Origin: Candidatus Merdivicinus excrementipullorum
Lineage (GTDB): Bacteria > Bacillota > Clostridia > Oscillospirales > Ruminococcaceae
Assembly (NCBI GenBank): GCA_018716725.1
Contig: DVJP01000039.1
Location: forward strand, 42,945-106,944
Reading direction: 5' to 3'
Length of the DNA: 64,000 bases
Below the pieces are notes generated by a model. It was given only the letters and a program-made list of their open reading frames with translations, made no database searches and had not been told where the DNA came from. A program made the translations under genes and the position numbers. Positions 1 to 64,000 of the stretch are shown one piece after another; within the stretch, counting starts at the first letter, position 1; every line of letters begins with the position of its first letter.

Positions 1-126
1 CAGGCAGGCTTTCCGGGCAAGCCTGTCCATATTGGGCTTGAAAGCCGCCTCCATGGGAGTTTTGAAGCCCAATTCCGGCACCGGCGTATCCGCCATTCCG
101 TCGCAGAGCAGCACAAGATATTTCAT
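1..126 (-). CDS. 2,3-bisphosphoglycerate-independent phosphoglycerate mutase (archaeal-type ApgM), N-terminal fragment cut by window edge
   Basis: Reverse strand reads MKYLVLLCDGMADTPVPELGFKTPMEAAFKPNMDRLARKA..., characteristic of the ApgM family. Confidence 0.8.
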   Translation of the reverse strand, partial: MKYLVLLCDGMADTPVPELGFKTPMEAAFKPNMDRLARKACL

Positions 127-308
127 GGAATCCACCTCACAGAAGATCCGAACTTTATTATACCGCCGGAAAATGTGTCCGTCAATAGAAATCAGATAAA
201 ATCAAAAATTCTTTTTCTGAAGGACACTTGTCGGTGAAAGCCGGATGATTCCCGCCCAAACCTGTGTGTATTATAAATACATCTGTATTTTATAGGCGGT
301 TTTCTGTT

Positions 309-337
309 ATCATACCATAAACCGGAAGATTTGTCAA
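309..337 (-). promoter_or_regulatory. sigma-A type promoter TTGACA-N17-TATGAT
   Basis: Reverse complement of 309-337 gives TTGACA, a 17-nt spacer and TATGAT, upstream of the partial ApgM gene. Confidence 0.7.
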
Positions 338-368
338 CCACAGAAAAATAGTTGTCCTTAATACGTGG

Positions 369-1190
369 TCATTTTTTCCGCTGGCGCACTGCCTCGTAAA
401 ACATCACTGTGGCGGCGCAGCCCACGTTAAAAGAAGAAGCGGAGGAGCTTTCCGCCATGGGAATGGTGGTCAGGATGTCGCAGTTCTCCTTAAAGGCCCG
501 GCAAAGGCCCTCGGTTTCGTTGCCGATGAGGAACAGCACAGGGCCGGACAGGTCCAAATCATAAATGGGATACTGGCGGTGGGCAGTGGTCCCCACGGCC
601 AGGAAGCCGGGATACCGGCGCTTCATATCCTCCACAAAAGAGAGCACCGCCTGGTTGTCCGCCACCCGGATGGCCGGGACATTGAAAAAGGACCCCATGG
701 AGGACACGATGACGTCCGGGTCGTAAAGGTCCACCCCATGGCCGGTGAGGATCAGCCCCTCCACTCCCAAAGCGTCGCAGGAGCGCAGGATGGTCCCCAG
801 GTTGCCCCGGTTGGAGGGCCGGTCAAACAGGGCCAAAATGGGGTTTTCCGATAGAGCGATTTCGTCGAAGCTGTCCTCCCGCATCTGCACCACGGCCATC
901 AGCTCGGAGGTGTCCTCCTTGCCGCTTAAATCCTCCATCAAAGCCGCCGTCAGTTCAAAATCCACTTCGGCGGGGACGCTTTTCAGCATATTTTCCGCCC
1001 AGTCGGAGAGCTTCTTTTCCCGGGTATATAAAAACGAACAGATATGCCAGCCGTTTTTCACCGCCTCGTTGAGGTTGCGGACGCCCTCCACAAAGAACTG
1101 GCGGTATTTGTACCGTTTGTTCCGGTTGGTTTTCAGTACCTCAAATTTCTGATACGCCGCGTTTTTGCTGTAAATGCGCTCTATTTTCAT
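369..1190 (-). CDS. TrmH family RNA methyltransferase (SpoU)
   Basis: FDRPSNRGNLGTILRSCDALGVEGLILTG and FLIGNETEGL / IPMAESSSASSFNVGCAATVMFYEA SpoU motifs; start placed at internal MKIERIYSK. Confidence 0.9.
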   Translation of the reverse strand: MKIERIYSKNAAYQKFEVLKTNRNKRYKYRQFFVEGVRNLNEAVKNGWHICSFLYTREKKLSDWAENMLKSVPAEVDFELTAALMEDLSGKEDTSELMAVVQMREDSFDEIALSENPILALFDRPSNRGNLGTILRSCDALGVEGLILTGHGVDLYDPDVIVSSMGSFFNVPAIRVADNQAVLSFVEDMKRRYPGFLAVGTTAHRQYPIYDLDLSGPVLFLIGNETEGLCRAFKENCDILTTIPMAESSSASSFNVGCAATVMFYEAVRQRKK

Positions 1191-1233
1191 CTTGACTCCT
1201 CCAAAATACCGGCCTTCCGGCAAAATAAGCGTC

Positions 1234-1260
1234 AAAAACGGGGCTTTCGGCCCCGTTTAC
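1234..1260 (-). terminator. Rho-independent terminator
   Basis: AACGGGGC-CGAAA-GCCCCGTT hairpin followed by T-run on the minus strand. Confidence 0.6.
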
Positions 1261-1266
1261 AATGGT

Positions 1267-3804
1267 TTATCCGTTTCCGTTTCCTTTTCCAATCCACTCT
1301 TCCAGTGTCCGGCAGAGCACCTCAAAGTCGATGGGCTTGGAAATGTGGGCGTTCATGCCGGCCTCCGTGGTCATGGCAATATCCTCGGCAAAAGCGTTGG
1401 CCGTCACCGCGATAATGGGGACGGTCTGAGCGTCCGGCCGGTTCATGGCCCGGATATTCCGGGCAGCCTCGCAGCCGTCCATTTCCGGCATCTGCATATC
1501 CATAAGGATGGCGTCAAAGGAAAAGGGCAGGGATTCCCGGAACAGGAGCACCGCCTCGGCGCCGTTCCAGGCCTGGGTAACCTGGACGCCGTGCATGGAA
1601 AGGATCTCCGTGGCAATTTCCATATTAAAGTCGTTGTCCTCCGCCAGCAGGATTTTCCGCCCCTCCAGGCTGAACGCGGAGGCCTCCGGCGTTTCCTCTT
1701 CCTGCGCTGGTTTCTCTGTTTCCCGGACCGTTTCCAGGGGGATGGTAATGGTAAATGCGCTTCCTTTGCCCAGTTCGCTGTCCACCACAATCTGGCCGCT
1801 CATCTGGCTCACCAGGCTTTTGACAATGGGCATCCCCAGGCCGGTGCCGCTGACATTCCGGGCGCCGAACCGGGTTTCCCGGGCATACGGCTCAAAAATC
1901 CGCTCCACAAATTCCCGGGACATGCCGATGCCCGTATCCTCCACCACAATCTGGTACTTGGTGTGTTCCTGCTGGTTCAGCTGCTTGACCCGGAGGAAAA
2001 TCTGCGCTCCGGCTTTGCTGTACTTAAAGGCGTTGGACAACAGGTTATTGAGAATCTGGCCAATCCGGAAAAAGTCCCCCAAAACCGTGTGATCCTCTAT
2101 ATCAAAGGACACGGTGAAGGTTTTCTGTTCCTTTTCCGCCTGGGCATAGAAGGGGGCCGCGCAGTCGTTGACGCATTTTTTCAAATCGAACTGCTGGTAA
2201 TCCAGGGAAATCTTCCCCTGCTCTAACCGGGACATTTCCAGAATGTCGTTAATTAAGTTTAACAGCTGCTTGCTGGAAAAATTGATTTTTTCCATATATC
2301 CGGCAGCCTTCTGGGGATCGTCCAGGTTTTTCTGCACCAACTCCGACATGCCGATAATGGCGTTTAACGGCGTGCGCATATCGTGGGACATGTTGTTAAA
2401 GAAAGCGTTTTTCGCCTTTTCGCTGCGTTTGGCGGTTTCCAGGGCTGTTTCCAAAAGCCGCTGCTGCTGGAGCTGCTGCCGTTTTTCCGCGTCGACTACC
2501 CGGAAGCAGAGGATAACCTCCCCTTCCGCCAGGGAATCGTCAAAGAGCAGCCGGACATTCACCCACTTATACTCCTCCCCGAACAGCCGCAGAAAATCCC
2601 CGCCGAAATCCTTTATCTTACGGGAAACCAGGTTCTGGATGCTGTCAATGGAGAAGCTCTTTAAAAATTCCTCGTAAGCGTCATTTTCGATAAATTCCTG
2701 CATTTTTTCCAGCAGCACCGAATAAGGCCCCTGTGCCGGGATTTTTTCATAGACGTCCGCCGGCCCTTTCACGATTTCGAAGGTTTTTATCTGGTAGTCC
2801 AGCCGGTAAATGGAATAGTAGGAATTCCCCAATACCCGGAGAATTTCGCCGTCCCGGTTGATGCGCTTATTCAGCCGGTAATCTTTCCACACCATAAAGG
2901 CTAGCACAGCCAGGAAAAAAGCAAAGCCCAGGGAAAATATCCAGGTCAGCTGGCGCAGCCCGGCAAGAATCGTGCGGTAAGGGATGGTGATAATGGAGAC
3001 CCAGCCGTTTTCCATCTGCCAATAATAGACCCCCCGGCGGTTTCCCTCAAAATCCCGGATATAGGTATCGTAATCATTCAGCTCCCCGCTGCGGATGCCG
3101 GGCAGGATAGTTTCAATGTACTTCTGGATTTCATCGTAACCTTTCCCCAAACTGGTCTGGTAATAAAGGAGGGCGCCCTTCTGATCGCAAAGATAATAGG
3201 AACTGTCCTCCGGCATTCCCATCGAATGGGTTGTCAGGCGGAAATTTTCCGGGAAAATGTCAAAGGCCAGAACGCCGTTAAAATTCGTAAATTTCTGGGC
3301 GATAGTGATGACCGGCTTGCCGTATATCGTGTCGGTGTATGCGTCCGTAAAAATGATCTCCCCGTCAGCCTCAATTGCCTTCCGGTACCATTCTGCCTGG
3401 CTCACATCAAAGGTTTCATCCCCTTCCCAGGGGTTTGCGGCGATTATAATCCCATCCACCACCGCGTAGGGGTCAATCACGCTATCCCCCACAGTTTCCG
3501 AAATATTGTCATAAAACCTTTCCAGCGCTTCCTGAATATCCTGAAATTCCGGATCTCTTTCCAAAAGCCTGTCGATATATTGGGTCCCAAGCCGCATCAG
3601 GGTTTCATAAACCGTCACATTGTTTTCTTCCTCAATGGAGCAGCTCCTGGCCAGGGTCACGCCAAGGGCCTGGGCATTCTGCAAAAGCCTGGCCTGAAGC
3701 AGGTGCAGTCCCAGCACGGCGATAGTCAGGAATACCAGCAGCGCAATGATATTAAAGCGCATCCTGCGCAGGATCTGCTTCCAGTTTTTCCGAAAATAGC
3801 CCAT
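1267..3804 (-). CDS. Hybrid sensor histidine kinase/response regulator with extracytoplasmic Cache-like sensor
   Basis: Two TM segments, HisKA (FFNNMSHDMRTPLNAIIGMSEL), HATPase (VEDTGIGMS, GTGLGMPIVKSLV), C-terminal REC (ILLAEDNDFNMEIA, DAILMDMQMPEMDG). Confidence 0.9.
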   Translation of the reverse strand: MGYFRKNWKQILRRMRFNIIALLVFLTIAVLGLHLLQARLLQNAQALGVTLARSCSIEEENNVTVYETLMRLGTQYIDRLLERDPEFQDIQEALERFYDNISETVGDSVIDPYAVVDGIIIAANPWEGDETFDVSQAEWYRKAIEADGEIIFTDAYTDTIYGKPVITIAQKFTNFNGVLAFDIFPENFRLTTHSMGMPEDSSYYLCDQKGALLYYQTSLGKGYDEIQKYIETILPGIRSGELNDYDTYIRDFEGNRRGVYYWQMENGWVSIITIPYRTILAGLRQLTWIFSLGFAFFLAVLAFMVWKDYRLNKRINRDGEILRVLGNSYYSIYRLDYQIKTFEIVKGPADVYEKIPAQGPYSVLLEKMQEFIENDAYEEFLKSFSIDSIQNLVSRKIKDFGGDFLRLFGEEYKWVNVRLLFDDSLAEGEVILCFRVVDAEKRQQLQQQRLLETALETAKRSEKAKNAFFNNMSHDMRTPLNAIIGMSELVQKNLDDPQKAAGYMEKINFSSKQLLNLINDILEMSRLEQGKISLDYQQFDLKKCVNDCAAPFYAQAEKEQKTFTVSFDIEDHTVLGDFFRIGQILNNLLSNAFKYSKAGAQIFLRVKQLNQQEHTKYQIVVEDTGIGMSREFVERIFEPYARETRFGARNVSGTGLGMPIVKSLVSQMSGQIVVDSELGKGSAFTITIPLETVRETEKPAQEEETPEASAFSLEGRKILLAEDNDFNMEIATEILSMHGVQVTQAWNGAEAVLLFRESLPFSFDAILMDMQMPEMDGCEAARNIRAMNRPDAQTVPIIAVTANAFAEDIAMTTEAGMNAHISKPIDFEVLCRTLEEWIGKGNGNG

Positions 3805-3825
3805 TTTTTTACTCCCGGCTCCCGC

Positions 3826-4281
3826 CTAATCCTCTTCCTGCAATTTTTTCAGTTCCACCAAAAAGGAATCCACATCGGAAAAATCCCGGTAAACAGAGGC
3901 AAACCGGATATAGGCCACCTTATCCAGCTTTTTCAGCTCCCGGAGGACATATTCCCCCAGTTCCACGGAGCTGACTTCCTTGACCATTTCATTGGCGTAA
4001 TTCTGCTCGATGGAATCCACAAAACGCTCCAGGGTTTCCATGGAAACAGGGCGCTTCTCGCAGGCCCGCAAAAGCCCCCGCAGCAGTTTTTCCCGATCGA
4101 AGAGCTGCCGGGATTTATCCTTTTTCACCACCACAAGGGGGGTGTTTTCCACCGCCTCATAGGTGGTGAACCGCCTTCCGCAGGAGAGGCACTCCCTGCG
4201 GCGCCGGATTTTCTCACTGTCCTCCGCCGGTCTGGAGTCCACAACCTTGCTTTCTGTATAGGAACAATACGGACATTTCAT
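3826..4281 (-). CDS. nrdR: Transcriptional repressor NrdR
   Basis: MKCPYCSYTESKVVDSRPAEDSEKIRRRRECLSCGRRFTTYE zinc ribbon/ATP-cone start. Confidence 0.95.
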   Translation of the reverse strand: MKCPYCSYTESKVVDSRPAEDSEKIRRRRECLSCGRRFTTYEAVENTPLVVVKKDKSRQLFDREKLLRGLLRACEKRPVSMETLERFVDSIEQNYANEMVKEVSSVELGEYVLRELKKLDKVAYIRFASVYRDFSDVDSFLVELKKLQEED

Positions 4282-4379
4282 AGCTCTCCCTCTTTTCGCG
4301 CTTTTTTCTACCTTTATCATACCATGTTTTTACCCCAAAAACAAGCAATCCCGGATAGAACCCAGCCTATTTTCTGAAA

Positions 4380-5168
4380 TCAGCCTTCCAGGGATTGGAA
4401 GCCCCTTTCCAAAATGGCAACGGACTGGGAAAGCTCCTCATACGCGCCGTAATTGCCCCGGTAAAGCTCCACAATCACACTGCCGGAAAAGCCCTGGTTT
4501 GTAAGCTCCCGCAAAAATCCCCGGCAGTCAAAATCCCCCCGATGAAGGGGCAGGCAGTCCCCTTCCGGCCCGCAGCCGCTCATATGGATGTGCCGGACAG
4601 AAGGACCAAGAACTTTCAGCAAGCCCAAGACGTCCTCCCCGGCCCGCCGGGCCTGCTTTAAATCCAGCACAAATAAAGCGTCCGGCAGGACCTTTTTCAT
4701 GGCGGCCAGGAAATCCCCCCGGCCGGCCCGGCACCGCTCCACATTCTCCTGCAAAAGCCGCACGCCGCAGCTTTTGGCCGCTTCGTCCAGGCGGGCGTAG
4801 CGTTCAAAATAAAGGGTTTGAGGACTTTGGCTTTCCTTCCGGTCCCCGTGGAGAACTACATAAGAAGCCCCCAGGTAAGCCGCCGCCTCAAAATACCGGC
4901 GGTACAGTTCCACCCCGTCTATAAACCGCCTTTCATATTCGCTGAACAGCAGAAGCGGCTCCAGCCCTGAAGTAAACGGGTGGACCGATATTACCTGCGT
5001 CCCGCCCCTTTGGAAGGTGTCCCGGAGCTTCCGCAGGAATTCCGGCGCAAGCTCCGAAGGGGCGTTAAAAAACACCTCCGCCGCGGGGATCCCCGCCCCG
5101 GCGATCCATTCCGCCGCTTTTTCCGTCAGCTCCGGGTAAAAACAAGCCGTTGAGATTCCAAAAACCAT
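4380..5168 (-). CDS. Sugar phosphate isomerase/epimerase (TIM barrel, AP endonuclease family 2)
   Basis: VLHGDRK, LLQENVER, FVLDLKQA, HIHMSGCG motifs. Confidence 0.75.
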   Translation of the reverse strand: MVFGISTACFYPELTEKAAEWIAGAGIPAAEVFFNAPSELAPEFLRKLRDTFQRGGTQVISVHPFTSGLEPLLLFSEYERRFIDGVELYRRYFEAAAYLGASYVVLHGDRKESQSPQTLYFERYARLDEAAKSCGVRLLQENVERCRAGRGDFLAAMKKVLPDALFVLDLKQARRAGEDVLGLLKVLGPSVRHIHMSGCGPEGDCLPLHRGDFDCRGFLRELTNQGFSGSVIVELYRGNYGAYEELSQSVAILERGFQSLEG

Positions 5169-5226
5169 AGGGTCCCTCCTTCCTCAAACGACAAACGGGA
5201 ACCATACGGTCCCCGTTCCATGCAGT

Positions 5227-6180
5227 TTATTTTGCTTTGGCAGGCTTTCTGCCTTTCTTTTTCTGAGAATCCTTCCACCATGCCCAAATGGTCCCCGACA
5301 GGCAGACGCTGGAATAGAAGCCGGAAATCAAACCGGCCACCATGGGGAATGCAAAGGACAGAATGGAATTGACGCCGAAAATCACGGCAAACACACAGAT
5401 GGACACCATAGCCAGCAGGGTGGACAGGCTGGTGTTCATGGTGCGGGTAAAGGTCTGGGAAATGCTCTTGTTGACCAAAACCGGAAATTCCATGGACTTG
5501 CCGTAGAGCTTCTCGTTTTCCCGGATCCTGTCAAAGATGACGATGGTGTCGTTAATGGAGTAACCCAGGATAAAGAGGATAACCGCCATAAAGTTGTCGT
5601 CGATAGGCAGCCGGAAGATGATAAACACAGACAAAACCATCAGGCAGTCGTGGATCAGGGCGATAACGCCGGTAACGCCCGCCGACCAGCCGCCGATGCG
5701 GCGGAAGCGGATCGCCACATAGACAATCATAAACAGGAAGGCCGCCAGCACCGCGATCAGGCATTTAAACAGGAAATCCCGGCCCATAGTGGCCGCCACG
5801 CTGTCAAAGGAAACATACTGGAGGTTATTGTCCGCAAATTCCTCGGTCAGCCGGTCGGTCAGCTGGCCCTCCATTTCCACGGTCATGCCGTCCTTGGCGC
5901 CGATGCTTAAGGAAATCTGCTTAGTATCCCCGCTGACGCTTTGGGAACTGCCGCTGGTGACGGAAAAGCCGGTGACTTCGCTGGCCGCGCTTTCCACTGC
6001 GGCAAAGTCCAGGTCCCCTTCATAGGAATAGGTGGCGATGGTTCCGCCGGTGAACTGGATGTCCACCTTGATTCCGAATACCAGGGCGCAGACCGCCGCC
6101 AGGGCAACAAGACAGATGGAAATTGTATAATAAATTTTCCGGTGCCCGTAAAAGTCGATATCTTTTTTCAGCCGCAGCAT
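5227..6180 (-). CDS. secF: Protein translocase subunit SecF
   Basis: DFYGHRKIYYTIS...GIDIQFTGG-like region and FILGYSINDTIVIFDRIREN. Confidence 0.95.
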   Translation of the reverse strand: MLRLKKDIDFYGHRKIYYTISICLVALAAVCALVFGIKVDIQFTGGTIATYSYEGDLDFAAVESAASEVTGFSVTSGSSQSVSGDTKQISLSIGAKDGMTVEMEGQLTDRLTEEFADNNLQYVSFDSVAATMGRDFLFKCLIAVLAAFLFMIVYVAIRFRRIGGWSAGVTGVIALIHDCLMVLSVFIIFRLPIDDNFMAVILFILGYSINDTIVIFDRIRENEKLYGKSMEFPVLVNKSISQTFTRTMNTSLSTLLAMVSICVFAVIFGVNSILSFAFPMVAGLISGFYSSVCLSGTIWAWWKDSQKKKGRKPAKAK

Positions 6181-7574
6181 CAGCGCTCACCTCCATAGAA
6201 TTTAGGCTTGCGGAAGGCTTTAAACCGGGAGATGGATTTCAGCATCAGCTTGCTGGACAAAATCCCGAAGATAAAGTTGCCGATAACGCCCACCAGCAGG
6301 GTGTAGCCGAAGGAGTAAACGGTGCCGGCCAGGGTGGAGCCGAACAGGAAGAAGATGGGGCTTAAAAGCTTGGCAAACAGGGAGCTTGGCGGCCCGAAAG
6401 CGCCCATCAGGATAATGGCCACAATGACTACCGTCATGTTGCCGTCCAAAATAGCGGAAAATGCACGCTGGTAACCCAGCTCAATGGCGCCGTCAATGGA
6501 CTTGCCGCTGCGGACTTCCTCCCGGATGCGCTCCGAGGTGATAACGTTGGCGTCCACGCCCATGCCAATAGCCAGGATAATGCCGGCGATGCCGGGCAGG
6601 GTCAGGGTAAAGCTGGGGATAAAGGGCAGGTAGCCGGAAACGGCCGCCACAGACAAAGCCAGCTGTCCCATCAGGGCGATAACCGCCACAACGCCGGGCA
6701 GGCGGTACATGCAGATCATAAAGACCGACACCAGCAGGAAGGCCACGGCTCCGGCCATGATCATAATATCCCGTGCGCCGGTGCCCAGGGACGGGTCAAT
6801 GGTGGAGTAGTTGGCGGTTTCCAGGGCAAAGGGCAGAGCGCCGGAGTTAATCTTGTCCGCCAGGTCCTGGGCCTCCTCCGCCGTGAAATTGCCTGTGATA
6901 GAAGCCTGTCCATCGGTAATGGGGTCGTTTACATTGGGATAGGAAATCATGGTGTCATCCATCCAGATGGAGATGATGCCGTTTTCCTCGGCCAGACGGG
7001 TGGTGGCGTCGGAAAACTTCTGGGTCCCGCTTTCGCTTAAGGTCAGGCTGACGCCGTAGGTCTGGTTTTCCGGGTCATAATAAGCCCCGGCTTCCGTCAC
7101 GTCGTCCCCTTCCAGGATAATATTCTCCGCCGTAACGCCGGTGGGCTTCCCTTCCGCGTCGGTTTCATTGCCCTCCCGGAAGGTCAGGCGGGCAGTTTCG
7201 CCCAGCTCCGCAATGGCGGCCTGGGGATCGAAGTCCGCTTCGTCTTCTTTCCAGGGGAACCGGACGATGATGCGGTCCCGGCTGTAGTCGGTATAAACCT
7301 CGCTGTCGGTAATGTTCAGGGTAATAAGCCGCTGCTGGATGACAGCCTCCGCCGCGCGCATCTGAGTTTCCGTGGCATCCACATCCTCAGGTGGAGTAAA
7401 GGTGACCTCTACGCCTCCGCGGATGTCAATGCCCCACCGGATATCGCTGCCGCCTTTAATGTAGACGTCCGTCCGGTCACCGTAGGTTGTGCTGATCCCC
7501 AAAAGGGAGGTGCACAAAAACGCGACGATAAGGACCGCCACAACAAAAAAGACGGGCTTTCCCACTCGTTTCAT
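6180..7574 (-). CDS. secD: Protein translocase subunit SecD
   Basis: DIRWGIDIRGGVEVTF, GIAGIILAIGMGVDANVITSERIREE; start set at MKRVGKPVFFV. Confidence 0.95.
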   Translation of the reverse strand: MKRVGKPVFFVVAVLIVAFLCTSLLGISTTYGDRTDVYIKGGSDIRWGIDIRGGVEVTFTPPEDVDATETQMRAAEAVIQQRLITLNITDSEVYTDYSRDRIIVRFPWKEDEADFDPQAAIAELGETARLTFREGNETDAEGKPTGVTAENIILEGDDVTEAGAYYDPENQTYGVSLTLSESGTQKFSDATTRLAEENGIISIWMDDTMISYPNVNDPITDGQASITGNFTAEEAQDLADKINSGALPFALETANYSTIDPSLGTGARDIMIMAGAVAFLLVSVFMICMYRLPGVVAVIALMGQLALSVAAVSGYLPFIPSFTLTLPGIAGIILAIGMGVDANVITSERIREEVRSGKSIDGAIELGYQRAFSAILDGNMTVVIVAIILMGAFGPPSSLFAKLLSPIFFLFGSTLAGTVYSFGYTLLVGVIGNFIFGILSSKLMLKSISRFKAFRKPKFYGGER

Positions 7575-7736
7575 GGAACAATTCCTCCAATACCAGTTGA
7601 TGTTCCCGCTGTTCATCGCTCCGAAAGCAGGACACTCGTACTGATAATTATAGGCCAAATTCCCGGAAAAGTCAAGGTAAAGGGGCTGTACGTTTACAGA
7701 AAATTCCCAAAATCACGGCAAAACGCCTGGAAGCTC

Positions 7737-7765
7737 TTGCAGTTGCCCCCAAGCTGTGCTACAAT
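7737..7765 (+). promoter_or_regulatory. sigma-A promoter TTGCAG-N17-TACAAT for the QueT-like gene
   Basis: TTGCAG 7737-7742, 17-nt spacer, TACAAT 7760-7765. Confidence 0.65.
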
Positions 7766-7791
7766 AAGGAGCGTACCAAATAAAAGGCCCG

Positions 7792-7865
7792 CCGTTTCCC
7801 CGTGCCCGGCGGCGGCAGCCTGCCCCGGAAACCCGGGAAAAATACTTTGTTGCACGGAGAAACGG
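7792..7865 (+). promoter_or_regulatory. Structured 5' leader; long-range stem overlapping the ribosome-binding region
   Basis: CCGTTTCCCCGTGC (7792-7805) pairs with GCACGGAGAAACGG (7852-7865), 14 positions with one C-A mismatch, just before the ATG at 7873. Confidence 0.5.
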
Positions 7866-7872
7866 AGCTATC

Positions 7873-8427
7873 ATGAACGCAAAAAACAAAACGAAAATCC
7901 TGGTACAAATTTCCCTGATCGGCGCATTGTACACTGTCCTGACCCTGGTCAGCGGGCCCTTGGCTTTCGGCACCTCCGCGGGTATTATCCAGCTGCGGCT
8001 CAGCGAGGCCCTGACCCTGCTGCCCCTCTTTTCCCCGGTTGTGGGGCTGTGGGGCGTAACCTTCGGGTGCTTCCTTTCCAACTTGGTGGGCTTTCTCATG
8101 GGCACCAACATGCTGGGCCTTATTGACGCCCCCATCGGCACCCTGGCAACCCTTATTGCCGCTCTGCTGACCTATTGGATCGGAAAAAGCGGCCTGCCTG
8201 CTGTGGGAAAATTCCTGCTGGCGGCTGTCCCCCCCGTCCTGGTCAACGGCCTGGTTGTGGGCCTGGAGCTTACCTTCGTTTACCACACCCCCTTTGCCCT
8301 GAATTTCTTTTCCGTGGCAGTGGGAGAAGCGGCGGTTTGCTACACCCTGGGGATGCTCTTATGCACAGTGCTGAACCGAAACAGTTTTTATAAATCCATT
8401 TTCGCCGACTGCAAAAAAGCCGGCTGA
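7873..8427 (+). CDS. QueT family ECF transporter S component (queuosine precursor)
   Basis: LIGALYTVLTLVSGPLAFG...IQLRLSEALTLLPLFSP...WGVTFGCFLSNL, typical QueT family. Confidence 0.85.
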   Translation: MNAKNKTKILVQISLIGALYTVLTLVSGPLAFGTSAGIIQLRLSEALTLLPLFSPVVGLWGVTFGCFLSNLVGFLMGTNMLGLIDAPIGTLATLIAALLTYWIGKSGLPAVGKFLLAAVPPVLVNGLVVGLELTFVYHTPFALNFFSVAVGEAAVCYTLGMLLCTVLNRNSFYKSIFADCKKAG

Positions 8428-8439
8428 TTGGCAAAAATA

Positions 8440-8468
8440 TGGCTCCGGAGAAATCCGGGCCTTTTTGT
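8440..8468 (+). terminator. Rho-independent terminator after the QueT-like gene
   Basis: GGCTCCGGA-GAAA-TCCGGGCC followed by TTTTTG. Confidence 0.55.
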
Positions 8469-8470
8469 TT

Positions 8471-8706
8471 GCGGGGAATTGCGGCCCCTACATTCTTATC
8501 GGACGTTCCAGATATTTTGTAGGGGACGGGTTTCCCGTCCCGCCAGACTTTCCGAGATATTCCGCTTTTGGACGCGGGCCGGGAGACCCGGCCCCTACAT
8601 TTCTATCAAACATTTCAGGTAATTTGTAGGGGCGCGCAATGCGCGCCCGCGGTTCTTGTACCTGTTTCCCCAAAAATGCGGGCCGATGTGGGCATCGGCC
8701 CCTACA
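8471..8706. repeat. Cluster of TGTAGGGG/CCCCTACA stem-variable hairpin repeats: two full 82-bp units plus a partial
   Basis: Units 8518-8599 and 8625-8706 begin TGTAGGGG and end CCCCTACA; inner hairpins GACGGG-TTT-CCCGTC, CCGGG-AGA-CCCGG, CGCGC-AAT-GCGCG, CCGATG-TGG-GCATCGG-like. Confidence 0.85.
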
Positions 8707-8874
8707 TAGATGAAACGTTTTTTCACAGCATATTTGCACGGCAAGAAATAAAACAGAAGAAATCCGGAGAATATAAGAGTATATGCGTGTATAAACGAGT
8801 ATGAGCCAGATAGATAAATTCACGCCCAGGCGTTTTTTGGCAGAAAATTGATAAAAAATAATCAAAACTCCGCC

Positions 8875-8903
8875 TTGTTTTCCGACGGGTTATCCCGTAT
8901 AAT
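8875..8903 (+). promoter_or_regulatory. Promoter TTGTTT-N17-TATAAT for the SPFH operon
   Basis: TTGTTT 8875-8880, TATAAT 8898-8903. Confidence 0.6.
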
Positions 8904-8968
8904 AGAACCATGTTAAACAATTCACATTTAACATTCCGCGGAACACCCCCGACCTTACAGAAAGGATT

Positions 8969-9778
8969 TTGATGATGACAAAAAAGAAAATCGCAGCCAT
9001 TGTTTTAACCGGCGCGGCCGCGCTGGCGGCCCTTGCAGTCGGCGCTTCCGCAGTGAAAATCGTCCCGGCCGGCCACACCGGCGTCCAGGTCCACCTGGGC
9101 AGCGTCAGCGAGGAGGTCCTGTCGGAGGGGATGCATTTTGTCGCCCCCTTTGTCACCCAGGTAGTCAATATGGACAACCGCGTCCTTAAGTCCGAGGCGA
9201 ATTCCACCAGCGCCAGCAAGGATTTGCAGAACGTCAGCAGCACCATCGCCGTCAACTACCGGCTCCAGCAGGACAGCGCCGCCAGCGTTTTCCGCAACAT
9301 CGGCCGGAATTACGAGGAGGTAATCATCCAGCCGGCCATCCTGGAATCCGTCAAAGCCGTCACCGCCCAGTTTACCGCTGAGGAGCTGGTGACGGAGCGG
9401 CAGAAGGTCAGCGATTTAATGAAAGAAAACCTGTCGGAGAAAATCTCCCCTTACGGCATTACCGTAGAGCTTTTTAACATTATCAGCTTTGATTTCAGCG
9501 AGGAGTTCAACGCCGCCATCGAAGCCAAGCAGACCGCCCAGCAGAATGCCTTGAAAGCGGAACAGGACCTGCGCCGGGTGGAGATCGAGGCCCAGCAGGA
9601 AATCGAAAAGGCCAAGGCTGAAGCCGAAAGCTACCGTTTGAAGAACCAGGAAATCACCGACAACACCCTGAAAATGGCCTGGATTGAAAAATGGGACGGC
9701 AAGCTGCCTGCGGTGGCCGGCGGAGAAGGGATGATGTTTGACCTCTCAAGCCTTACCGGCAGCGAACCCCAGCAGTAA
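8969..9778 (+). CDS. Prohibitin/SPFH (Band 7) family membrane protein
   Basis: VPAGHTGVQVHLGSVSEEVLSEGMHFVAPFV and coiled-coil AEQDLRRVEIEAQQEIEKAKAEAESYRLKNQEIT. Confidence 0.9.
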   Translation: MMMTKKKIAAIVLTGAAALAALAVGASAVKIVPAGHTGVQVHLGSVSEEVLSEGMHFVAPFVTQVVNMDNRVLKSEANSTSASKDLQNVSSTIAVNYRLQQDSAASVFRNIGRNYEEVIIQPAILESVKAVTAQFTAEELVTERQKVSDLMKENLSEKISPYGITVELFNIISFDFSEEFNAAIEAKQTAQQNALKAEQDLRRVEIEAQQEIEKAKAEAESYRLKNQEITDNTLKMAWIEKWDGKLPAVAGGEGMMFDLSSLTGSEPQQ

Positions 9779-9805
9779 CCAATTTGAAAGGAAAGGCGGC
9801 TGTTT

Positions 9806-10663
9806 ATGGCCAAGAAAAATCTGGAAATCCGCAAGACGGTGGGCGTCCTCATAGCCCTCAACGCCCTGCAAATGGCCGCTATCGTGTTCTTAGCCGTGCT
9901 GTCTGTGTTTGACGACAATGTGACCTTGGACCGGGCGGAGAGCTTTTACCTGCTGATGATCGGGCTGGTATCGGTCATCGGCGGGGCCACCACCATCTTC
10001 GGCCTGTACCCCATGGGCAGGCTGTCCCAGAAGATCCGGATGATGGAGGATTCCCTGGATTCCTTAAACAGCTTAAACAACCAGCTCCGGGCGCAGCGTC
10101 ACGACTTTTTAAACCACATCCAGGTGGTATACAGCCTCATTGAACTGGAAGAATATAAGGAAGCCCACAATTACCTGGAACGGGTTTACGGGGACATCCA
10201 GCGCATCAGCCGGGTTTTAAAAACCGCCCATCCCGCCATCAACGCCATTTTGCAGGCCAAAAGCGACATGTGCCGCAAGCGGGGCATCCGAATGGAGCTG
10301 GAGATCTCCTCCAACCTTTCCGACCTGTCTGTCCCCTCCTGGGAAATGTGCCGGGTGCTGGGGAACCTTATAGACAACGCCATTTACGCACTGGAAAAGG
10401 ATACGCCGCCGGACTCCCGCCAGATTGCGGTGCGCCTCCGGGAGGATTTAAAGCAGTACGCCTTTGAGGTGGAAAACAACGGCCCGCCTATTCCCGCCCA
10501 TTTGTGGAAGCAGATTTTTGAGCCGGGCTTTACCACCAAAGGCTCCCAGGGGGAAGGCATGGGGCTTTTCATCTGCCGCCAAATCCTGACGGAACACGGC
10601 GGTTCCCTGGAGGTGTCCAGCGGCGGCGGCCGCACGGTCTTTACCGGGGTAATCCCCCGCTGA
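9806..10663 (+). CDS. Sensor histidine kinase, GHKL/Spo0B-type
   Basis: LRAQRHDFLNHIQVVYSLIELEEYKEA phosphoacceptor helix; LGNLIDNAIYALEK N-box; GEGMGLFICRQILTEHGG. Confidence 0.9.
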   Translation: MAKKNLEIRKTVGVLIALNALQMAAIVFLAVLSVFDDNVTLDRAESFYLLMIGLVSVIGGATTIFGLYPMGRLSQKIRMMEDSLDSLNSLNNQLRAQRHDFLNHIQVVYSLIELEEYKEAHNYLERVYGDIQRISRVLKTAHPAINAILQAKSDMCRKRGIRMELEISSNLSDLSVPSWEMCRVLGNLIDNAIYALEKDTPPDSRQIAVRLREDLKQYAFEVENNGPPIPAHLWKQIFEPGFTTKGSQGEGMGLFICRQILTEHGGSLEVSSGGGRTVFTGVIPR

Positions 10664-10759
10664 ATGTCATTTCAGAGGCAAAAAGCGACAGTTCAGAAAA
10701 TATCCCTTCCCTCCCGGCGCTTTTTCTGCTATGATAAAGGCAAGAAAGGAGGGAGCGCC

Positions 10760-11278
10760 ATGGACATTCTGGAGGTATTCACCAACCTGTCCACCTGGTC
10801 CGTGATCCTGTTTATTTTGGGATTCCTGCTGGTCATTGTGGAGATGTTCAACCCCGGCTTTGGGGTCCCCGGCGCATTGGGGATCGTATTCCTCATTGTC
10901 GGCGTCATTGTCACCGCGGAGACGGTGGAACAGGGCATCCTCATGGGAGTCGTCATCCTGGCCATTCTGGCCGTCATGCTGACCATCGTCCTCTATTCCG
11001 CCAGCAAAGGCAGGCTTTCCAAGAAGCTCATTTTGAAGGACGCCACCGACCGGCAGTCCGGCTTTTCCGGCACGGAGGACATGAAGTACCTGCTGGGGAA
11101 AAGCGGCAAAACGGTTACTCCCCTGCGCCCGGCGGGCTGCGCGGATTTGGACGGCGTGCGGCTGGATGTGGTGACCCGGGGGGAATTCATTGAAAAGGAC
11201 GTCCCCGTCACCGTCATTGAAGTGGAAGGGAACCGTATTGTCGTAGAACCGGCCAAACAGCCGGAAAATCAAATTTAA
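10760..11278 (+). CDS. NfeD family membrane protein
   Basis: [41 protein letters not shown] and C-terminal OB-fold region; adjacent to floA; start set at MDILEVF. Confidence 0.9.
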
Positions 11279-11291
11279 AGGAGTTGTTTTT

Positions 11292-12281
11292 ATGGAACCT
11301 TATCTCGCTTGGATTATTATTGCGGCGGTTATTGTCATTGTACTGGCTTTGTTTTTCAGCTTTGTTCCGGTGGCATTGTGGATTTCGGCTATGGCGGCCA
11401 ACGTCCATATCGGCATCGGCACCCTGGTTGGTATGCGCCTGCGGCGGGTAGTCCCCTCCAAAATCGTGGTGCCCCTGATTAAGGCCACCAAAGCCGGCAT
11501 CGACCTGCCCATCAACAAGCTGGAGGCCCATTACCTGGCAGGCGGCAACGTGGACCGGGTGGTCAACGCCCTGATTGCCGCCCAGCGTGCCGACATCCCC
11601 CTGGAATTCGAGCGGGCCGCCGCCATTGACCTGGCGGGCCGGAACGTGCTGGAAGCCGTCCAGATGAGCGTCAACCCCAAGGTCATCGAAACTCCCGTCA
11701 TTGCCGCCATCGCCAAAAACGGCATCGAGCTGCGGGCCAAAGCCCGGGTCACCGTCCGGGCCAACATTGACCGCCTGGTAGGCGGCGCCGGCGAACAGAC
11801 CATCATCGCCCGCGTAGGCGAAGGCATCGTCACCACCGTGGGTTCCTCCGAAACCCACAAAGAAGTGCTGGAAAACCCGGACTCCATCTCCAAAACCGTC
11901 CTGAACAAGGGCCTGGACGCCGGGACCGCCTTTGAAATCCTCTCCATCGATATTGCCGACGTGGATGTGGGCCGCAACGTAGGCGCCCAGCTCCAGACCG
12001 ACCAGGCGGAAGCCGACAAGCGCATCGCCCAGGCCAAGGCGGAGGAACGCCGGGCCATGGCGGTGGCAAGGGAGCAGGAAATGAAAGCTTCCGTCCAGGA
12101 AATGCGGGCCAAGGTTGTGGAAGCGGAAGCCGAAGTGCCCAAAGCCATGGCCGAAGCTTTACGGGAAGGCAAGCTGGGCGTCATGGACTACTACAATATG
12201 CAGAACATTAACGCCGACACCCAGATGCGGGAATCCATCGCCCGCCCGGCCAACACGGAATCCCAGAAACTGGACCAGTAA
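11292..12281 (+). CDS. floA: Flotillin-like protein FloA
   Basis: [81 protein letters not shown]. Confidence 0.95.
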
Positions 12282-12310
12282 TCCACTGAAAACGGAAAGG
12301 AGTGTTCCAA

Positions 12311-12832
12311 ATGGCAGATTTTGACGACCTGCTGAATATAGCTGCGGACTTCCTGGACGATGCGGATGTGGACAAATTGGTCAAACAAGGCTCCAAGTTT
12401 TTTAAAAAGCTGGGGCTGGATTTGAACGCGGCCTCAGCGCAAAGGCAGCAGCCGGCTTCTCCGGAATCCGCCGCCCAAATGCAGATGCGCCAGCAAGAAT
12501 TGAAAGAGCGCTTAAAACAGAAGCATGGAGAACTCCTCGCCGATTCCCCCCGGCTGACGCCGGAGCCTATGGTCCCGGAAAAAATGGAACCGGAAAGGAT
12601 GGAGCCGGAAATGCTGCGCCCCGATTCCCCCGCGCCGGAGGGCGTGTCCACGGATCGCGCCAAAAACCGCCCGCTCCGTCCCTCTGATTCACAGCTTTCC
12701 GGGTCCCTGCGGGTGTTAACGGAAATTGCCGGCAGCGGCTTAGGCGGGGCCATTCTGGCGGATGAGATTCTGGAGCCGCCTTTGGCGGTCCGCTCCGGGT
12801 ATTTCGCAAGATGCCGCCGGAAGCTGCGGTAA
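12311..12832 (+). CDS. Hypothetical protein with low-complexity PEPMVPEKMEPERMEPEMLRP segment
   Basis: ORF in operon phase with AAAGGAG RBS before ATG 12311; no recognised family. Confidence 0.65.
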   Translation: MADFDDLLNIAADFLDDADVDKLVKQGSKFFKKLGLDLNAASAQRQQPASPESAAQMQMRQQELKERLKQKHGELLADSPRLTPEPMVPEKMEPERMEPEMLRPDSPAPEGVSTDRAKNRPLRPSDSQLSGSLRVLTEIAGSGLGGAILADEILEPPLAVRSGYFARCRRKLR

Positions 12833-12847
12833 TCAAGGAGGTTTTTC

Positions 12848-13570
12848 GTGGATTTTAAGGTTCTTTTGGCGGACGACGACCCGGCCATGCGGCTGGTTAT
12901 GCGGAAAATTGTGGAGAAATCCGACGGTTTCGCCATTGTGGGGGAAGCCGAGGATGGGGCCGAAGCGGTGGAAAAGGCGGCGGAGCTTCAGCCGGACGTG
13001 GTGTTTTTGGATGTGGAAATGCCAAAGCTCACCGGCGTGGAGGCTGCCCGGAAAATTTCGGAGGAAGTCCCCGGGGCCGCCATTATCATCGCCACCGCCC
13101 ACGCCCAGTACATGCCGGAGGCTTTCGAGGTTTACGCCACCGATTACCTGATTAAGCCTTTCAAGGTGGAACGGGTGCTCCAGACCCTCTCCAAGCTGCG
13201 GATCATGTTTGAAAAACGGGCGGCGGACGCGGCGGCCGGACGCCAGAAACTCCTGCTGCGCAATCACGACGGAATGATTTTAGTGGATGTTGGGGACATT
13301 ATTTTCATCCGCCGGGAGGAAGGCATCACGGAGATCCACACCACCGACGGCGTATACACCACCGGTGACAGCTTAAATAAAATCTGGGAAAAATTAAACC
13401 CTTCCCTCTTTATGCGGAGCCACCGGTCCTACATTATCAACACCTCGGCGGTTAAAATGATCTACCCCTTTGGCCGCTGGACCTATCTGGTGAAGTTCAA
13501 AATCGGGGAGGGCGACGCCCTGATTACCCGGGAGAAATTCGAGGAACTGCAAAGCGTACTGGAAGGATAA
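12848..13570 (+). CDS. LytTR-family response regulator transcription factor
   Basis: REC (LLADDDPAMRLVM, DVVFLDVEMPKLTG, ATDYLIKPF) plus LytTR (DIIFIRREEGITEIHTTDGVYTT, FMRSHRSYIINTSAVK); GTG start. Confidence 0.92.
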   Translation: MDFKVLLADDDPAMRLVMRKIVEKSDGFAIVGEAEDGAEAVEKAAELQPDVVFLDVEMPKLTGVEAARKISEEVPGAAIIIATAHAQYMPEAFEVYATDYLIKPFKVERVLQTLSKLRIMFEKRAADAAAGRQKLLLRNHDGMILVDVGDIIFIRREEGITEIHTTDGVYTTGDSLNKIWEKLNPSLFMRSHRSYIINTSAVKMIYPFGRWTYLVKFKIGEGDALITREKFEELQSVLEG

Positions 13571-13591
13571 CTGCTGAAAGGAAGAAATCAA

Positions 13592-13807
13592 ATGGCAAAA
13601 GAAAAACGTTTCGTCGCAGTATGGGAAGAAAGCACCATGTTGAGAGGCATCCGCGTTCTGGTGGATACCCAGACAGGCGTCCATTACCTGAGCCTGGAGC
13701 TTCCCAGCGGCGGGGGCGGGGTGACCCCGCTTTTAGGGCCGGATGGCAAACCGGTGATTACCCTGGAGGATGTGGAAGCACTGGGAAAAGGCATTTACGG
13801 CAATTAA
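13592..13807 (+). CDS. Small DUF6440-like protein
   Basis: MAKEKRFVAVWEES...RVLVDTQTGVHYL...GVTPLLGPDGKPV pattern. Confidence 0.65.
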   Translation: MAKEKRFVAVWEESTMLRGIRVLVDTQTGVHYLSLELPSGGGGVTPLLGPDGKPVITLEDVEALGKGIYGN

Positions 13808-13837
13808 TTTTTACACATACAGAAAGGCGGAAAAACG

Positions 13838-14158
13838 ATGATTTTAACAACAACGCCCACCATCGAAGGGCATCCCATCCGGGAATACCGGGGGATCGTA
13901 TTCGGTGAAAACATATCCGGCATCAATTTTGTCAAGGATTTCGCAGCGGGGCTGTCCAACTTTTTCGGCGGCCGTTCCCACAGCTATGAGGAGGAACTCA
14001 TTACCGCCCGGGAATCCGCCATGGAAGAAATGATGCAGCGGGCCGCCCAAATGGGGGCCAACGCCGTCGTCGGGATTGACATTGACTACGAAATGCTGGG
14101 GTCTGACAACGGCATGATGATGGTCACCGTTTCCGGCACCGCCGTTTTGGTGGACTAA
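13838..14158 (+). CDS. YbjQ family (heavy-metal-binding fold) protein
   Basis: [25 protein letters not shown]...[17 protein letters not shown]. Confidence 0.88.
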
Positions 14159-14195
14159 ATGAAAAGCGAAACGCTCCATAGTAAAATATACAAAA

Positions 14196-14522
14196 CCTTT
14201 TGTGTTGCTGACGCAAATGAGCCGTAGAGAAAAATTGAAAGATTCAAAAATTTGATTTTGCTTTGCAAAATCAGAATCGTGTCGTCAAGCGAACTTGACG
14301 ACGGTCATCCGCGGGCGGCTTTGCGAGCCGCCTATTATTTTGATAGTTCGCGCCCGAGGCGCGAAAAGTAAGATTTCGTTTTCTGCGGAAAACGATGGGG
14401 GCTTTGCCCCTCAACCCCACCACCTTTTGAAAAAGGTGGACGAAAACTTTTCTTTTTTCCCTTTTAGAAAAATATTTTTCTATACGAAATCCCCCCTGTT
14501 TTCCAAAACAGAGGGGATTTTT
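14196..14522. repeat. Intergenic train of consecutive unrelated hairpins
   Basis: At least eight successive inverted repeats, e.g. GTCGTCAAGCGAACTTGACGAC 14281-14302, TTCGCGCC-CGA-GGCGCGAA 14347-14365, CCACCTTTT-GA-AAAAGGTGG 14420-14439, AGAAAAATATTTTTCT 14466-14481. Confidence 0.8.
14487..14521 (-). terminator. Terminator hairpin, probably bidirectional
   Basis: AAATCCCCCCTGTTTT-CC-AAAACAGAGGGGATTT. Confidence 0.65.
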
Positions 14523-14533
14523 GCATCCAAAAG

Positions 14534-15772
14534 TTATTTCAGGCTCTCGCCGAACTGGAAGCCCAGTTCCTCGGCCTTCTTCAAATCGTCCTCGCTGGGG
14601 ACGAACACAAACCGGAAGGGTTCGCCGAACACGCTCATCTTGAGGCCCTCCAGACGGGCTTTCAGGTTGGCGGCCGCCTCGCCGCTCCAGCCGTAGGAGC
14701 CGAAGATCAGGGCCGGGCGTTTGGCGCTGTTGATGGCGTCCACATGGCTTAGAAGGTTCCAAACCGGCTGCACAGCGTCCCGATTCAGCGTGGGAGAACC
14801 GACTGCAAAGGCGTCGCAGGCGTTTAATTTGGCCGCCAGGTCGGCCATGGGGTGCTTGATGATGTCAAAGGTTTCCACATTGGCGTCGGGCAGGGCGCGG
14901 CGGATACCCTCGGCGATCTTGTGGGCTGCTTTCCGGGTGTTGCCGTATGCGCTGCAATAGAACACGGGAACCTGCTTGGGGCCTTTTTCCTTGGGGGTAG
15001 ACCACTCGTTATATTTTTCCATGGTGTACTCCAGGCGGCAGCCCTTGGTCAAAACAGGGCCGTGGCTGGGGCAGGCAATTTCGATGTCCAGATCCTTGAT
15101 CTTCTCCAGGCCCTTCTGGACGTAGGACGGGAACGGCCCGAAAATAGCGTCGTAATAGCCCTTGAAGGAGGACTCGTAAGCGTCGTTCCGGGCGATATTG
15201 TAGTCAAAGGTAAAGGGCTCGCAGTAATGGCCGCCCAGGAAGTCGCAGGGGAACAGGGTCTTGTCCTCGGGGACCCAGGTGAACATGGAGTCCGGCCAAT
15301 GGAGGAAGGGGGCTACTAAGAACTTCAGAGTCCGGCCGCCTAAGGAAATCTCCTCGCCGTCTTTCACCACATGGAGCTTCAGATCAGTGCGGTTGGTGAT
15401 GTTCTTAATATAAATGGAACCGGCCTGGGAGCAGACAATCTCCATGTTAGGGTTCAGTTCCAGCAGCCGGGCCACGCCGCCGGCATGGTCAGGCTCGTTG
15501 TGGTTCAGCACCAGGTAATCAATTTCGGAGGGGTCGCAGACCTGCCGGATGTTTTCCAGATACCGGTCAAAATAAGTCAGGTGGGTGCATTCCACCAGGG
15601 CGGTTTTCTCCGTGCCCTTTACGATATAGGAATTGTAGGAAGTGCCGTACTCGGTGGACATAATAATGTCAAACACCCGCAGGCTGGGGTTTAAAATGCC
15701 AACCGACCAGATGCCGTCCTTGATTTTTTCAGCCATCATACTGGGATTCTCCTTTTTCTTGACAGATTTCAT
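14534..15772 (-). CDS. FprA-family A-type flavoprotein (flavodiiron protein)
   Basis: NHNEPDHAGG diiron motif; C-terminal flavodoxin YCSAYGNTRKAAHKIAEGI, GSPTLNRDAVQPVWNLLSHV. Confidence 0.95.
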   Translation of the reverse strand: MKSVKKKENPSMMAEKIKDGIWSVGILNPSLRVFDIIMSTEYGTSYNSYIVKGTEKTALVECTHLTYFDRYLENIRQVCDPSEIDYLVLNHNEPDHAGGVARLLELNPNMEIVCSQAGSIYIKNITNRTDLKLHVVKDGEEISLGGRTLKFLVAPFLHWPDSMFTWVPEDKTLFPCDFLGGHYCEPFTFDYNIARNDAYESSFKGYYDAIFGPFPSYVQKGLEKIKDLDIEIACPSHGPVLTKGCRLEYTMEKYNEWSTPKEKGPKQVPVFYCSAYGNTRKAAHKIAEGIRRALPDANVETFDIIKHPMADLAAKLNACDAFAVGSPTLNRDAVQPVWNLLSHVDAINSAKRPALIFGSYGWSGEAAANLKARLEGLKMSVFGEPFRFVFVPSEDDLKKAEELGFQFGESLK

Positions 15773-15811
15773 AAAAACCGGCGGACGTTGAACCCGCCCG
15801 CCGAATGAGTT

Positions 15812-15967
15812 TTACTGCGCTTCAAACATATCTTTGCCAACGCCGCACACCGGGCAGGCAAAATCCTCGGGAAGGTCCTCGAATTTGGTGCCGGGAGCAA
15901 TGCCCTCCTCAGGGACGCCGGCTTCTTCGTCGTATTCCCAGCCGCAAACACTGCAAACATATTTCAT
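15812..15967 (-). CDS. Rubredoxin (51 aa, absent from ORF track)
   Basis: Reverse strand reads [51 protein letters not shown], two CxxC motifs. Confidence 0.95.
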
Positions 15968-16160
15968 GATAATCGCTCCTTCCAATTTTTTCTACCCTTA
16001 CTATAACACAGATGGGACAGCCTGTCAACGGGTTTTGGGAATATTTTAAAATTATTCAAAAAAACTTCCTCCTTTCCCGTATTATGGCCGTTTCATGAAA
16101 AAAATATACATGGGCTAGGCGTGGAGACCTCTACAAATGTCCCAAAACCTATCGAAAAAT

Positions 16161-16241
16161 TGTAGGGGACGGGTTTCCCGTCCCGCGGTTTTTTCCGGGA
16201 CGCTCGATTTCTAATGCGGGCCGGGCGACCCGGCCCCTACA
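16161..16241. repeat. TGTAGGGG/CCCCTACA stem-variable hairpin repeat, single 81-bp unit
   Basis: TGTAGGGGACGGGTTTCCCGTCCCGC ... GCGGGCCGGGCGACCCGGCCCCTACA. Confidence 0.85.
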
Positions 16242-16396
16242 AATTTGTCGATCACTGCCTGACAGCATCGGGAAATCTGTTCTTCTACGGTTATTCCATT
16301 ATGTTCTGCTAAATCACATAATTGCTCATATAATTCTTCCGGCAATTCTAATTCGTATTGGATTTCTTCCATGATTCCTTCCCCCTTTTTCTCCAT
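16211..16396 (-). CDS. Small hypothetical protein whose C-terminus is encoded by the repeat
   Basis: MEEIQYELELPEELYEQLCDLAEHNGITVEEQISRCCQAVIDKF followed by repeat-derived VGAGSPGPH. Confidence 0.5.
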   Translation of the reverse strand: MEKKGEGIMEEIQYELELPEELYEQLCDLAEHNGITVEEQISRCCQAVIDKFVGAGSPGPH

Positions 16397-16604
16397 TATA
16401 CCACCTGATTTTCCCGCAGTTAGGGCCTTTTTGACCTATGATTTCCCTAAAAAACCTTCCGCTTCCTTTTCTTCTATTGGCATTTCCGTAGAATCTCAAA
16501 AATCCGCGCCGGTGTAAAGGAAACCCCTTGACAGCAGCGCGGCTTTCTGGTAGAATATCATCTGTAAAGCAAATGAATTTACACCCGCGGGAGGAGGAAG
16601 GCAA

Positions 16605-16976
16605 ATGAGCAAAAACCTGGCGATCTCCGACCTTCTGGACCTCTACGGCCCTATGCTGACCGACAAACAGCGGGACGTCATCGAACTTTATTACAACCAG
16701 GACCTTTCTTTAGCGGAAATCGCCGAACACGAGCAGATCACCCGCCAAGGCGTCCGGGACAACATCAAGCGGGGCGAGGCTTTCCTGCTGGAAATGGAGG
16801 AAAAGCTTCACTTCGCCGAAAAGTTCAAAAAACTGGTGGCGGTGACGGAGGAAATTACCGCCCGCTGCACCGAAATCGAGCGCGTCAACAAGGGGTTTAC
16901 CTACTCCCACACCATTGACGAACACGCCAAAACCGTGCGGGCGCTCATTAACGACTATTTAGATGAAAATTTCTAA
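16605..16976 (+). CDS. ylxM: YlxM family DNA-binding protein
   Basis: LYGPMLTDKQRDVIELYYNQDLSLAEIAEHEQITRQGVRDNIKRGE; next to ffh. Confidence 0.93.
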   Translation: MSKNLAISDLLDLYGPMLTDKQRDVIELYYNQDLSLAEIAEHEQITRQGVRDNIKRGEAFLLEMEEKLHFAEKFKKLVAVTEEITARCTEIERVNKGFTYSHTIDEHAKTVRALINDYLDENF

Positions 16977-16996
16977 ACCTAAAGGAGGGCACTTCA

Positions 16997-18328
16997 TTGG
17001 CATTTGAAAGCCTTTCGGAAAAACTGGCGGCGGCTTTTAAAAAGCTCCGTTCCAAGGGAAAATTAAGCGAATCGGACATTAAGGAAGCCATGCGGGAAGT
17101 GAAAATGGCCCTCCTGGAAGCCGACGTCAACTACAAGGTCGTCAAGGACTTTGTAAAGACCGTCAGCGAACGGGCGGTGGGCCAGGAGGTTTTGGAAAGC
17201 CTCACCCCGGCCCAGCAGGTCATTAAAATCGTCAACGACGAGCTGACCGCTTTGATGGGCAAGGACAACGCCCGCATCCAGTTCCCCTCCAAGCCCCCCT
17301 GCGTGGTGCTCATGTGCGGCCTTCAGGGCAGCGGTAAAACCACCCATTCGGCAAAGCTGGCCCGGTATTTCAAGTCCCAGGGGCATCGCCCTCTGCTGGT
17401 GGCCTGTGACATTTACCGCCCGGCGGCTATCGACCAGCTGAAAATCGTCGGCGAAAAGGCCGGTGCCCAGGTTTTTGAAATGGGCAAGGAAAACCCGGTG
17501 AAAATCGCCGCGGAGGCCCTGAAATTCGCCAAGGACCACGGCAACGACCTGGTGATTATCGACACCGCCGGCCGCCTGCACATTGACGAAGTGCTGATGG
17601 AGGAGTTAAAGCAGATCGAAGCCGCGGTAAACCCCAACGAGATTTTGCTGGTAGTGGACTCCATGACCGGCCAGGACGCCGTCAATGTGGCGGACACCTT
17701 TAACAAGGCTTTGCCCATTACCGGCGTTATCCTCACAAAGCTGGACTCCGACACCCGGGGCGGCGCCGCTATCTCCGTTTTGCAGGTCACCGGCAAGCCC
17801 ATTAAGTTCGCCGGCACCGGCGAGAAGATCGACGACTTGGAGCCTTTCCATCCCGACCGGATGGCTTCCCGAATCTTGGGTATGGGCGACGTTTTAACCC
17901 TCATTGAGAAGGCACAGGACGCGGTGGACGAAAAGGAAGCCGCAAAGCTGGCCCAGAAAATGAAGGAAAACAGCTTCGACATGAACGACCTGTTAGACAA
18001 CCTGCGGCAGATTTCCAAAATGGGTTCCATTAAGCAGCTGCTGGGCATGATCCCCGGCATCGGCAGCAAAGTGGAAGGCATGGATATCGACGAAAAGCAG
18101 TTTACCCGGGTGGAGGCCATGATTACCTCCATGACCCCGGCGGAACGGGAAAAGCCCTCCATCATCAACCCCTCCCGCAAACGGCGCATTGCCGCCGGTT
18201 CCGGGACCAAGGTGGAGGATGTAAACCGGCTCTTAAAGCAGTTCGAGCAGATGAAAACCATGATGAAGCAATTCAACAAAAAAGGCAATATGCGGCGGAT
18301 GATGAAAAAGTTCCCGCCTATGATGTAA
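16997..18328 (+). CDS. ffh: Signal recognition particle protein Ffh
   Basis: GLQGSGKTTHSAKLA, DTAGRLHID, TKLDSDTRGGAA, methionine-rich M domain. Confidence 0.97.
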   Translation: MAFESLSEKLAAAFKKLRSKGKLSESDIKEAMREVKMALLEADVNYKVVKDFVKTVSERAVGQEVLESLTPAQQVIKIVNDELTALMGKDNARIQFPSKPPCVVLMCGLQGSGKTTHSAKLARYFKSQGHRPLLVACDIYRPAAIDQLKIVGEKAGAQVFEMGKENPVKIAAEALKFAKDHGNDLVIIDTAGRLHIDEVLMEELKQIEAAVNPNEILLVVDSMTGQDAVNVADTFNKALPITGVILTKLDSDTRGGAAISVLQVTGKPIKFAGTGEKIDDLEPFHPDRMASRILGMGDVLTLIEKAQDAVDEKEAAKLAQKMKENSFDMNDLLDNLRQISKMGSIKQLLGMIPGIGSKVEGMDIDEKQFTRVEAMITSMTPAEREKPSIINPSRKRRIAAGSGTKVEDVNRLLKQFEQMKTMMKQFNKKGNMRRMMKKFPPMM

Positions 18329-18403
18329 GGCTGAAACGCAGTTCCCTGCGGATCACATAAATACCGCCGGACACCGGCAATTTCATATCAGGAGGAAAAT
18401 TCC

Positions 18404-18646
18404 ATGGCTGTTAAAATCAGACTGCGCCGCATGGGCGCGAAAAAAGCTCCCTTTTACCGCATCGTTGTAGCGGATTCCCGTTACCCCAGAGACGGCCGTT
18501 TCATTGAAGAAATCGGCACCTATGATCCCACCAGAGATCCCAGCGTCATCAACGTGGACCTGGAAAAAGCCAACAAATGGATCGCCAACGGCGCTCAGCC
18601 CACTGACACCGTAAAGAAGATTCTGAAGCTGAGCGAAAGCAAATAA
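18404..18646 (+). CDS. rpsP: 30S ribosomal protein S16
   Basis: [42 protein letters not shown]. Confidence 0.97.
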
Positions 18647-18676
18647 GCGACTTCCCGGCCGAAACGAGGTTTTTGT

Positions 18677-18910
18677 ATGGAAGAATTGCTGATTACCCTG
18701 GCCAAGGGCCTGGTTGAAAAGAAAGATGCGGTCAAGGTGACTGTGGACGCCCCCAATGAGGAAGGCGTCACCGTTTACCACCTGAACGTGGACCCGTCCG
18801 ACATGGGCCGGGTTATCGGGAAACAGGGCCGGATCGCCAAGGCCATCCGCACTGTGGTGCGCGCCAGCGCCTCCATGCGGGACGAAAAGGTCATGGTTGA
18901 AATCGACTAA
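18677..18910 (+). CDS. khpA: KH domain RNA-binding protein KhpA (YlqC)
   Basis: LNVDPSDMGRVIGKQGRIAKAIRTVVRA; position between rpsP and rimM. Confidence 0.93.
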   Translation: MEELLITLAKGLVEKKDAVKVTVDAPNEEGVTVYHLNVDPSDMGRVIGKQGRIAKAIRTVVRASASMRDEKVMVEID

Positions 18911-18922
18911 GGTTTCCGGCAA

Positions 18923-18959
18923 GCGGAGCTGCGCCCACCCTGGGCCTGCTCCGTTTTTC
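18923..18959 (+). terminator. Internal Rho-independent terminator inside the SRP/ribosome operon
   Basis: CGGAGC (924-929) pairs with GCTCCG (948-953), followed by TTTTT. Confidence 0.6.
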
Positions 18960-18980
18960 TGTCTGAAAGGAGGAACTGCG

Positions 18981-19616
18981 GTGCTGCACGTCTGTCCGTC
19001 CTGCGGGAAATATTCTGAGGATTTGTGCTTTTCAGAGGATAAAAACGCGGTAGTCTGCCCAGTCTGCGGGGCCGGCGTCCCCATCCGGCGGTACCCCTTA
19101 TTTTGGATTACCGGGGCCAGCTGCGCCGGGAAATCTTCCGTCAACAGGGAGCTGTTTTTGCAGGACAACGGCCTGATTGTTTTGGAAAGCGACATCCTTT
19201 GGGATGAAAAATGGGAGGCTATGGGGGACAATTACCGGGCATACCGCCGCACCTGGCTGCGGGTCTGCCAGAACGTCTGCCAGCAAGCCGGAAAGCCCGC
19301 CGTCTTATGCGGCTGCTGCGAGCCTTCCCAGTTTGCCGGGCTTTCGGAAACGGGATTTTTCACCGGCATCCACTTCCTGGCGGTGGTCTGCCGGGACCAG
19401 GCGCTGGAACGACGCATGGACCGCCGGGGCATGACGGACCCCGGTTTCCGCCGCGCCCATCGGGACTTTAACCGCTGGTTTTACGAAAATCACAGGAAAA
19501 CGACCCCGCCCATCACCCTGCTGGACACCTCGGACCTGTCACCGGCTCAGGCTGCGGAGCAGGCCCTTGCCTGGTGCCGGGAAATTCTTGCAAAGGAGAA
19601 TCCATATGAGCGCTGA
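18981..19616 (+). CDS. P-loop nucleotide kinase-like protein with N-terminal zinc-ribbon
   Basis: CPSC..CPVCG zinc-ribbon then WITGASCAGKSSVNREL Walker A; GTG start at 18981 after AAAGGAGG. Confidence 0.7.
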   Translation: MLHVCPSCGKYSEDLCFSEDKNAVVCPVCGAGVPIRRYPLFWITGASCAGKSSVNRELFLQDNGLIVLESDILWDEKWEAMGDNYRAYRRTWLRVCQNVCQQAGKPAVLCGCCEPSQFAGLSETGFFTGIHFLAVVCRDQALERRMDRRGMTDPGFRRAHRDFNRWFYENHRKTTPPITLLDTSDLSPAQAAEQALAWCREILAKENPYER

Positions 19617-20112
19617 CAAGCTGGAAATCGGAAAAATCGTGGCTATCCACGCCCTAAAAGGGGAAATGCGGGTGCAGCCCTGGTGCGATACCCCCGCCTT
19701 TGCCGTAAAATTTAAACGGATGTTTTTGGACGGAGAAGAATACAAGGTGCAGTCCGCCCGGCCCCATAAAAATATTGTGATTGTAAAGCTCCAGGGCATC
19801 GACACCCCGGAACTGGCCCAGAAGCAGATTAACAAAATTCTCTATGTGGACCGCAGCGACATCAAACTGAGCAAAGGCACCTATTTTATCGCCGACCTCA
19901 TTGGGTTAAAGGTCGTAGACGCGGACGACGAATCCCTGGTGTACGGGGAGCTGACCGACGTGAGCCAGACCGGCGCCAACGACGTTTACCACATCCTCTT
20001 TGCCGACGGCAAGACCCGTTACATCCCCGCCATCCCCCAGGTGGTCAAAATGACCGACCTGGAGAACGGCGTCATGAAAATCAAGCCCCTGGACGGGCTG
20101 TTCGACGACTAA
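19606..20112 (+). CDS. rimM: Ribosome maturation factor RimM
   Basis: EIGKIVAIHALKGEMRVQPWCDTP, TYFIADLIGLKVVD, PAIPQVVKMTDLENGVMKIKPLDGLFDD. Confidence 0.95.
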   Translation: MSADKLEIGKIVAIHALKGEMRVQPWCDTPAFAVKFKRMFLDGEEYKVQSARPHKNIVIVKLQGIDTPELAQKQINKILYVDRSDIKLSKGTYFIADLIGLKVVDADDESLVYGELTDVSQTGANDVYHILFADGKTRYIPAIPQVVKMTDLENGVMKIKPLDGLFDD

Positions 20113-20121
20113 GGAGGCCCT

Positions 20122-20805
20122 ATGATCCGTTTTGACATCGCCACCCTGTTCCCGGAAATGTGCGAGGCTGTTCTGGGGGAAAGCATCATCGGCCGCGCCC
20201 GGAAAAAGGGGCTTTTGGAGATCCATTGCCACAATATCCGGGATTACTCCCCCGACCCCAAGCACCACCGGGTGGACGATTCCCCCTACGGCGGCGGAAA
20301 GGGCATGGTTATGCAGCCGGAGCCTATCTGGCAGTGCTATCTGGACGTGGTGCGGCAAAGCGGCTCCAAGCCCCATGTCATCTATCTGTCTCCCCAGGGA
20401 AAGACCCTGACCCAGCAAAAAGCCCTGGAGCTGCGGGAAATCCCCCACCTATTTTTGCTGTGCGGCCATTATGAAGGGGTGGACGAACGGGTCTTAGAAA
20501 AAATCGTAGATGAGGAAATTTCCATCGGGGACTACGTCCTCACCGGCGGCGAACTGGGGGCCATGGTGCTGGTGGACAGCGTTGCCCGTCTCTGCCCCGG
20601 GGTGCTGCCTTCGGAGGAATGCTACGAAAACGAGAGCCACATGAACGGCCTCCTAGAATACCCCCAGTACACCCGCCCTGAGGAATGGGAAGGGATGCGG
20701 GTGCCGGAGGTTTTGCTGTCCGGCCACCACGCCAATATTGAGCGCTGGCGCATGGAGCAGAGCGTGGAACGGACCATGAAAAAACGCCCGGATATGCTGA
20801 AATGA
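20122..20805 (+). CDS. trmD: tRNA (guanine-N1)-methyltransferase TrmD
   Basis: [59 protein letters not shown]. Confidence 0.97.
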
Positions 20806-21089
20806 AGGCCTTTTTTGAGTTTTCCACATTGTATGGCCTGTAAATTGTGGAAAGAAAAATGTGCGCAGTATACAAATATGTGGAAAACTATTATGGAAAT
20901 TTTAATCCTCTCACGAATTTCGGGAAAACCTTTGGATTCCTGCGGAAAATCGGTTGACTAGTTCCGGGACTGTGCTATAATATAAATGCTTCAATTTGTC
21001 AGAGGACAGGCGCGAAAAGGAAAGAAATGCCTGTCCGAGTTATACGCGCCGGATGCGGCGCAAGGTTATGGTATAGGAGAGTAAGAATT

Positions 21090-21353
21090 ATGTATTTGAA
21101 AGATGTAACTGTAAAAAATCAAGTTGGTCTCCACGCTCGTCCCGCTACTTTCTTCATCCAGAAAGCTAACGAGTTTAAATCCTCTGTCTGGGTGGAAAAG
21201 GAAGAGCGCCGGGTAAATGCAAAGAGCCTGCTGGGCGTACTGTCCCTGGGTATCGTCGGCGGCACCACCATCCGCATTATCGCGGACGGCGTTGACGAGC
21301 AGGCCGCGGTGGACAGCCTGGTCAAACTGGTTGATTCTGCTTTCGCGGAATAA
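21090..21353 (+). CDS. ptsH: HPr family phosphocarrier protein
   Basis: VTVKNQVGLHARPATFFIQKANEFKSSVWVEKEERRVNAKSLLGVLSLGI. Confidence 0.93.
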   Translation: MYLKDVTVKNQVGLHARPATFFIQKANEFKSSVWVEKEERRVNAKSLLGVLSLGIVGGTTIRIIADGVDEQAAVDSLVKLVDSAFAE

Positions 21354-21365
21354 ATCGCACGTACA

Positions 21366-21400
21366 AAGCCGGCGGGGTTCCTCGCCGGCTTCTTTCTTTA
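21366..21400 (+). terminator. Rho-independent terminator after HPr
   Basis: AAGCCGGCGGGG-TTC-CTCGCCGGCTT then T-rich. Confidence 0.65.
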
Positions 21401-21439
21401 TGGAGTCCGAAAACGCTGGATAAAAGGAGGCCGCCCCAT

Positions 21440-23287
21440 TTGACCATTGAAGAACTGAAACAAAAAGCCCTGAGCCTGACCCTTCAGCCCGGCGTTTACC
21501 TGATGAAGGACAAGCAGGGCACCATTATCTATGTGGGCAAGGCCAAGGCCCTAAAAAACCGGGTGGTCAGCTACTTCCGGGAAAACAGCTCCCACACGGA
21601 AAAGGTGCGGCAGATGGTGGCCCACGTCCACGATTTTGACTACATTGTCACCGGCAGCGAATTCGAGGCTCTGGTGCTGGAATGCAGCCTCATTAAGCTC
21701 CACAGTCCCAAATACAACATCCTGCTCAAGGACGACAAGGGGTACCACTACATCCACATTTCCGGCGGGGATTACCCCCGCATTACCGCCGCCAAGCAAA
21801 AGGACGGGGACGGAACCTACCTGGGGCCGTACGTCAGCTCCTACATCGTCAAGCAGAGCGTGGACGAGGCAAACCGGGTGTTCTGCCTGCCCAGCTGTTC
21901 CAAGCGGTTCCCCCAGGAATTCCGCAAGAGCCGCCCCTGCTTAAATTACCACATCCACCGGTGCTTTGGCCTCTGCCAGGGGAAGATGGGCAAGGAGGAG
22001 TACCAGAAGCTGGTGTGGGAAGCGGTAGAATATATCAAGCACGGCTCCGTTTCCTCCATCGGCAACCTGCAAAAGGAGATGGAGGAAGCGGCGGAGAACC
22101 TGGACTTTGAACGGGCGGCAAGGCTCCGGGACCGAATTCGAGCCATTCAGAAGATCACCGCCACCCAGCAGGTACTGCTTGACGCCGACAAAAACCTGGA
22201 CGTCATCGCCTTTGCCCAGAACCACCTGGTTATCTGCGCCGTGGTAATCCAGTACCGGGACGGCCGGCTTATGGATAAGCTCACCTACTTTTTTGAGGAT
22301 TCCTCCGATATGGGGGAGCTTCGGGGGGAATTCCTCACCCAGTATTACGCCGGGGCCAAGGACATCGCCCGGTGCGTGCTGTTAGACGAGCCGCCGGAGG
22401 ATTTGGAGCTGTTTGAACAGTTTGTGCGGCATCAGGCGGGCCACGCCGTTTCCGCCAGCGTCCCCCAGAAGGGCGACCGGAAAAAGCTCATTGAAATGGC
22501 CCGCAACAACGCCCTGGAACAGCTGTCCGACCGGGTGCAGCGCACCGGCAAGGAGGTGGCGGCCCTAGAGCAGCTGGGGAACCTCTTAAAGCTCCCCTCC
22601 CCGCCCATGTACATCGAGGCCTACGACATCTCCAACTGGGGCGAAACCGGCCGTGTAGGAGGCATGGTGGTGTTTGAAAACGGCCGGCCTTTAAAATCCG
22701 ACTACAAACGGTTTGCCATCAAGGAAGTGGCCGGGCAGGACGACTTTGCCTCCATGGCGGAGGTCCTGCGGCGGCGGATGCTCCGTTTCAAGGAGGGGGA
22801 CCCGGGCTTTTCCCGGATGCCGGACTTAATTCTCTTAGACGGCGGCAAGGGCCAGGTTTCGGCGGTGCGGAAGGTATTTGAGGAATTGCAAATTGACGTC
22901 CCGCTGTTCGGCATGGTGAAAGATAACCGCCACCGGACCCGGGCCATTGTCAGCGAGGAAGGGGAAATCGCCCTTTCAGCGGTGAAATCCGCCTTCACCT
23001 TTGTCACCGCCATTCAGGACGAGGTGCACCGGTTCGCTTTGGCTTACCAGCGGACGCTGCACAAAAAAGCAAACTACGACAGCGACTTGAAAAAGCTGCC
23101 TGGCATCGGGGACGCCCGGGCAAAAGCCCTCCTGCGGGAATTCCGCACCAAAAAGCGGATGCTGGAGGCTTCGCCGGAGGAATTGGCACAGGCGGCAAAG
23201 CTCTCTTTGGAAAAGGCCGAAGCCCTTTGGGCCGGGCTGCACGAGATGTGGGGCGGCCAGGATTCCGCCGAAAATGCCGCCAAGTGA
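21440..23287 (+). CDS. uvrC: Excinuclease ABC subunit UvrC
   Basis: PGVYLMKDKQGTIIYVGKAKALKNRVVSYF, UvrBC and C-terminal HhH (LPGIGDARAKALLREF); TTG start. Confidence 0.97.
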   Translation: MTIEELKQKALSLTLQPGVYLMKDKQGTIIYVGKAKALKNRVVSYFRENSSHTEKVRQMVAHVHDFDYIVTGSEFEALVLECSLIKLHSPKYNILLKDDKGYHYIHISGGDYPRITAAKQKDGDGTYLGPYVSSYIVKQSVDEANRVFCLPSCSKRFPQEFRKSRPCLNYHIHRCFGLCQGKMGKEEYQKLVWEAVEYIKHGSVSSIGNLQKEMEEAAENLDFERAARLRDRIRAIQKITATQQVLLDADKNLDVIAFAQNHLVICAVVIQYRDGRLMDKLTYFFEDSSDMGELRGEFLTQYYAGAKDIARCVLLDEPPEDLELFEQFVRHQAGHAVSASVPQKGDRKKLIEMARNNALEQLSDRVQRTGKEVAALEQLGNLLKLPSPPMYIEAYDISNWGETGRVGGMVVFENGRPLKSDYKRFAIKEVAGQDDFASMAEVLRRRMLRFKEGDPGFSRMPDLILLDGGKGQVSAVRKVFEELQIDVPLFGMVKDNRHRTRAIVSEEGEIALSAVKSAFTFVTAIQDEVHRFALAYQRTLHKKANYDSDLKKLPGIGDARAKALLREFRTKKRMLEASPEELAQAAKLSLEKAEALWAGLHEMWGGQDSAENAAK

Positions 23288-23468
23288 AACAATGCCTTTC
23301 TCGATACCCGGCCGGAATGGGGATTATTCATTCTGTCCTAAAAAAAAATGCAAAAATCCCGAAAATAGTGATAGAGTTCTGAGTTTTTTTCCGCTATAAT
23401 AAAGGGAAAGGGATAGAATTCCCATTTTAGGGAGGATTCCCTGATGACAAAAAATGGAGGAATGGATT

Positions 23469-24104
23469 ATGGCTATTCTGGAAGAAATCAGCACCTACCT
23501 GCAAAACGGCCGCGCGCCCAAGGTAAAAGAACTGGTTCAGCAGGCGATCGATGAGGGCATCGAGCCTGCGAAGATCCTCAACGAGGGGCTTCTCTCCGGC
23601 ATGGACGTTATTGGCGAGAAATTCAAAAATAACGAAGTTTTCGTACCGGAAGTTCTGATTGCCGCCCGCGCCATGAACGCCGGCGTCGGCATCCTGAAAC
23701 CCTACCTGGTTTCCGCTGGTGTGGAATCCAAGGGCACCGCTGTTATCGGCACCGTAAAAGGCGACCTGCATGACATCGGCAAAAACCTGGTCAAGATGAT
23801 GATGGAAGGCAAAGGCCTGAAAGTCGTTGACCTGGGCGTCGACGTTTCCGCTGAGCAGTTCTACAATGCCGCTATGGAAAACGATGCCAACATCGTTTGC
23901 TGCTCCGCTCTGCTGACCACCACCATGAGCGAGATGAAGAACGTTGTGGACTACTTCACCGAAAAAGGCCAGCGCGACAAAGTGAAGATCATGGTTGGCG
24001 GCGCTCCCGTTACCCAGAACTTCTGCGATTCTATCGGCGCTGACTGCTACACCTCCGACGCGGCTTCCGCTGCGGACGCTGCTCTGAGCTTCTGCCAGGC
24101 TTAA
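23469..24104 (+). CDS. Corrinoid (B12-binding) protein of methyltransferase systems
   Basis: Four-helix cap (GLLSGMDVIGEKFKNNEVFVPEVLIAARAM) and GTVKGDLHDIGKNLV B12-binding motif. Confidence 0.92.
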   Translation: MAILEEISTYLQNGRAPKVKELVQQAIDEGIEPAKILNEGLLSGMDVIGEKFKNNEVFVPEVLIAARAMNAGVGILKPYLVSAGVESKGTAVIGTVKGDLHDIGKNLVKMMMEGKGLKVVDLGVDVSAEQFYNAAMENDANIVCCSALLTTTMSEMKNVVDYFTEKGQRDKVKIMVGGAPVTQNFCDSIGADCYTSDAASAADAALSFCQA

Positions 24105-24119
24105 TCGCGGGCGCGCAAA

Positions 24120-24163
24120 ACAAAAACCTGCCGGGTTTTAAAACGGCAGGTTTTTGTTTTTAT
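24120..24163 (+). terminator. Strong Rho-independent terminator
   Basis: AAAAACCTGCCG-GGTTTTAAAA-CGGCAGGTTTTTGTTTTT. Confidence 0.85.
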
Positions 24164-24175
24164 CAGGAAGCCGTT

Positions 24176-25015
24176 TCAGCTGTCCAGATACGGGGCGCAG
24201 AGTTTTCGCATTTCCCCGCAAAGCTCCTGAAGGAGCCGGACGGCCGTCTCCGGGGAACCGCCCAAGGAACGGAACACCCGGTTTACCCTTTGGGAGTAAT
24301 TTTCGGGGGCCTTGACAAAGGCATCGACCCGGAGGGCCGCTTTCTTTTCATTTAAGCACCATTGGCCGTTTAAGGCAAACAGGGCCTGGTTCATGGCCGA
24401 AACCGAACGGAACAGATGCCCGGCCACATAAGAAAGGTCGCCTTTGGATAGGCTTTTTTCCGCCAGCATGCAGGAAAACCCGGCTTCAAAACCGAAAAAA
24501 CGGATTAAGGCTTCCTTTAATGCCGCAGGATACGGCTCCGCCTTTTCTTTTAACTGGGAAAAATTCTCATTCTTCGCGTACAGCAGCCGGGAGGCGGCCA
24601 GTTCCCCCCGGTACATAATATCCAGAAAGGCGTGGGGGTGCCCCGTCTGGTAATGGGCGGAAAATTCGCCCCGTTCCGCGGATTCCACCGCCTTTTTTAC
24701 CCGGTTTCCATCCCGCAGGATCAGATCCACCGGCACGCCGTCTATAATAAGCCAGCCGCCGCAGTTGACCCAGGGACCCCAGCCCCCTTCGGGGCAGACG
24801 AGGTTTTCCCGGTGTTTGTCGTCTAAGCTCCAGGCAATGGCGTTCAGCTGTTCCAAATCCAGAGTTTCCCAGTCATAATAAACGCCGACATCCAGGTCCG
24901 AATCCGGCCCCGCTGTGCCGGTTACCTGGGAACCGCCCAGGACAATCCCCTGGACGCCGGGGCAGACCTTCACGGACGCCGTAATTTTTTGCAAAAGTTT
25001 CTCCAAATCCTCCAT
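24176..25015 (-). CDS. Nucleotidyltransferase-domain protein
   Basis: GIVLGGSQVTGTAGPDSDLDVGVYYD (GS-x9-DxD motif). Confidence 0.8.
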   Translation of the reverse strand: MEDLEKLLQKITASVKVCPGVQGIVLGGSQVTGTAGPDSDLDVGVYYDWETLDLEQLNAIAWSLDDKHRENLVCPEGGWGPWVNCGGWLIIDGVPVDLILRDGNRVKKAVESAERGEFSAHYQTGHPHAFLDIMYRGELAASRLLYAKNENFSQLKEKAEPYPAALKEALIRFFGFEAGFSCMLAEKSLSKGDLSYVAGHLFRSVSAMNQALFALNGQWCLNEKKAALRVDAFVKAPENYSQRVNRVFRSLGGSPETAVRLLQELCGEMRKLCAPYLDS

Positions 25016-25069
25016 TGGTTTCCCTTTCAGCTTTTTCCACATTCTTCCCTGGAATCAGTGGAAAACGGA

Positions 25070-25639
25070 TTATTTTTTATTAGGAGTTTCGTCCTCCCGG
25101 CGGTTTTTGCCGCAAAACCCCTCCTGGTACATTTCAATGCACTTAGAAACCACTTTCACTGCTTCGCCTGCGCCTTTGACCTCGTCCACAGCGGTTTCCT
25201 TGTTTTCCAGGGCTTTATACACCTGGAAAAAGTGGGTCATTTCATCGAAAATATGGGGCGGCAGCTCGCTGATGTCGTGGTAGACATTGTAAGTAGGGTC
25301 GTTAAAGGGGATGGCGATAATCTTTTCGTCGTCCCGGCCGTTGTCGATCATCTTAATTATGCCGATGGGGTAGCAGCGCACCAGGGTCAGCGGCTCCAGC
25401 TCCTCGGAGCAGAGGACCAGCACGTCCAGTGGGTCGCCGTCGTCTGCATAGGTCCGGGGGATCAGGCCGTAGTTGGCCGGATAGTGGGTAGAGGTGTACA
25501 GGATCCGGTCCAGGATAATGAACCCGGTTTCCTTGTCCAGCTCGTATTTTTTCTTGCTGCCCTTGGTAATCTCAATGACCGCGATAAAGTCGTCCGGATG
25601 AATCCGGGAAGGATTCATGTCATGCCAGATATTGCTCAT
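25070..25639 (-). CDS. ppa: Inorganic pyrophosphatase (family I)
   Basis: KKKYELDKETGFIILDRILYTSTHYPANYGLIPRTYADDGDPLDVLVL. Confidence 0.93.
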   Translation of the reverse strand: MSNIWHDMNPSRIHPDDFIAVIEITKGSKKKYELDKETGFIILDRILYTSTHYPANYGLIPRTYADDGDPLDVLVLCSEELEPLTLVRCYPIGIIKMIDNGRDDEKIIAIPFNDPTYNVYHDISELPPHIFDEMTHFFQVYKALENKETAVDEVKGAGEAVKVVSKCIEMYQEGFCGKNRREDETPNKK

Positions 25640-25665
25640 GATAATTCTCCTTTTCTCTAGTAAAA

Positions 25666-26775
25666 TTAACGCCACAGAAGCAGCCCTGCCGCCAGCATAA
25701 CCAGCAGGTATGCAAAATTCCAGGCGGTAAATACGGCGAAATATTTCCCTGCTTTGGCCCCCTCGCTTTTGGCGTACAGCCGGAAGGAAATGAGGCTTGC
25801 CATGGAGGCGATTAAAGTGCCAAGCCCGCCGATGTTGGTCCCGGCCAAGAGCCCTTGCCAATTGTCCGTAAAGCCGGACAGCATCAATGCCGCGGGGACG
25901 TTGCTGATAAACTGGCTCACCAGGGCGGAAATCACCATTTCCCGGCCTTTCAGCAGGCCGGAAACCCAGCTTTCCACCGCCGGGATGCTGCCCAAATTGC
26001 CCACCAAAATGAAGAAGAACACAAAGGTAACGAGAAGACTGTAATCCACCCGCTTCAAAATTTCCCGGTCCGCCAAAGCCAGGGCCGCCGCTACAACAGC
26101 CAAGGCCAGCTGCCACGGGATCGCGCGAAAGACAGCCAGCAGGCTGAGAATAAACAGCGCCCCATAAAAGAGGGCCTTCCGCCGGTGAAAGACGGCTTCC
26201 CCGCCCTTTGGGGCAATATTTTGCGCCGGAAGCCGGGAAACCAGCACTCCGCCGGCAGTCAGCAAAAGCCCTATGAGGCAAAGCGGCCCGGTTATCGATA
26301 AAAATTCCCCCATGCCCATGCCATACCGGGAATAGAGGTAAAGGTTCTGGGGGTTCCCAAAGGGGGTCAATGCGCTGCCCAGGTTGGCCCCGACAGTTTC
26401 CATGACCACCGTGATTATCAGCACCCGCTGCCCCGCCTCCCGGAGCATCAGGATGGTCAGGGGCACAAAGGTAATGAGGGCCACGTCGTTGGTGATAAAC
26501 ATGGACAGGCCCAATGCCGCCAAAACCAGCAGCAAAGACAGCCTCCGGACCGTCCCCGCTTTCCGGGACAAAACCCGGGCCAGGGCGTCAAATACCCCGG
26601 CTCCGGAAAGTCCGGCCACCGCCGCCATTAAGCAGAACAGGATGCCCAGGGTCCGGAAATCAATATACGAAAGATACTCCGCCGACGGCGGCACAAAAAA
26701 GACGGATAGGAAGGCCAGCGTCCCGGAAATTACCAGCACCGGCTCCTTTTTGAGAAAGGTTTGAACCGCCGCCAT
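25666..26775 (-). CDS. SLC13/ArsB-like anion permease
   Basis: Polytopic; FITNDVALITFVPLTILMLREAG, GANLGSALTPFGNPQNLYLY, SQFISNVPAALMLSGF, GTNIGGLGTLIASMASLI. Confidence 0.85.
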   Translation of the reverse strand: MAAVQTFLKKEPVLVISGTLAFLSVFFVPPSAEYLSYIDFRTLGILFCLMAAVAGLSGAGVFDALARVLSRKAGTVRRLSLLLVLAALGLSMFITNDVALITFVPLTILMLREAGQRVLIITVVMETVGANLGSALTPFGNPQNLYLYSRYGMGMGEFLSITGPLCLIGLLLTAGGVLVSRLPAQNIAPKGGEAVFHRRKALFYGALFILSLLAVFRAIPWQLALAVVAAALALADREILKRVDYSLLVTFVFFFILVGNLGSIPAVESWVSGLLKGREMVISALVSQFISNVPAALMLSGFTDNWQGLLAGTNIGGLGTLIASMASLISFRLYAKSEGAKAGKYFAVFTAWNFAYLLVMLAAGLLLWR

Positions 26776-27251
26776 CAGCTTTCCTTCCCCTTGCAGACAT
26801 CCACCCAGCCTTGGGCCTTGGAATACTCCGCCAATTCCCCGCAGCTTAAGGCAATGGCGGAATTGGCGCTGCCGCAGGCGGGATACACCGTGTCGTACGC
26901 CTTTAAGGATTCGTCCAGGTACACCCGGCAACCTGCGGGATTGGCAAAGGGGCAGACGCCCCCCGGCGCATGGCCGGTCATAGGCTCCACATCCTCAAAA
27001 GACAGCATTTTCGCCTTTTTGTGGAAGGCCTGTTTGAATTTGGCGTTGTCAATTTTCCGGTCGCCCGCCGCCAAAATCAGCAGGCACTCCCCTTCCTCCC
27101 CGTAAAGAGAGATGGTCTTGGCGATGCGGCCAGGCTCCGTCCCCAGAGCCTGGGCCGCCAGCTCCACAGTGGCGCTGGAGACCGGGAATTCCATCACGTC
27201 CCCTTCCCGTCCGAATTGTCTGAAATACTCTTTTACCTGCTCAATTGCCAT
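26775..27251 (-). CDS. YbaK/EbsC family aminoacyl-tRNA deacylase-like protein
   Basis: EPGRIAKTISLYG, EDVEPMTGHAPGGVCPFANP. Confidence 0.9.
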   Translation of the reverse strand: MAIEQVKEYFRQFGREGDVMEFPVSSATVELAAQALGTEPGRIAKTISLYGEEGECLLILAAGDRKIDNAKFKQAFHKKAKMLSFEDVEPMTGHAPGGVCPFANPAGCRVYLDESLKAYDTVYPACGSANSAIALSCGELAEYSKAQGWVDVCKGKES

Positions 27252-27279
27252 GCTTCTGATTCCCTCTTTTGCTGAATTT

Positions 27280-28134
27280 TTACCGCCCGCGGCCCTTGCC
27301 CATGGATTTGCGGAAAACGCTGGGGCTGCATCCAGCGTATTGGCGGAAACACTGGGCGAAATGGTAGGCCGAGCTGTAAGAAAGCTGGCGGCCGATTTCC
27401 TTCACCGGCAGGTCCGTTTCCAAAAGCAGGTCGCAGGCCCGCTGCATCCGGACCCCCCGCAGATATTCCATGGGGGAGGTGCCGAAATGGGCCTTAAAAA
27501 TCCGGATGAGATAAAATTTGGACACGCCGGCGGCGGCAGAAAGCTCCTCTAAGGAGGTTTCCTGCTCAATATGGGCCAGCAGATATTCCCTGGCCCGTTC
27601 CACATGGCGGCGCTGGGCGCCGTAGCAGAGGTTCTGGGCCGTCATGCGGCACAGGGCAAGCTGCAAGCAGGCCGAAGCCTCCAAAAGCCGCATCAAGTCC
27701 TGGCCTTCCGCTAAAATGGAGAGCACCTGTTCCAAAAGGGGCAGGCTTTCCCGGGTATTCCGCCGCAGAATCGTCCCGGAACCGGAAATCTCCAGCTTTT
27801 CCCGGAGAAAATCCACCATCTGGCCGGTAAAGCTCACCCACAAAATGGACCAGGGATGTTCCGCGCCGGCTCCGTAAACATGGGTGTCCCCGGGCAGAAG
27901 CAGCACCGCCTCCCCGCTGTTCACCAGCGTCACCCGGCCGTCGATTTCCGCAAAACCCTGCCCTTCCGTACAAAACAGCAGAAGGCAGCAGCTGCCGTCC
28001 TCCTGTTCCATATACTGGCCTTCCGCCCTGTTAAAATAGCCCGCAAGCCGCACTTCGATATTCCGCAGAAAGGGGATATCGCCGTCCGACGCGGGCGTTA
28101 CCAGCACACGGGTATTTTTGTCCACACACTGCAC
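27280..28134 (-). CDS. AraC family transcriptional regulator (start codon uncertain)
   Basis: Cupin N-terminus; C-terminal HTH LSAAAGVSKFYLIRIFKAHFGTSPMEYLRGVRMQRACDLLLETDLPVKEIGRQLSYSSAYHFAQCFRQYAGCSP. Confidence 0.88.
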   Translation of the reverse strand: MQCVDKNTRVLVTPASDGDIPFLRNIEVRLAGYFNRAEGQYMEQEDGSCCLLLFCTEGQGFAEIDGRVTLVNSGEAVLLLPGDTHVYGAGAEHPWSILWVSFTGQMVDFLREKLEISGSGTILRRNTRESLPLLEQVLSILAEGQDLMRLLEASACLQLALCRMTAQNLCYGAQRRHVERAREYLLAHIEQETSLEELSAAAGVSKFYLIRIFKAHFGTSPMEYLRGVRMQRACDLLLETDLPVKEIGRQLSYSSAYHFAQCFRQYAGCSPSVFRKSMGKGRGR

Positions 28135-28228
28135 CCCCGAAATTGCCTTTTCTTTTATGATACCACATTCCGCGCTTCCAGGCAAGAGCAACCTGCCGCA
28201 TTTTCCAAAAATTTCCGGAAAATAGGAA

Positions 28229-28263
28229 GGCGTCCATGCCATGAAATTCATGACATGGACGCC
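28229..28263. repeat. Nearly perfect long hairpin
   Basis: GGCGTCCATG-c-CATGAA-a-TTCATG-a-CATGGACGCC. Confidence 0.85.
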
Positions 28264-28383
28264 CCGGTATGAGAAAACGATTGAATGCCCGCAGTTAATA
28301 AAGGAGGATCAGCAGGAACAATAAAGACAGCGGCCCCGCACCTATTGCGTACAAAAAATACCAATAAAACTTTGCAATCAGTG

Positions 28384-28434
28384 TTGACAAGTTTACTTGG
28401 AATATGTATAATAAAAACAGCCAAGTAAACTTGG
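28384..28434 (+). promoter_or_regulatory. Consensus promoter TTGACA-N17-TATAAT with two operator-like palindromes
   Basis: TTGACA 28384-28389, TATAAT 28407-28412; aCAAGTTTACTTGg 28387-28400 and CCAAGTAAACTTGG 28421-28434. Confidence 0.85.
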
Positions 28435-28457
28435 CGCGAAGAAGGGAGAGAAAGAGT

Positions 28458-28793
28458 ATGAATAAAGAAGAAATTTTGGAAAAAAGCAGGAAAGAAAATA
28501 GGAATAAGGACGTATACGAGCAGGAAGTCTTAAAGCAAGCCAGCAGAAGCGCGGTTGTAGTTCAGATGTCCTTGGCAACCATTTTTTTCGTGACACAAAT
28601 ATTTGCCGGCGGAGGCATCAACTGGGGGCTATGGGCGCTTGTTTTCAGTGCAAATATGACGATTAACTGGGTGAAATATATTAAATTGCACCGTAAATAC
28701 GAACTTGCGATCGCAATCGCCTATACGATAATGGTATCCGTAATGTCCGGATACCACCTCTATAGCCTGATTGTATCTTCCACAATTTTGTAA
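28458..28793 (+). CDS. Small DUF6442-like membrane protein
   Basis: MNKEEILEKSRKENRNKDVYEQEVLKQASRSAVVVQMSL plus three hydrophobic segments; upstream of XRE gene. Confidence 0.7.
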   Translation: MNKEEILEKSRKENRNKDVYEQEVLKQASRSAVVVQMSLATIFFVTQIFAGGGINWGLWALVFSANMTINWVKYIKLHRKYELAIAIAYTIMVSVMSGYHLYSLIVSSTIL

Positions 28794-28806
28794 GGCGGCG
28801 GAAAAT

Positions 28807-29013
28807 ATGGATGATAAACTTGTATTAAAGAATCGTTTGAAAGATGCCAGAGCTGAAAAAAAATTGTCACAGACCCAGTTAGCTGAAATGGTTGGAGTTT
28901 CTCGTAATACCATAAGCTCTATTGAAACAGGGCAATTTAATCCCACTGCGAAATTGGCGTTGATTCTTTGTATTGCCTTAGATAAAAAATTTGAAGATTT
29001 GTTTTATTTTTAA
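28807..29013 (+). CDS. XRE family helix-turn-helix regulator
   Basis: LKNRLKDARAEKKLSQTQLAEMVGVSRNTISSIETGQFNPTAKLALILCIALDKKFEDLFYF. Confidence 0.93.
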   Translation: MDDKLVLKNRLKDARAEKKLSQTQLAEMVGVSRNTISSIETGQFNPTAKLALILCIALDKKFEDLFYF

Positions 29014-29094
29014 AAATACATATTGCGAAAGGCCCCGCTCTGTTCCGGCTGATGGGCAATAGGGGCGGGCAGTACTCCTTGCTGCCCGCCCCTA

Positions 29095-30006
29095 TTATTT
29101 GCGGAACCTGCTCTTTTTCCAGCGGGTTTCCAGGGTTAAAACGCCGTTTTCCAGGGAGGCCGACACCTGGCCCCCCATCTTCTGGCAAAGGGCCTTGACA
29201 ATGGCCAGCCCCAAGCCGGTATTCTGGCCGGTGCGCATCCGGTCGGCAGTAAAGAACCGGTCGAAGATCCGGGCGCAGTCCTCTTTGGTCAGTTCCGGCG
29301 CGGGATTGGAGAAGCAGACAGCCAAGTAATCCGGCTCCTCCCGGCTGGAAATGGCTAAGTAGCCGCCCCCGTGCTTTAAGGCGTTCTGGGTCAGATTCTG
29401 GAATACCCTGGCAATGCCCTGCTTGTCGGCGTAGATGAGGGGCAGGGTTTCCGGAATCAGCAGCTTCGGCTCCATTCCCGCATCCAGGAAATCGGCGTAA
29501 TAATCCGCCGCCATCTGGTAAAGGATGCCCGCCGGATCCAACGGCTCCAGTTCCAGGGCGTACCCTCCGGCCTCCAGCCGGGAAAGGTCGTAAAACCCGC
29601 TCAACAGGGATTGGAGGGACTTGGCCCGGTTTTCGGAAATCTGCAAATACTCCTGGCGTTCCGCCGGGGTGCAGCTATCCTGTTTAAGCAACTGCAAATA
29701 CCCCAAAATGGAGGTCAACGGGGTCCGCAGGTCGTGAGAGATATTGGCGATTTCGTCCCGGCGTTCCTTTTCCGCCTGGGCGTGGGCCTGCTCCGCCTTC
29801 TGCTGGTCGTCCAGCAAATGGTTCACTTCGGCGATGAGCCGTTCCATAAGCCGGTCCGGGGAGGAAAGACGCAGACGCCGCCCTGTCTGGCCCCCGCGAA
29901 TCCGGCGCAGCTCCTCCACCGCGTTTTTTAGATTTTTCCGAGACAAGAGCCAAAGAGCCGCAAAAGCCGCCGCCAAAATGCCAAGTATTACCGTCAGGAC
30001 CAACAT
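29095..30006 (-). CDS. Sensor histidine kinase (orphan next to ABC exporter)
   Basis: EIANISHDLRTPLTSILGYLQLL, LTQNALKHGGG, NTGLGLAIVKALCQKMGG; single N-terminal TM. Confidence 0.92.
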   Translation of the reverse strand: MLVLTVILGILAAAFAALWLLSRKNLKNAVEELRRIRGGQTGRRLRLSSPDRLMERLIAEVNHLLDDQQKAEQAHAQAEKERRDEIANISHDLRTPLTSILGYLQLLKQDSCTPAERQEYLQISENRAKSLQSLLSGFYDLSRLEAGGYALELEPLDPAGILYQMAADYYADFLDAGMEPKLLIPETLPLIYADKQGIARVFQNLTQNALKHGGGYLAISSREEPDYLAVCFSNPAPELTKEDCARIFDRFFTADRMRTGQNTGLGLAIVKALCQKMGGQVSASLENGVLTLETRWKKSRFRK

Positions 30007-30024
30007 CCCGCACCCCTCCTTTCC

Positions 30025-30813
30025 TTATTTTAATTCCCTTCTGAAAAAGCCCAGGTATCCCGCCGCGCTGAACACCGCCGTATATAAAAGCCCGATCCCC
30101 CAGCACCCCGCCAAAAACTCCGGCGTGTAACCGGCGGAAATCCCCGCCGCATATCCGGAAAGCTGCAAAAACCAGGCGGGCAGATAAAACGAGACAGGGT
30201 CGGCAACGGGCAGCGCCGACAGGAAAAGCAGCCCGAAAAATGCCGCGGCCGCGGAAAGAGCCGCGATGACTACGCCGCTTTGGATGGAAAACAGCAGGAA
30301 ATTCAAAAATCCCAGCACCCCCAGCCACAAAGGGATGCAGGCTAACAGATGGAGGAAAAATCCTCCGAGCAGCCCCGGCAGCTCCCCCAAGTCCCAGGGG
30401 AGCAGCAAAAGCCCCGAAACCAGCAAAGAAATCACAGCCACCGCCAATCCCAGCAGGGAATAAAGGAACCCTGCCAGGAGCTTGCCAAAATAGAGCGTCC
30501 CCCGGCCCATTCCCGAGGCCACGGAATTTTTTAAGGTGTGGAACCGCAGTTCATCCCCGAACACCAGGTCGGAGGTAAAAAACACCAGCAGGCATCCAAA
30601 CAGAGGGATCACCGCCGAAAGGTAGCTGAGGCTGTTTGAAAAGAGAAGGGGAGTGTCCGCCTGGCCCTGGTATGTGCGCCAGCTGAAATTGAGGAAAGCA
30701 AATACCGCGTTGGCTCCCACCGGCAGCGCCAGCATCATGAAAAAGAAGACCGCCGAGCCGGTTTTTCGCAGCGCCCGCCACAATTCCCCGTGAATATAAT
30801 TGAGCAAAAACAT
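30025..30813 (-). CDS. ABC transporter permease (paralog 1)
   Basis: MFLLNYIHGELWRALRKTGSAVFFFMMLALPV; FGDELRFHTLKNSVASGMGRGTLYFGKLL shared with neighbours. Confidence 0.85.
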   Translation of the reverse strand: MFLLNYIHGELWRALRKTGSAVFFFMMLALPVGANAVFAFLNFSWRTYQGQADTPLLFSNSLSYLSAVIPLFGCLLVFFTSDLVFGDELRFHTLKNSVASGMGRGTLYFGKLLAGFLYSLLGLAVAVISLLVSGLLLLPWDLGELPGLLGGFFLHLLACIPLWLGVLGFLNFLLFSIQSGVVIAALSAAAAFFGLLFLSALPVADPVSFYLPAWFLQLSGYAAGISAGYTPEFLAGCWGIGLLYTAVFSAAGYLGFFRRELK

Positions 30814-30820
30814 TCCCCTC

Positions 30821-31564
30821 CTATCGAATTTCCCGGCGGCGGAAGAAAAGCCACCCGCCTGCCGCGCACACAGCAAAATAACAGCACCCCACCGCCCAGC
30901 ATTCCAAAACCAAAGCCTTGCTCATAGGCTGGGTCATCATCTTGGCCAGCCATTCCGCCAAATTCAGCTGGGAGATTATCTCCGCCGCCGGAACGTTGAC
31001 AGCCGACAAAATGGGGAAAAGGAATAAGCTTCCGAAGGTTACCGCCGCCACAGCCTGAAGCCCGCTGCGGAAGTTAAAATACAGCAGGTACAAAAGTCCC
31101 AGGGCACCCAGCCAAAGGGGAAGAACCTCCAAAAGCAAAAGTCCCATGCTGTCAAAAATTTCCAGTATGTCCAGGGAAAGAAGCGCCGCCGATGACAGGA
31201 AAAAGGCCGCCAAGGCTAAAATCAGATGCAGGATGGACAGCAAAAGCCCGCTGAGGATTTTCCCCCCGTAAATCACCGGCCGGGAAACCCCTGCCGCCAG
31301 GTGATTTTTTAGGGTGGCGCGGCGCAGTTCATCGGCAAAGGATACATCCACAATCCCAACCAGGAAGAAAATGCCGGCAAAGGGCATCAAAACTGCCACT
31401 ACGCCAACGGTCTGGGTGAAAATATCCCCCATTTGGACCCAGTGAAGGCCGATAAAAATGTAAAGGCTCAGCAGAACCGGCAGCCCCGCCGCCAAAATCA
31501 GAAGGGCTTTTCCCGCCGGACGGTGAAAATACCGCCAAAGCTCCGCGTAAATGAAATTGAGCAT
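30821..31564 (-). CDS. ABC transporter permease (paralog 2)
   Basis: MLNFIYAELWRYFHRPAGKALLIL; FADELRRATLKNHLAAGVSRPVIYGGKILSG. Confidence 0.85.
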   Translation of the reverse strand: MLNFIYAELWRYFHRPAGKALLILAAGLPVLLSLYIFIGLHWVQMGDIFTQTVGVVAVLMPFAGIFFLVGIVDVSFADELRRATLKNHLAAGVSRPVIYGGKILSGLLLSILHLILALAAFFLSSAALLSLDILEIFDSMGLLLLEVLPLWLGALGLLYLLYFNFRSGLQAVAAVTFGSLFLFPILSAVNVPAAEIISQLNLAEWLAKMMTQPMSKALVLECWAVGCCYFAVCAAGGWLFFRRREIR

Positions 31565-31576
31565 CCCCCCACCCCC

Positions 31577-32362
31577 TTACGAAATGTCCCGGCCTCGGAA
31601 TAAAAGCCAGCCTGCGGCGGCGCAGGCCAGGAAATAGCCGCCTCCTACCAGCCAGCATCTTGCCAGAAACAGCCTATCGACCTGCAAATCAGAAAAGTCC
31701 GTCAGAAGCGAGTTTTCCAGGACTACGGAGAAAAAATAAATAATCAGCTGAAGCTGCGCCAAAACCTCCGCCGCATAGACGTTCAGGGAAAGGAGGGCAA
31801 CCATAATCAAAAAGGAGCCAGCCGCCGCGGCAATAGCCGCCACAAGGCCGTTGCGAAAGCTGAAATAGACCAGGTACAGAATCCCCAGCACTCCCAGCCA
31901 TAAGGGGATTATCTCCAAAAACAGAAGCCCCAGCCGCAAAAGCAGCGCCCGGAGTGGAATTCCAAAAGGAAGAAGCAGCATCCCCGCCAGTAAAAAAGAA
32001 CCCCAGGCGCAGGCCAGATGCAGGACAGACAGCAAAATCCCGCTGAGAATCTTGCCGGAATAAACAATCCACCGGGAAAAGCCTGCGGCAACGCTGTTTT
32101 TCATGGTGCCCAGGCGGTTTTCATCTGCAAAAGCCGCGTCCACAATGGCCATGAGGAAAAGGACCCCGGCAAAGGGCATGAGAATCGCCGCTATGGCCCA
32201 GGTATCGGCCAGGGTAATGGGGTTTTCCGAGTCAATCCACCGGTTTCCGCCCCAAACGTACAAAACAAGGGCCGCAGGCAGAACAAAAGACAAAATGAGA
32301 AGCGCTTTTCCCGCCGGACGGCGGAAATACCGCCAAAGCTCCGCTTTCAGGTAGTTTAACAT
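31577..32362 (-). CDS. ABC transporter permease (paralog 3)
   Basis: MLNYLKAELWRYFRRPAGKALLILS; FADENRLGTMKNSVAAGFSRWIVYSGKILSG. Confidence 0.85.
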   Translation of the reverse strand: MLNYLKAELWRYFRRPAGKALLILSFVLPAALVLYVWGGNRWIDSENPITLADTWAIAAILMPFAGVLFLMAIVDAAFADENRLGTMKNSVAAGFSRWIVYSGKILSGILLSVLHLACAWGSFLLAGMLLLPFGIPLRALLLRLGLLFLEIIPLWLGVLGILYLVYFSFRNGLVAAIAAAAGSFLIMVALLSLNVYAAEVLAQLQLIIYFFSVVLENSLLTDFSDLQVDRLFLARCWLVGGGYFLACAAAGWLLFRGRDIS

Positions 32363-32394
32363 GGGGCGCCTTCTTTCCTGGTGTAATGGATGAA

Positions 32395-32672
32395 TCAAAC
32401 AGCACAGAGGCGAACACTGTCCGCCTCTATCCATTGGCTATATAGGTTCGCCCCTACAATACCGACGAACCGTTCGTATGGCAGGGGCCGGGTCCCCCGG
32501 CCCGCGTTTTTCGGAAATGCTCCAATCTTTTATGCGGGTCGGACAACCCGGCCCCACAATACATGTAGATATCGTTTCGGGGAACCTGTGCCGAAAACGG
32601 CGGTTCATCCCGCCGTTCACGAGTCCAACGCGGGGTACAACGACCGCGGCGGATTGGCCGCCCGGCCTCCGG
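32395..32672. repeat. Degenerate TGTAGGGG-type unit and second-class hairpins inside the ABC operon
   Basis: GGCAGGGGCCGGGTCCCCCGGCCCGCG...GCGGGTCGGACAACCCGGCCCCACA 32480-32558; GCGGCGGATTGGCCGC and GGCCTCCGGG palindromes downstream. Confidence 0.7.
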
Positions 32673-32673
32673 G

Positions 32674-33450
32674 CTATTTAACTTCCTTGCGGGAAAAGCC
32701 GATATACCCGGCAATGAGAAAAATGGCGGTAAATACCATGCCGGTGATCCAGCAGGTAATGAGAAAGGCAGGGTCTTCGGCGGCCGCGCCTTTGGCCAGC
32801 TCATCCAGCCGGCTGGTAATGAGAAGGCTGCGGATCTGCCCGAAAATTTCCTTCTGGGTCATAAAAGCGGTGAGTCTCAGAAGGCTAGTGGGTACCACGA
32901 AAATTCCAATAAAGGAAAACGCCGCCAGGTTTGTGCTGGGGATATTGGAATACAATGCCACGGACAGGGCTGCGCCTGCAATCCAAAGGGGAATGCAGCC
33001 GGCCAGCATCATGCCGAAGGAAACCATGGTTTCCTGGAATTCCGGCCCGATGCCCAGCATCACTGCGCTGAGTCCAAAAGCAACGGCCAGCAGGGCCACC
33101 ATCATGATACAGCAGAAAATCAGGCTGTTGATGAATTTCCCCAGGTAGACCGTAATGCGGGGGGTACCGCAAAAGAGCGTATTGCGCATGGTTTGGACCT
33201 TATGCTCCTCTGAGAAGGTCATATCTCCGATGAGCAGGGTAAAATATAATCCGATGGAGGGCAGGAACTGGATAAAGAACAGGAACAGGAATTCCGTGTG
33301 GGCCATTTGGGAGGGATCGTCAATGGTAGAATTGGCGTAAGCGAACAGGGAAACAACTCCCAGCAGCACCAAGGCGCAGACGCCCAAGGTCCAGTAAAGG
33401 TACCGGCGGCGGACGGTGCGGAACATTTCAGCGGAAAGATAGTGTGTCAT
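32674..33450 (-). CDS. ABC transporter permease (paralog 4)
   Basis: MTHYLSAEMFRTVRRRYLYWTLGVCALVLLG; FSEEHKVQTMRNTLFCGTPRITVYLGKFI. Confidence 0.85.
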   Translation of the reverse strand: MTHYLSAEMFRTVRRRYLYWTLGVCALVLLGVVSLFAYANSTIDDPSQMAHTEFLFLFFIQFLPSIGLYFTLLIGDMTFSEEHKVQTMRNTLFCGTPRITVYLGKFINSLIFCCIMMVALLAVAFGLSAVMLGIGPEFQETMVSFGMMLAGCIPLWIAGAALSVALYSNIPSTNLAAFSFIGIFVVPTSLLRLTAFMTQKEIFGQIRSLLITSRLDELAKGAAAEDPAFLITCWITGMVFTAIFLIAGYIGFSRKEVK

Positions 33451-34361
33451 GCTTGTTTCCCTCCCATCAAATTCAGGAAGTAATCCTCCAGGTTGGAACT
33501 GCGGGTGTCGATGGACAGCAGGGCTACGCCGCCGTTTACCAGCATCCGGGAAATGGTCTGGGGGTCTTCCATGTGGCTGTACAGACGGATGACGTTGCCG
33601 GGCAGCACCTCATATTCGGCGGAACCCAGGGTGTCCAGCAAGGTGGCCGCCATGGGGGCGTTGTCCACCCGGATTTCCAAACAGCTGCGGCATTTGTCGT
33701 GGATGGCCTGGGCGGAGGTCTGTTCCAGCAGACGCCCCTGGTCCATAAAGGCGAAATCCGTGGCAAGGTTTGCAAGCTCGCTTAAAATGTGGCTGGAAAT
33801 CATAATGGTGGTGCCGTGCTCCCGGTTCATCTGAAGCAGGACGTCCCGGAATTCCACGATGCCCATGGGGTCCAGGCCGTTAATGGGTTCGTCCAGAACC
33901 AGGAAGTCGGGGTTGCCCAGAAGCGCCAAGGCAAGGCCCAGCCGCTGTTTCATGCCAAGGGAGAAGTTTTTGAATTTCTTTTTGCCGGTATCCGCCAAGC
34001 CAACCTGGGCCAGAAGCCGGTCCACGTTTTCAGCGCCGGGGATTCCCCGCTGGATGCGGTAAAACTCCAAGTTGTCGTGGGCGGTCAGGTACGGGAAAAA
34101 GCTTGGGGTTTCCACCATGCAGCCGATGCGGCGGCGCATTTTGCCAAGGTTATGCTCCCCGGTCTGGCCAAAGAGGGAGAATTCGCCGGAGGTGGGGAAC
34201 GTCTGGCCGGTAATCATCCGGATGAGGGTGGTTTTGCCTGCGCCGTTCTTGCCCACCAGGCCGAAAATCTGGCCGGGGCGGATGTCTAACGTCACATGGT
34301 CCACAGCCAGGTCCCGGTACCGCTTGGTGAGTTCCCGGGAGGAGAAAATGGTTTCTTCCAT
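33447..34361 (-). CDS. ABC transporter ATP-binding protein
   Basis: VGKNGAGKTTLIRM Walker A; LSLGMKQRLGLALALLGNPDFLVLDEPINGLDP signature/Walker B. Confidence 0.95.
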   Translation of the reverse strand: MEETIFSSRELTKRYRDLAVDHVTLDIRPGQIFGLVGKNGAGKTTLIRMITGQTFPTSGEFSLFGQTGEHNLGKMRRRIGCMVETPSFFPYLTAHDNLEFYRIQRGIPGAENVDRLLAQVGLADTGKKKFKNFSLGMKQRLGLALALLGNPDFLVLDEPINGLDPMGIVEFRDVLLQMNREHGTTIMISSHILSELANLATDFAFMDQGRLLEQTSAQAIHDKCRSCLEIRVDNAPMAATLLDTLGSAEYEVLPGNVIRLYSHMEDPQTISRMLVNGGVALLSIDTRSSNLEDYFLNLMGGKQA

Positions 34362-34459
34362 AGGAGTCCTTCCTTTCAACTGAGGGATTTTCTTTACAGT
34401 GATCAGTATACCGCACCGGTTGTAAGATGAACTAAAGAAAACATTAAACAATTCTTAAA

Positions 34460-34735
34460 TCAGCGGCGAGCCGCCGCTGGCAATTCGCCGCGGCTGTACA
34501 GCCTCGCGCTGGACTTCGGCTGTGCACACATCGTGAATAAATTCACGATTCAGGTTGCGCCTCTGGCAGAGATTCCCCGATATACAAAGAAATATTCCGG
34601 CGGCGGGGAAACCCCGCTGTTTGTCGGCAAGCTTGCTTGACGACGCGGCGCGGCCGCACAGCGCCGAACCAACTGCATAAGCCGCTGTGCGTCGTAAGTT
34701 TTACGACAGCGACAGAGGCTTGACTATGTTGTCTC
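34460..34735. repeat. Mosaic of small palindromes (second repeat class)
   Basis: AGCGGCGAGCCGCCGCTGGCAATTCGCCGCGGC, GGCTGTACAGCC, TCGTGAAT-AA-ATTCACGA, GCGGGGAAACCCCGC, GTCGTAA-GTT-TTACGAC. Confidence 0.75.
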
Positions 34736-34766
34736 CTATCGTTTTCCAGAACGTTCCGGAATATTT

Positions 34767-34966
34767 TGTAGGGGACGGGTTTCCCGTCCCGCCGTTTTTT
34801 TGTAAAACCCATTGGAAACAGAATTGTAAGGGACGATGCCTGCATCGTCCCGGGATTTTTCCGAAATCCATCAAAAAAGGATGGGCGGATATGGGCATCC
34901 GCCCCTACAAATTTTCCAGAATCCTTTCCATGAAATTGTAGGGACGCCCACAAGGGGCGCCCCTAC
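34767..34966. repeat. TGTAGGGG-type stem-variable hairpin repeats
   Basis: Half unit at 34767, full unit TGTAAGGGACGATGCCTGCATCGTCCC...GGGCGGATATGGGCATCCGCCCCTACA 34825-34909, single hairpin TTGTAGGGACGCCCACAAGGGGCGCCCCTAC near 34936. Confidence 0.85.
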
Positions 34967-34991
34967 GGGTTTTACATATTCCGGTATCCCG

Positions 34992-36944
34992 TTAGTCCGC
35001 CGCAAATTCGGAGATCTTCGTCCGGATCATGGAGAGGAATTCTTCCACGCTCATGCTGCCCAAATCGCCGTTTGCACGGGAACGGGGAGCAACGGCGCCG
35101 TCCTCCACCTCTTTGTCGCCGATAATCAGCATAAAGGGAATCTTTTCCATCTGTGCTTCCCGGATCTTGTAGCCGATCTTCTCGCTGCGCAGGTCGGTGG
35201 ATACCCGCAGCCCGGCGGCTTTCATGACTTTCTCCAGTTCCTGGCAGCGTTCCGCGGCACGGTCGGTGACAGGCAGCAGACGGACCTGCTCCGGCGCAAT
35301 CCAGATGGGCAGAGCGCCGGCGAATTTCTCCAGCATCAGGGCCAGGGTGCGCTCATAGCAGCCGATGGAGGTGCGGTGGATAATATACGGCGTTTTCTTC
35401 TGGCCGTCGGTGTCCACATATTCCATGCCGAATTTCTGAGCCAGGAGCATATCGATCTGGATGGTAATGAGGGTGTCCTCCTTGCCGTGGACGTTCTTGA
35501 TCTGAATGTCCAGTTTGGGGCCGTAGAAAGCGGCTTCGTCAATGCCGATGGAGTATTTCAGGCCGATATGGTCCAAAATCTTCTGCATGGCAGACTGGGC
35601 TTTTTCCCACTGTTCGGGGGTTCCTTCGTATTTGTTGCCGGGGTTTTTGGGATCCCATTGGGAGAACCGGTAGGAAACGTCGTCGGAAAGGCCCACGCAT
35701 TTGAGCATATAGTTAGCCAATTCCAGGCTTCTGCGGAACTCCTCCTCCAGCTGTTCGGGGCGGAGAATGATATGGCCTTCGGAGATGGTGAACTGGCGGA
35801 CGCGGATAAGGCCGTGCATCTCGCCGGAATCCTCGTTGCGGAACAGGGTGGAGGTTTCGCCCAGGCGCATGGGCAGGTCACGGTAGGAACGAGCCCTGTT
35901 TAAGAACACCTGGTACTGGAAGGGGCAGGTCATGGGGCGGAGAGCGAAGCATTCCTTGGTTTCATCGTGGGGGTCGCCCAAAATGAACATGCCGTCCAGG
36001 TAGTGGTCCCAGTGGCCGGAAATCTTATAAAGCTCCCGTTTTGCCATATAGGGGGTTTTGGTGCGGACATAGCCCCATTCGTTGTCCTCGGTATCCTCTA
36101 CAAACCGCTGAAGGGTCTGGATGACTTTCGCGCCTTTGGGCAGGAGGATAGGCAGGCCCTGGCCGATAACGTCCACCGTGGTGAAGTATTCCAGCTGGCG
36201 GCCGATGACGTTGTGATCCCGCTTTTTGGCCTCCTCGATCATTTTCAGGTGTTCTTCCAGTTCGGAGGCTTTGGGGAAGGAAACGCCGTAAACCCGGCAG
36301 AGCTGGCGGTTCTTGGAATCGCCCCGCCAGTAAGCGCCGGTGGTGGCCGTCAATTTAAAGGCCTTCACCGCGCCCAAGTCCATCAGATGAGGGCCGGCGC
36401 ACAGCTCGGTGAACTCGCCCTGCTTGTAGAAGGAGATTTCGTCCCCCTGCTCGGCATGCTCGGCAATCAGTTCCACCTTGTAAGGCTCGCCTTTTTCCTC
36501 CATGAGCTTTGTCGCTTCAGCGGGAGAAAGGGTGAACCGCTCAATGGCGGGTTTTTCCTTGACGATTTTCTTCATCTCAGCTTCCAAAGCCTTCAAATCT
36601 TCAGGGGTGAAAGGCTTTTCCGCGTCAAAATCGTAGTAGAACCCGGTGTCGATAGCCGGGCCGATGGCCAGCTTCACATTGGGGAACAGGCGTTTCACGG
36701 CCTGGGCCAGGATATGGGAAGTGGTGTGCCAGAAGGTTTTTTTGCCGTCCTCGTCGGCAAAGGTGAGGATTTCCAGGGAAGCGTCGCTGTCAATGACAGT
36801 GCGCAGGTCTTTTACTTCCCCATTGATTTTGCAGGCGCAGGCGGCCCGGTAAAGGCCCATGCTCAGGTCCTTGCAGACGTCCGCTGCGGAAATAGGCGCG
36901 TCGTAGCTTTTGACGCTGCCGTCTTTTAAAGTGATGTTTACCAT
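34992..36944 (-). CDS. thrS: Threonyl-tRNA synthetase
   Basis: TGS domain, FWHTTSHILAQAVKRLFPN, MTCPFQYQVFLNRARSYRDLPMRLGE, HRTSIGCYERTLALMLEKFAGALPIWIAPEQVR. Confidence 0.97.
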   Translation of the reverse strand: MVNITLKDGSVKSYDAPISAADVCKDLSMGLYRAACACKINGEVKDLRTVIDSDASLEILTFADEDGKKTFWHTTSHILAQAVKRLFPNVKLAIGPAIDTGFYYDFDAEKPFTPEDLKALEAEMKKIVKEKPAIERFTLSPAEATKLMEEKGEPYKVELIAEHAEQGDEISFYKQGEFTELCAGPHLMDLGAVKAFKLTATTGAYWRGDSKNRQLCRVYGVSFPKASELEEHLKMIEEAKKRDHNVIGRQLEYFTTVDVIGQGLPILLPKGAKVIQTLQRFVEDTEDNEWGYVRTKTPYMAKRELYKISGHWDHYLDGMFILGDPHDETKECFALRPMTCPFQYQVFLNRARSYRDLPMRLGETSTLFRNEDSGEMHGLIRVRQFTISEGHIILRPEQLEEEFRRSLELANYMLKCVGLSDDVSYRFSQWDPKNPGNKYEGTPEQWEKAQSAMQKILDHIGLKYSIGIDEAAFYGPKLDIQIKNVHGKEDTLITIQIDMLLAQKFGMEYVDTDGQKKTPYIIHRTSIGCYERTLALMLEKFAGALPIWIAPEQVRLLPVTDRAAERCQELEKVMKAAGLRVSTDLRSEKIGYKIREAQMEKIPFMLIIGDKEVEDGAVAPRSRANGDLGSMSVEEFLSMIRTKISEFAAD

Positions 36945-37101
36945 AAAAAATCTTCCTTTCTAAAATAAGCGGTAATCTTGGTTGGAAAGCCCCCGCCTTC
37001 TGCCTTTCAGCAGCGGCGGAGGCGGCTGGTTCGCCGTCCCGCCCGGGGACGCATTGTTTGACGGAAAAACATCTTCCAGCCTCCTTTCCAAAATAAAAAA
37101 C

Positions 37102-37335
37102 GCCTCATCCCAAAACTGGGATGAAGCATTAAGCTCCACGGTTCCACCCGGATTACAGCCCAACAAAAGGGCTGTCACTCGTCGGCAGGATAACGGCTGC
37201 CAGCCGTTGCGGTTCACCGCACCCTCCCAGGCGGTATCGGAAAATCCTGCTTCCGGGAACGCTTGCAGCCGGCGGCGTTCCTCTCTGGGCGGAAGAGCTG
37301 GCGGATGATCCGCTTCCTGTTCGATGGTTTATGAT
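37102..37335 (-). promoter_or_regulatory. T-box leader of thrS including terminator
   Basis: Minus strand has T-box core GGGTGGAACCGTGGAG followed by hairpin CTTCATCCCAGTTTTGGGATGAGGCGTTTTTTATTTT; plausible ACC specifier in CCGATACCGCC. Confidence 0.88.
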
Positions 37336-37341
37336 ATGTTT

Positions 37342-37370
37342 ATTTTAGCACCCTGTTTCTTTTCTGTCAA
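37342..37370 (-). promoter_or_regulatory. Promoter TTGACA-N17-TAAAAT for thrS T-box transcript
   Basis: Reverse complement of 37342-37370. Confidence 0.75.
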
Positions 37371-37430
37371 GGGGAGGAAACGACAGAAATGCCCGCAGGA
37401 GAAGAAAATAAAATGGCGGAACACACAAAA

Positions 37431-37738
37431 CCTGTTTGCAGGGGCTGTCGTGAATTTATTTACGACAGTTCCTACATATTCTATTTTCGTTTGATTTATC
37501 AAGGCGATAGGAAATGAATCCTACCCATAACGGCGCAGCCTGTCGCGCCGTTCCAGCGGGTAGATAGAAATTGAAACGCCGCGGCGAATTGCCGGCGGCG
37601 GCTCGCCGCAAAGTTCGTTGAGATTACGGGGAACTTCTGCCAGAGGTGCAACTTGTTTGCACCAGCCAAAATTTGTCGCGTGGCAGGACGGCCGCAGCGA
37701 ATTGGCTGCGGGGCCTCCCCGTAAAATTCAGAAAACAG
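37431..37738. repeat. Mosaic of small palindromes (second repeat class), opposite orientation to 34460-34735
   Basis: CTGTCGTGAATTTATTTACGACAG, GGCGCAGCCTGTCGCGCC, CCGCGGCGAATTGCCGGCGGCGGCTCGCCGC, CGCAGCGAATTGGCTGCGG; shares CTCTGGCAGAAGTTCCCCG (minus strand) with CTCTGGCAGAGATTCCCCG near 34561. Confidence 0.75.
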
Positions 37739-37798
37739 GTCTTTCTTTTCGCCGCCGGATGTGCTATACTATTTTAATTGTGAAAAGGAGGGGTCCCC

Positions 37799-38536
37799 AT
37801 GGAAAAAACGGCGCTGATTACCGGCGCATCCCGGGGCATCGGCCGGGAAACTGCTGTCAAATTCTGGCGGGAGGGCTTCCGGGTGGCAGTCAATTACCAG
37901 AAATCCGCAGAGGCCGCCAAGGAGCTTGCGGCGGACTTAAACCGCCTGCGCCCCGGCTCCGCCCTGGCGGTCCAGGCGGATGTTTCCAAAAAAGATCAGG
38001 TGCTTTCCATGGTGAACCGGGCGGAGGAAGCCCTGGGGCCTATTGAGGTCCTGGTCAACAACGCCGGCATCGCCCAGCAGAAGCTCTTTACCGATTTGAC
38101 CGAAGAGGACTGGGACCGGATGTTTCAAGTGGACGTCAAAGGCGTCTTTCTCTGCACCCAGGCGGTGCTGCCGGGGATGATCCGGCGGCAAAGGGGGAAA
38201 ATCATCAACATTTCCTCCATGTGGGGGCAGGTTGGGGCCTCCTGCGAGGTCCATTACTCCGCCGCCAAAGGGGCGGTGATTGCCTTCACCAAGGCCCTGG
38301 CCCAGGAAGTGGGGCCTTCCCATATCCAGGTCAACTGCGTGGCCCCGGGGGTTATCGCCACCGAAATGAACGGCGCCCTGCCGCCGGAGGCTTTGGACGC
38401 CCTCCGGGAGGAAACCCCTTTGGGGATCATCGGCCAGCCCGGGGATATTGCGGAGGCGGTCTGGTTTCTGGCCTCCCCCCAGGCTGATTTTATCACCGGC
38501 CAGGTGCTGGCCCCAAACGGCGGACTGGTGCTGTAA
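37799..38536 (+). CDS. SDR family oxidoreductase (FabG-like)
   Basis: ALITGASRGIGRETAVKFW, LVNNAGIAQQ, YSAAKGAVIAFTKALAQEV. Confidence 0.93.
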   Translation: MEKTALITGASRGIGRETAVKFWREGFRVAVNYQKSAEAAKELAADLNRLRPGSALAVQADVSKKDQVLSMVNRAEEALGPIEVLVNNAGIAQQKLFTDLTEEDWDRMFQVDVKGVFLCTQAVLPGMIRRQRGKIINISSMWGQVGASCEVHYSAAKGAVIAFTKALAQEVGPSHIQVNCVAPGVIATEMNGALPPEALDALREETPLGIIGQPGDIAEAVWFLASPQADFITGQVLAPNGGLVL

Positions 38537-38561
38537 CTTTGAAAGGATGGATTTAATTTTT

Positions 38562-39350
38562 ATGAAACGCTTTGCTCTGATTTTGACGGCGGTGATACTG
38601 GCAGGCTCCTTATCCGCCTGCGGTTTTTTCACCCCCATCGTTCCGGTTACCCCGGAATCCTCCGGCGCGGCAGCCGGCAGCACAGGCGGAGATGCTTCCC
38701 TTCCGGCGGAATCTTCCGGCCCGGACACCGCCTCCCTCATCGGCTCCCCCGTTCCGGAAGGATCTGAACAGCCGGACAGCTACCTTGACGACGCTGTTTT
38801 CATCGGGGATTCCCTGACCACGGGCCTGAGCCTTTACGGCCTTCTGCCGGAGGATCAGGTGCTGGCGGACACCGGCATCAACCCTCAAACCATTCTCACC
38901 CGGGAATGCATTTCCCAGGACGGTATGGACAAAACGGTGCTGGACGCGGCGGCTTCTCTGGATCCGGGCAAAATCTACATCATGCTGGGCGCCAACGGCG
39001 TGGCCTTCTTAAACTTTGAGGACATTGTGGACTGGTACGGCCAGCTGATCGACGGCCTGAAAGCCGAACATCCGGAGACGGAAATTTACGTCCAGTCCAT
39101 CCTGCCGGTGACCCGGGAAAAAGAGGACGAAACCCTCAACAATGAACGGATTACAGAACTAAACGCCATGCTCAAGCAGATGGCTGCGGAGGAGGAAGTG
39201 TATTATGTCAGCGTCAACGAGGCCATTGCTGACGAGGAAGGGTTCCTGCCTACGGATTTGAGCGCCGACGGGATGCACTTCGGCACCACCGTTTACGAGG
39301 AATGGCTTGACTACCTGCTTTGCCACACGGCGGAGGGCGCCCTCCAATGA
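38562..39350 (+). CDS. SGNH/GDSL hydrolase lipoprotein
   Basis: MKRFALILTAVILAGSLSACG lipobox; FIGDSLTTGLSLYG; DLSADGMHFG. Confidence 0.85.
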   Translation: MKRFALILTAVILAGSLSACGFFTPIVPVTPESSGAAAGSTGGDASLPAESSGPDTASLIGSPVPEGSEQPDSYLDDAVFIGDSLTTGLSLYGLLPEDQVLADTGINPQTILTRECISQDGMDKTVLDAAASLDPGKIYIMLGANGVAFLNFEDIVDWYGQLIDGLKAEHPETEIYVQSILPVTREKEDETLNNERITELNAMLKQMAAEEEVYYVSVNEAIADEEGFLPTDLSADGMHFGTTVYEEWLDYLLCHTAEGALQ

Positions 39351-42025
39351 GTATCAACAAGGGCCGGATGGCCCGGGCTGTTGGGACCGGGCTTCTCTCC
39401 CCGCTGCTGACCGGCGGAGTGTTGCTGCTGGCCTACGCCCTTTTCGGCTTATATCCTTTTGGGGAACAGAGTATCGCCTGGTGCGACATGAACCAGCAGG
39501 TGATCCCTTTGATGGCGGAATTCCGCTCCGTCCTGTTGGGGAACGGCAGCATGTTTCTAAGCGGCGGCGCAGGCGGCGTCAATTTCTGGGGAATCTTCTT
39601 TTTCTTCCTGGCCAGCCCCTTTTCCCTGCTTTCGGTGTTCTGCCCCCTGTCCGGGCTTCCCTGGCTCATGAACTGGATGGTGCTGTGGAAAATGATGGTC
39701 TGCGCCGGGACAGCCTCTTTGTTTTTCCGCCGGGTATCCGGACAGCAAGAAAAAGTTCTGCCGGCCCTGCTGGGGCTGGCTTACGCTTTTTCCGGCTACG
39801 CCATGTTTTATTACCAGAACATCGTCTGGCTGGATATGATGGCCCTGTTCCCCTTGCTCCTTCTTTCCCTGTTGTCCCTGGAAAAAAGCCGGAAAATCCT
39901 GCCCTTTATCCTGGCGTTTTCCGGGATGCTGGCAGTCAATTACTACTTAAGCTACATGGCGGTGATTTTCCTGCTGCTGGGGTACGGCCTTTACCAGTTT
40001 TTCTGCGGCTCCCAGCAGCGAAAGGGAGACCGGATTTTGCTTTTGGGCTGCGGGGCTGTATTGTCCCTGCTGATGACGGCGGTGATCTGGCTCCCCTCTC
40101 TGCTGGAGGTCCTCACTTCCGCCCGGGGAGAAGGGCTGTTCCAGAGCCTGTCGGCGGGTTCCTTAAGCGCGGAGATTTTTACTACCCTGCCCGTAATTAT
40201 GACCTCCGCCCTGCCTTTTGCGGCTTTGCTGTTTCTTCGGAAAAAAGAGCTGAAAACCGGGGTGTTTACCGCCGCGGCCTGGATGTGCCTGCTGTTTTTC
40301 ATCGCCATGACGGTGCGGCCCATCAACAAAATGTGGCACACCGGCAGCTACCAGGGGTTCCCGGTGCGGTACGGGTACATGGCGGCATTGCTTTTGCTGT
40401 TTCTGGCCTGGCGGATCCTCCGTTCCGCAGAGCCTGATAGATTCCCCCGGCGTTCGGCAAAGCTTCCTGCCGCCGTGACGCTGATTGCCGCCGCGGGGCT
40501 TGTCGCCTTCCAACTGTTCTTGCTGGCCAACTGTTCCGAAACTCTGTCGGCCTACACCAGCACCCTCTGGGGGGACCGGGATTCCTTCCTTCTTCTGCTC
40601 ATGGCACTGGCCGTCGGGGCGGCGGCTTACACCGTCTGGTTCTGGGCATATAAAGGCGGGATGCTTACCCGGCGGCTTTCCCTCTGCCTGCTGGCCCTGC
40701 TCATTGGCGGCGAGTGCATTTTTAACAGCGGCGTCTACATGGGCGCTGTGGATACCAGCCACGAAACCTACCAAAACGCCGTCCAGCTGGCAGGCAAAAT
40801 CCCGGAGGAGGGCTTTTACCGGGTCAAGACCCAGCGGAAATATTTCGACGTGAACCTCTTTTCCGCCATGGGCTACGAAAGTCTGTCCCATTACACCTCC
40901 CTGACCCCGGAAACCACCCTGGTTTCCCAGCGGCGGCTGGGGTATTCCGGCTATTGGATGGAAGTGAATTCCAACGGCGGCACCGCCTTTGCCGACGCTC
41001 TTTTGGGAAACCGCTACGAAGTAGTTCCCCGGAGCGAACTGGGGGCGGAGGAGCTTTCCTCGGCGGACACGGTGTACTGCGGCCCGGTTTTTGCCATCAA
41101 GCGCCTGACCTACCGGCTGCCGGACGCCGTTGTCACAGATGCGGAGCCGGGCTTTTTGGAGGACCTGCCCGCCGGTTCCCGGGCGGAAATCCAGGGGGCC
41201 GTGGCGGAAAGCCTGTTCCCGGACAGCCAGGGGCTTTTCACCATTTTCCAGCCGGACAGCCTGGAGGGTGTGACCCTTTCCGACGGCAGCTATTATCTGG
41301 AGGGCGCGTCCTCCGGTTTCCTCACCTGGAACCTGCGGCTGGACCGGGACATGATCCTTTACTTTGACTGCGCTTCCCCGCCCTCCAACGCTTTAAACGA
41401 GCAGGTAAACAAATCCTGCAAGGTTTCCGTCAACGGGCGGGTGATCCGGGACCAGTACCCCACCCAGTCGGACAACGGCATCCTGAATTTAGGGGAATTT
41501 GAAGCCGGGGATATAGTCCGGGTGACGGTGGAGCTAAGCAAGGACATCCGGCCGGAATCCTTTGAGGTGTTCGGGGTGGATACCGGCCTTTTGGAAACCC
41601 TCTGCCAAAACGCCAATGGCGGGGAAATCCAGGGGGACGGCGGCCGCCGGACCATTGTCTGCACAGCGGAAGAGGGCCAAAGCCTTTTTGTCCCCTTTTC
41701 CTATGACACAGGCTGGAAAGCCGTGGTCAACGGGAAGGAGGTCCCCATTTCCCGTGCCGCCGGCAATTACCTTTCCCTGCCTTTGGAAGCGGGGGAAAAC
41801 ATTGTGGAACTTTCCTACACCCCGCCCGGATTTACCGCCGGGCTGTGGATTTCCATAGGCGGGCTGGTTTTATTCTTCCTCTTTTTCCGCTTTGGAAAGA
41901 AATGGATTTCGGCCCGTATGCCCTTGAAACAGGGGGCGGCGCTGCTGTTTACCGCCGCAGCCATTGGGGTGGCTTTTATGGTATATTTCTTCCCGCTGAT
42001 TGTGTATATGTTTGGGAATATATAG
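39347..42025 (+). CDS. YfhO family polytopic membrane protein
   Basis: Multiple TMs, AYALFGLYPFGEQSIAWCDMNQQVIPL, FSYDTGWKAVVNGKEVPI; ATG overlaps upstream stop. Confidence 0.92.
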   Translation: MSINKGRMARAVGTGLLSPLLTGGVLLLAYALFGLYPFGEQSIAWCDMNQQVIPLMAEFRSVLLGNGSMFLSGGAGGVNFWGIFFFFLASPFSLLSVFCPLSGLPWLMNWMVLWKMMVCAGTASLFFRRVSGQQEKVLPALLGLAYAFSGYAMFYYQNIVWLDMMALFPLLLLSLLSLEKSRKILPFILAFSGMLAVNYYLSYMAVIFLLLGYGLYQFFCGSQQRKGDRILLLGCGAVLSLLMTAVIWLPSLLEVLTSARGEGLFQSLSAGSLSAEIFTTLPVIMTSALPFAALLFLRKKELKTGVFTAAAWMCLLFFIAMTVRPINKMWHTGSYQGFPVRYGYMAALLLLFLAWRILRSAEPDRFPRRSAKLPAAVTLIAAAGLVAFQLFLLANCSETLSAYTSTLWGDRDSFLLLLMALAVGAAAYTVWFWAYKGGMLTRRLSLCLLALLIGGECIFNSGVYMGAVDTSHETYQNAVQLAGKIPEEGFYRVKTQRKYFDVNLFSAMGYESLSHYTSLTPETTLVSQRRLGYSGYWMEVNSNGGTAFADALLGNRYEVVPRSELGAEELSSADTVYCGPVFAIKRLTYRLPDAVVTDAEPGFLEDLPAGSRAEIQGAVAESLFPDSQGLFTIFQPDSLEGVTLSDGSYYLEGASSGFLTWNLRLDRDMILYFDCASPPSNALNEQVNKSCKVSVNGRVIRDQYPTQSDNGILNLGEFEAGDIVRVTVELSKDIRPESFEVFGVDTGLLETLCQNANGGEIQGDGGRRTIVCTAEEGQSLFVPFSYDTGWKAVVNGKEVPISRAAGNYLSLPLEAGENIVELSYTPPGFTAGLWISIGGLVLFFLFFRFGKKWISARMPLKQGAALLFTAAAIGVAFMVYFFPLIVYMFGNI

Positions 42026-42032
42026 CGAAAAT

Positions 42033-42064
42033 GGCCGTGGGTCATCAATTGATGACCCACGGCC
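42033..42064. repeat. 32-bp perfect palindrome
   Basis: GGCCGTGGGTCATCAATTGATGACCCACGGCC. Confidence 0.95.
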
Positions 42065-42096
42065 CCTGCAATTTATTCAGAATATTTTGATGGAAA

Positions 42097-42158
42097 AGTA
42101 GGGGCGGATGCCCACATCCGCCCGATTTTTGAAACGTTTTTAGGCATCGTCCCCTACA
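42097..42158. repeat. Partly deleted TGTAGGGG-type repeat unit
   Basis: AGTAGGGGCGGATGCCCACATCCGCCCG...TTTTAGGCATCGTCCCCTACA; left arm of second hairpin missing. Confidence 0.75.
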
Positions 42159-42190
42159 AAATATCCGGAACGCTCGTATAGAGCGGCAAA

Positions 42191-42853
42191 TTAACAGCGA
42201 GGTTTCGCCGCCGCCTTTAAATGGGCCTTGACCGACTCCAAATCCGGGTCGCACAGCAAGGGCAGGGCCTTTACCAGTTCTTCCGGCGGCAGGTCCCACC
42301 ACTTCCATTCCAGCAATAGCGCAATGAGTTCGTCGTCAAAGCGTTTTTTGAGAAACCGGGCCGGGTTTCCGCCCACAACATGGTACGGCTCCACGTCCTT
42401 TGCCACCACCGAACCGGCGGCGATAATGGCCCCGTCCCCGATTTTCACCCCCGGCATAATGACGCTTTCCCGGCCGATCCACACGTCATTGCCGATGACC
42501 GTGTCCCCCTTAAAGGGCAGCTGGGCCATGTGGGGCGGCACAGCCTCCTCCCAGGCCCCGCCGAATACGGCAAAGGGATAGGTGCTGACGCTGGAAATCC
42601 GGTGGTTGGCCGGGCCCATGATAAACTTTGTCCCGCTGGCAATGGAGCAGAATTTGCCGATAATCAACCGGTCGCCGAATTCCGGCCAGTTAAAGAGCAC
42701 GTTATTTTTCTCAAAACCCGTGGGGTCTACTGGGTCGTCGTAATAGGTGTAGTCCCCGATAATGATGTTGGGGGCCTTGACTACGTTTTTTATAAAACAC
42801 GAGGTGTGGTACTGGTTGGGAAAAATCTCGCTGGGATTTGGAATCTGTTTCAT
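42191..42853 (-). CDS. Vat-family/xenobiotic O-acetyltransferase (left-handed beta-helix)
   Basis: [102 protein letters not shown]. Confidence 0.9.
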
Positions 42854-42879
42854 AAGCAATTCTCCTTTTCTTTTTTGCA

Positions 42880-42939
42880 TCATCTCCTTTCTTTTGCAGA
42901 TGCGGTGGCAACCGCCCTCTTTTTGCGAATCTCTCTCAT
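42880..42939 (-). CDS. 19-aa upstream leader ORF
   Basis: Reverse strand ATGAGAGAGATTCGC... = [19 protein letters not shown], stop overlaps next ATG; AGAAGG upstream. Confidence 0.5.
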
Positions 42940-43018
42940 AAAATACCTTCTTTTCTCAAGCAGAATGGAATTTTTCCGTGGGGCAGAAAACGGTGGGCGC
43001 GCAATGGTCCGTATTTTT

Positions 43019-43648
43019 CTATATCAGCGGCATACGGCCCTTGGGCTGCTCAGGGATCCATTTCATCTTTACCAGGATGGGCAGGGTCACCTGGTAAAAC
43101 AGCACCAGCAAAATCACTTCCACCGGCAGGAGCATCAGGTTTTTCACAGTGCTGCTGGCCATGTAGAAATAGTACCCCTTAGAAAACAGAACGGCGCTCC
43201 ACAAAGAACCAAGCAGGATGTTGACGCACACGTTGATAATCAGCTTGCAGCAAAGGATGCGGGCTATCGTAATCCGCGCCCGGTAAAAAAACAGCGCATA
43301 CACGAAGGAACCCAGCATGGCGCTTAAGGTGTACCCAAAGAAAAAACCGCCGCTGGGATTTGCCAGAAAGCCCAGAATGTCCCGGACAAAGCCGAAAATT
43401 AAAGCCATTACCGGGCCGCAGACCATGCAGCACATGGAATTGGTGAAATACCCGAAGTACACCCGCAGGTTGTCCCCGAAGGGCATGGGGATATAAAACA
43501 TCCCGATGATAATGTCCAGCCCGATAAACAGGGCGGTGACGGCCAGTACCCGGGGCTTTTTGACCTCGCCGGCCGCTTCCTTCCAGTAGGAAGGGGTAAA
43601 GGGAGTGCGGAACGTCCGAAGATTGCTTGGGTTTTCTGTTTTTTGCAT
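43019..43648 (-). CDS. folT: Folate ECF transporter S component
   Basis: LIGLDIIIGMFYIPMPFGDNLRVYFGYFTNSMCCMVCGPVMALIFGFVRDILGFLANPSGGFFFGYTLSAMLGSFVYALFFY. Confidence 0.88.
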   Translation of the reverse strand: MQKTENPSNLRTFRTPFTPSYWKEAAGEVKKPRVLAVTALFIGLDIIIGMFYIPMPFGDNLRVYFGYFTNSMCCMVCGPVMALIFGFVRDILGFLANPSGGFFFGYTLSAMLGSFVYALFFYRARITIARILCCKLIINVCVNILLGSLWSAVLFSKGYYFYMASSTVKNLMLLPVEVILLVLFYQVTLPILVKMKWIPEQPKGRMPLI

Positions 43649-43716
43649 AAAAATACCTCCTTTGCAGATATGTCACTCGTAGCTACATACCCCATAGGAG
43701 GCCCTATCCGGTATAT

Positions 43717-43822
43717 AGCAGCGGGATGCGGGCCTTGCACCGCAAGCCGGAACCCGGCTTTTCGTCCGCCCGGCAACTCCCCGTCCGAGCGACACTTAAC
43801 GCGCAAAACCCTACTCTGCTTT
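43717..43822 (-). promoter_or_regulatory. THF (tetrahydrofolate) riboswitch
   Basis: Minus strand AGAGTAGGGTTTTGCGCGTTAAGTGTCG...TTGCGGTGCAAGGCCCGCATCCCGCTGCT matches GAGUAG...GCGUUAAGUG type core; upstream of folT. Confidence 0.85.
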
Positions 43823-43885
43823 TGTTTCGTTGTCAGTATACCACAAAAACCGGCGGCTGTCCACCGGTTTTGCAAAATTTTCCCT

Positions 43886-44305
43886 TTACAGGATTTTTTC
43901 CATCCGTACATGGGGGCAGTGTTCGTCCAGATACGGCTCCGAAACCGTCCGGTAGCCCAGCTTTTTGTAAAAGCCCTCCGCCTGCATTTGGGCGCTTAAA
44001 CAGAGCATTTTTCCGCCCAGTTCCAGCACCCGCTTTTCCGCCTCGCAAAGGAGCCTGGCGCCCAGTCCTTTGCCCCGGTATTCCGGCAGCACGGCCACCC
44101 GGCCGATATGCCAGCCGGCTTCCCCGTCCGGGAATATCCGGGCGCACCCAACGGCTTTCTCCCCGTCGTACAAAATCAAATGGTCGCAGGTCTTGTCCGT
44201 TTCATCAAATTCGTTGGCAAAGCCCTGTTCCTTTACAAAAACTGTTTCCCGGATATTTAAAGCGTCCCCGAAATCCTGGGGGCTTTTCCGCCATACTGCC
44301 GTCAT
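43886..44305 (-). CDS. GNAT family N-acetyltransferase
   Basis: RVAVLPEYRGKGLGARLLCEAEKR; LGYRTVSEPYLDEHCPH. Confidence 0.93.
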   Translation of the reverse strand: MTAVWRKSPQDFGDALNIRETVFVKEQGFANEFDETDKTCDHLILYDGEKAVGCARIFPDGEAGWHIGRVAVLPEYRGKGLGARLLCEAEKRVLELGGKMLCLSAQMQAEGFYKKLGYRTVSEPYLDEHCPHVRMEKIL

Positions 44306-44466
44306 ATTGCTTCTCCTTTCCCTGCACAGAAGAGCAATTTCCGTCTCCGGAATCGCGCCTGTGCATTTTCAATTTTTTTCAAAAACTTCTTGATTTTTTT
44401 CGGAATCGCTCCTATAATAAAGCCATGCAACCCGGCTTCTGACCCAAATAAAAGGAGTGATCTTGT

Positions 44467-45525
44467 ATGGACAAACTGAAAGTTGCCGTCATCGGCTGCG
44501 GCGCCATTGCCAACAGCGCCCACATTCCCTCTTACCTAAACAATCCCGACGCGGAAATCAAGTATTTCTGCGACATCATCCCGGAACGGGCCCAAAAGGC
44601 TGTGGAAAAATACGGCTGCGGCACGGCCATTATCGATTACCACGACGCTTTAAACGACCCGGAAATCGAAGCGGTGTCCGTGTGCACCCCCAACAATATG
44701 CACCCGGTCATCGCCATTGACGCCCTGCGGGCTGGAAAAAACGTCCTCTGCGAAAAACCGGCGGCCCGCACTTATGCGGAAGCGCTGGAAATGCAGAAGG
44801 TCCAGCACGAAACCGGCAAGGTGCTGAATATCGGCGTGGTCAACCGGTTTAACAACGGCGTCAACGTCATTAAAAACATCATCGACAGCGGCGAGCTTGG
44901 CGAAGTGTTCCATGTATACGCCAGTTTCCGGGCTTACCGCTCCATTCCGGGCTTAGGCGGCGATTTTACCACCAAGGCGGTGGCCGGGGGCGGCGCTCTT
45001 ATTGACTGGGGCGTCCATTACCTGGACATCGTCATGTACTGCTGCGGCGACCCCATCCCCAAAACTGTTTCCGGCGAAACCTTCTCCCGCCTGGGCCGGG
45101 ATATGAAAAATTACGTTTACACCGACATGTGGGCTGGCCCGCCAAAGTACGACGGGACATATGACGTGGAGGATTCCGTCACGGGCTTAATCCGCACCAG
45201 CGGCCCTGTGATTACTCTAAACGGCGCCTGGGCCCAGAATATCGGCGAGGGCGCAAGCTACATTGATTTTATGGGGGACAAGGGCGGCATCCGGCTCCAG
45301 TACGGCAAGGACTTTAAGCTTTATACCGTCAAAGGCGGCGCGCTGATGGAATGCACCCCCAAATACCAGACCCGGGACCATTTCCAGAATGAAATCGACG
45401 CGTTTGTTCGCTGTATCCGCACCGGGGAAAAGCTCCCCTCCCACATTGACAGCGCCATCCTGACCTCCCGGATTATGCAGGGCCTTTACGACTCCGCGGA
45501 ATCCCACCGGGAAGTTGTATTTTAA
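44467..45525 (+). CDS. Gfo/Idh/MocA family oxidoreductase
   Basis: KVAVIGCGAIANSAHIPSYL; GKNVLCEKPAARTYAEALEM. Confidence 0.93.
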   Translation: MDKLKVAVIGCGAIANSAHIPSYLNNPDAEIKYFCDIIPERAQKAVEKYGCGTAIIDYHDALNDPEIEAVSVCTPNNMHPVIAIDALRAGKNVLCEKPAARTYAEALEMQKVQHETGKVLNIGVVNRFNNGVNVIKNIIDSGELGEVFHVYASFRAYRSIPGLGGDFTTKAVAGGGALIDWGVHYLDIVMYCCGDPIPKTVSGETFSRLGRDMKNYVYTDMWAGPPKYDGTYDVEDSVTGLIRTSGPVITLNGAWAQNIGEGASYIDFMGDKGGIRLQYGKDFKLYTVKGGALMECTPKYQTRDHFQNEIDAFVRCIRTGEKLPSHIDSAILTSRIMQGLYDSAESHREVVF

Positions 45526-45559
45526 CGCAGCAAAACGTTGGAAACGGATTTCTGGGCTT

Positions 45560-46183
45560 TTATTCCCCAATAATCTGCGCGCCCGCGTCGGTTATCCAAA
45601 CCGCCTGTTTATCAGTCAGAGAAATTTCCCCATTTTCCGGCACGTTTCCACAGGGAAGCCCCTGGAGGCAATGGGGGATCACCGGGTTTTTCAGAAAGCC
45701 CAGGCCGTTTTCAAAATTCCCGGCGGCTACCATGCTTCCGGCGCTTACCCCGATATAAAACAGCCCGTCTTCCACTGCCTGGGTCAGCAATGGGCGGAAG
45801 CCGGTGCGGAGGATTTCATCCATCAAAGTATCCGCCCTCCCGCCTGTAAACAGGACGGCGTCAAATTGGCGGAATTCCGCCCTGGTTGGCAGACGAATAT
45901 CCAAAGGCAGAGCGGAAAGGTCCTCCGCCGCAGAATATATGCGCTGGTATCCGTGCGACAACAGATACGTTAAATTGTAAAGAAAGATATTTTCCTTCCG
46001 GATTCCCATTTGAAGCAGCCCGGCCATGCCGGCGATGATGCCTTCTCTCCCTCCGTCGCTGTCCAGGGACGCGCAAGGGATTAACATGATTTTAATCTGT
46101 TCCGGCCTTTTGTGAATCCGGCTGACAAACAAGGACTGCATAACGTCTGTCAATCCGGCCGAGGTAAGCAGAATCTGTTTCAT
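45560..46183 (-). CDS. Type 1 glutamine amidotransferase-like (peptidase E/S51) protein
   Basis: AVLFTGGRADTLMDEI, YIGVSAGSMVAAGNF. Confidence 0.85.
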   Translation of the reverse strand: MKQILLTSAGLTDVMQSLFVSRIHKRPEQIKIMLIPCASLDSDGGREGIIAGMAGLLQMGIRKENIFLYNLTYLLSHGYQRIYSAAEDLSALPLDIRLPTRAEFRQFDAVLFTGGRADTLMDEILRTGFRPLLTQAVEDGLFYIGVSAGSMVAAGNFENGLGFLKNPVIPHCLQGLPCGNVPENGEISLTDKQAVWITDAGAQIIGE

Positions 46184-46223
46184 TATTTCCTCCTGAATCC
46201 CAAATAGTGATAGAACAAAACAG

Positions 46224-46263
46224 AAGCGGCTGTCCCCCAGAGGTTCAAGGGACAACCGCTTTT
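46224..46263. terminator. Terminator hairpin downstream of rpsT
   Basis: AAGCGGCTGTCCC-CCAGAGGTTCAA-GGGACAACCGCTTTTATTTT. Confidence 0.65.
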
Positions 46264-46289
46264 ATTTTCCAAAGACGTTCCTTACCGGA

Positions 46290-46553
46290 TTACGCCTTTG
46301 CTGCGTTCAGTTTGGATGCAATCTGAGATTTTTTCCGGGCAGCAGCGTTCTTGTGGATGATGCCCTTGGCCGCAGACTGGTCGATGGTCTTGAAAGCAGC
46401 TTTTGCAACCTCAGCTTTGTCAGCGGCATTGTCCGCGATAGCAGCGTTAGCGGCTTTCAGGGCAGCCTTCAGGTTACCTTTCAGGATTCTGTTCTGCAAA
46501 GTCTTGGTAGCAGAAACTTTAACGCGTTTCTTTGCTGATTTGATATTCGGCAT
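46290..46553 (-). CDS. rpsT: 30S ribosomal protein S20
   Basis: MPNIKSAKKRVKVSATKTLQNRILKGNLKAALKA...IHKNAAARKKSQIASKLNA. Confidence 0.97.
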   Translation of the reverse strand: MPNIKSAKKRVKVSATKTLQNRILKGNLKAALKAANAAIADNAADKAEVAKAAFKTIDQSAAKGIIHKNAAARKKSQIASKLNAAKA

Positions 46554-46756
46554 TATTTGCACCTCCTTCACATAAAGTTAGCCTGCTCCGCGCAAACTAA
46601 CCGAGGATTGCGCTTCTCAGCGTTTTGTCAAGCCCAAACCCAGAGACACAATGGGCGGGCATATGACAGCTTTTATATCATACCATTTTTCAAAAGAAAT
46701 TGCAAGTGTTTTCCAAAAGAAATTTACGCGAAAATTTGCGGAAAGGAGCCTGCCCC

Positions 46757-47575
46757 ATGAATCCACGCACCGACCTGGCCCTGGAACGGGTTTTATCCGC
46801 CGGGTCTATGCCTCCCGGCGCGTCCTGCCGGGAGGAAATCCTTTACGGGATCCCCTGCACTTCCGTGGAAATTAAGAGAGAGGATGCCGCGGCGTCCTTG
46901 GGAAAGCCGGAAGGGGTTTATTACACCCTCCGCTGCCCGCCTTTTTCCCAGGCCGCGCCGGACCTCCCCGCCCAGGCGGAAGCGGCCGCCGCTCTGATTG
47001 CCCGGCTTCTGCCGGAGGAAGGGCCGGTGCTGACAGTGGGACTTGGCAATTCGGCCATCACCCCGGACGCTTTAGGGCCGGAGGTGTCCCGGCTGCTTTT
47101 GGCCACCCGCCACATCCCGCCGGAAGCCATGCCCCCCTCCTTCCCCAAGCTGCGGCCCTCCGCCGTCATCGCCCCCGGCGTTTTAGGCCAGACGGGCATA
47201 GAAAGCGCGGAAATTATCGCCGCTTTGGTCAAGGAAATCCAGCCCTCCGCCGTCATTGCCGTGGACGCCCTGGCCGCCGGGGAGCTTTCCCGGCTGGGGA
47301 CTACCATCCAAATCTGCGACAGCGGCATCTCCCCCGGTTCCGGCGTCCAGAACCGCCGCAAGGAGCTGAGCCGCCGCACCTTGGGCGTACCGGTCATCGC
47401 CGTAGGCATCCCCACAGTGGCCGACTGCGCCCGGGAGGACGGCCCGCCCATGATGGTCACGCCCCGGGAAATTGACGCCATTATCCTAAACGCCGCCAAG
47501 ACCATCGCCTTCGCCATCGACCGTGCCCTTCAGCCCAGCCTGTCGTTGGAGGATTTGACGGCCCTTTCCAGCTGA
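46757..47575 (+). CDS. gpr: GPR spore germination protease
   Basis: MNPRTDLALE, LTVGLGNSAITPDALGPEV, APGVLGQTGIESAEII, DALAAGELSRLGTTIQICDSGISPGSGVQNRRKELS. Confidence 0.96.
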   Translation: MNPRTDLALERVLSAGSMPPGASCREEILYGIPCTSVEIKREDAAASLGKPEGVYYTLRCPPFSQAAPDLPAQAEAAAALIARLLPEEGPVLTVGLGNSAITPDALGPEVSRLLLATRHIPPEAMPPSFPKLRPSAVIAPGVLGQTGIESAEIIAALVKEIQPSAVIAVDALAAGELSRLGTTIQICDSGISPGSGVQNRRKELSRRTLGVPVIAVGIPTVADCAREDGPPMMVTPREIDAIILNAAKTIAFAIDRALQPSLSLEDLTALSS

Positions 47576-47736
47576 ACGGACGCCCAAAAAATCCAAATAT
47601 CCTGGTAAAAATCCAAATTTTATCCTAGCGGAAATTCCCCCCGGCCGGTATAATAAAAATAAAATGCGGCCTGACGCTGGGATGAAGCACAGAAATCAAA
47701 TTCAGCTCAGCAGAAAAGCACCAAGGAGAGATAGTC

Positions 47737-49761
47737 ATGCATTTGGTTTTGGGAATTGACACCGGCGGCACCTACACGGACGCCGTTTTGTACGACACGG
47801 AAACAGGGCGGGTCGTGGCCTCCGGCAAGGCCCAGACCACCCGGGACGATTTGTCCGTCGGCATCAACGCCGTTATGGACGCCCTGCCGCCGGATCTATT
47901 GAAACAGATCGAGTCCCTGTCCCTTTCCACCACCCTGGCCACCAACGCCTGCGTGGAGGACAAGGGCGGCCGGGCCAAGCTGATTTTCATCGGGGCGGAA
48001 CGGCCGGTGGTGGAGGAAACCGGGGCCAAATACGGCCTGCCTCCCGCCGGCGAAATCTTTTTCCTGGATGCGGAAATCCAGTTTGACGGAACCGTTGCCC
48101 GGGAACCGGACTGGGATGCTTTCCTGCGGGATATCCCGCCCTTTTTGGAGGGGGCGGACTCTCTGGCGGTGGTCTCCTTCCAGGGCATCAAAAACCCCAC
48201 TCTGGAGCAGAAGGCAAAAAAACTGCTGCTGGACCACTTCGGCATGTTCACTGTCTGCGGCCATGAGCTGTTCTGGAGCTTAAACTACATCAAACGGGGG
48301 GCCAGCACCCTGTTGAACGCCCGGTTAATCCCGGTTATCACCGATTTCCTGGCGGCTATCCACAAAAACCTGGAAAGCCGGGGGATTTCCGTGCCCATTG
48401 TCATTGTCCGCAGCGACGGGACCTTGATGTCGGAGGAATTCTCCCTGGAACGGCCGGTGGAAACCATCCTCTGCGGCCCGGCGGCCAGCGTCCTGGGGGG
48501 CGTGGCCCTGTCCGGGGCGGAAAACTGCGCCATTGTGGACATGGGCGGCACCACCACCGACATTGCCCTGGTGAAAAAAGGCGTGCCGGTGAAAGGCGAC
48601 GGCGGTGTGTCCATCGGCAAATGGGACACCTTTGTGGATTCCGTTTACATTCACACCATCGGACTGGGCGGCGACAGCTGGGTGAAGCTTGCCAAGCCCG
48701 GCGAACAGGCCGACGGCCTGGAAATCGGCCCCCAGCGGGTGATGCCCCTGTGCGCCGCTGCAGCACGCTGGCCCTGGGTCCGGGAGAATTTGGCGGATTT
48801 GGTGGAGCGGATGCCCGTTTCCACCCACCCCCTCCACGAGTTTTTCTGCCTGGTGCGGGATATTTCCGGGGACTCCCATTATACCGCCCAGGAACAGGCT
48901 GTCTGCCAGGCCCTGCAAAAGGGCGCCATGCGCATTGACAAGCTGGCGGAGGCCGCCGGCGCGGACCTGTACACCTTAAACACCAAGCGGCTGGAATCGG
49001 AAGGGCTGATTCTCCGGTGCGGCTTCACCCCCACCGACGCCATGCACATCCGAGGGGATTTCACCCGCTTTGACGGGGAGGCCTCCCGTCTGGCGGCGGA
49101 ATTTTTGTCCCACCAGCTGGAAATCACGCCGGACGGGTTCTGCGCCCGGGTGGCCAATCGGGTGAAAAAGCAGCTCTTTCTCCATGTGATCCAGGCCATG
49201 CTGGAAAACCTTTCGCCCGCTTTCCGGAAGGAAGGCTTAAACGGCGGCCTGGCCCGGATCATCGAAGCGGCCTGGGACAACCAGGACGCGCCCAGCCCCC
49301 TGCTGCACTTCTTCCCGCGAACGAAAATGACCTTAGTGGGCATCGGGGCTTCCACCCATCTGTTTTTGCCGGATGTGGCCAAAGCGTTGGGGGCGGAATG
49401 CATCATCCCGGAAAACGCGGCGGTGGCCAACGCCTTAGGGGCTGTCACCGGCCGGGTATCCGCCACCGTCACCGCTCAGATTCTCCCGGCGGGAACGTCG
49501 GAGGAGGACGGCTGCTACATCTGCACCCCCCGCCAGCGGATTTTCACCGAGGATTACGAAAACGCTTTCCTGTTGGCGGAGGAAACCGCCCGGAAGGAAG
49601 CGGAGGAGGAAGCCCGCCGCCGGGGAGCCAAAGGGGAAATCCTGGTCACCTCCCACGATTCCTCCCAAAGCGCCCGGGTGGGCCAGGAAGCCGTCAACTC
49701 CCACGATTTGATCCTGACGGAGTCGGTCACCGCCACAGCCAGCGGCAGCGCCGGTTTCTAG
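47737..49761 (+). CDS. Hydantoinase/oxoprolinase family protein
   Basis: LGIDTGGTYTDAVLYD, LSTTLATNACVEDKGG, DMGGTTTDIALVKKG. Confidence 0.93.
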   Translation: MHLVLGIDTGGTYTDAVLYDTETGRVVASGKAQTTRDDLSVGINAVMDALPPDLLKQIESLSLSTTLATNACVEDKGGRAKLIFIGAERPVVEETGAKYGLPPAGEIFFLDAEIQFDGTVAREPDWDAFLRDIPPFLEGADSLAVVSFQGIKNPTLEQKAKKLLLDHFGMFTVCGHELFWSLNYIKRGASTLLNARLIPVITDFLAAIHKNLESRGISVPIVIVRSDGTLMSEEFSLERPVETILCGPAASVLGGVALSGAENCAIVDMGGTTTDIALVKKGVPVKGDGGVSIGKWDTFVDSVYIHTIGLGGDSWVKLAKPGEQADGLEIGPQRVMPLCAAAARWPWVRENLADLVERMPVSTHPLHEFFCLVRDISGDSHYTAQEQAVCQALQKGAMRIDKLAEAAGADLYTLNTKRLESEGLILRCGFTPTDAMHIRGDFTRFDGEASRLAAEFLSHQLEITPDGFCARVANRVKKQLFLHVIQAMLENLSPAFRKEGLNGGLARIIEAAWDNQDAPSPLLHFFPRTKMTLVGIGASTHLFLPDVAKALGAECIIPENAAVANALGAVTGRVSATVTAQILPAGTSEEDGCYICTPRQRIFTEDYENAFLLAEETARKEAEEEARRRGAKGEILVTSHDSSQSARVGQEAVNSHDLILTESVTATASGSAGF

Positions 49762-49795
49762 CGGCGAGCCGCCGCGGGCAAGTCGCCGCGGCCCC
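49759..49795. repeat. Second-class repeat module abutting a stop codon
   Basis: AGCGGCGAGCCGCCGCGGGCAAGTCGCCGCGGC, nearly identical to AGCGGCGAGCCGCCGCTGGCAATTCGCCGCGGC near 34462. Confidence 0.8.
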
Positions 49796-49812
49796 ATACC
49801 CTTGAGAAATGA

Positions 49813-49846
49813 AACAGGAGAGGACAGCATCCTCTCCTGTTTTTTG
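49813..49846. terminator. Rho-independent terminator
   Basis: ACAGGAGAGGA-CAGCA-TCCTCTCCTGTTTTTT. Confidence 0.8.
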
Positions 49847-49853
49847 CAAAATT

Positions 49854-50138
49854 TTAAGGAAACTCTTCCGCCGGAACTGCTTCCCATTTTGCCGGGGAAT
49901 CCGGGCAGGAATTGACCCGTTTGGCAGCTCTCAGTTCCACAAAACAGCCGCAGAGAGCGCACATGCCGTTGAGTAAACGGCCGCATTCCCGGCAGGCCGC
50001 CAGACGCTTTTGATATTCCGGTTCCGGGGTTTTCACAATGTCCGGCAAAGCGGCAAGGCGTTCTTCCACAATCCGGGCGAATTCTGTTTCCCCCATTTCC
50101 TTCAGGAGGCATTTCCGGCAGATCCGCTGGTTTTCCAT
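49854..50138 (-). CDS. Cys-rich DUF6171-like small protein
   Basis: ICRKCLLKEMGETEF...CRECGRLLNGMCALCGCFVELRAA. Confidence 0.65.
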   Translation of the reverse strand: MENQRICRKCLLKEMGETEFARIVEERLAALPDIVKTPEPEYQKRLAACRECGRLLNGMCALCGCFVELRAAKRVNSCPDSPAKWEAVPAEEFP

Positions 50139-50141
50139 GGC

Positions 50142-51620
50142 TTATTCCACCGCGATTTCCACTGCGCTGCAAGGCGGCAGGGTAAAATTCAGCCCGCTTG
50201 GGGTGACGGATACCCCGGCAAAAGCCTGGATGCCAACGGTTTCCGGGTTTTCAAAGGTGTTATAGGCGTCCATGGGGCCTGTCAGAATCCGGGCGGAAAC
50301 TTTGCCGGCTTCCCGTCCCAAAACCGCACAGTCCACCGGACAGGGTTCCGATGCCGAGAGGTTGGCGGCCGTAATATGCATTACGCCGCTTTCACCCTCC
50401 GAAGCAGACAGCGTAAGCTGCGGAACCTGTTCCCCTAAAAGCAGGCCGGTTTTTCCCGTTTCGACGGAGGTCTCCAGCAAATCCGCGTCCTGATGGCGCT
50501 GATAAAGGTCAAACACATGGTATGTGGGGGTAAGGAGCATCTTCTCGCCTTCCGTGAGGATGACAGCCTGCAAAACATTGACCATCTGGGCAATATTGGC
50601 CATCCGCACCCGGTCGCTGTGGGCGTTGAAAATATTTAAGGTCAGCGCCGCTACCATAGCGTCCCGCATGGTGTTCTGCTGGTAAAGGAAGCCGGGATTG
50701 GTGCCGGGTTCCACATCATACCAGGTCCCCCATTCGTCCACCATAAGCCCAATGCGCTTTTCCGGGTCGTACCGGTCCATAATGGCGCTGTGGCGGGTAA
50801 TAAGCTCCTCCATTTTTGCCGCCCGGTACAATGTACGGTAATAAAGCTCCTCGTTAAACTCGGTGGCGCTGGTTTTATTCTCCCAGTCTTTTCCAGGCAC
50901 GGTATAGTAGTGGAGGGAAATGCCGTCCATATACGGCCCCGCGATGCTCATAACGGTGTCCATCCACTCATAGTCGGCAGCGTTCGGCCCGCAGGCAATG
51001 CGGAAAATGCGGTTATCTCCGTAATTGCGCAGATAGGTTTGGTACCGCCGGTACTCGTCGGCATAATAGGAAGGGCGCATATTGCCGCCGCAGCCCCAGT
51101 TTTCGTTGCCGACGCCGAAATATTTGATTTTCCAGGGGGCTTCCCGGCCGTTTTCCTTGCGCCAGCCGGCCATGGGGGACACCCCGTCAAAGGTCATGTA
51201 CTCCACCCACTCGCTCATTTCCCGGACGGTGCCGGAGCCGACGTTGCCGTTAATATAAGGCTCGCACCCCACCTGGCGGCAGAATTCCAAAAACTCATGG
51301 GTGCCAAAGGAATTATCCTCCAAAACGCCGCCCCAATGGGTATTGATCATTTTTTTCCGGGATTCTTTGGGGCCTACCCCGTCTTTCCAGTGGTATTCGT
51401 CGGCAAAGCAGCCGCCGGGCCAGCGCAGCACCGGGACTTTGATATTTTTCAGCGCCTCCACAACATCAGTGCGCATCCCGTTGACATTGGGGATTTTGGA
51501 ATCTTCCCCCACATACAGGCCGTTATAAATGCACCGGCCCAGGTGTTCCGAAAAATGCCCGTAGATATTTTTGTTGATCCGGGATTTTTTCTTTGCCGCG
51601 TTAATGATAACCTTTGCCAT
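50142..51620 (-). CDS. Alpha-N-arabinofuranosidase (GH51)
   Basis: [76 protein letters not shown]. Confidence 0.95.
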
Positions 51621-51706
51621 AAAACCGCCTCCTTTTTTCTTGATTTTATTATACTACACTAACTGCGGAATGCAAGAGGCAATTTTTAAGCGGGAAAACA
51701 GGTAAA

Positions 51707-51733
51707 TTAGCACTCTTTGTGTTTGAGTGCTAA
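51707..51733 (+). promoter_or_regulatory. CIRCE element (HrcA operator)
   Basis: TTAGCACTC-N9(tttgtgttt)-GAGTGCTAA, exact consensus. Confidence 0.97.
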
Positions 51734-51895
51734 TATTTACTCCTGGTTCACAAAAATAGAATAGTTTCGTTACAAAGGCGGGGTATACTAAGAATTGTTG
51801 AAAGGGTAAGAAGCCCGGAAGACCGAAGCGGCGCGGCGCCCGCGCAGAGTACGCCGCCGGAAAAAATTTTTGAAGCGCGGAGAATGGAGTATATT

Positions 51896-52315
51896 ATGTT
51901 TGGCATGATTCCTTTCACCCGTGAAGAAAACAACCTTTGGAACGAATGGAACAATTTAGAAAAGAGCCTGTTTGGCAGTATGAACGGCGGCCAGTTCCGC
52001 TGCGATATTAAAGACGAAGGCGACAAATACGTAATGGAAGCGGAGCTGCCCGGATTCCAGAAGGAAGACATTTCCGTTGACGTTCAGGACGACCGCCTGA
52101 TTATCACCGCCCGTCACAACAGCGAAAAAGAGGAGAAGAAGGACAATTACCTGCGCCGGGAACGCCAGTACGGCTCCTTCTGCCGGACCTTCGACCTGTC
52201 CGGTATCCAAGCGGACAATATTTCCGCCTCCTACCAAAACGGCATTCTGGAGCTTAATCTGCCGAAACAGCAGGCCCAGGTTCCCGCAAAACGCACCATC
52301 GCCATTGAAGGCTAA
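51896..52315 (+). CDS. Hsp20/alpha-crystallin family small heat shock protein
   Basis: DIKDEGDKYVMEAELPGFQKEDISVDVQDDRLIITARHN; FDLSGIQADNISASYQNGILELNLPK. Confidence 0.95.
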   Translation: MFGMIPFTREENNLWNEWNNLEKSLFGSMNGGQFRCDIKDEGDKYVMEAELPGFQKEDISVDVQDDRLIITARHNSEKEEKKDNYLRRERQYGSFCRTFDLSGIQADNISASYQNGILELNLPKQQAQVPAKRTIAIEG

Positions 52316-52401
52316 CGCTTGATTGCTGCCGCCCCGGTTTTACTGGGGCGGCAGCTTGTCGAAAAGGAGAGTATGGTTTTGCAAATTGCACCAAGGCATG
52401 T

Positions 52402-52536
52402 GGTTTGCTTACGCAAATAAGCTGTGTAAAAAACTTTGGCAAGATTCAAAATTTGCTTTTGCAAAGCAAAATCAAATTGCGGGGTCATCCGCGGCGGGTC
52501 TGCACGTCATGAATTGATACATCAATTCATGACTCC
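52402..52536. repeat. Divergent copy of the 14205-14315 repeat plus palindrome
   Basis: Shared TTGCT-ACGCAAAT-AGC-GT...AAGATTCAAAA-TTG-TTTTGC...GCAAAATCA-AAT...GTCATCCGCGG; GTCATGAATTGAT-AC-ATCAATTCATGAC 52506-52533. Confidence 0.75.
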
Positions 52537-52669
52537 GCTTTTTTCTTTTCAGACGGCATCTCAATTCGGTCCGACACAATCATCCCCCCGAAAATAATCA
52601 AAAAGCCAGTTTTGCTGCGAATAAATTTATTGTATACTGTTTTTAAGAAAAACACAAGAGGGAAACCAC

Positions 52670-52890
52670 CTGTCCAACCGGGAACGCTTCGCCGCCGTTT
52701 TAAACGGCCAAAACCTGACCGCCTGCCCATGATGAAGCCTGGCCGCAGACTGTTGGGAGAAGGGGAAGGCGCTGAAAATCCAGGGACTGGACATCTTGCA
52801 AAAATAGTTGGGGGCGGATACCTTTTTAATGAATCCTTGGGCTGCCGGCCCTCCTTTTTGGGGGGAGTGGCATTCTTTTTTGCCTGCAAA
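52670..52890 (+). pseudogene. Degraded uroporphyrinogen decarboxylase (URO-D)-family N-terminus
   Basis: Frame reads LSNRERFAAVLNGQNLTACP*; another frame from 52751 reads CWEKGKALKIQGLDILQK*LGADTFLMNPWAAGPPFWGEWHSFLP. Confidence 0.6.
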
Positions 52891-53019
52891 ACCAGCCCAT
52901 TTGCGTATGAAATTGTGAGATTTCCCATTTTATACGAAAATCCGCCGGTTTCATTGAAAAACAGCCGGTTTTATGGTATGATGAAAGAATAAGTTTTGCA
53001 GTAAATGGGGGAAATCATT

Positions 53020-54033
53020 ATGGCAGTTTCAGCACTCAGCCTTCCGGAAGGGTACCGGTCCACGCTGGATATCCTTCAGACGGAAATTGCAATCAAGCTG
53101 GTGAAGGATACTTTTGAACGGGAGCTGGCAGATAAGCTCCATCTGATCCGGGTTTCCGCGCCTTTGTTTGTACGGACCGGCAGCGGCATCAACGACGACC
53201 TAAACGGCGTGGAGCGCCCGGTAGGCTTTGACATTTCGGATATTGGGGCGAATGTGGAAATTGTCCACTCCCTGGCAAAATGGAAGCGCCTGGCCCTGAA
53301 ACGCTACGGCTTCGGCCCCAACACCGGCCTGTACACCGACATGAACGCTATCCGGCGGGATGAGGAGCTGGACAATCTCCATTCCGTTTATGTGGACCAG
53401 TGGGACTGGGAAAAGATCATCACCCCGGAAACCCGCACCCCGGAAACCCTCCGCCACACGGTCCGGCGGGTCATGCGGGCTTTAAAAGAAACGGAGGACG
53501 CCCTTCACCGGGCCAATCCGGAGCTGACGCCCATGATTTCGGAGCAGGTGACCTTTTTATCCGCCCAGGAGCTGCTGGACCGGTATCCCGGCCTTTCTCC
53601 CAAGGAACGGGAAAACGCGGCGGCCAAGGAATTCGGCACCGTGTTCATTATGGGCATCGGCGGCAAGCTGTCCGACGGCAAGCCCCACGACGGCCGGGCG
53701 CCGGATTACGACGACTGGGATTTGAACGGGGACATTTTGGTGTGGTACCCCGTATTGAACCGGGCGGTGGAGCTGTCCTCCATGGGTATCCGGGTCAACG
53801 CCGAGTCCCTGAAAAAACAGCTGGCGTTGGCGGGCTGCCCGGAACGGGAGAAGCTTTCCTACCACCGGATGCTGCTGGATGGGGAGCTGCCCTTGACCAT
53901 CGGCGGCGGCATCGGCCAGTCGCGGCTTTGCATGGTGATGCTTCACAAAGCCCACATCGGCGAGGTGCAGGCTTCCGTTTGGGACGATGAAACCATCAAA
54001 ACCTGCACGGAGCATCAGATCACATTACTGTAA
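53020..54033 (+). CDS. asnA: Aspartate--ammonia ligase
   Basis: PLFVRTGSGINDDLNGVERPVGFDI, LHSVYVDQWDWEKII, IGGGIGQSRLCMVMLHKAHIGEVQASVWD. Confidence 0.96.
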   Translation: MAVSALSLPEGYRSTLDILQTEIAIKLVKDTFERELADKLHLIRVSAPLFVRTGSGINDDLNGVERPVGFDISDIGANVEIVHSLAKWKRLALKRYGFGPNTGLYTDMNAIRRDEELDNLHSVYVDQWDWEKIITPETRTPETLRHTVRRVMRALKETEDALHRANPELTPMISEQVTFLSAQELLDRYPGLSPKERENAAAKEFGTVFIMGIGGKLSDGKPHDGRAPDYDDWDLNGDILVWYPVLNRAVELSSMGIRVNAESLKKQLALAGCPEREKLSYHRMLLDGELPLTIGGGIGQSRLCMVMLHKAHIGEVQASVWDDETIKTCTEHQITLL

Positions 54034-54044
54034 GGAGGCCCTTC

Positions 54045-56129
54045 ATGAGTTACGATTTTTCGCAGTTTGGCTGCCAGGTGTTTAACGATACGGTCATGCG
54101 GGAAAAGCTGTCCCGCAGCACCTACCGTTCCCTGCGCCACTCCATTGACGACGGCGCGCCCTTAGGCCCGGAGGTTGCCGAGGTGGTGGCTTCCGCCATG
54201 AAGGACTGGGCGGTAGAACAGGGCGCGGCCCATTTCACCCACTGGTTCCAGCCCATGACCTCCTTTACCGCAGGCAAGCACGACAGCTTCCTGACCCCTG
54301 CTAAGGACGGCCGGGCCATTTTGGAATTTTCCGGCAAGGAATTGATTGTAGGCGAGCCGGACGCCTCCTCCTTCCCCAACGGGGGCCTGCGCAACACCTT
54401 CGAGGCCCGGGGCTACACCTCCTGGGACTGCACCTCTCCGGCCTTTGTCCGGGAAGGGACCCTTTACATCCCCACGGCCTTTTACTCCTATACCGGCGAG
54501 GCCCTGGACACCAAGACCCCCCTGCTGCGCTCCAATGAGGCGATTGCCAGGGAGGCTCTGCGGGTGCTGAAAGCCTTCGGCAGCACCACCGCCACCCGGG
54601 TCAGCCCCACCGTCGGGGCCGAGCAGGAATATTTCCTGGTGGACCGGGAGAAATACGAGCAGCGGCTGGACTTAAAGCTCTGCGGCCGGACCTTATTCGG
54701 CGCGCGGCCGGCCAAGGGCCAGGAGATGGAGGACCATTACTGCGGCCGCATCCGGCTCCGGGTCCGGCAGTTTATGCGGGAGCTGGACGAAGCCCTCTGG
54801 GATTTGGGCGTCCCGGTAAAAACCGAGCACAACGAGGCGGCTCCCGCCCAGCACGAGCTGGCCCCCATTTTTGAGCAGGTCAACGTGGCCGCCGACCACA
54901 ACCAGCTGATTATGGAAGTGATCCGGGAAATCGCCAAGAAAAACGGCCTGGCCTGCCTCCTTCACGAAAAGCCCTTTGAAGGGATCAACGGTTCCGGCAA
55001 GCACAACAACTGGTCCCTGTCCACGGACGACGGCCAGAACCTGCTGGACCCGGGCAAAACCCCTTACGAAAACATGCAGTTTTTGGTTTTCCTGTCCGCT
55101 GTTATTACGGCGGTGGACAACCACGCCGACCTGCTGCGGATGAGCGCCGCCAGCGCCGGCAACGACTTCCGCTTAGGCGGCCATGAGGCTCCCCCGGCCA
55201 TCATCTCCATTTTCTTAGGGGACCAGCTCACCGACATTTTAGAGCACATCGCCCACGGGGACGTGGTGGAGCAGACCCCCTCCTGCATCCTGGAAACCGG
55301 CGTAGCCACCCTGCCCAAGCTCCCCCGGGACGGCTCCGACCGGAACCGCACCTCCCCCTTCGCCTTTACCGGCAACAAATTCGAGTTCCGCATGGTGGGG
55401 TCCTCCGCTTCCATCGCCGTGTCCAGCTACATCCTGAACACTATTGTGGCCGACTCCCTGTCCCAGATTGCCGACCGGCTGGAAACCTGCGCCGACTTTG
55501 ACGCGGAAATCCAGAAGATTGTCCAGGAAACCGTCCGGGATCACGGCCGGGTGATTTTCAACGGCAACAACTACACCGACGAATGGGTGGAGGAAGCCGA
55601 ACGCCGGGGACTGCCCAACTTCCGCAACACAGTGGACGCCATCTCCGCCATGATCGCGCCCAAAAACATCGCCCTCATGGAGAAATTCCACGTCATGTCC
55701 GGCGCCGAGTGCCAGGCCCGGTATGAAATCATGCTGGAAAACTACTGCAAGCTGGTGAGCATCGAGGGGGCCACTATGTGCGAAATGTCCCGCCGCCAGA
55801 TCCTTCCCGCCGTCACGGAATTCGCCGGGAAAATGGCCCAGTCCTACAGCCAGCTGAAGGCCGCCGGCGTGGAAAATGAGGCGGTTCTGAACCTGGTCAA
55901 ACAGCTTTCCGGATACATCACCGAAATGGAACGGGTCACCAGCCAGCTGGAAGGCGCGCTGAATACCTGCACCGGCATCACCGACCATTTTGAGGACGCC
56001 AAATATCACCGGGACACCATCCGCACCCTGATGGAGGAGCTGCGGGGCGTTTCCGACCGGATGGAAACAATGGTTTCCGCCGAAGCCTGGCCCATCCCCA
56101 CTTACGCCGACCTGCTTTACCGGGTATAA
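54045..56129 (+). CDS. glnN: Glutamine synthetase type III
   Basis: AHFTHWFQPMTSFTAGKHDSFL, PTVGAEQEYFLVDRE, EKPFEGINGSGKHNNWSLSTDDG, RLGGHEAPPAIISIFLG. Confidence 0.96.
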   Translation: MSYDFSQFGCQVFNDTVMREKLSRSTYRSLRHSIDDGAPLGPEVAEVVASAMKDWAVEQGAAHFTHWFQPMTSFTAGKHDSFLTPAKDGRAILEFSGKELIVGEPDASSFPNGGLRNTFEARGYTSWDCTSPAFVREGTLYIPTAFYSYTGEALDTKTPLLRSNEAIAREALRVLKAFGSTTATRVSPTVGAEQEYFLVDREKYEQRLDLKLCGRTLFGARPAKGQEMEDHYCGRIRLRVRQFMRELDEALWDLGVPVKTEHNEAAPAQHELAPIFEQVNVAADHNQLIMEVIREIAKKNGLACLLHEKPFEGINGSGKHNNWSLSTDDGQNLLDPGKTPYENMQFLVFLSAVITAVDNHADLLRMSAASAGNDFRLGGHEAPPAIISIFLGDQLTDILEHIAHGDVVEQTPSCILETGVATLPKLPRDGSDRNRTSPFAFTGNKFEFRMVGSSASIAVSSYILNTIVADSLSQIADRLETCADFDAEIQKIVQETVRDHGRVIFNGNNYTDEWVEEAERRGLPNFRNTVDAISAMIAPKNIALMEKFHVMSGAECQARYEIMLENYCKLVSIEGATMCEMSRRQILPAVTEFAGKMAQSYSQLKAAGVENEAVLNLVKQLSGYITEMERVTSQLEGALNTCTGITDHFEDAKYHRDTIRTLMEELRGVSDRMETMVSAEAWPIPTYADLLYRV

Positions 56130-56137
56130 GACTCCCA

Positions 56138-56175
56138 TAGAACACAAAATACGCCGTCCCGTTTTGGGGCGGCGT
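56138..56175. terminator. Terminator hairpin
   Basis: AAAATACGCCGTCCC-GTTTT-GGGGCGGCGTATTTTG. Confidence 0.75.
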
Positions 56176-56196
56176 ATTTTGCCATTTTCAAACTTT

Positions 56197-56598
56197 TTAA
56201 TCACGGGGATCCCATTTTTTCCAGTCATAAGGCAGTAAATCCCCCAGCGTGCAGGTTTTCCAGCCGGGAAGCAGGACGTCCGCATACCGGTTATCCGGGT
56301 GCAGGGAGGTGAGGAATTCCCGGCACCGTCCGCAGGGGGGCATAATTTCCCCGTCCCAGCCCACCGCCGCAACCGCCAGGATTTTGGATTCCCCGGCGGT
56401 AATCATGGCGGCGGCCGCGGCGTGCTCGGCGCAGAAGCCGATGGAACAGGCAATGTCGATGCAGACGCCGGTGTAGATTTGGCCGTTGGCAGCCAAGATG
56501 GCGGCCCCTACGCCCCCGGCTTCGGCGTATTCTGTGAGTTTCCGGGGATTCACTACGGATTTGGCGGCGTCATATAATTTTTGTGCGAAATCCTTCAC
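56197..56598 (-). CDS. Cytidine/blasticidin-S deaminase-like protein
   Basis: SIGFCAEHAAAAAMI, MPPCGRCREFLTSL zinc motifs. Confidence 0.88.
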   Translation of the reverse strand: MKDFAQKLYDAAKSVVNPRKLTEYAEAGGVGAAILAANGQIYTGVCIDIACSIGFCAEHAAAAAMITAGESKILAVAAVGWDGEIMPPCGRCREFLTSLHPDNRYADVLLPGWKTCTLGDLLPYDWKKWDPRD

Positions 56599-56625
56599 GG
56601 AAATGCTCCTTTCTCCCGCTTCAAG

Positions 56626-57210
56626 TTACGGATTGCGGTTTTCAAACTGTTTGTGGATAAAGAAGTGCTCTTTCCTTCCCAGATATGTTTTCCCTTCAAA
56701 ATCCAGTTCCAGAATGTAGGGCATCCAGTCTATGATCCGAAAGAAATCCTCGCACCCAAAATCCGGCTCCAGATAGTTGAGGATACTGCTCAAGGCAGTC
56801 CCATGGGTCCCGATCATCACGGTTTTCCCCGGATTCTGCTCCAAAATTTCCATCACAGCGGCAACATTGCGCTTCTGCGCCATGGCAATGGACTCGCCGC
56901 CAGGTTCGTGATAGTCAAAATCCGCCCACCGTTTTTGAATCATTTCGCGGCCGTTTCCATTGGTTCCGGATTCCCGTTCCCGGAGCCGTTCGTCCGTATG
57001 GATCTCTTTTTGCCAATATTCCGCCGCAGATTTTATGGTATCCACACTTCGCCGGTAAGGGCTGCTGTATACAATATCCGGCGGGACATTCCGGAAAAAT
57101 TCCAGCACTTTATTGGTGTCCTGCATTCCCTCAGCAGTCAAAGGCCGGGTCCTGTCCTCTTTCCAGGAGTGCTGCGGCTGCGCGTGGCGTACAAAAAATA
57201 GCCGGGTCAT
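56626..57210 (-). CDS. Histidine phosphatase family protein
   Basis: MTRLFFVRHAQPQHSWKEDRTRPLTAEG; MIGTHGTALSSIL. Confidence 0.92.
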   Translation of the reverse strand: MTRLFFVRHAQPQHSWKEDRTRPLTAEGMQDTNKVLEFFRNVPPDIVYSSPYRRSVDTIKSAAEYWQKEIHTDERLRERESGTNGNGREMIQKRWADFDYHEPGGESIAMAQKRNVAAVMEILEQNPGKTVMIGTHGTALSSILNYLEPDFGCEDFFRIIDWMPYILELDFEGKTYLGRKEHFFIHKQFENRNP

Positions 57211-57920
57211 TCCAATCCTCCAAATCTTTTCAGGATTTCCTCCACCGAAAGTTCCGCCAATTCCAACGACCGGGCCTCGTGGCCGGACATGGTTTCCAAA
57301 TCGTGGGCGTCGGAATCGGTGATGACAAAATACTCCTCCCCATCGGGCGGGGCAAACCCACGGTCAACGCCGCCGGGGCTTACCTCCACCGTTTTCACAT
57401 CCAGTTCCGGCGGGATGACGCCAAGGCTTGAGATAACCGAATAGGCGGACTTATCAATGTGTGCGGGAATGGGAACGCCGCCGTATCCCCGCACCTTCTC
57501 AAACACCGTGTCAATGGGGAACATAGCGGCGTTAATCAGCAATTTTTCCAGTTCTCCGGTTTCCCGGTCGTTTTCATCCAAAATCCGCTGGAAGCCGAAA
57601 ACCTCCGGCTTGTTGCGGACGGGCGGTAAAGCGGCGTATAATTCCTCCCCCATTTCCAATGCGGCCTCCACGCTGGGGAACAGGGACAGGATGTGGGCTT
57701 CCTCCGCCGTGGTGATTTCCATAGCCGGGATGAGCAAAAGCCCCGCTTCCTCCGCCAGTTTCCGCAGGGCGGGCAGGTTCCGGGCCGTATTGTGGTCGGC
57801 CACGGCAAAAACAGAAAGCCCCAATATCTGGGCCATGCCCACGATATTGTTGGGGGTCATTTCCTCCTCGCCGCAGGGGGAAAGGCAGGAGTGGATGTGG
57901 AGGTCGTAGGGGGCTAACAC
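57207..57920 (-). CDS. PHP domain protein
   Basis: APYDLHIHSCLSPCGEEEMTPNNIVGMAQILGLSVFAVADHNTARN; GTG start after GGAG. Confidence 0.9.
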   Translation of the reverse strand: MLAPYDLHIHSCLSPCGEEEMTPNNIVGMAQILGLSVFAVADHNTARNLPALRKLAEEAGLLLIPAMEITTAEEAHILSLFPSVEAALEMGEELYAALPPVRNKPEVFGFQRILDENDRETGELEKLLINAAMFPIDTVFEKVRGYGGVPIPAHIDKSAYSVISSLGVIPPELDVKTVEVSPGGVDRGFAPPDGEEYFVITDSDAHDLETMSGHEARSLELAELSVEEILKRFGGLE

Positions 57921-58252
57921 AGCTTTAACTCCTTGCCCAGCTTCAAGGCAACGGAAAAGGCGGATTCTTCCGTTTCCAGCACGCACACCTCCTGCTGATT
58001 GGCCCGGGCGATGCAGGCTTCGTCAAAGTGGATGCCCTCGCAGAGGATGACGCAGGCCACGTCCGCCAGCACCGCCACGGCGATGGTATTGACGTTGGCC
58101 ATGACCGTTACGAAGGCGTCGTTTTCCTTGGCCCGGCCCATGACCAGGCTCAGCAGGTCGCAGCAATATGCCCCCTCTATGTCCCGGCAGCCGCCGCTGC
58201 CCTCATTGACCACGGAAAAGCCGTATTTTTGGGCAAATTCAATGGGTGTCAT
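57914..58252 (-). CDS. DRTGG-domain-like protein
   Basis: GGCRDIEGAYCCDLLSLVMGRAKENDAFVTVMANVNTIAVAVLADVACVILCEG; hydrogenase-locus context. Confidence 0.75.
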   Translation of the reverse strand: MTPIEFAQKYGFSVVNEGSGGCRDIEGAYCCDLLSLVMGRAKENDAFVTVMANVNTIAVAVLADVACVILCEGIHFDEACIARANQQEVCVLETEESAFSVALKLGKELKLC

Positions 58253-59573
58253 CCGTTTTCTCCTCCTTTTCCTCCGTCCGGAAGGGGGCGGGAACCGCCT
58301 GCTCCAGCCGGTGCAGGTCCTTTAACAGTACATGGATGCTGTCCTTATAATGGAAAATGCAGTCGTCCACCGACGCAAGCCCCCGAACCACGTCCTCCGC
58401 CAAGGCCCGGCAGGAGGGCGCGCCGCAGGAACCGCAGTCCAGGCCTTCCAGGGAATTGCAGATTTCCTCCACCTTTTCCATTTTTTCCATAGCCGCCCAC
58501 ATGTCCTCGTCCAGCTTGAGGACCGGCACAAATTCCAAGGGGGTATCCCACAACAGCCCCGGTTCCACTGTATCCATATGGTTTACGCTCACCGGCAGGT
58601 GTTTGCGGATGCGGTACAGCTTGGTTTTGGCTACATAGGGATTTTCCACGTTTAAAACGCCCCCCACGCACCCGCCGGAGCAGGCGTTTAGTTCGATAAA
58701 ATCCACATCCCGGAATTTTTCGTCCTCCAAATCCTCCAAAACCCGGATGACGTTTTCAATCCCGTCGGCGGCTAAGTAATTGTCGTTGAGGATCCCCGAG
58801 CACTCGCCGCTGCTGCTGCCCCAGGAAAGGCCGATTTTCCCGGATTCGGACAAGGGCTGCATAGGCTTCGCCGCCGTCTCCTTCATGACAGACACCAGCT
58901 TGGGGTAAATCTCGCTGACGGCGATGACCCCATCCACCGCGCTTTTTTCGGTGCCCAAGGGCATTTTGGTGGCGGTCACCTTGGCCGGGCAGGGGGAAAT
59001 GAAGATGGCCCCGATTTGCTCCGGGGGCAGGCCGGTTTTTTCCGCCGCCTCCTTTTTGGCCAGCCGCGCCGCCACCTCAATGGGGGCGTGGAGGGGCAGG
59101 ATATGGTCGATAAGCCCCGGGAACCGGACCCGGATGAGCCTGGTCACCGCCGGGCAGGCCGAGCTGATGACGGGCTTCGGGAGCTTCCCCTCCTTCATGA
59201 GGATGCGGGTAGCCGCCGAGACGATCTCCGCCGCCTTGGCCACCTCGAACACCTGGTCGAAGCCGAAGTCCAGCAGGGCGTTGAGGACAATGTCCACATC
59301 CTCCAGGTTATTGAACTGGGCCATAAAAGACGGGGCCGGCAGGGCAATAGTGTAAGGGTAATTGTTTAATATATCCAGGCCGTCGCAGGTGGCCCGCTTG
59401 GCGTGATGGGGGCAGACCCGGATGCACTCGCCGCAGTCAATGCAGCGTTCCTTAATAATGTACGCTTTTTTATTGCGGACCCGGATGGCCTCGGTGGGGC
59501 AGCGTTTGATGCAGTTGATGCACCCCATGCACTTATCCCGGTCCAAGGTCACCGAATGAAAAAATTCCTGCAT
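58239..59573 (-). CDS. [FeFe]-hydrogenase large-subunit-like protein with N-terminal 2x[4Fe-4S] and C-terminal Fe-S domain
   Basis: DKCMGCINCIKRCPTEAIRV, CIDCGECIRVCPHHAK, SSACPAVTRLI, ISPCPAKVTATK, ELNACSGGCVGGVLNVENP, LEGLDCGSCGAPSCRALAEDV. Confidence 0.9.
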   Translation of the reverse strand: MQEFFHSVTLDRDKCMGCINCIKRCPTEAIRVRNKKAYIIKERCIDCGECIRVCPHHAKRATCDGLDILNNYPYTIALPAPSFMAQFNNLEDVDIVLNALLDFGFDQVFEVAKAAEIVSAATRILMKEGKLPKPVISSACPAVTRLIRVRFPGLIDHILPLHAPIEVAARLAKKEAAEKTGLPPEQIGAIFISPCPAKVTATKMPLGTEKSAVDGVIAVSEIYPKLVSVMKETAAKPMQPLSESGKIGLSWGSSSGECSGILNDNYLAADGIENVIRVLEDLEDEKFRDVDFIELNACSGGCVGGVLNVENPYVAKTKLYRIRKHLPVSVNHMDTVEPGLLWDTPLEFVPVLKLDEDMWAAMEKMEKVEEICNSLEGLDCGSCGAPSCRALAEDVVRGLASVDDCIFHYKDSIHVLLKDLHRLEQAVPAPFRTEEKEEKTDDTH

Positions 59574-59654
59574 AAGGAAAACCTCCTGTCTGTCCGCTTT
59601 GGGGCTTTCTGCTTGAAAAAGGGTAATTTTCTTTGGGCGGTTGGGAGCTGTGCG

Positions 59655-59712
59655 GCCGCGGCGCGCCATCAAGCGAACTTGCTGGCTGCATCGCCGGCGA
59701 TTCGCCGGGTCA
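59655..59712. repeat. Second-class palindromic modules between two hydrogenase-locus genes
   Basis: GCGGCCGCGGCGCGCC, ATCAAGCGAACTTGCTGGC, GCATCGCCGGCGATTCGCCGG; CAAGCGAACTTG also occurs at 14286. Confidence 0.6.
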
Positions 59713-60132
59713 TTTTACATACACCGTCATATAAACCGTGGTTCCAACCCCCACAGTGGATTCAATCCGCATCTCGTCGGAGTATTTTTTCATGTTGGGC
59801 AGGCCCATGCCCGCACCGAAACCCAAGGAGCGCACCTCGTCCGGGGCCGTGGACCAGCCCTCCTGCATAGCCTTCTCTATATCCGGGATGCCCTTGCCCG
59901 TATCGGCCAGCACCATGTCGATTTTTTCCGGGGTCATCTCCACGTCGATTTTCCCGCCGTTTGCGTGGATAACCATGTTGATTTCCCCCTCGTAAAGGGC
60001 AATGGATACCTTGCGGATCACCTCCGGCGAGACGCCTAAGGCCCGCAGCTTCTTTTTTACGTTGGAGGAAGCTTCTCCGGCCCGGGTGAAATCGTCCCCG
60101 TCCACATCATAGGTCCATTTGAGCGTGTTCAT
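59710..60132 (-). CDS. ATP-binding anti-sigma-factor-like protein (HATPase)
   Basis: LYEGEINMVIHANGG, MVLADTGKGIPDIEKAMQEG, LGFGAGMGLPNMKKYSDEM. Confidence 0.87.
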   Translation of the reverse strand: MNTLKWTYDVDGDDFTRAGEASSNVKKKLRALGVSPEVIRKVSIALYEGEINMVIHANGGKIDVEMTPEKIDMVLADTGKGIPDIEKAMQEGWSTAPDEVRSLGFGAGMGLPNMKKYSDEMRIESTVGVGTTVYMTVYVK

Positions 60133-60481
60133 CCGCCTTCCCTCCTCCCCGCAGGCCGTTTTCCCACAAAAGCCCGCAGGCCGTAAACATCCGGTGCTGG
60201 GTTTTTAGAAGCACCATCCCCCGGCGTTTGGCCAGGGCGATCATATCCTCGTCCGGCTCCTTGCCCCGGACAAAAACAATGCACACCATATCCATCATGT
60301 CCGCCGTCCGCACCACCTGGATGTTGACCAAGCCTGTAAGCAGCACCGCCTGGTCCTTTACAAAGGCCAGCACGTCGCTCATCATATCCGAGCCGCAGGC
60401 TTCGTGCACCTGGGTGTCCAGGTTTTCTTCCCCGCAGACCAGCTGGGCGTCCAATATCCTCATTACATCCCGTACGTTCAT
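60107..60481 (-). CDS. DRTGG-domain-like protein
   Basis: MNVRDVMRILDAQLVCGEENLDTQVHEACGSDMMSDVLAFVKDQAVLLTGLVNIQVVRTADMMDM. Confidence 0.75.
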   Translation of the reverse strand: MNVRDVMRILDAQLVCGEENLDTQVHEACGSDMMSDVLAFVKDQAVLLTGLVNIQVVRTADMMDMVCIVFVRGKEPDEDMIALAKRRGMVLLKTQHRMFTACGLLWENGLRGGGKADEHAQMDL

Positions 60482-60826
60482 CCCGGTCCCTCCTGTTTCA
60501 AAAAGTCAAGATTTTATGGCTTTCAATTTTCTATACCATATAAAAATTGCAGATATACTTAGTCTAATTATATCGGATATTTCACTGGTGTGCAATAGTA
60601 TCCTCATATGCTTTTTATTTTTGTAAGAACTGTTTAAAATTTTCCCGAAATGTTCTGCACCCTGTTTGCTGGCGTTTTTCCACAAAACATGTTATACTTA
60701 GGGAAAGTATCTGTGTTTTTCATAGATTTTGAAAAACCCCTACCCTTTGCCGGGATGTCCTCAAAAGGCTGCCGGTATTTTTCGGCGCGCGGGTCCCGCC
60801 GCCATTTCACAAGGAGGTTACCAGTT

Positions 60827-61324
60827 ATGTCCAGCAAAAAAGCCGGCGTCCTGTTCCAGGACACACCGGAACAGAAAAAACAACTTGAAGAAATCATCGC
60901 CGCCCATAAAGACCAGCCCGGCGCGCTGATGCCGGTCCTGCAGCAGGCTCAGGAGGTTTACGGCTACCTGCCCATGGAAGTCCAAGCCGCTATTGCGGAA
61001 GGCCTCGACATCCCGCTGGAAGAAGTGTACGGCGTCGTCACTTTCTACGCCCAGTTCTCCCTGTATCCCAAGGGCCAGTACAAAATTTCCGTCTGCCTGG
61101 GCACCGCCTGCTATGTAAAGGGGTCCGGCGATATTTACGACAAGCTCCAGCAGAAGCTGGGGATCAAAGGCGGGGAATGCACCCCCGACGGCAAATTCTC
61201 CTTGGACGCCTGCCGCTGCATCGGCGCCTGCGGCCTTGCCCCCGTTATGACCATCAACGACGAGGTTTACGGCAAGCTGCTGCCTGACGACATCGACGAC
61301 ATCCTGGCAAAATACGGCGCGTAA
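60827..61324 (+). CDS. NuoE-like [2Fe-2S] subunit of NADH-dependent hydrogenase/dehydrogenase
   Basis: AQEVYGYLPMEVQAAIAEGLDIPLEEVYGVVTFYAQF, VCLGTACYVKGSGDI, DACRCIGACGLAPVMTIN. Confidence 0.94.
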   Translation: MSSKKAGVLFQDTPEQKKQLEEIIAAHKDQPGALMPVLQQAQEVYGYLPMEVQAAIAEGLDIPLEEVYGVVTFYAQFSLYPKGQYKISVCLGTACYVKGSGDIYDKLQQKLGIKGGECTPDGKFSLDACRCIGACGLAPVMTINDEVYGKLLPDDIDDILAKYGA

Positions 61325-61347
61325 TATCAAAGGAAAGGGTGGGATTC

Positions 61348-61902
61348 ATGCAGGAGCTTTCCTTGAACGTTCTGGACATCGCCCAGAACTCCGTCCGGGC
61401 AAAGGCTTCTTTGATAACGATTACACTCACGGAAAGGACGGCAGAGCATTTCTTAGAAATCTCCGTTGCCGACAATGGCTGCGGCATGACGGAAGAGCAG
61501 GTTTCCCATGTGATGGACCCGTTTTTCACCACCCGCACCACCCGGAAGGTGGGGCTTGGGGTGCCGTTTTTCAAAATGTCGGCGGAAGCCACCGGAGGCA
61601 GCTTTTCCATCGTTTCCCAAGTGGGGGAAGGGACTACCACCACCGCCCGCTACTGCACGGACCACATTGATATGCTGCCGGTTGGGGATATGAACGCCAC
61701 GATCCTGTCCCTTATCACCATGAACCCAGACTTGGACTTTGTTTACTGCCGCACACGGGATGAAAAAACATACACGCTGGACACCCGGGAACTGAAAGAG
61801 GTTTTGGAGGATGTCCCGCTGAATACCCCCCAGGTGGTTTCCTTTATCAAAGAATCCCTGGAGGAAGGGGAGGCCGGGCTTTGCGGGCCTTCCCGGCTAT
61901 AA
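61348..61902 (+). CDS. ATP-binding protein (HATPase) of hydrogenase operon
   Basis: LSLNVLDIAQNSVRAKASLI, VADNGCGMTEEQVSHVMDPFFTTRTTRKVGLGVPFFKMSAEATGG. Confidence 0.9.
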   Translation: MQELSLNVLDIAQNSVRAKASLITITLTERTAEHFLEISVADNGCGMTEEQVSHVMDPFFTTRTTRKVGLGVPFFKMSAEATGGSFSIVSQVGEGTTTTARYCTDHIDMLPVGDMNATILSLITMNPDLDFVYCRTRDEKTYTLDTRELKEVLEDVPLNTPQVVSFIKESLEEGEAGLCGPSRL

Positions 61903-61922
61903 GGAAAGGATGGACTGATTTT

Positions 61923-62303
61923 ATGAAGAGTTTGGAAGAACTCAAGGCAATCCGTGACCGCGTAAAAGGCAACGTGCATCTGCGGAAAGAGGATTCCGCT
62001 GACAATATCCGCGTTGTGGTCGGCATGGCCACCTGCGGCATTGCGGCCGGCGCCCGCCCGGTGCTGGCGGCCTTTACGGAAGAAGTTGCCAACCGCGGGC
62101 TTCAGAATGTCATGGTCACCCAGACCGGCTGCATCGGCATCTGCCAGTACGAGCCTGTGGTAGAGGTTTTTGAGCCGGACGGCAGCAAGACCACCTATGT
62201 CAAAATGACCCCCGATAAAGCTGCCCGTGTCGTTACCGAGCACCTGGTCAATGGCAAGGTCGTGGAAGAATACACCATTGGCAGCGTCAGCAATTTGAAA
62301 TAA
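61923..62303 (+). CDS. (2Fe-2S) ferredoxin-domain (thioredoxin-like) protein
   Basis: VVVGMATCGIAAGARPVLAAF, VTQTGCIGICQYEPVVEVFEPDG. Confidence 0.9.
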   Translation: MKSLEELKAIRDRVKGNVHLRKEDSADNIRVVVGMATCGIAAGARPVLAAFTEEVANRGLQNVMVTQTGCIGICQYEPVVEVFEPDGSKTTYVKMTPDKAARVVTEHLVNGKVVEEYTIGSVSNLK

Positions 62304-62315
62304 GGAGGCAGCTTC

Positions 62316-64000
62316 ATGTATCGTTCTCATGTCCTGGTCTGCGGCGGCACCGGATGCACCTCGTCCAACAGCCAGCAGATCATTGATGCCCTGGAAACCG
62401 AAATCGCGGCGGCCGGGCTTTCCGATGAAGTAAAAGTCGTCAAAACCGGCTGTTTCGGCCTGTGCGCATTAGGCCCCATTATGATCGTTTACCCGGAAGG
62501 CTCCTTCTATTCCGAAGTAAAGCCCTCCGACGTCCCTGAAATCGTCCAGGAGCACCTGCTCAAGGGCCGTATCGTCAAACGCCTGCTTTATAAGGAAACC
62601 GTTCAGGAAAACAACGTGAAATCCTTAAACGAAACCAATTTCTACGCCAAACAGCACCGGGTGGCTCTGCGCAACTGCGGCGTCATCAACCCGGAAAACA
62701 TCGACGAGTACATCGGCGTGGACGGCTACCAGGCTTTGGGCAAGGTCTTGACCGAAATGACCCCCCAGCAGGTCATCGACACCATCTTGGCTTCCGGCCT
62801 TCGCGGACGCGGCGGCGCGGGCTTCCCCACCGGCAGGAAATGGGCCTTTGCGGCGGCCAACCAGGCGGACCAGAAGTACGTCTGCTGCAACGCCGACGAG
62901 GGCGACCCCGGCGCGTTCATGGACCGCTCCGTTCTGGAAGGCGACCCTCATGTTGTGCTGGAGGCTATGGCCATCGCGGGCTACGCCATCGGCGCAAGCC
63001 AGGGTTATATCTATGTCCGCGCCGAGTACCCCATCGCCGTCCACCGTTTGCAGATTGCTATTAAGCAGGCCCGGGAATACGGCTTGCTGGGCAAGGACAT
63101 TTTCGGCACCGGCTTTGACTTTGACATCGACCTCCGTTTGGGCGCGGGCGCATTCGTCTGCGGCGAGGAAACCGCTTTGATGACCTCCATCGAAGGCCAC
63201 CGGGGCGAACCCCGTCCCCGTCCCCCCTTCCCGGCTGTGAAGGGCCTGTTCCAGAAACCCACTATCCTCAATAACGTGGAAACCTACGCCAACATCCCCC
63301 AGATTATCTTAAACGGCGCCGACTGGTTCGCCTCCATGGGCACCGAGAAATCCAAAGGCACCAAGGTTTTCGCACTGGGCGGCAAAATCAAGAACACCGG
63401 TCTGGTGGAAGTCCCCATGGGCACCACCCTGCGGGAAATCGTGGAGGAAATCGGCGGCGGCATCCCCAATGGAAAGAAATTCAAGGCGGCCCAGACCGGC
63501 GGCCCCTCCGGCGGATGCATCCCGGCGGAACACCTGGATGTGCCCATCGACTATGACAACCTCATCGCCATCGGCTCCATGATGGGCTCCGGCGGACTCA
63601 TCGTCATGGACGAGGACACCTGCATGGTGGACATCGCCAAGTTCTTCCTGGAATTTACCGTAGATGAATCCTGCGGCAAGTGCACCCCCTGCCGTGTCGG
63701 CACCAAACGGCTTTATGAGATGCTGGACAAGATCACCCGGGGCGAAGGCACTCTGGAGGATCTGGACAAGATGGAAGAGCTTTGCTACTACATCAAGAAC
63801 AACTCCCTGTGCGGCTTAGGGCAGACAGCCCCCAACCCGGTCCTGTCCACCCTCCGCTACTTCCGGGATGAATACATCGCCCACGTTGTGGACAAAAAGT
63901 GCCCTGCCGGCGTCTGCAAGCACCTGATGCAGGTCACCATCCTCACCGACAAGTGCAAAGGCTGCACCCTTTGTGCGCGCACCTGCCCGGTCGGCGCAAT
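62316..64000 (+). CDS. NuoF-like FMN/4Fe-4S subunit, C-terminus beyond window
   Basis: MYRSHVLVCGGTGCTSSNSQQIIDALE, LRGRGGAGFPTGRKW, DEGDPGAFMDRSVLEGDPH, ESCGKCTPCRVGTKRLYEML; no stop before 64000. Confidence 0.94.
   Translation, partial: MYRSHVLVCGGTGCTSSNSQQIIDALETEIAAAGLSDEVKVVKTGCFGLCALGPIMIVYPEGSFYSEVKPSDVPEIVQEHLLKGRIVKRLLYKETVQENNVKSLNETNFYAKQHRVALRNCGVINPENIDEYIGVDGYQALGKVLTEMTPQQVIDTILASGLRGRGGAGFPTGRKWAFAAANQADQKYVCCNADEGDPGAFMDRSVLEGDPHVVLEAMAIAGYAIGASQGYIYVRAEYPIAVHRLQIAIKQAREYGLLGKDIFGTGFDFDIDLRLGAGAFVCGEETALMTSIEGHRGEPRPRPPFPAVKGLFQKPTILNNVETYANIPQIILNGADWFASMGTEKSKGTKVFALGGKIKNTGLVEVPMGTTLREIVEEIGGGIPNGKKFKAAQTGGPSGGCIPAEHLDVPIDYDNLIAIGSMMGSGGLIVMDEDTCMVDIAKFFLEFTVDESCGKCTPCRVGTKRLYEMLDKITRGEGTLEDLDKMEELCYYIKNNSLCGLGQTAPNPVLSTLRYFRDEYIAHVVDKKCPAGVCKHLMQVTILTDKCKGCTLCARTCPVGA

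Follow-up and report, generated by a model that had tools for sequence, protein, structure and literature searches.

Two adjacent repeats, at positions 8518-8599 and 8625-8706 of a 64,000-nucleotide stretch of the genome of Candidatus Merdivicinus excrementipullorum (the window), raise the question of what kind of element keeps its ends while its hairpin stems change. Both are present exactly as a sequence-only reading had described them, as 82-bp units with fixed ends, and of the three identities proposed there (MITE-like element, REP-like binding site for a protein, RNA element), the REP-like one is supported by the GTAG foot, the hairpin, the head-to-head dimers, the high copy number, the presence of RAYT genes and the co-occurrence of the two across relatives. 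The repeats are very probably GTAG-tagged REPs in head-to-head dimers (BIME/REPIN), which most likely serve a RAYT (TnpA-REP) as non-autonomous substrates. The units and parts of units in the window are as follows.

8485..8492, minus strand: REP foot (CCCCTACA) without a hairpin; in the alignment to sister species G181, the hairpin GGCCGATGTGGGCATCGGCC stands there
8518..8599, plus strand: REP head-to-head dimer 1, 82 bp, exact ends
8519..8541, plus strand: left REP hairpin of dimer 1, stem type ACGGG-TTT-CCCGT, a type found 17 times in 430 kb
8576..8598, minus strand: right REP hairpin of dimer 1, stem type CCGGG-TCT-CCCGG
8600..8624, no strand: linker separating dimers 1 and 2 (tail-to-tail gaps elsewhere are mostly 24-29 bp)
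8625..8706, plus strand: REP head-to-head dimer 2, 82 bp, exact ends
8626..8648, plus strand: left REP hairpin of dimer 2, stem type CGCGC-AAT-GCGCG
8680..8705, minus strand: right REP hairpin of dimer 2, 22-nt class CCGATGCCCACATCGG
16161..16241, plus strand: REP head-to-head dimer 3, 81 bp, ACGGG and CCGGG types, exact ends
32480..32559, plus strand: decayed REP dimer with ends GCAGGGG...CCCCACA
34767..34967, no strand: compound REP cluster with at least four GTAG/GTAA-tagged hairpins
42097..42158, plus strand: REP dimer with a truncated right hairpin

Each exact-ended unit in the window consists of two hairpins facing each other over a spacer of ~30 bp, and the hairpins follow one layout: TGTAG and GGG, then five stem bases that vary, a loop of 3 nt (or the longer 22-nt form), the complementary five bases and CCC. 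The number of such units expected in the window by chance is zero (100 shuffles). Amongst the four more distant units that had been called similar, the one at 16161 retains exact ends, while the others proved to be decayed (32480), compound (34767) or truncated in the right hairpin (42097). A long inverted repeat at 42020-42070, GGCCGTGGGTCATCAATTGATGACCCACGGCCCCTGCA, adjoins the truncated unit, and a TCATC...GATGA hairpin similar to it, possibly a longer REP variant, lies within some units of G181.

Pattern counts cover the whole genome and inventory figures cover ~430 kb of it. A whole-genome pattern search recovered 64 exact-ended units, compared with none for the reversed pattern, and within the 430 kb a hairpin is carried by 144 of the 224 GTAGGG tags, compared with 9 of 368 in the reversed control. 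By size, 90 of the 144 hairpins fall in a 19-nt class and 44 in a 22-nt class. Neighbouring hairpins are most commonly oriented head-to-head (HH, 50 pairs; tail-to-tail (TT), 19; HT, 18), and 46 of the 50 HH pairs span 65-92 bp, mostly 77-83 bp; unit length is hence not fixed at 82 bp. Three near-identical units stand in tandem at C32:93745-94043. Predicted ORFs of at least 100 aa contain 39% of the hairpins, though such ORFs make up 87% of the DNA, and the hairpins outside ORFs are seldom found between divergent genes (4, compared with 39 between unidirectional and 23 between convergent ones), in agreement with an earlier survey of REPs (PMC3733652).

The pairing of the stems was assessed on elements picked by their fixed ends alone, blind to pairing, with reassigned 3' arms as the control. 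In the 19-nt class (38 distinct), 178 of the 190 inner cells pair (0.937, versus a reassigned mean of 0.597 and maximum of 0.716) and all five inner pairs are formed in 29 of the 38 (reassigned mean, 4.7; maximum, 11), while in the 22-nt class the inner stems pair in 88%, compared with 67% when the 3' arms are reassigned. The claim that the stems vary yet remain paired was thus upheld, at 94% of inner cells versus 60% reassigned in the 19-nt class, whereas the accompanying claim that structure rather than sequence is maintained applies to the stems and fails for the foot GTAGGGG/CCC, which is kept as sequence. Stem variation is partly discrete, with types that recur in a limited set. Seventeen hairpin sequences occur at least twice among the 144 hairpins in 430 kb, and the set includes ACGGG, CGGGG, CCGGG, CGCGC, CGAAC and an xxGATGCCCACATCxx group with outer pairs AC, CC, CG or GC. 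The two arms of a dimer have the same inner stem with different outer two pairs in 20 of 43 dimers of this genome, compared with 6.3 expected. Identical arms occur in none of these 43 (1.9 expected, not significant) and in none of the dimers pooled from six relatives (4.7 expected); a general rule that dimer arms are never identical was dropped, as a wider sample that takes in other families holds identical-arm dimers in G245, G343, G429 and G445.

A GTAG with a palindrome directly after it, in head-to-head dimers and many intergenic copies, is the definition of GTAG REPs and BIMEs (PMC3733652, PMC8266576). The repeats have GTAG directly at the base of a stem (5-13 bp, with a loop of 2-20 nt) and many dispersed copies, mostly outside genes, in a genome with a tyrosine transposase (RAYT, two ORFs with HUH and Y motifs), and their units combine two closely spaced, inversely oriented REPs, as in a BIME or REPIN. 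They resemble the GTAG REP families of Di Nocera 2013 (PMC3733652) in the GTAG foot, the 8-9-bp stem and small loop, the stem sub-families with complementary changes, the prevalence of head-to-head dimers and the intergenic location with occasional intragenic copies, and differ from them in occurring in Clostridia and in having many stem types in one genome. The same survey lists Proteobacteria, Cyanobacteria, Chloroflexi and the PVC group, with Firmicutes absent from the text (PMC3733652). As in E. coli BIMEs (REP y/z mosaics) and Pseudomonas REPINs, there are two inverse REPs per unit and units are often in tandem, and mostly different REP types are paired, as in the E. coli BIME, where y is combined with z1 or z2 (PMC8266576). 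Unlike those systems, the stems have no conserved bulge, and mobility of the unit is here a candidate property. The perfect 8-bp stems and 3-nt loops of the 19-nt class are closer to the REP-Sm of S. maltophilia, which has an 8-bp stem and a 3-nt loop (PMC8266576).

The search for a RAYT-like gene that had been proposed as a check on the element yielded two intact RAYT (TnpA-REP)-like Y1 transposase ORFs in the genome, G000:C40 and C82, both outside the window. RAYT/TnpA-REP proteins are Y1 HUH nucleases of the IS200/IS605 superfamily. The first of the two matches the NCBIfam model REP_Tyr_transpos with an E-value of 3.6e-16 and 59 bits, where the model cut-off is 80, and the sole solved-structure match of a 13-member RAYT profile (A1) is E. 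coli TnpA-REP 4ER8 (E 3e-11), covering the region of the HUH, WQ, R and Y..NP. In the RAYT ORFs the HUH motif reads NH[ILV]H, a Q is preceded by W or F, and YI..N is present, in most cases with P; the named relatives of the resident RAYT belong mainly to Oscillospiraceae, Ruminococcaceae and unclassified Clostridia. In-frame REPs within the transposase gene have been reported as both unique to RAYT subclass 2.4 and predominant in it (RAYT group 4; motifs NH[IFV]H, WQ and YIxNNP; Quentin 2018, PMC6006769). The RAYTs here come close to that subclass in the HUH, (W/F)Q and YI..NP motifs and share with it the three G-C pairs at the REP foot and the in-frame insertions. They likely belong to it, with a D at the position of E100 in E. 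coli TnpA-REP, a change reported for subclasses 2.5 and 2.7 (PMC6006769).

In the first resident RAYT, GTAGGGGCCGATGCCCACATCGGCCC stands in frame and is read as VGADAHIGP; its inverse follows further on, read as GPMWASAPT, and a third copy of the hairpin lies just downstream of the gene. Both right hairpins at the paired locus have counterparts in the resident genes: that at 8680..8705 is identical to the REPs within the first resident RAYT, and the CCGGG 5-bp stem of 8576..8598 is the stem of the in-gene REPs in the second. ACGGG, the commonest stem in this genome, is found in neither; the only RAYT copy seen to carry it, in G002, is interrupted by a stop. Seven of the 11 distinct recurrent stems of this genome are found inside some sampled RAYT gene, compared with 0.74 expected from shuffled letters.

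Of 87 RAYT ORFs from relatives, 68 have a left hairpin before the HUH motif, 74 a right hairpin after it and 63 both, as an inverted REP pair that is translated in frame and occupies two near-constant positions; the hairpins of this set were themselves picked out by their pairing. The insertions are paired, one on each side of HUH, while those in PMC6006769 generally lie between HUH and Y. Counted from the RK motif, the left GTAG falls on codon 33-35, in frame 0, in 52 of 61 non-redundant genes; the right one most often ends 21-22 residues past the HUH motif. The hairpin is retained while the amino acids that it encodes vary (VGANCVRP, VGEGLCALP, VGDGVPDVP). Amongst RAYT genes that are related by descent, both in-gene REPs have the same 5-bp stem in 39 of 61 genes (2.7 by permutation; maximum, 10) and the same length class in all 61 (31 expected), and REPs within 1.5 kb of a RAYT gene share its stem in 33 of 63 cases (2.4 expected), where flanking and in-gene copies may share a recent duplication. 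Between genes, the sharing of stems declines quickly with protein identity, from ~39% of pairs at 60-70% identity to 3% at 50-60% and 1% at 40-50%. Because the stem types of both hairpins change jointly and in step with the protein, the in-gene pair could be a maintained, functional part of the RAYT gene, possibly a self-encoded specificity label, a suggestion that is tentative and rather doubtful. Its role may be that of autoregulatory binding sites or of a source copy for the spread of the REP type.

The evidence linking REPs and RAYT is comparative throughout, and many of the genomes are draft MAGs. In a family-level sample of 199 genomes, units occur in 7 of the 15 with a RAYT and 4 of the 184 without (Fisher P = 8e-7), and in an order-level sample of 295 genomes, in 18 of 67 with and 5 of 228 without (Fisher P = 5e-9). 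G094, which is a third species of the genus, lacks both REP units and RAYT. Since units also occur without a detectable RAYT, in G445 (52 units), G343, G346, G381 and G417, their retention does not depend on RAYT, although these genomes may have lost one or have one that escaped detection. The arms in the units listed for G445 are mostly of the same stem, and that genome has no RAYT match at E 1e-10; it has either lost its RAYT or holds a divergent one. RAYT genes with matched in-frame REP pairs were also seen on contigs labelled Synergistaceae, Spirochaetes and Burkholderiales (L099, L128 and L109), which suggests spread of RAYT-REP across phyla, with binning errors possible in these MAGs.

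Dimer 1 is conserved in sister species G181 at ~97% identity and with the same stem types. The units at C56:48197 and C18:23733 are likewise shared in place and type, so many insertions predate the species split. Other orthologous units have changed: the C56:55041 dimer has a different left hairpin in G181, the left arm of the 16161 dimer is damaged there, and local deletions within units separate the two species. The look for empty sites that had been proposed as a check gave no clean one in the ~140 kb aligned to G181, where units are conserved, damaged or truncated, or rearranged; G094 is too diverged for the comparison.

By analogy with E. coli TnpA-REP, the REP units are probably mobilised by the resident RAYT acting as a single-strand DNA transposase, which would recognise the foot and hairpin on single-stranded DNA, cut and join nearby, and so copy or move REP units into intergenic DNA. 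TnpA-REP is reported to cut single-stranded REPs, with the relative weight of the GTAG and the palindrome in recognition differing among groups (PMC8266576). Each RAYT lineage has its own REP type, usually as an in-frame inverted pair in the gene with further copies flanking it, and the stem type shifts together with the lineage; several lineages visiting one genome could then leave mixed stem types and mixed dimers such as those in the window. We infer both the cutting and mobilising of REPs by RAYT and the origin of the extra stem types as traces of other RAYT lineages.

Three other origins can be weighed against mobilisation by RAYT. The fixed outer ends and fairly constant length would suit a classical MITE, with the ~82-bp unit as a defective DNA transposon moved by a DDE transposase in trans and TGTAGGGG...CCCCTACA as terminal inverted repeats with a target-site duplication. 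The occurrence of single GTAG hairpins and of TT and HT neighbours, however, indicates that the element is the hairpin and not the 82-bp unit; the ends are hairpin feet, not transposase terminal repeats, and are found inside RAYT genes as well, the units co-occur with RAYT, and no repeated flanking bases are visible by eye at 16 isolated dimers. A MITE in the strict sense is therefore extremely improbable, and the target-site duplications that had been suggested as a sign of insertion are not apparent at these dimers. Gene conversion and replication slippage at palindromes might also have spread the copies and their stem diversity, with RAYT an incidental passenger; the tandem units on C32 and the local deletions inside units between the sister species are what such recombination debris would produce, but the co-occurrence with RAYT in two taxonomic samples and the match in stems between RAYT genes and flanking REPs make it highly unlikely.

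Selection on RNA, with hairpins behind genes stabilising or terminating transcripts, would account for stems that remain paired and for units being far commoner where genes are co-directional or convergent than where they diverge. Against it, the repeat loci of the window have no Rfam match, the stems of the copies read are not followed by a T-run, and the wide stem diversity, the patchy, RAYT-tied occurrence and the copies in RAYT genes point to a DNA element, which leaves an RNA element as a very unlikely primary identity; secondary RNA effects of REP units are possible.

As GTAG REPs with RAYT partners, these repeats place REP/RAYT systems firmly in gut-type Clostridia, for which no earlier description was found in the literature consulted. 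GTAG REPs in Clostridia, the near-constant site pair around HUH and the within-gene stem agreement were likewise not found described in it, though the supplement of PMC6006769 may show part of this. The REP type belonging to each RAYT can be read directly from the transposase gene, and since every gene comes with a hairpin pair of its own, the co-evolution of RAYT and REP can be tested on dozens of proteins with their natural substrates. Should the in-gene hairpins prove functional, this would help to explain the commonness of REP insertions in this RAYT subclass.

The window also contains a hairpin-rich dispersed repeat of ~280 bp at 14173-14474, which is not a GTAG REP and has about ten more copies at 69-88% identity in the 430 kb and more than 30 matches in G181. 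The sole Rfam match in the window is a THF riboswitch (RF01831, 93.7 bits) at 43717-43820 on the minus strand.
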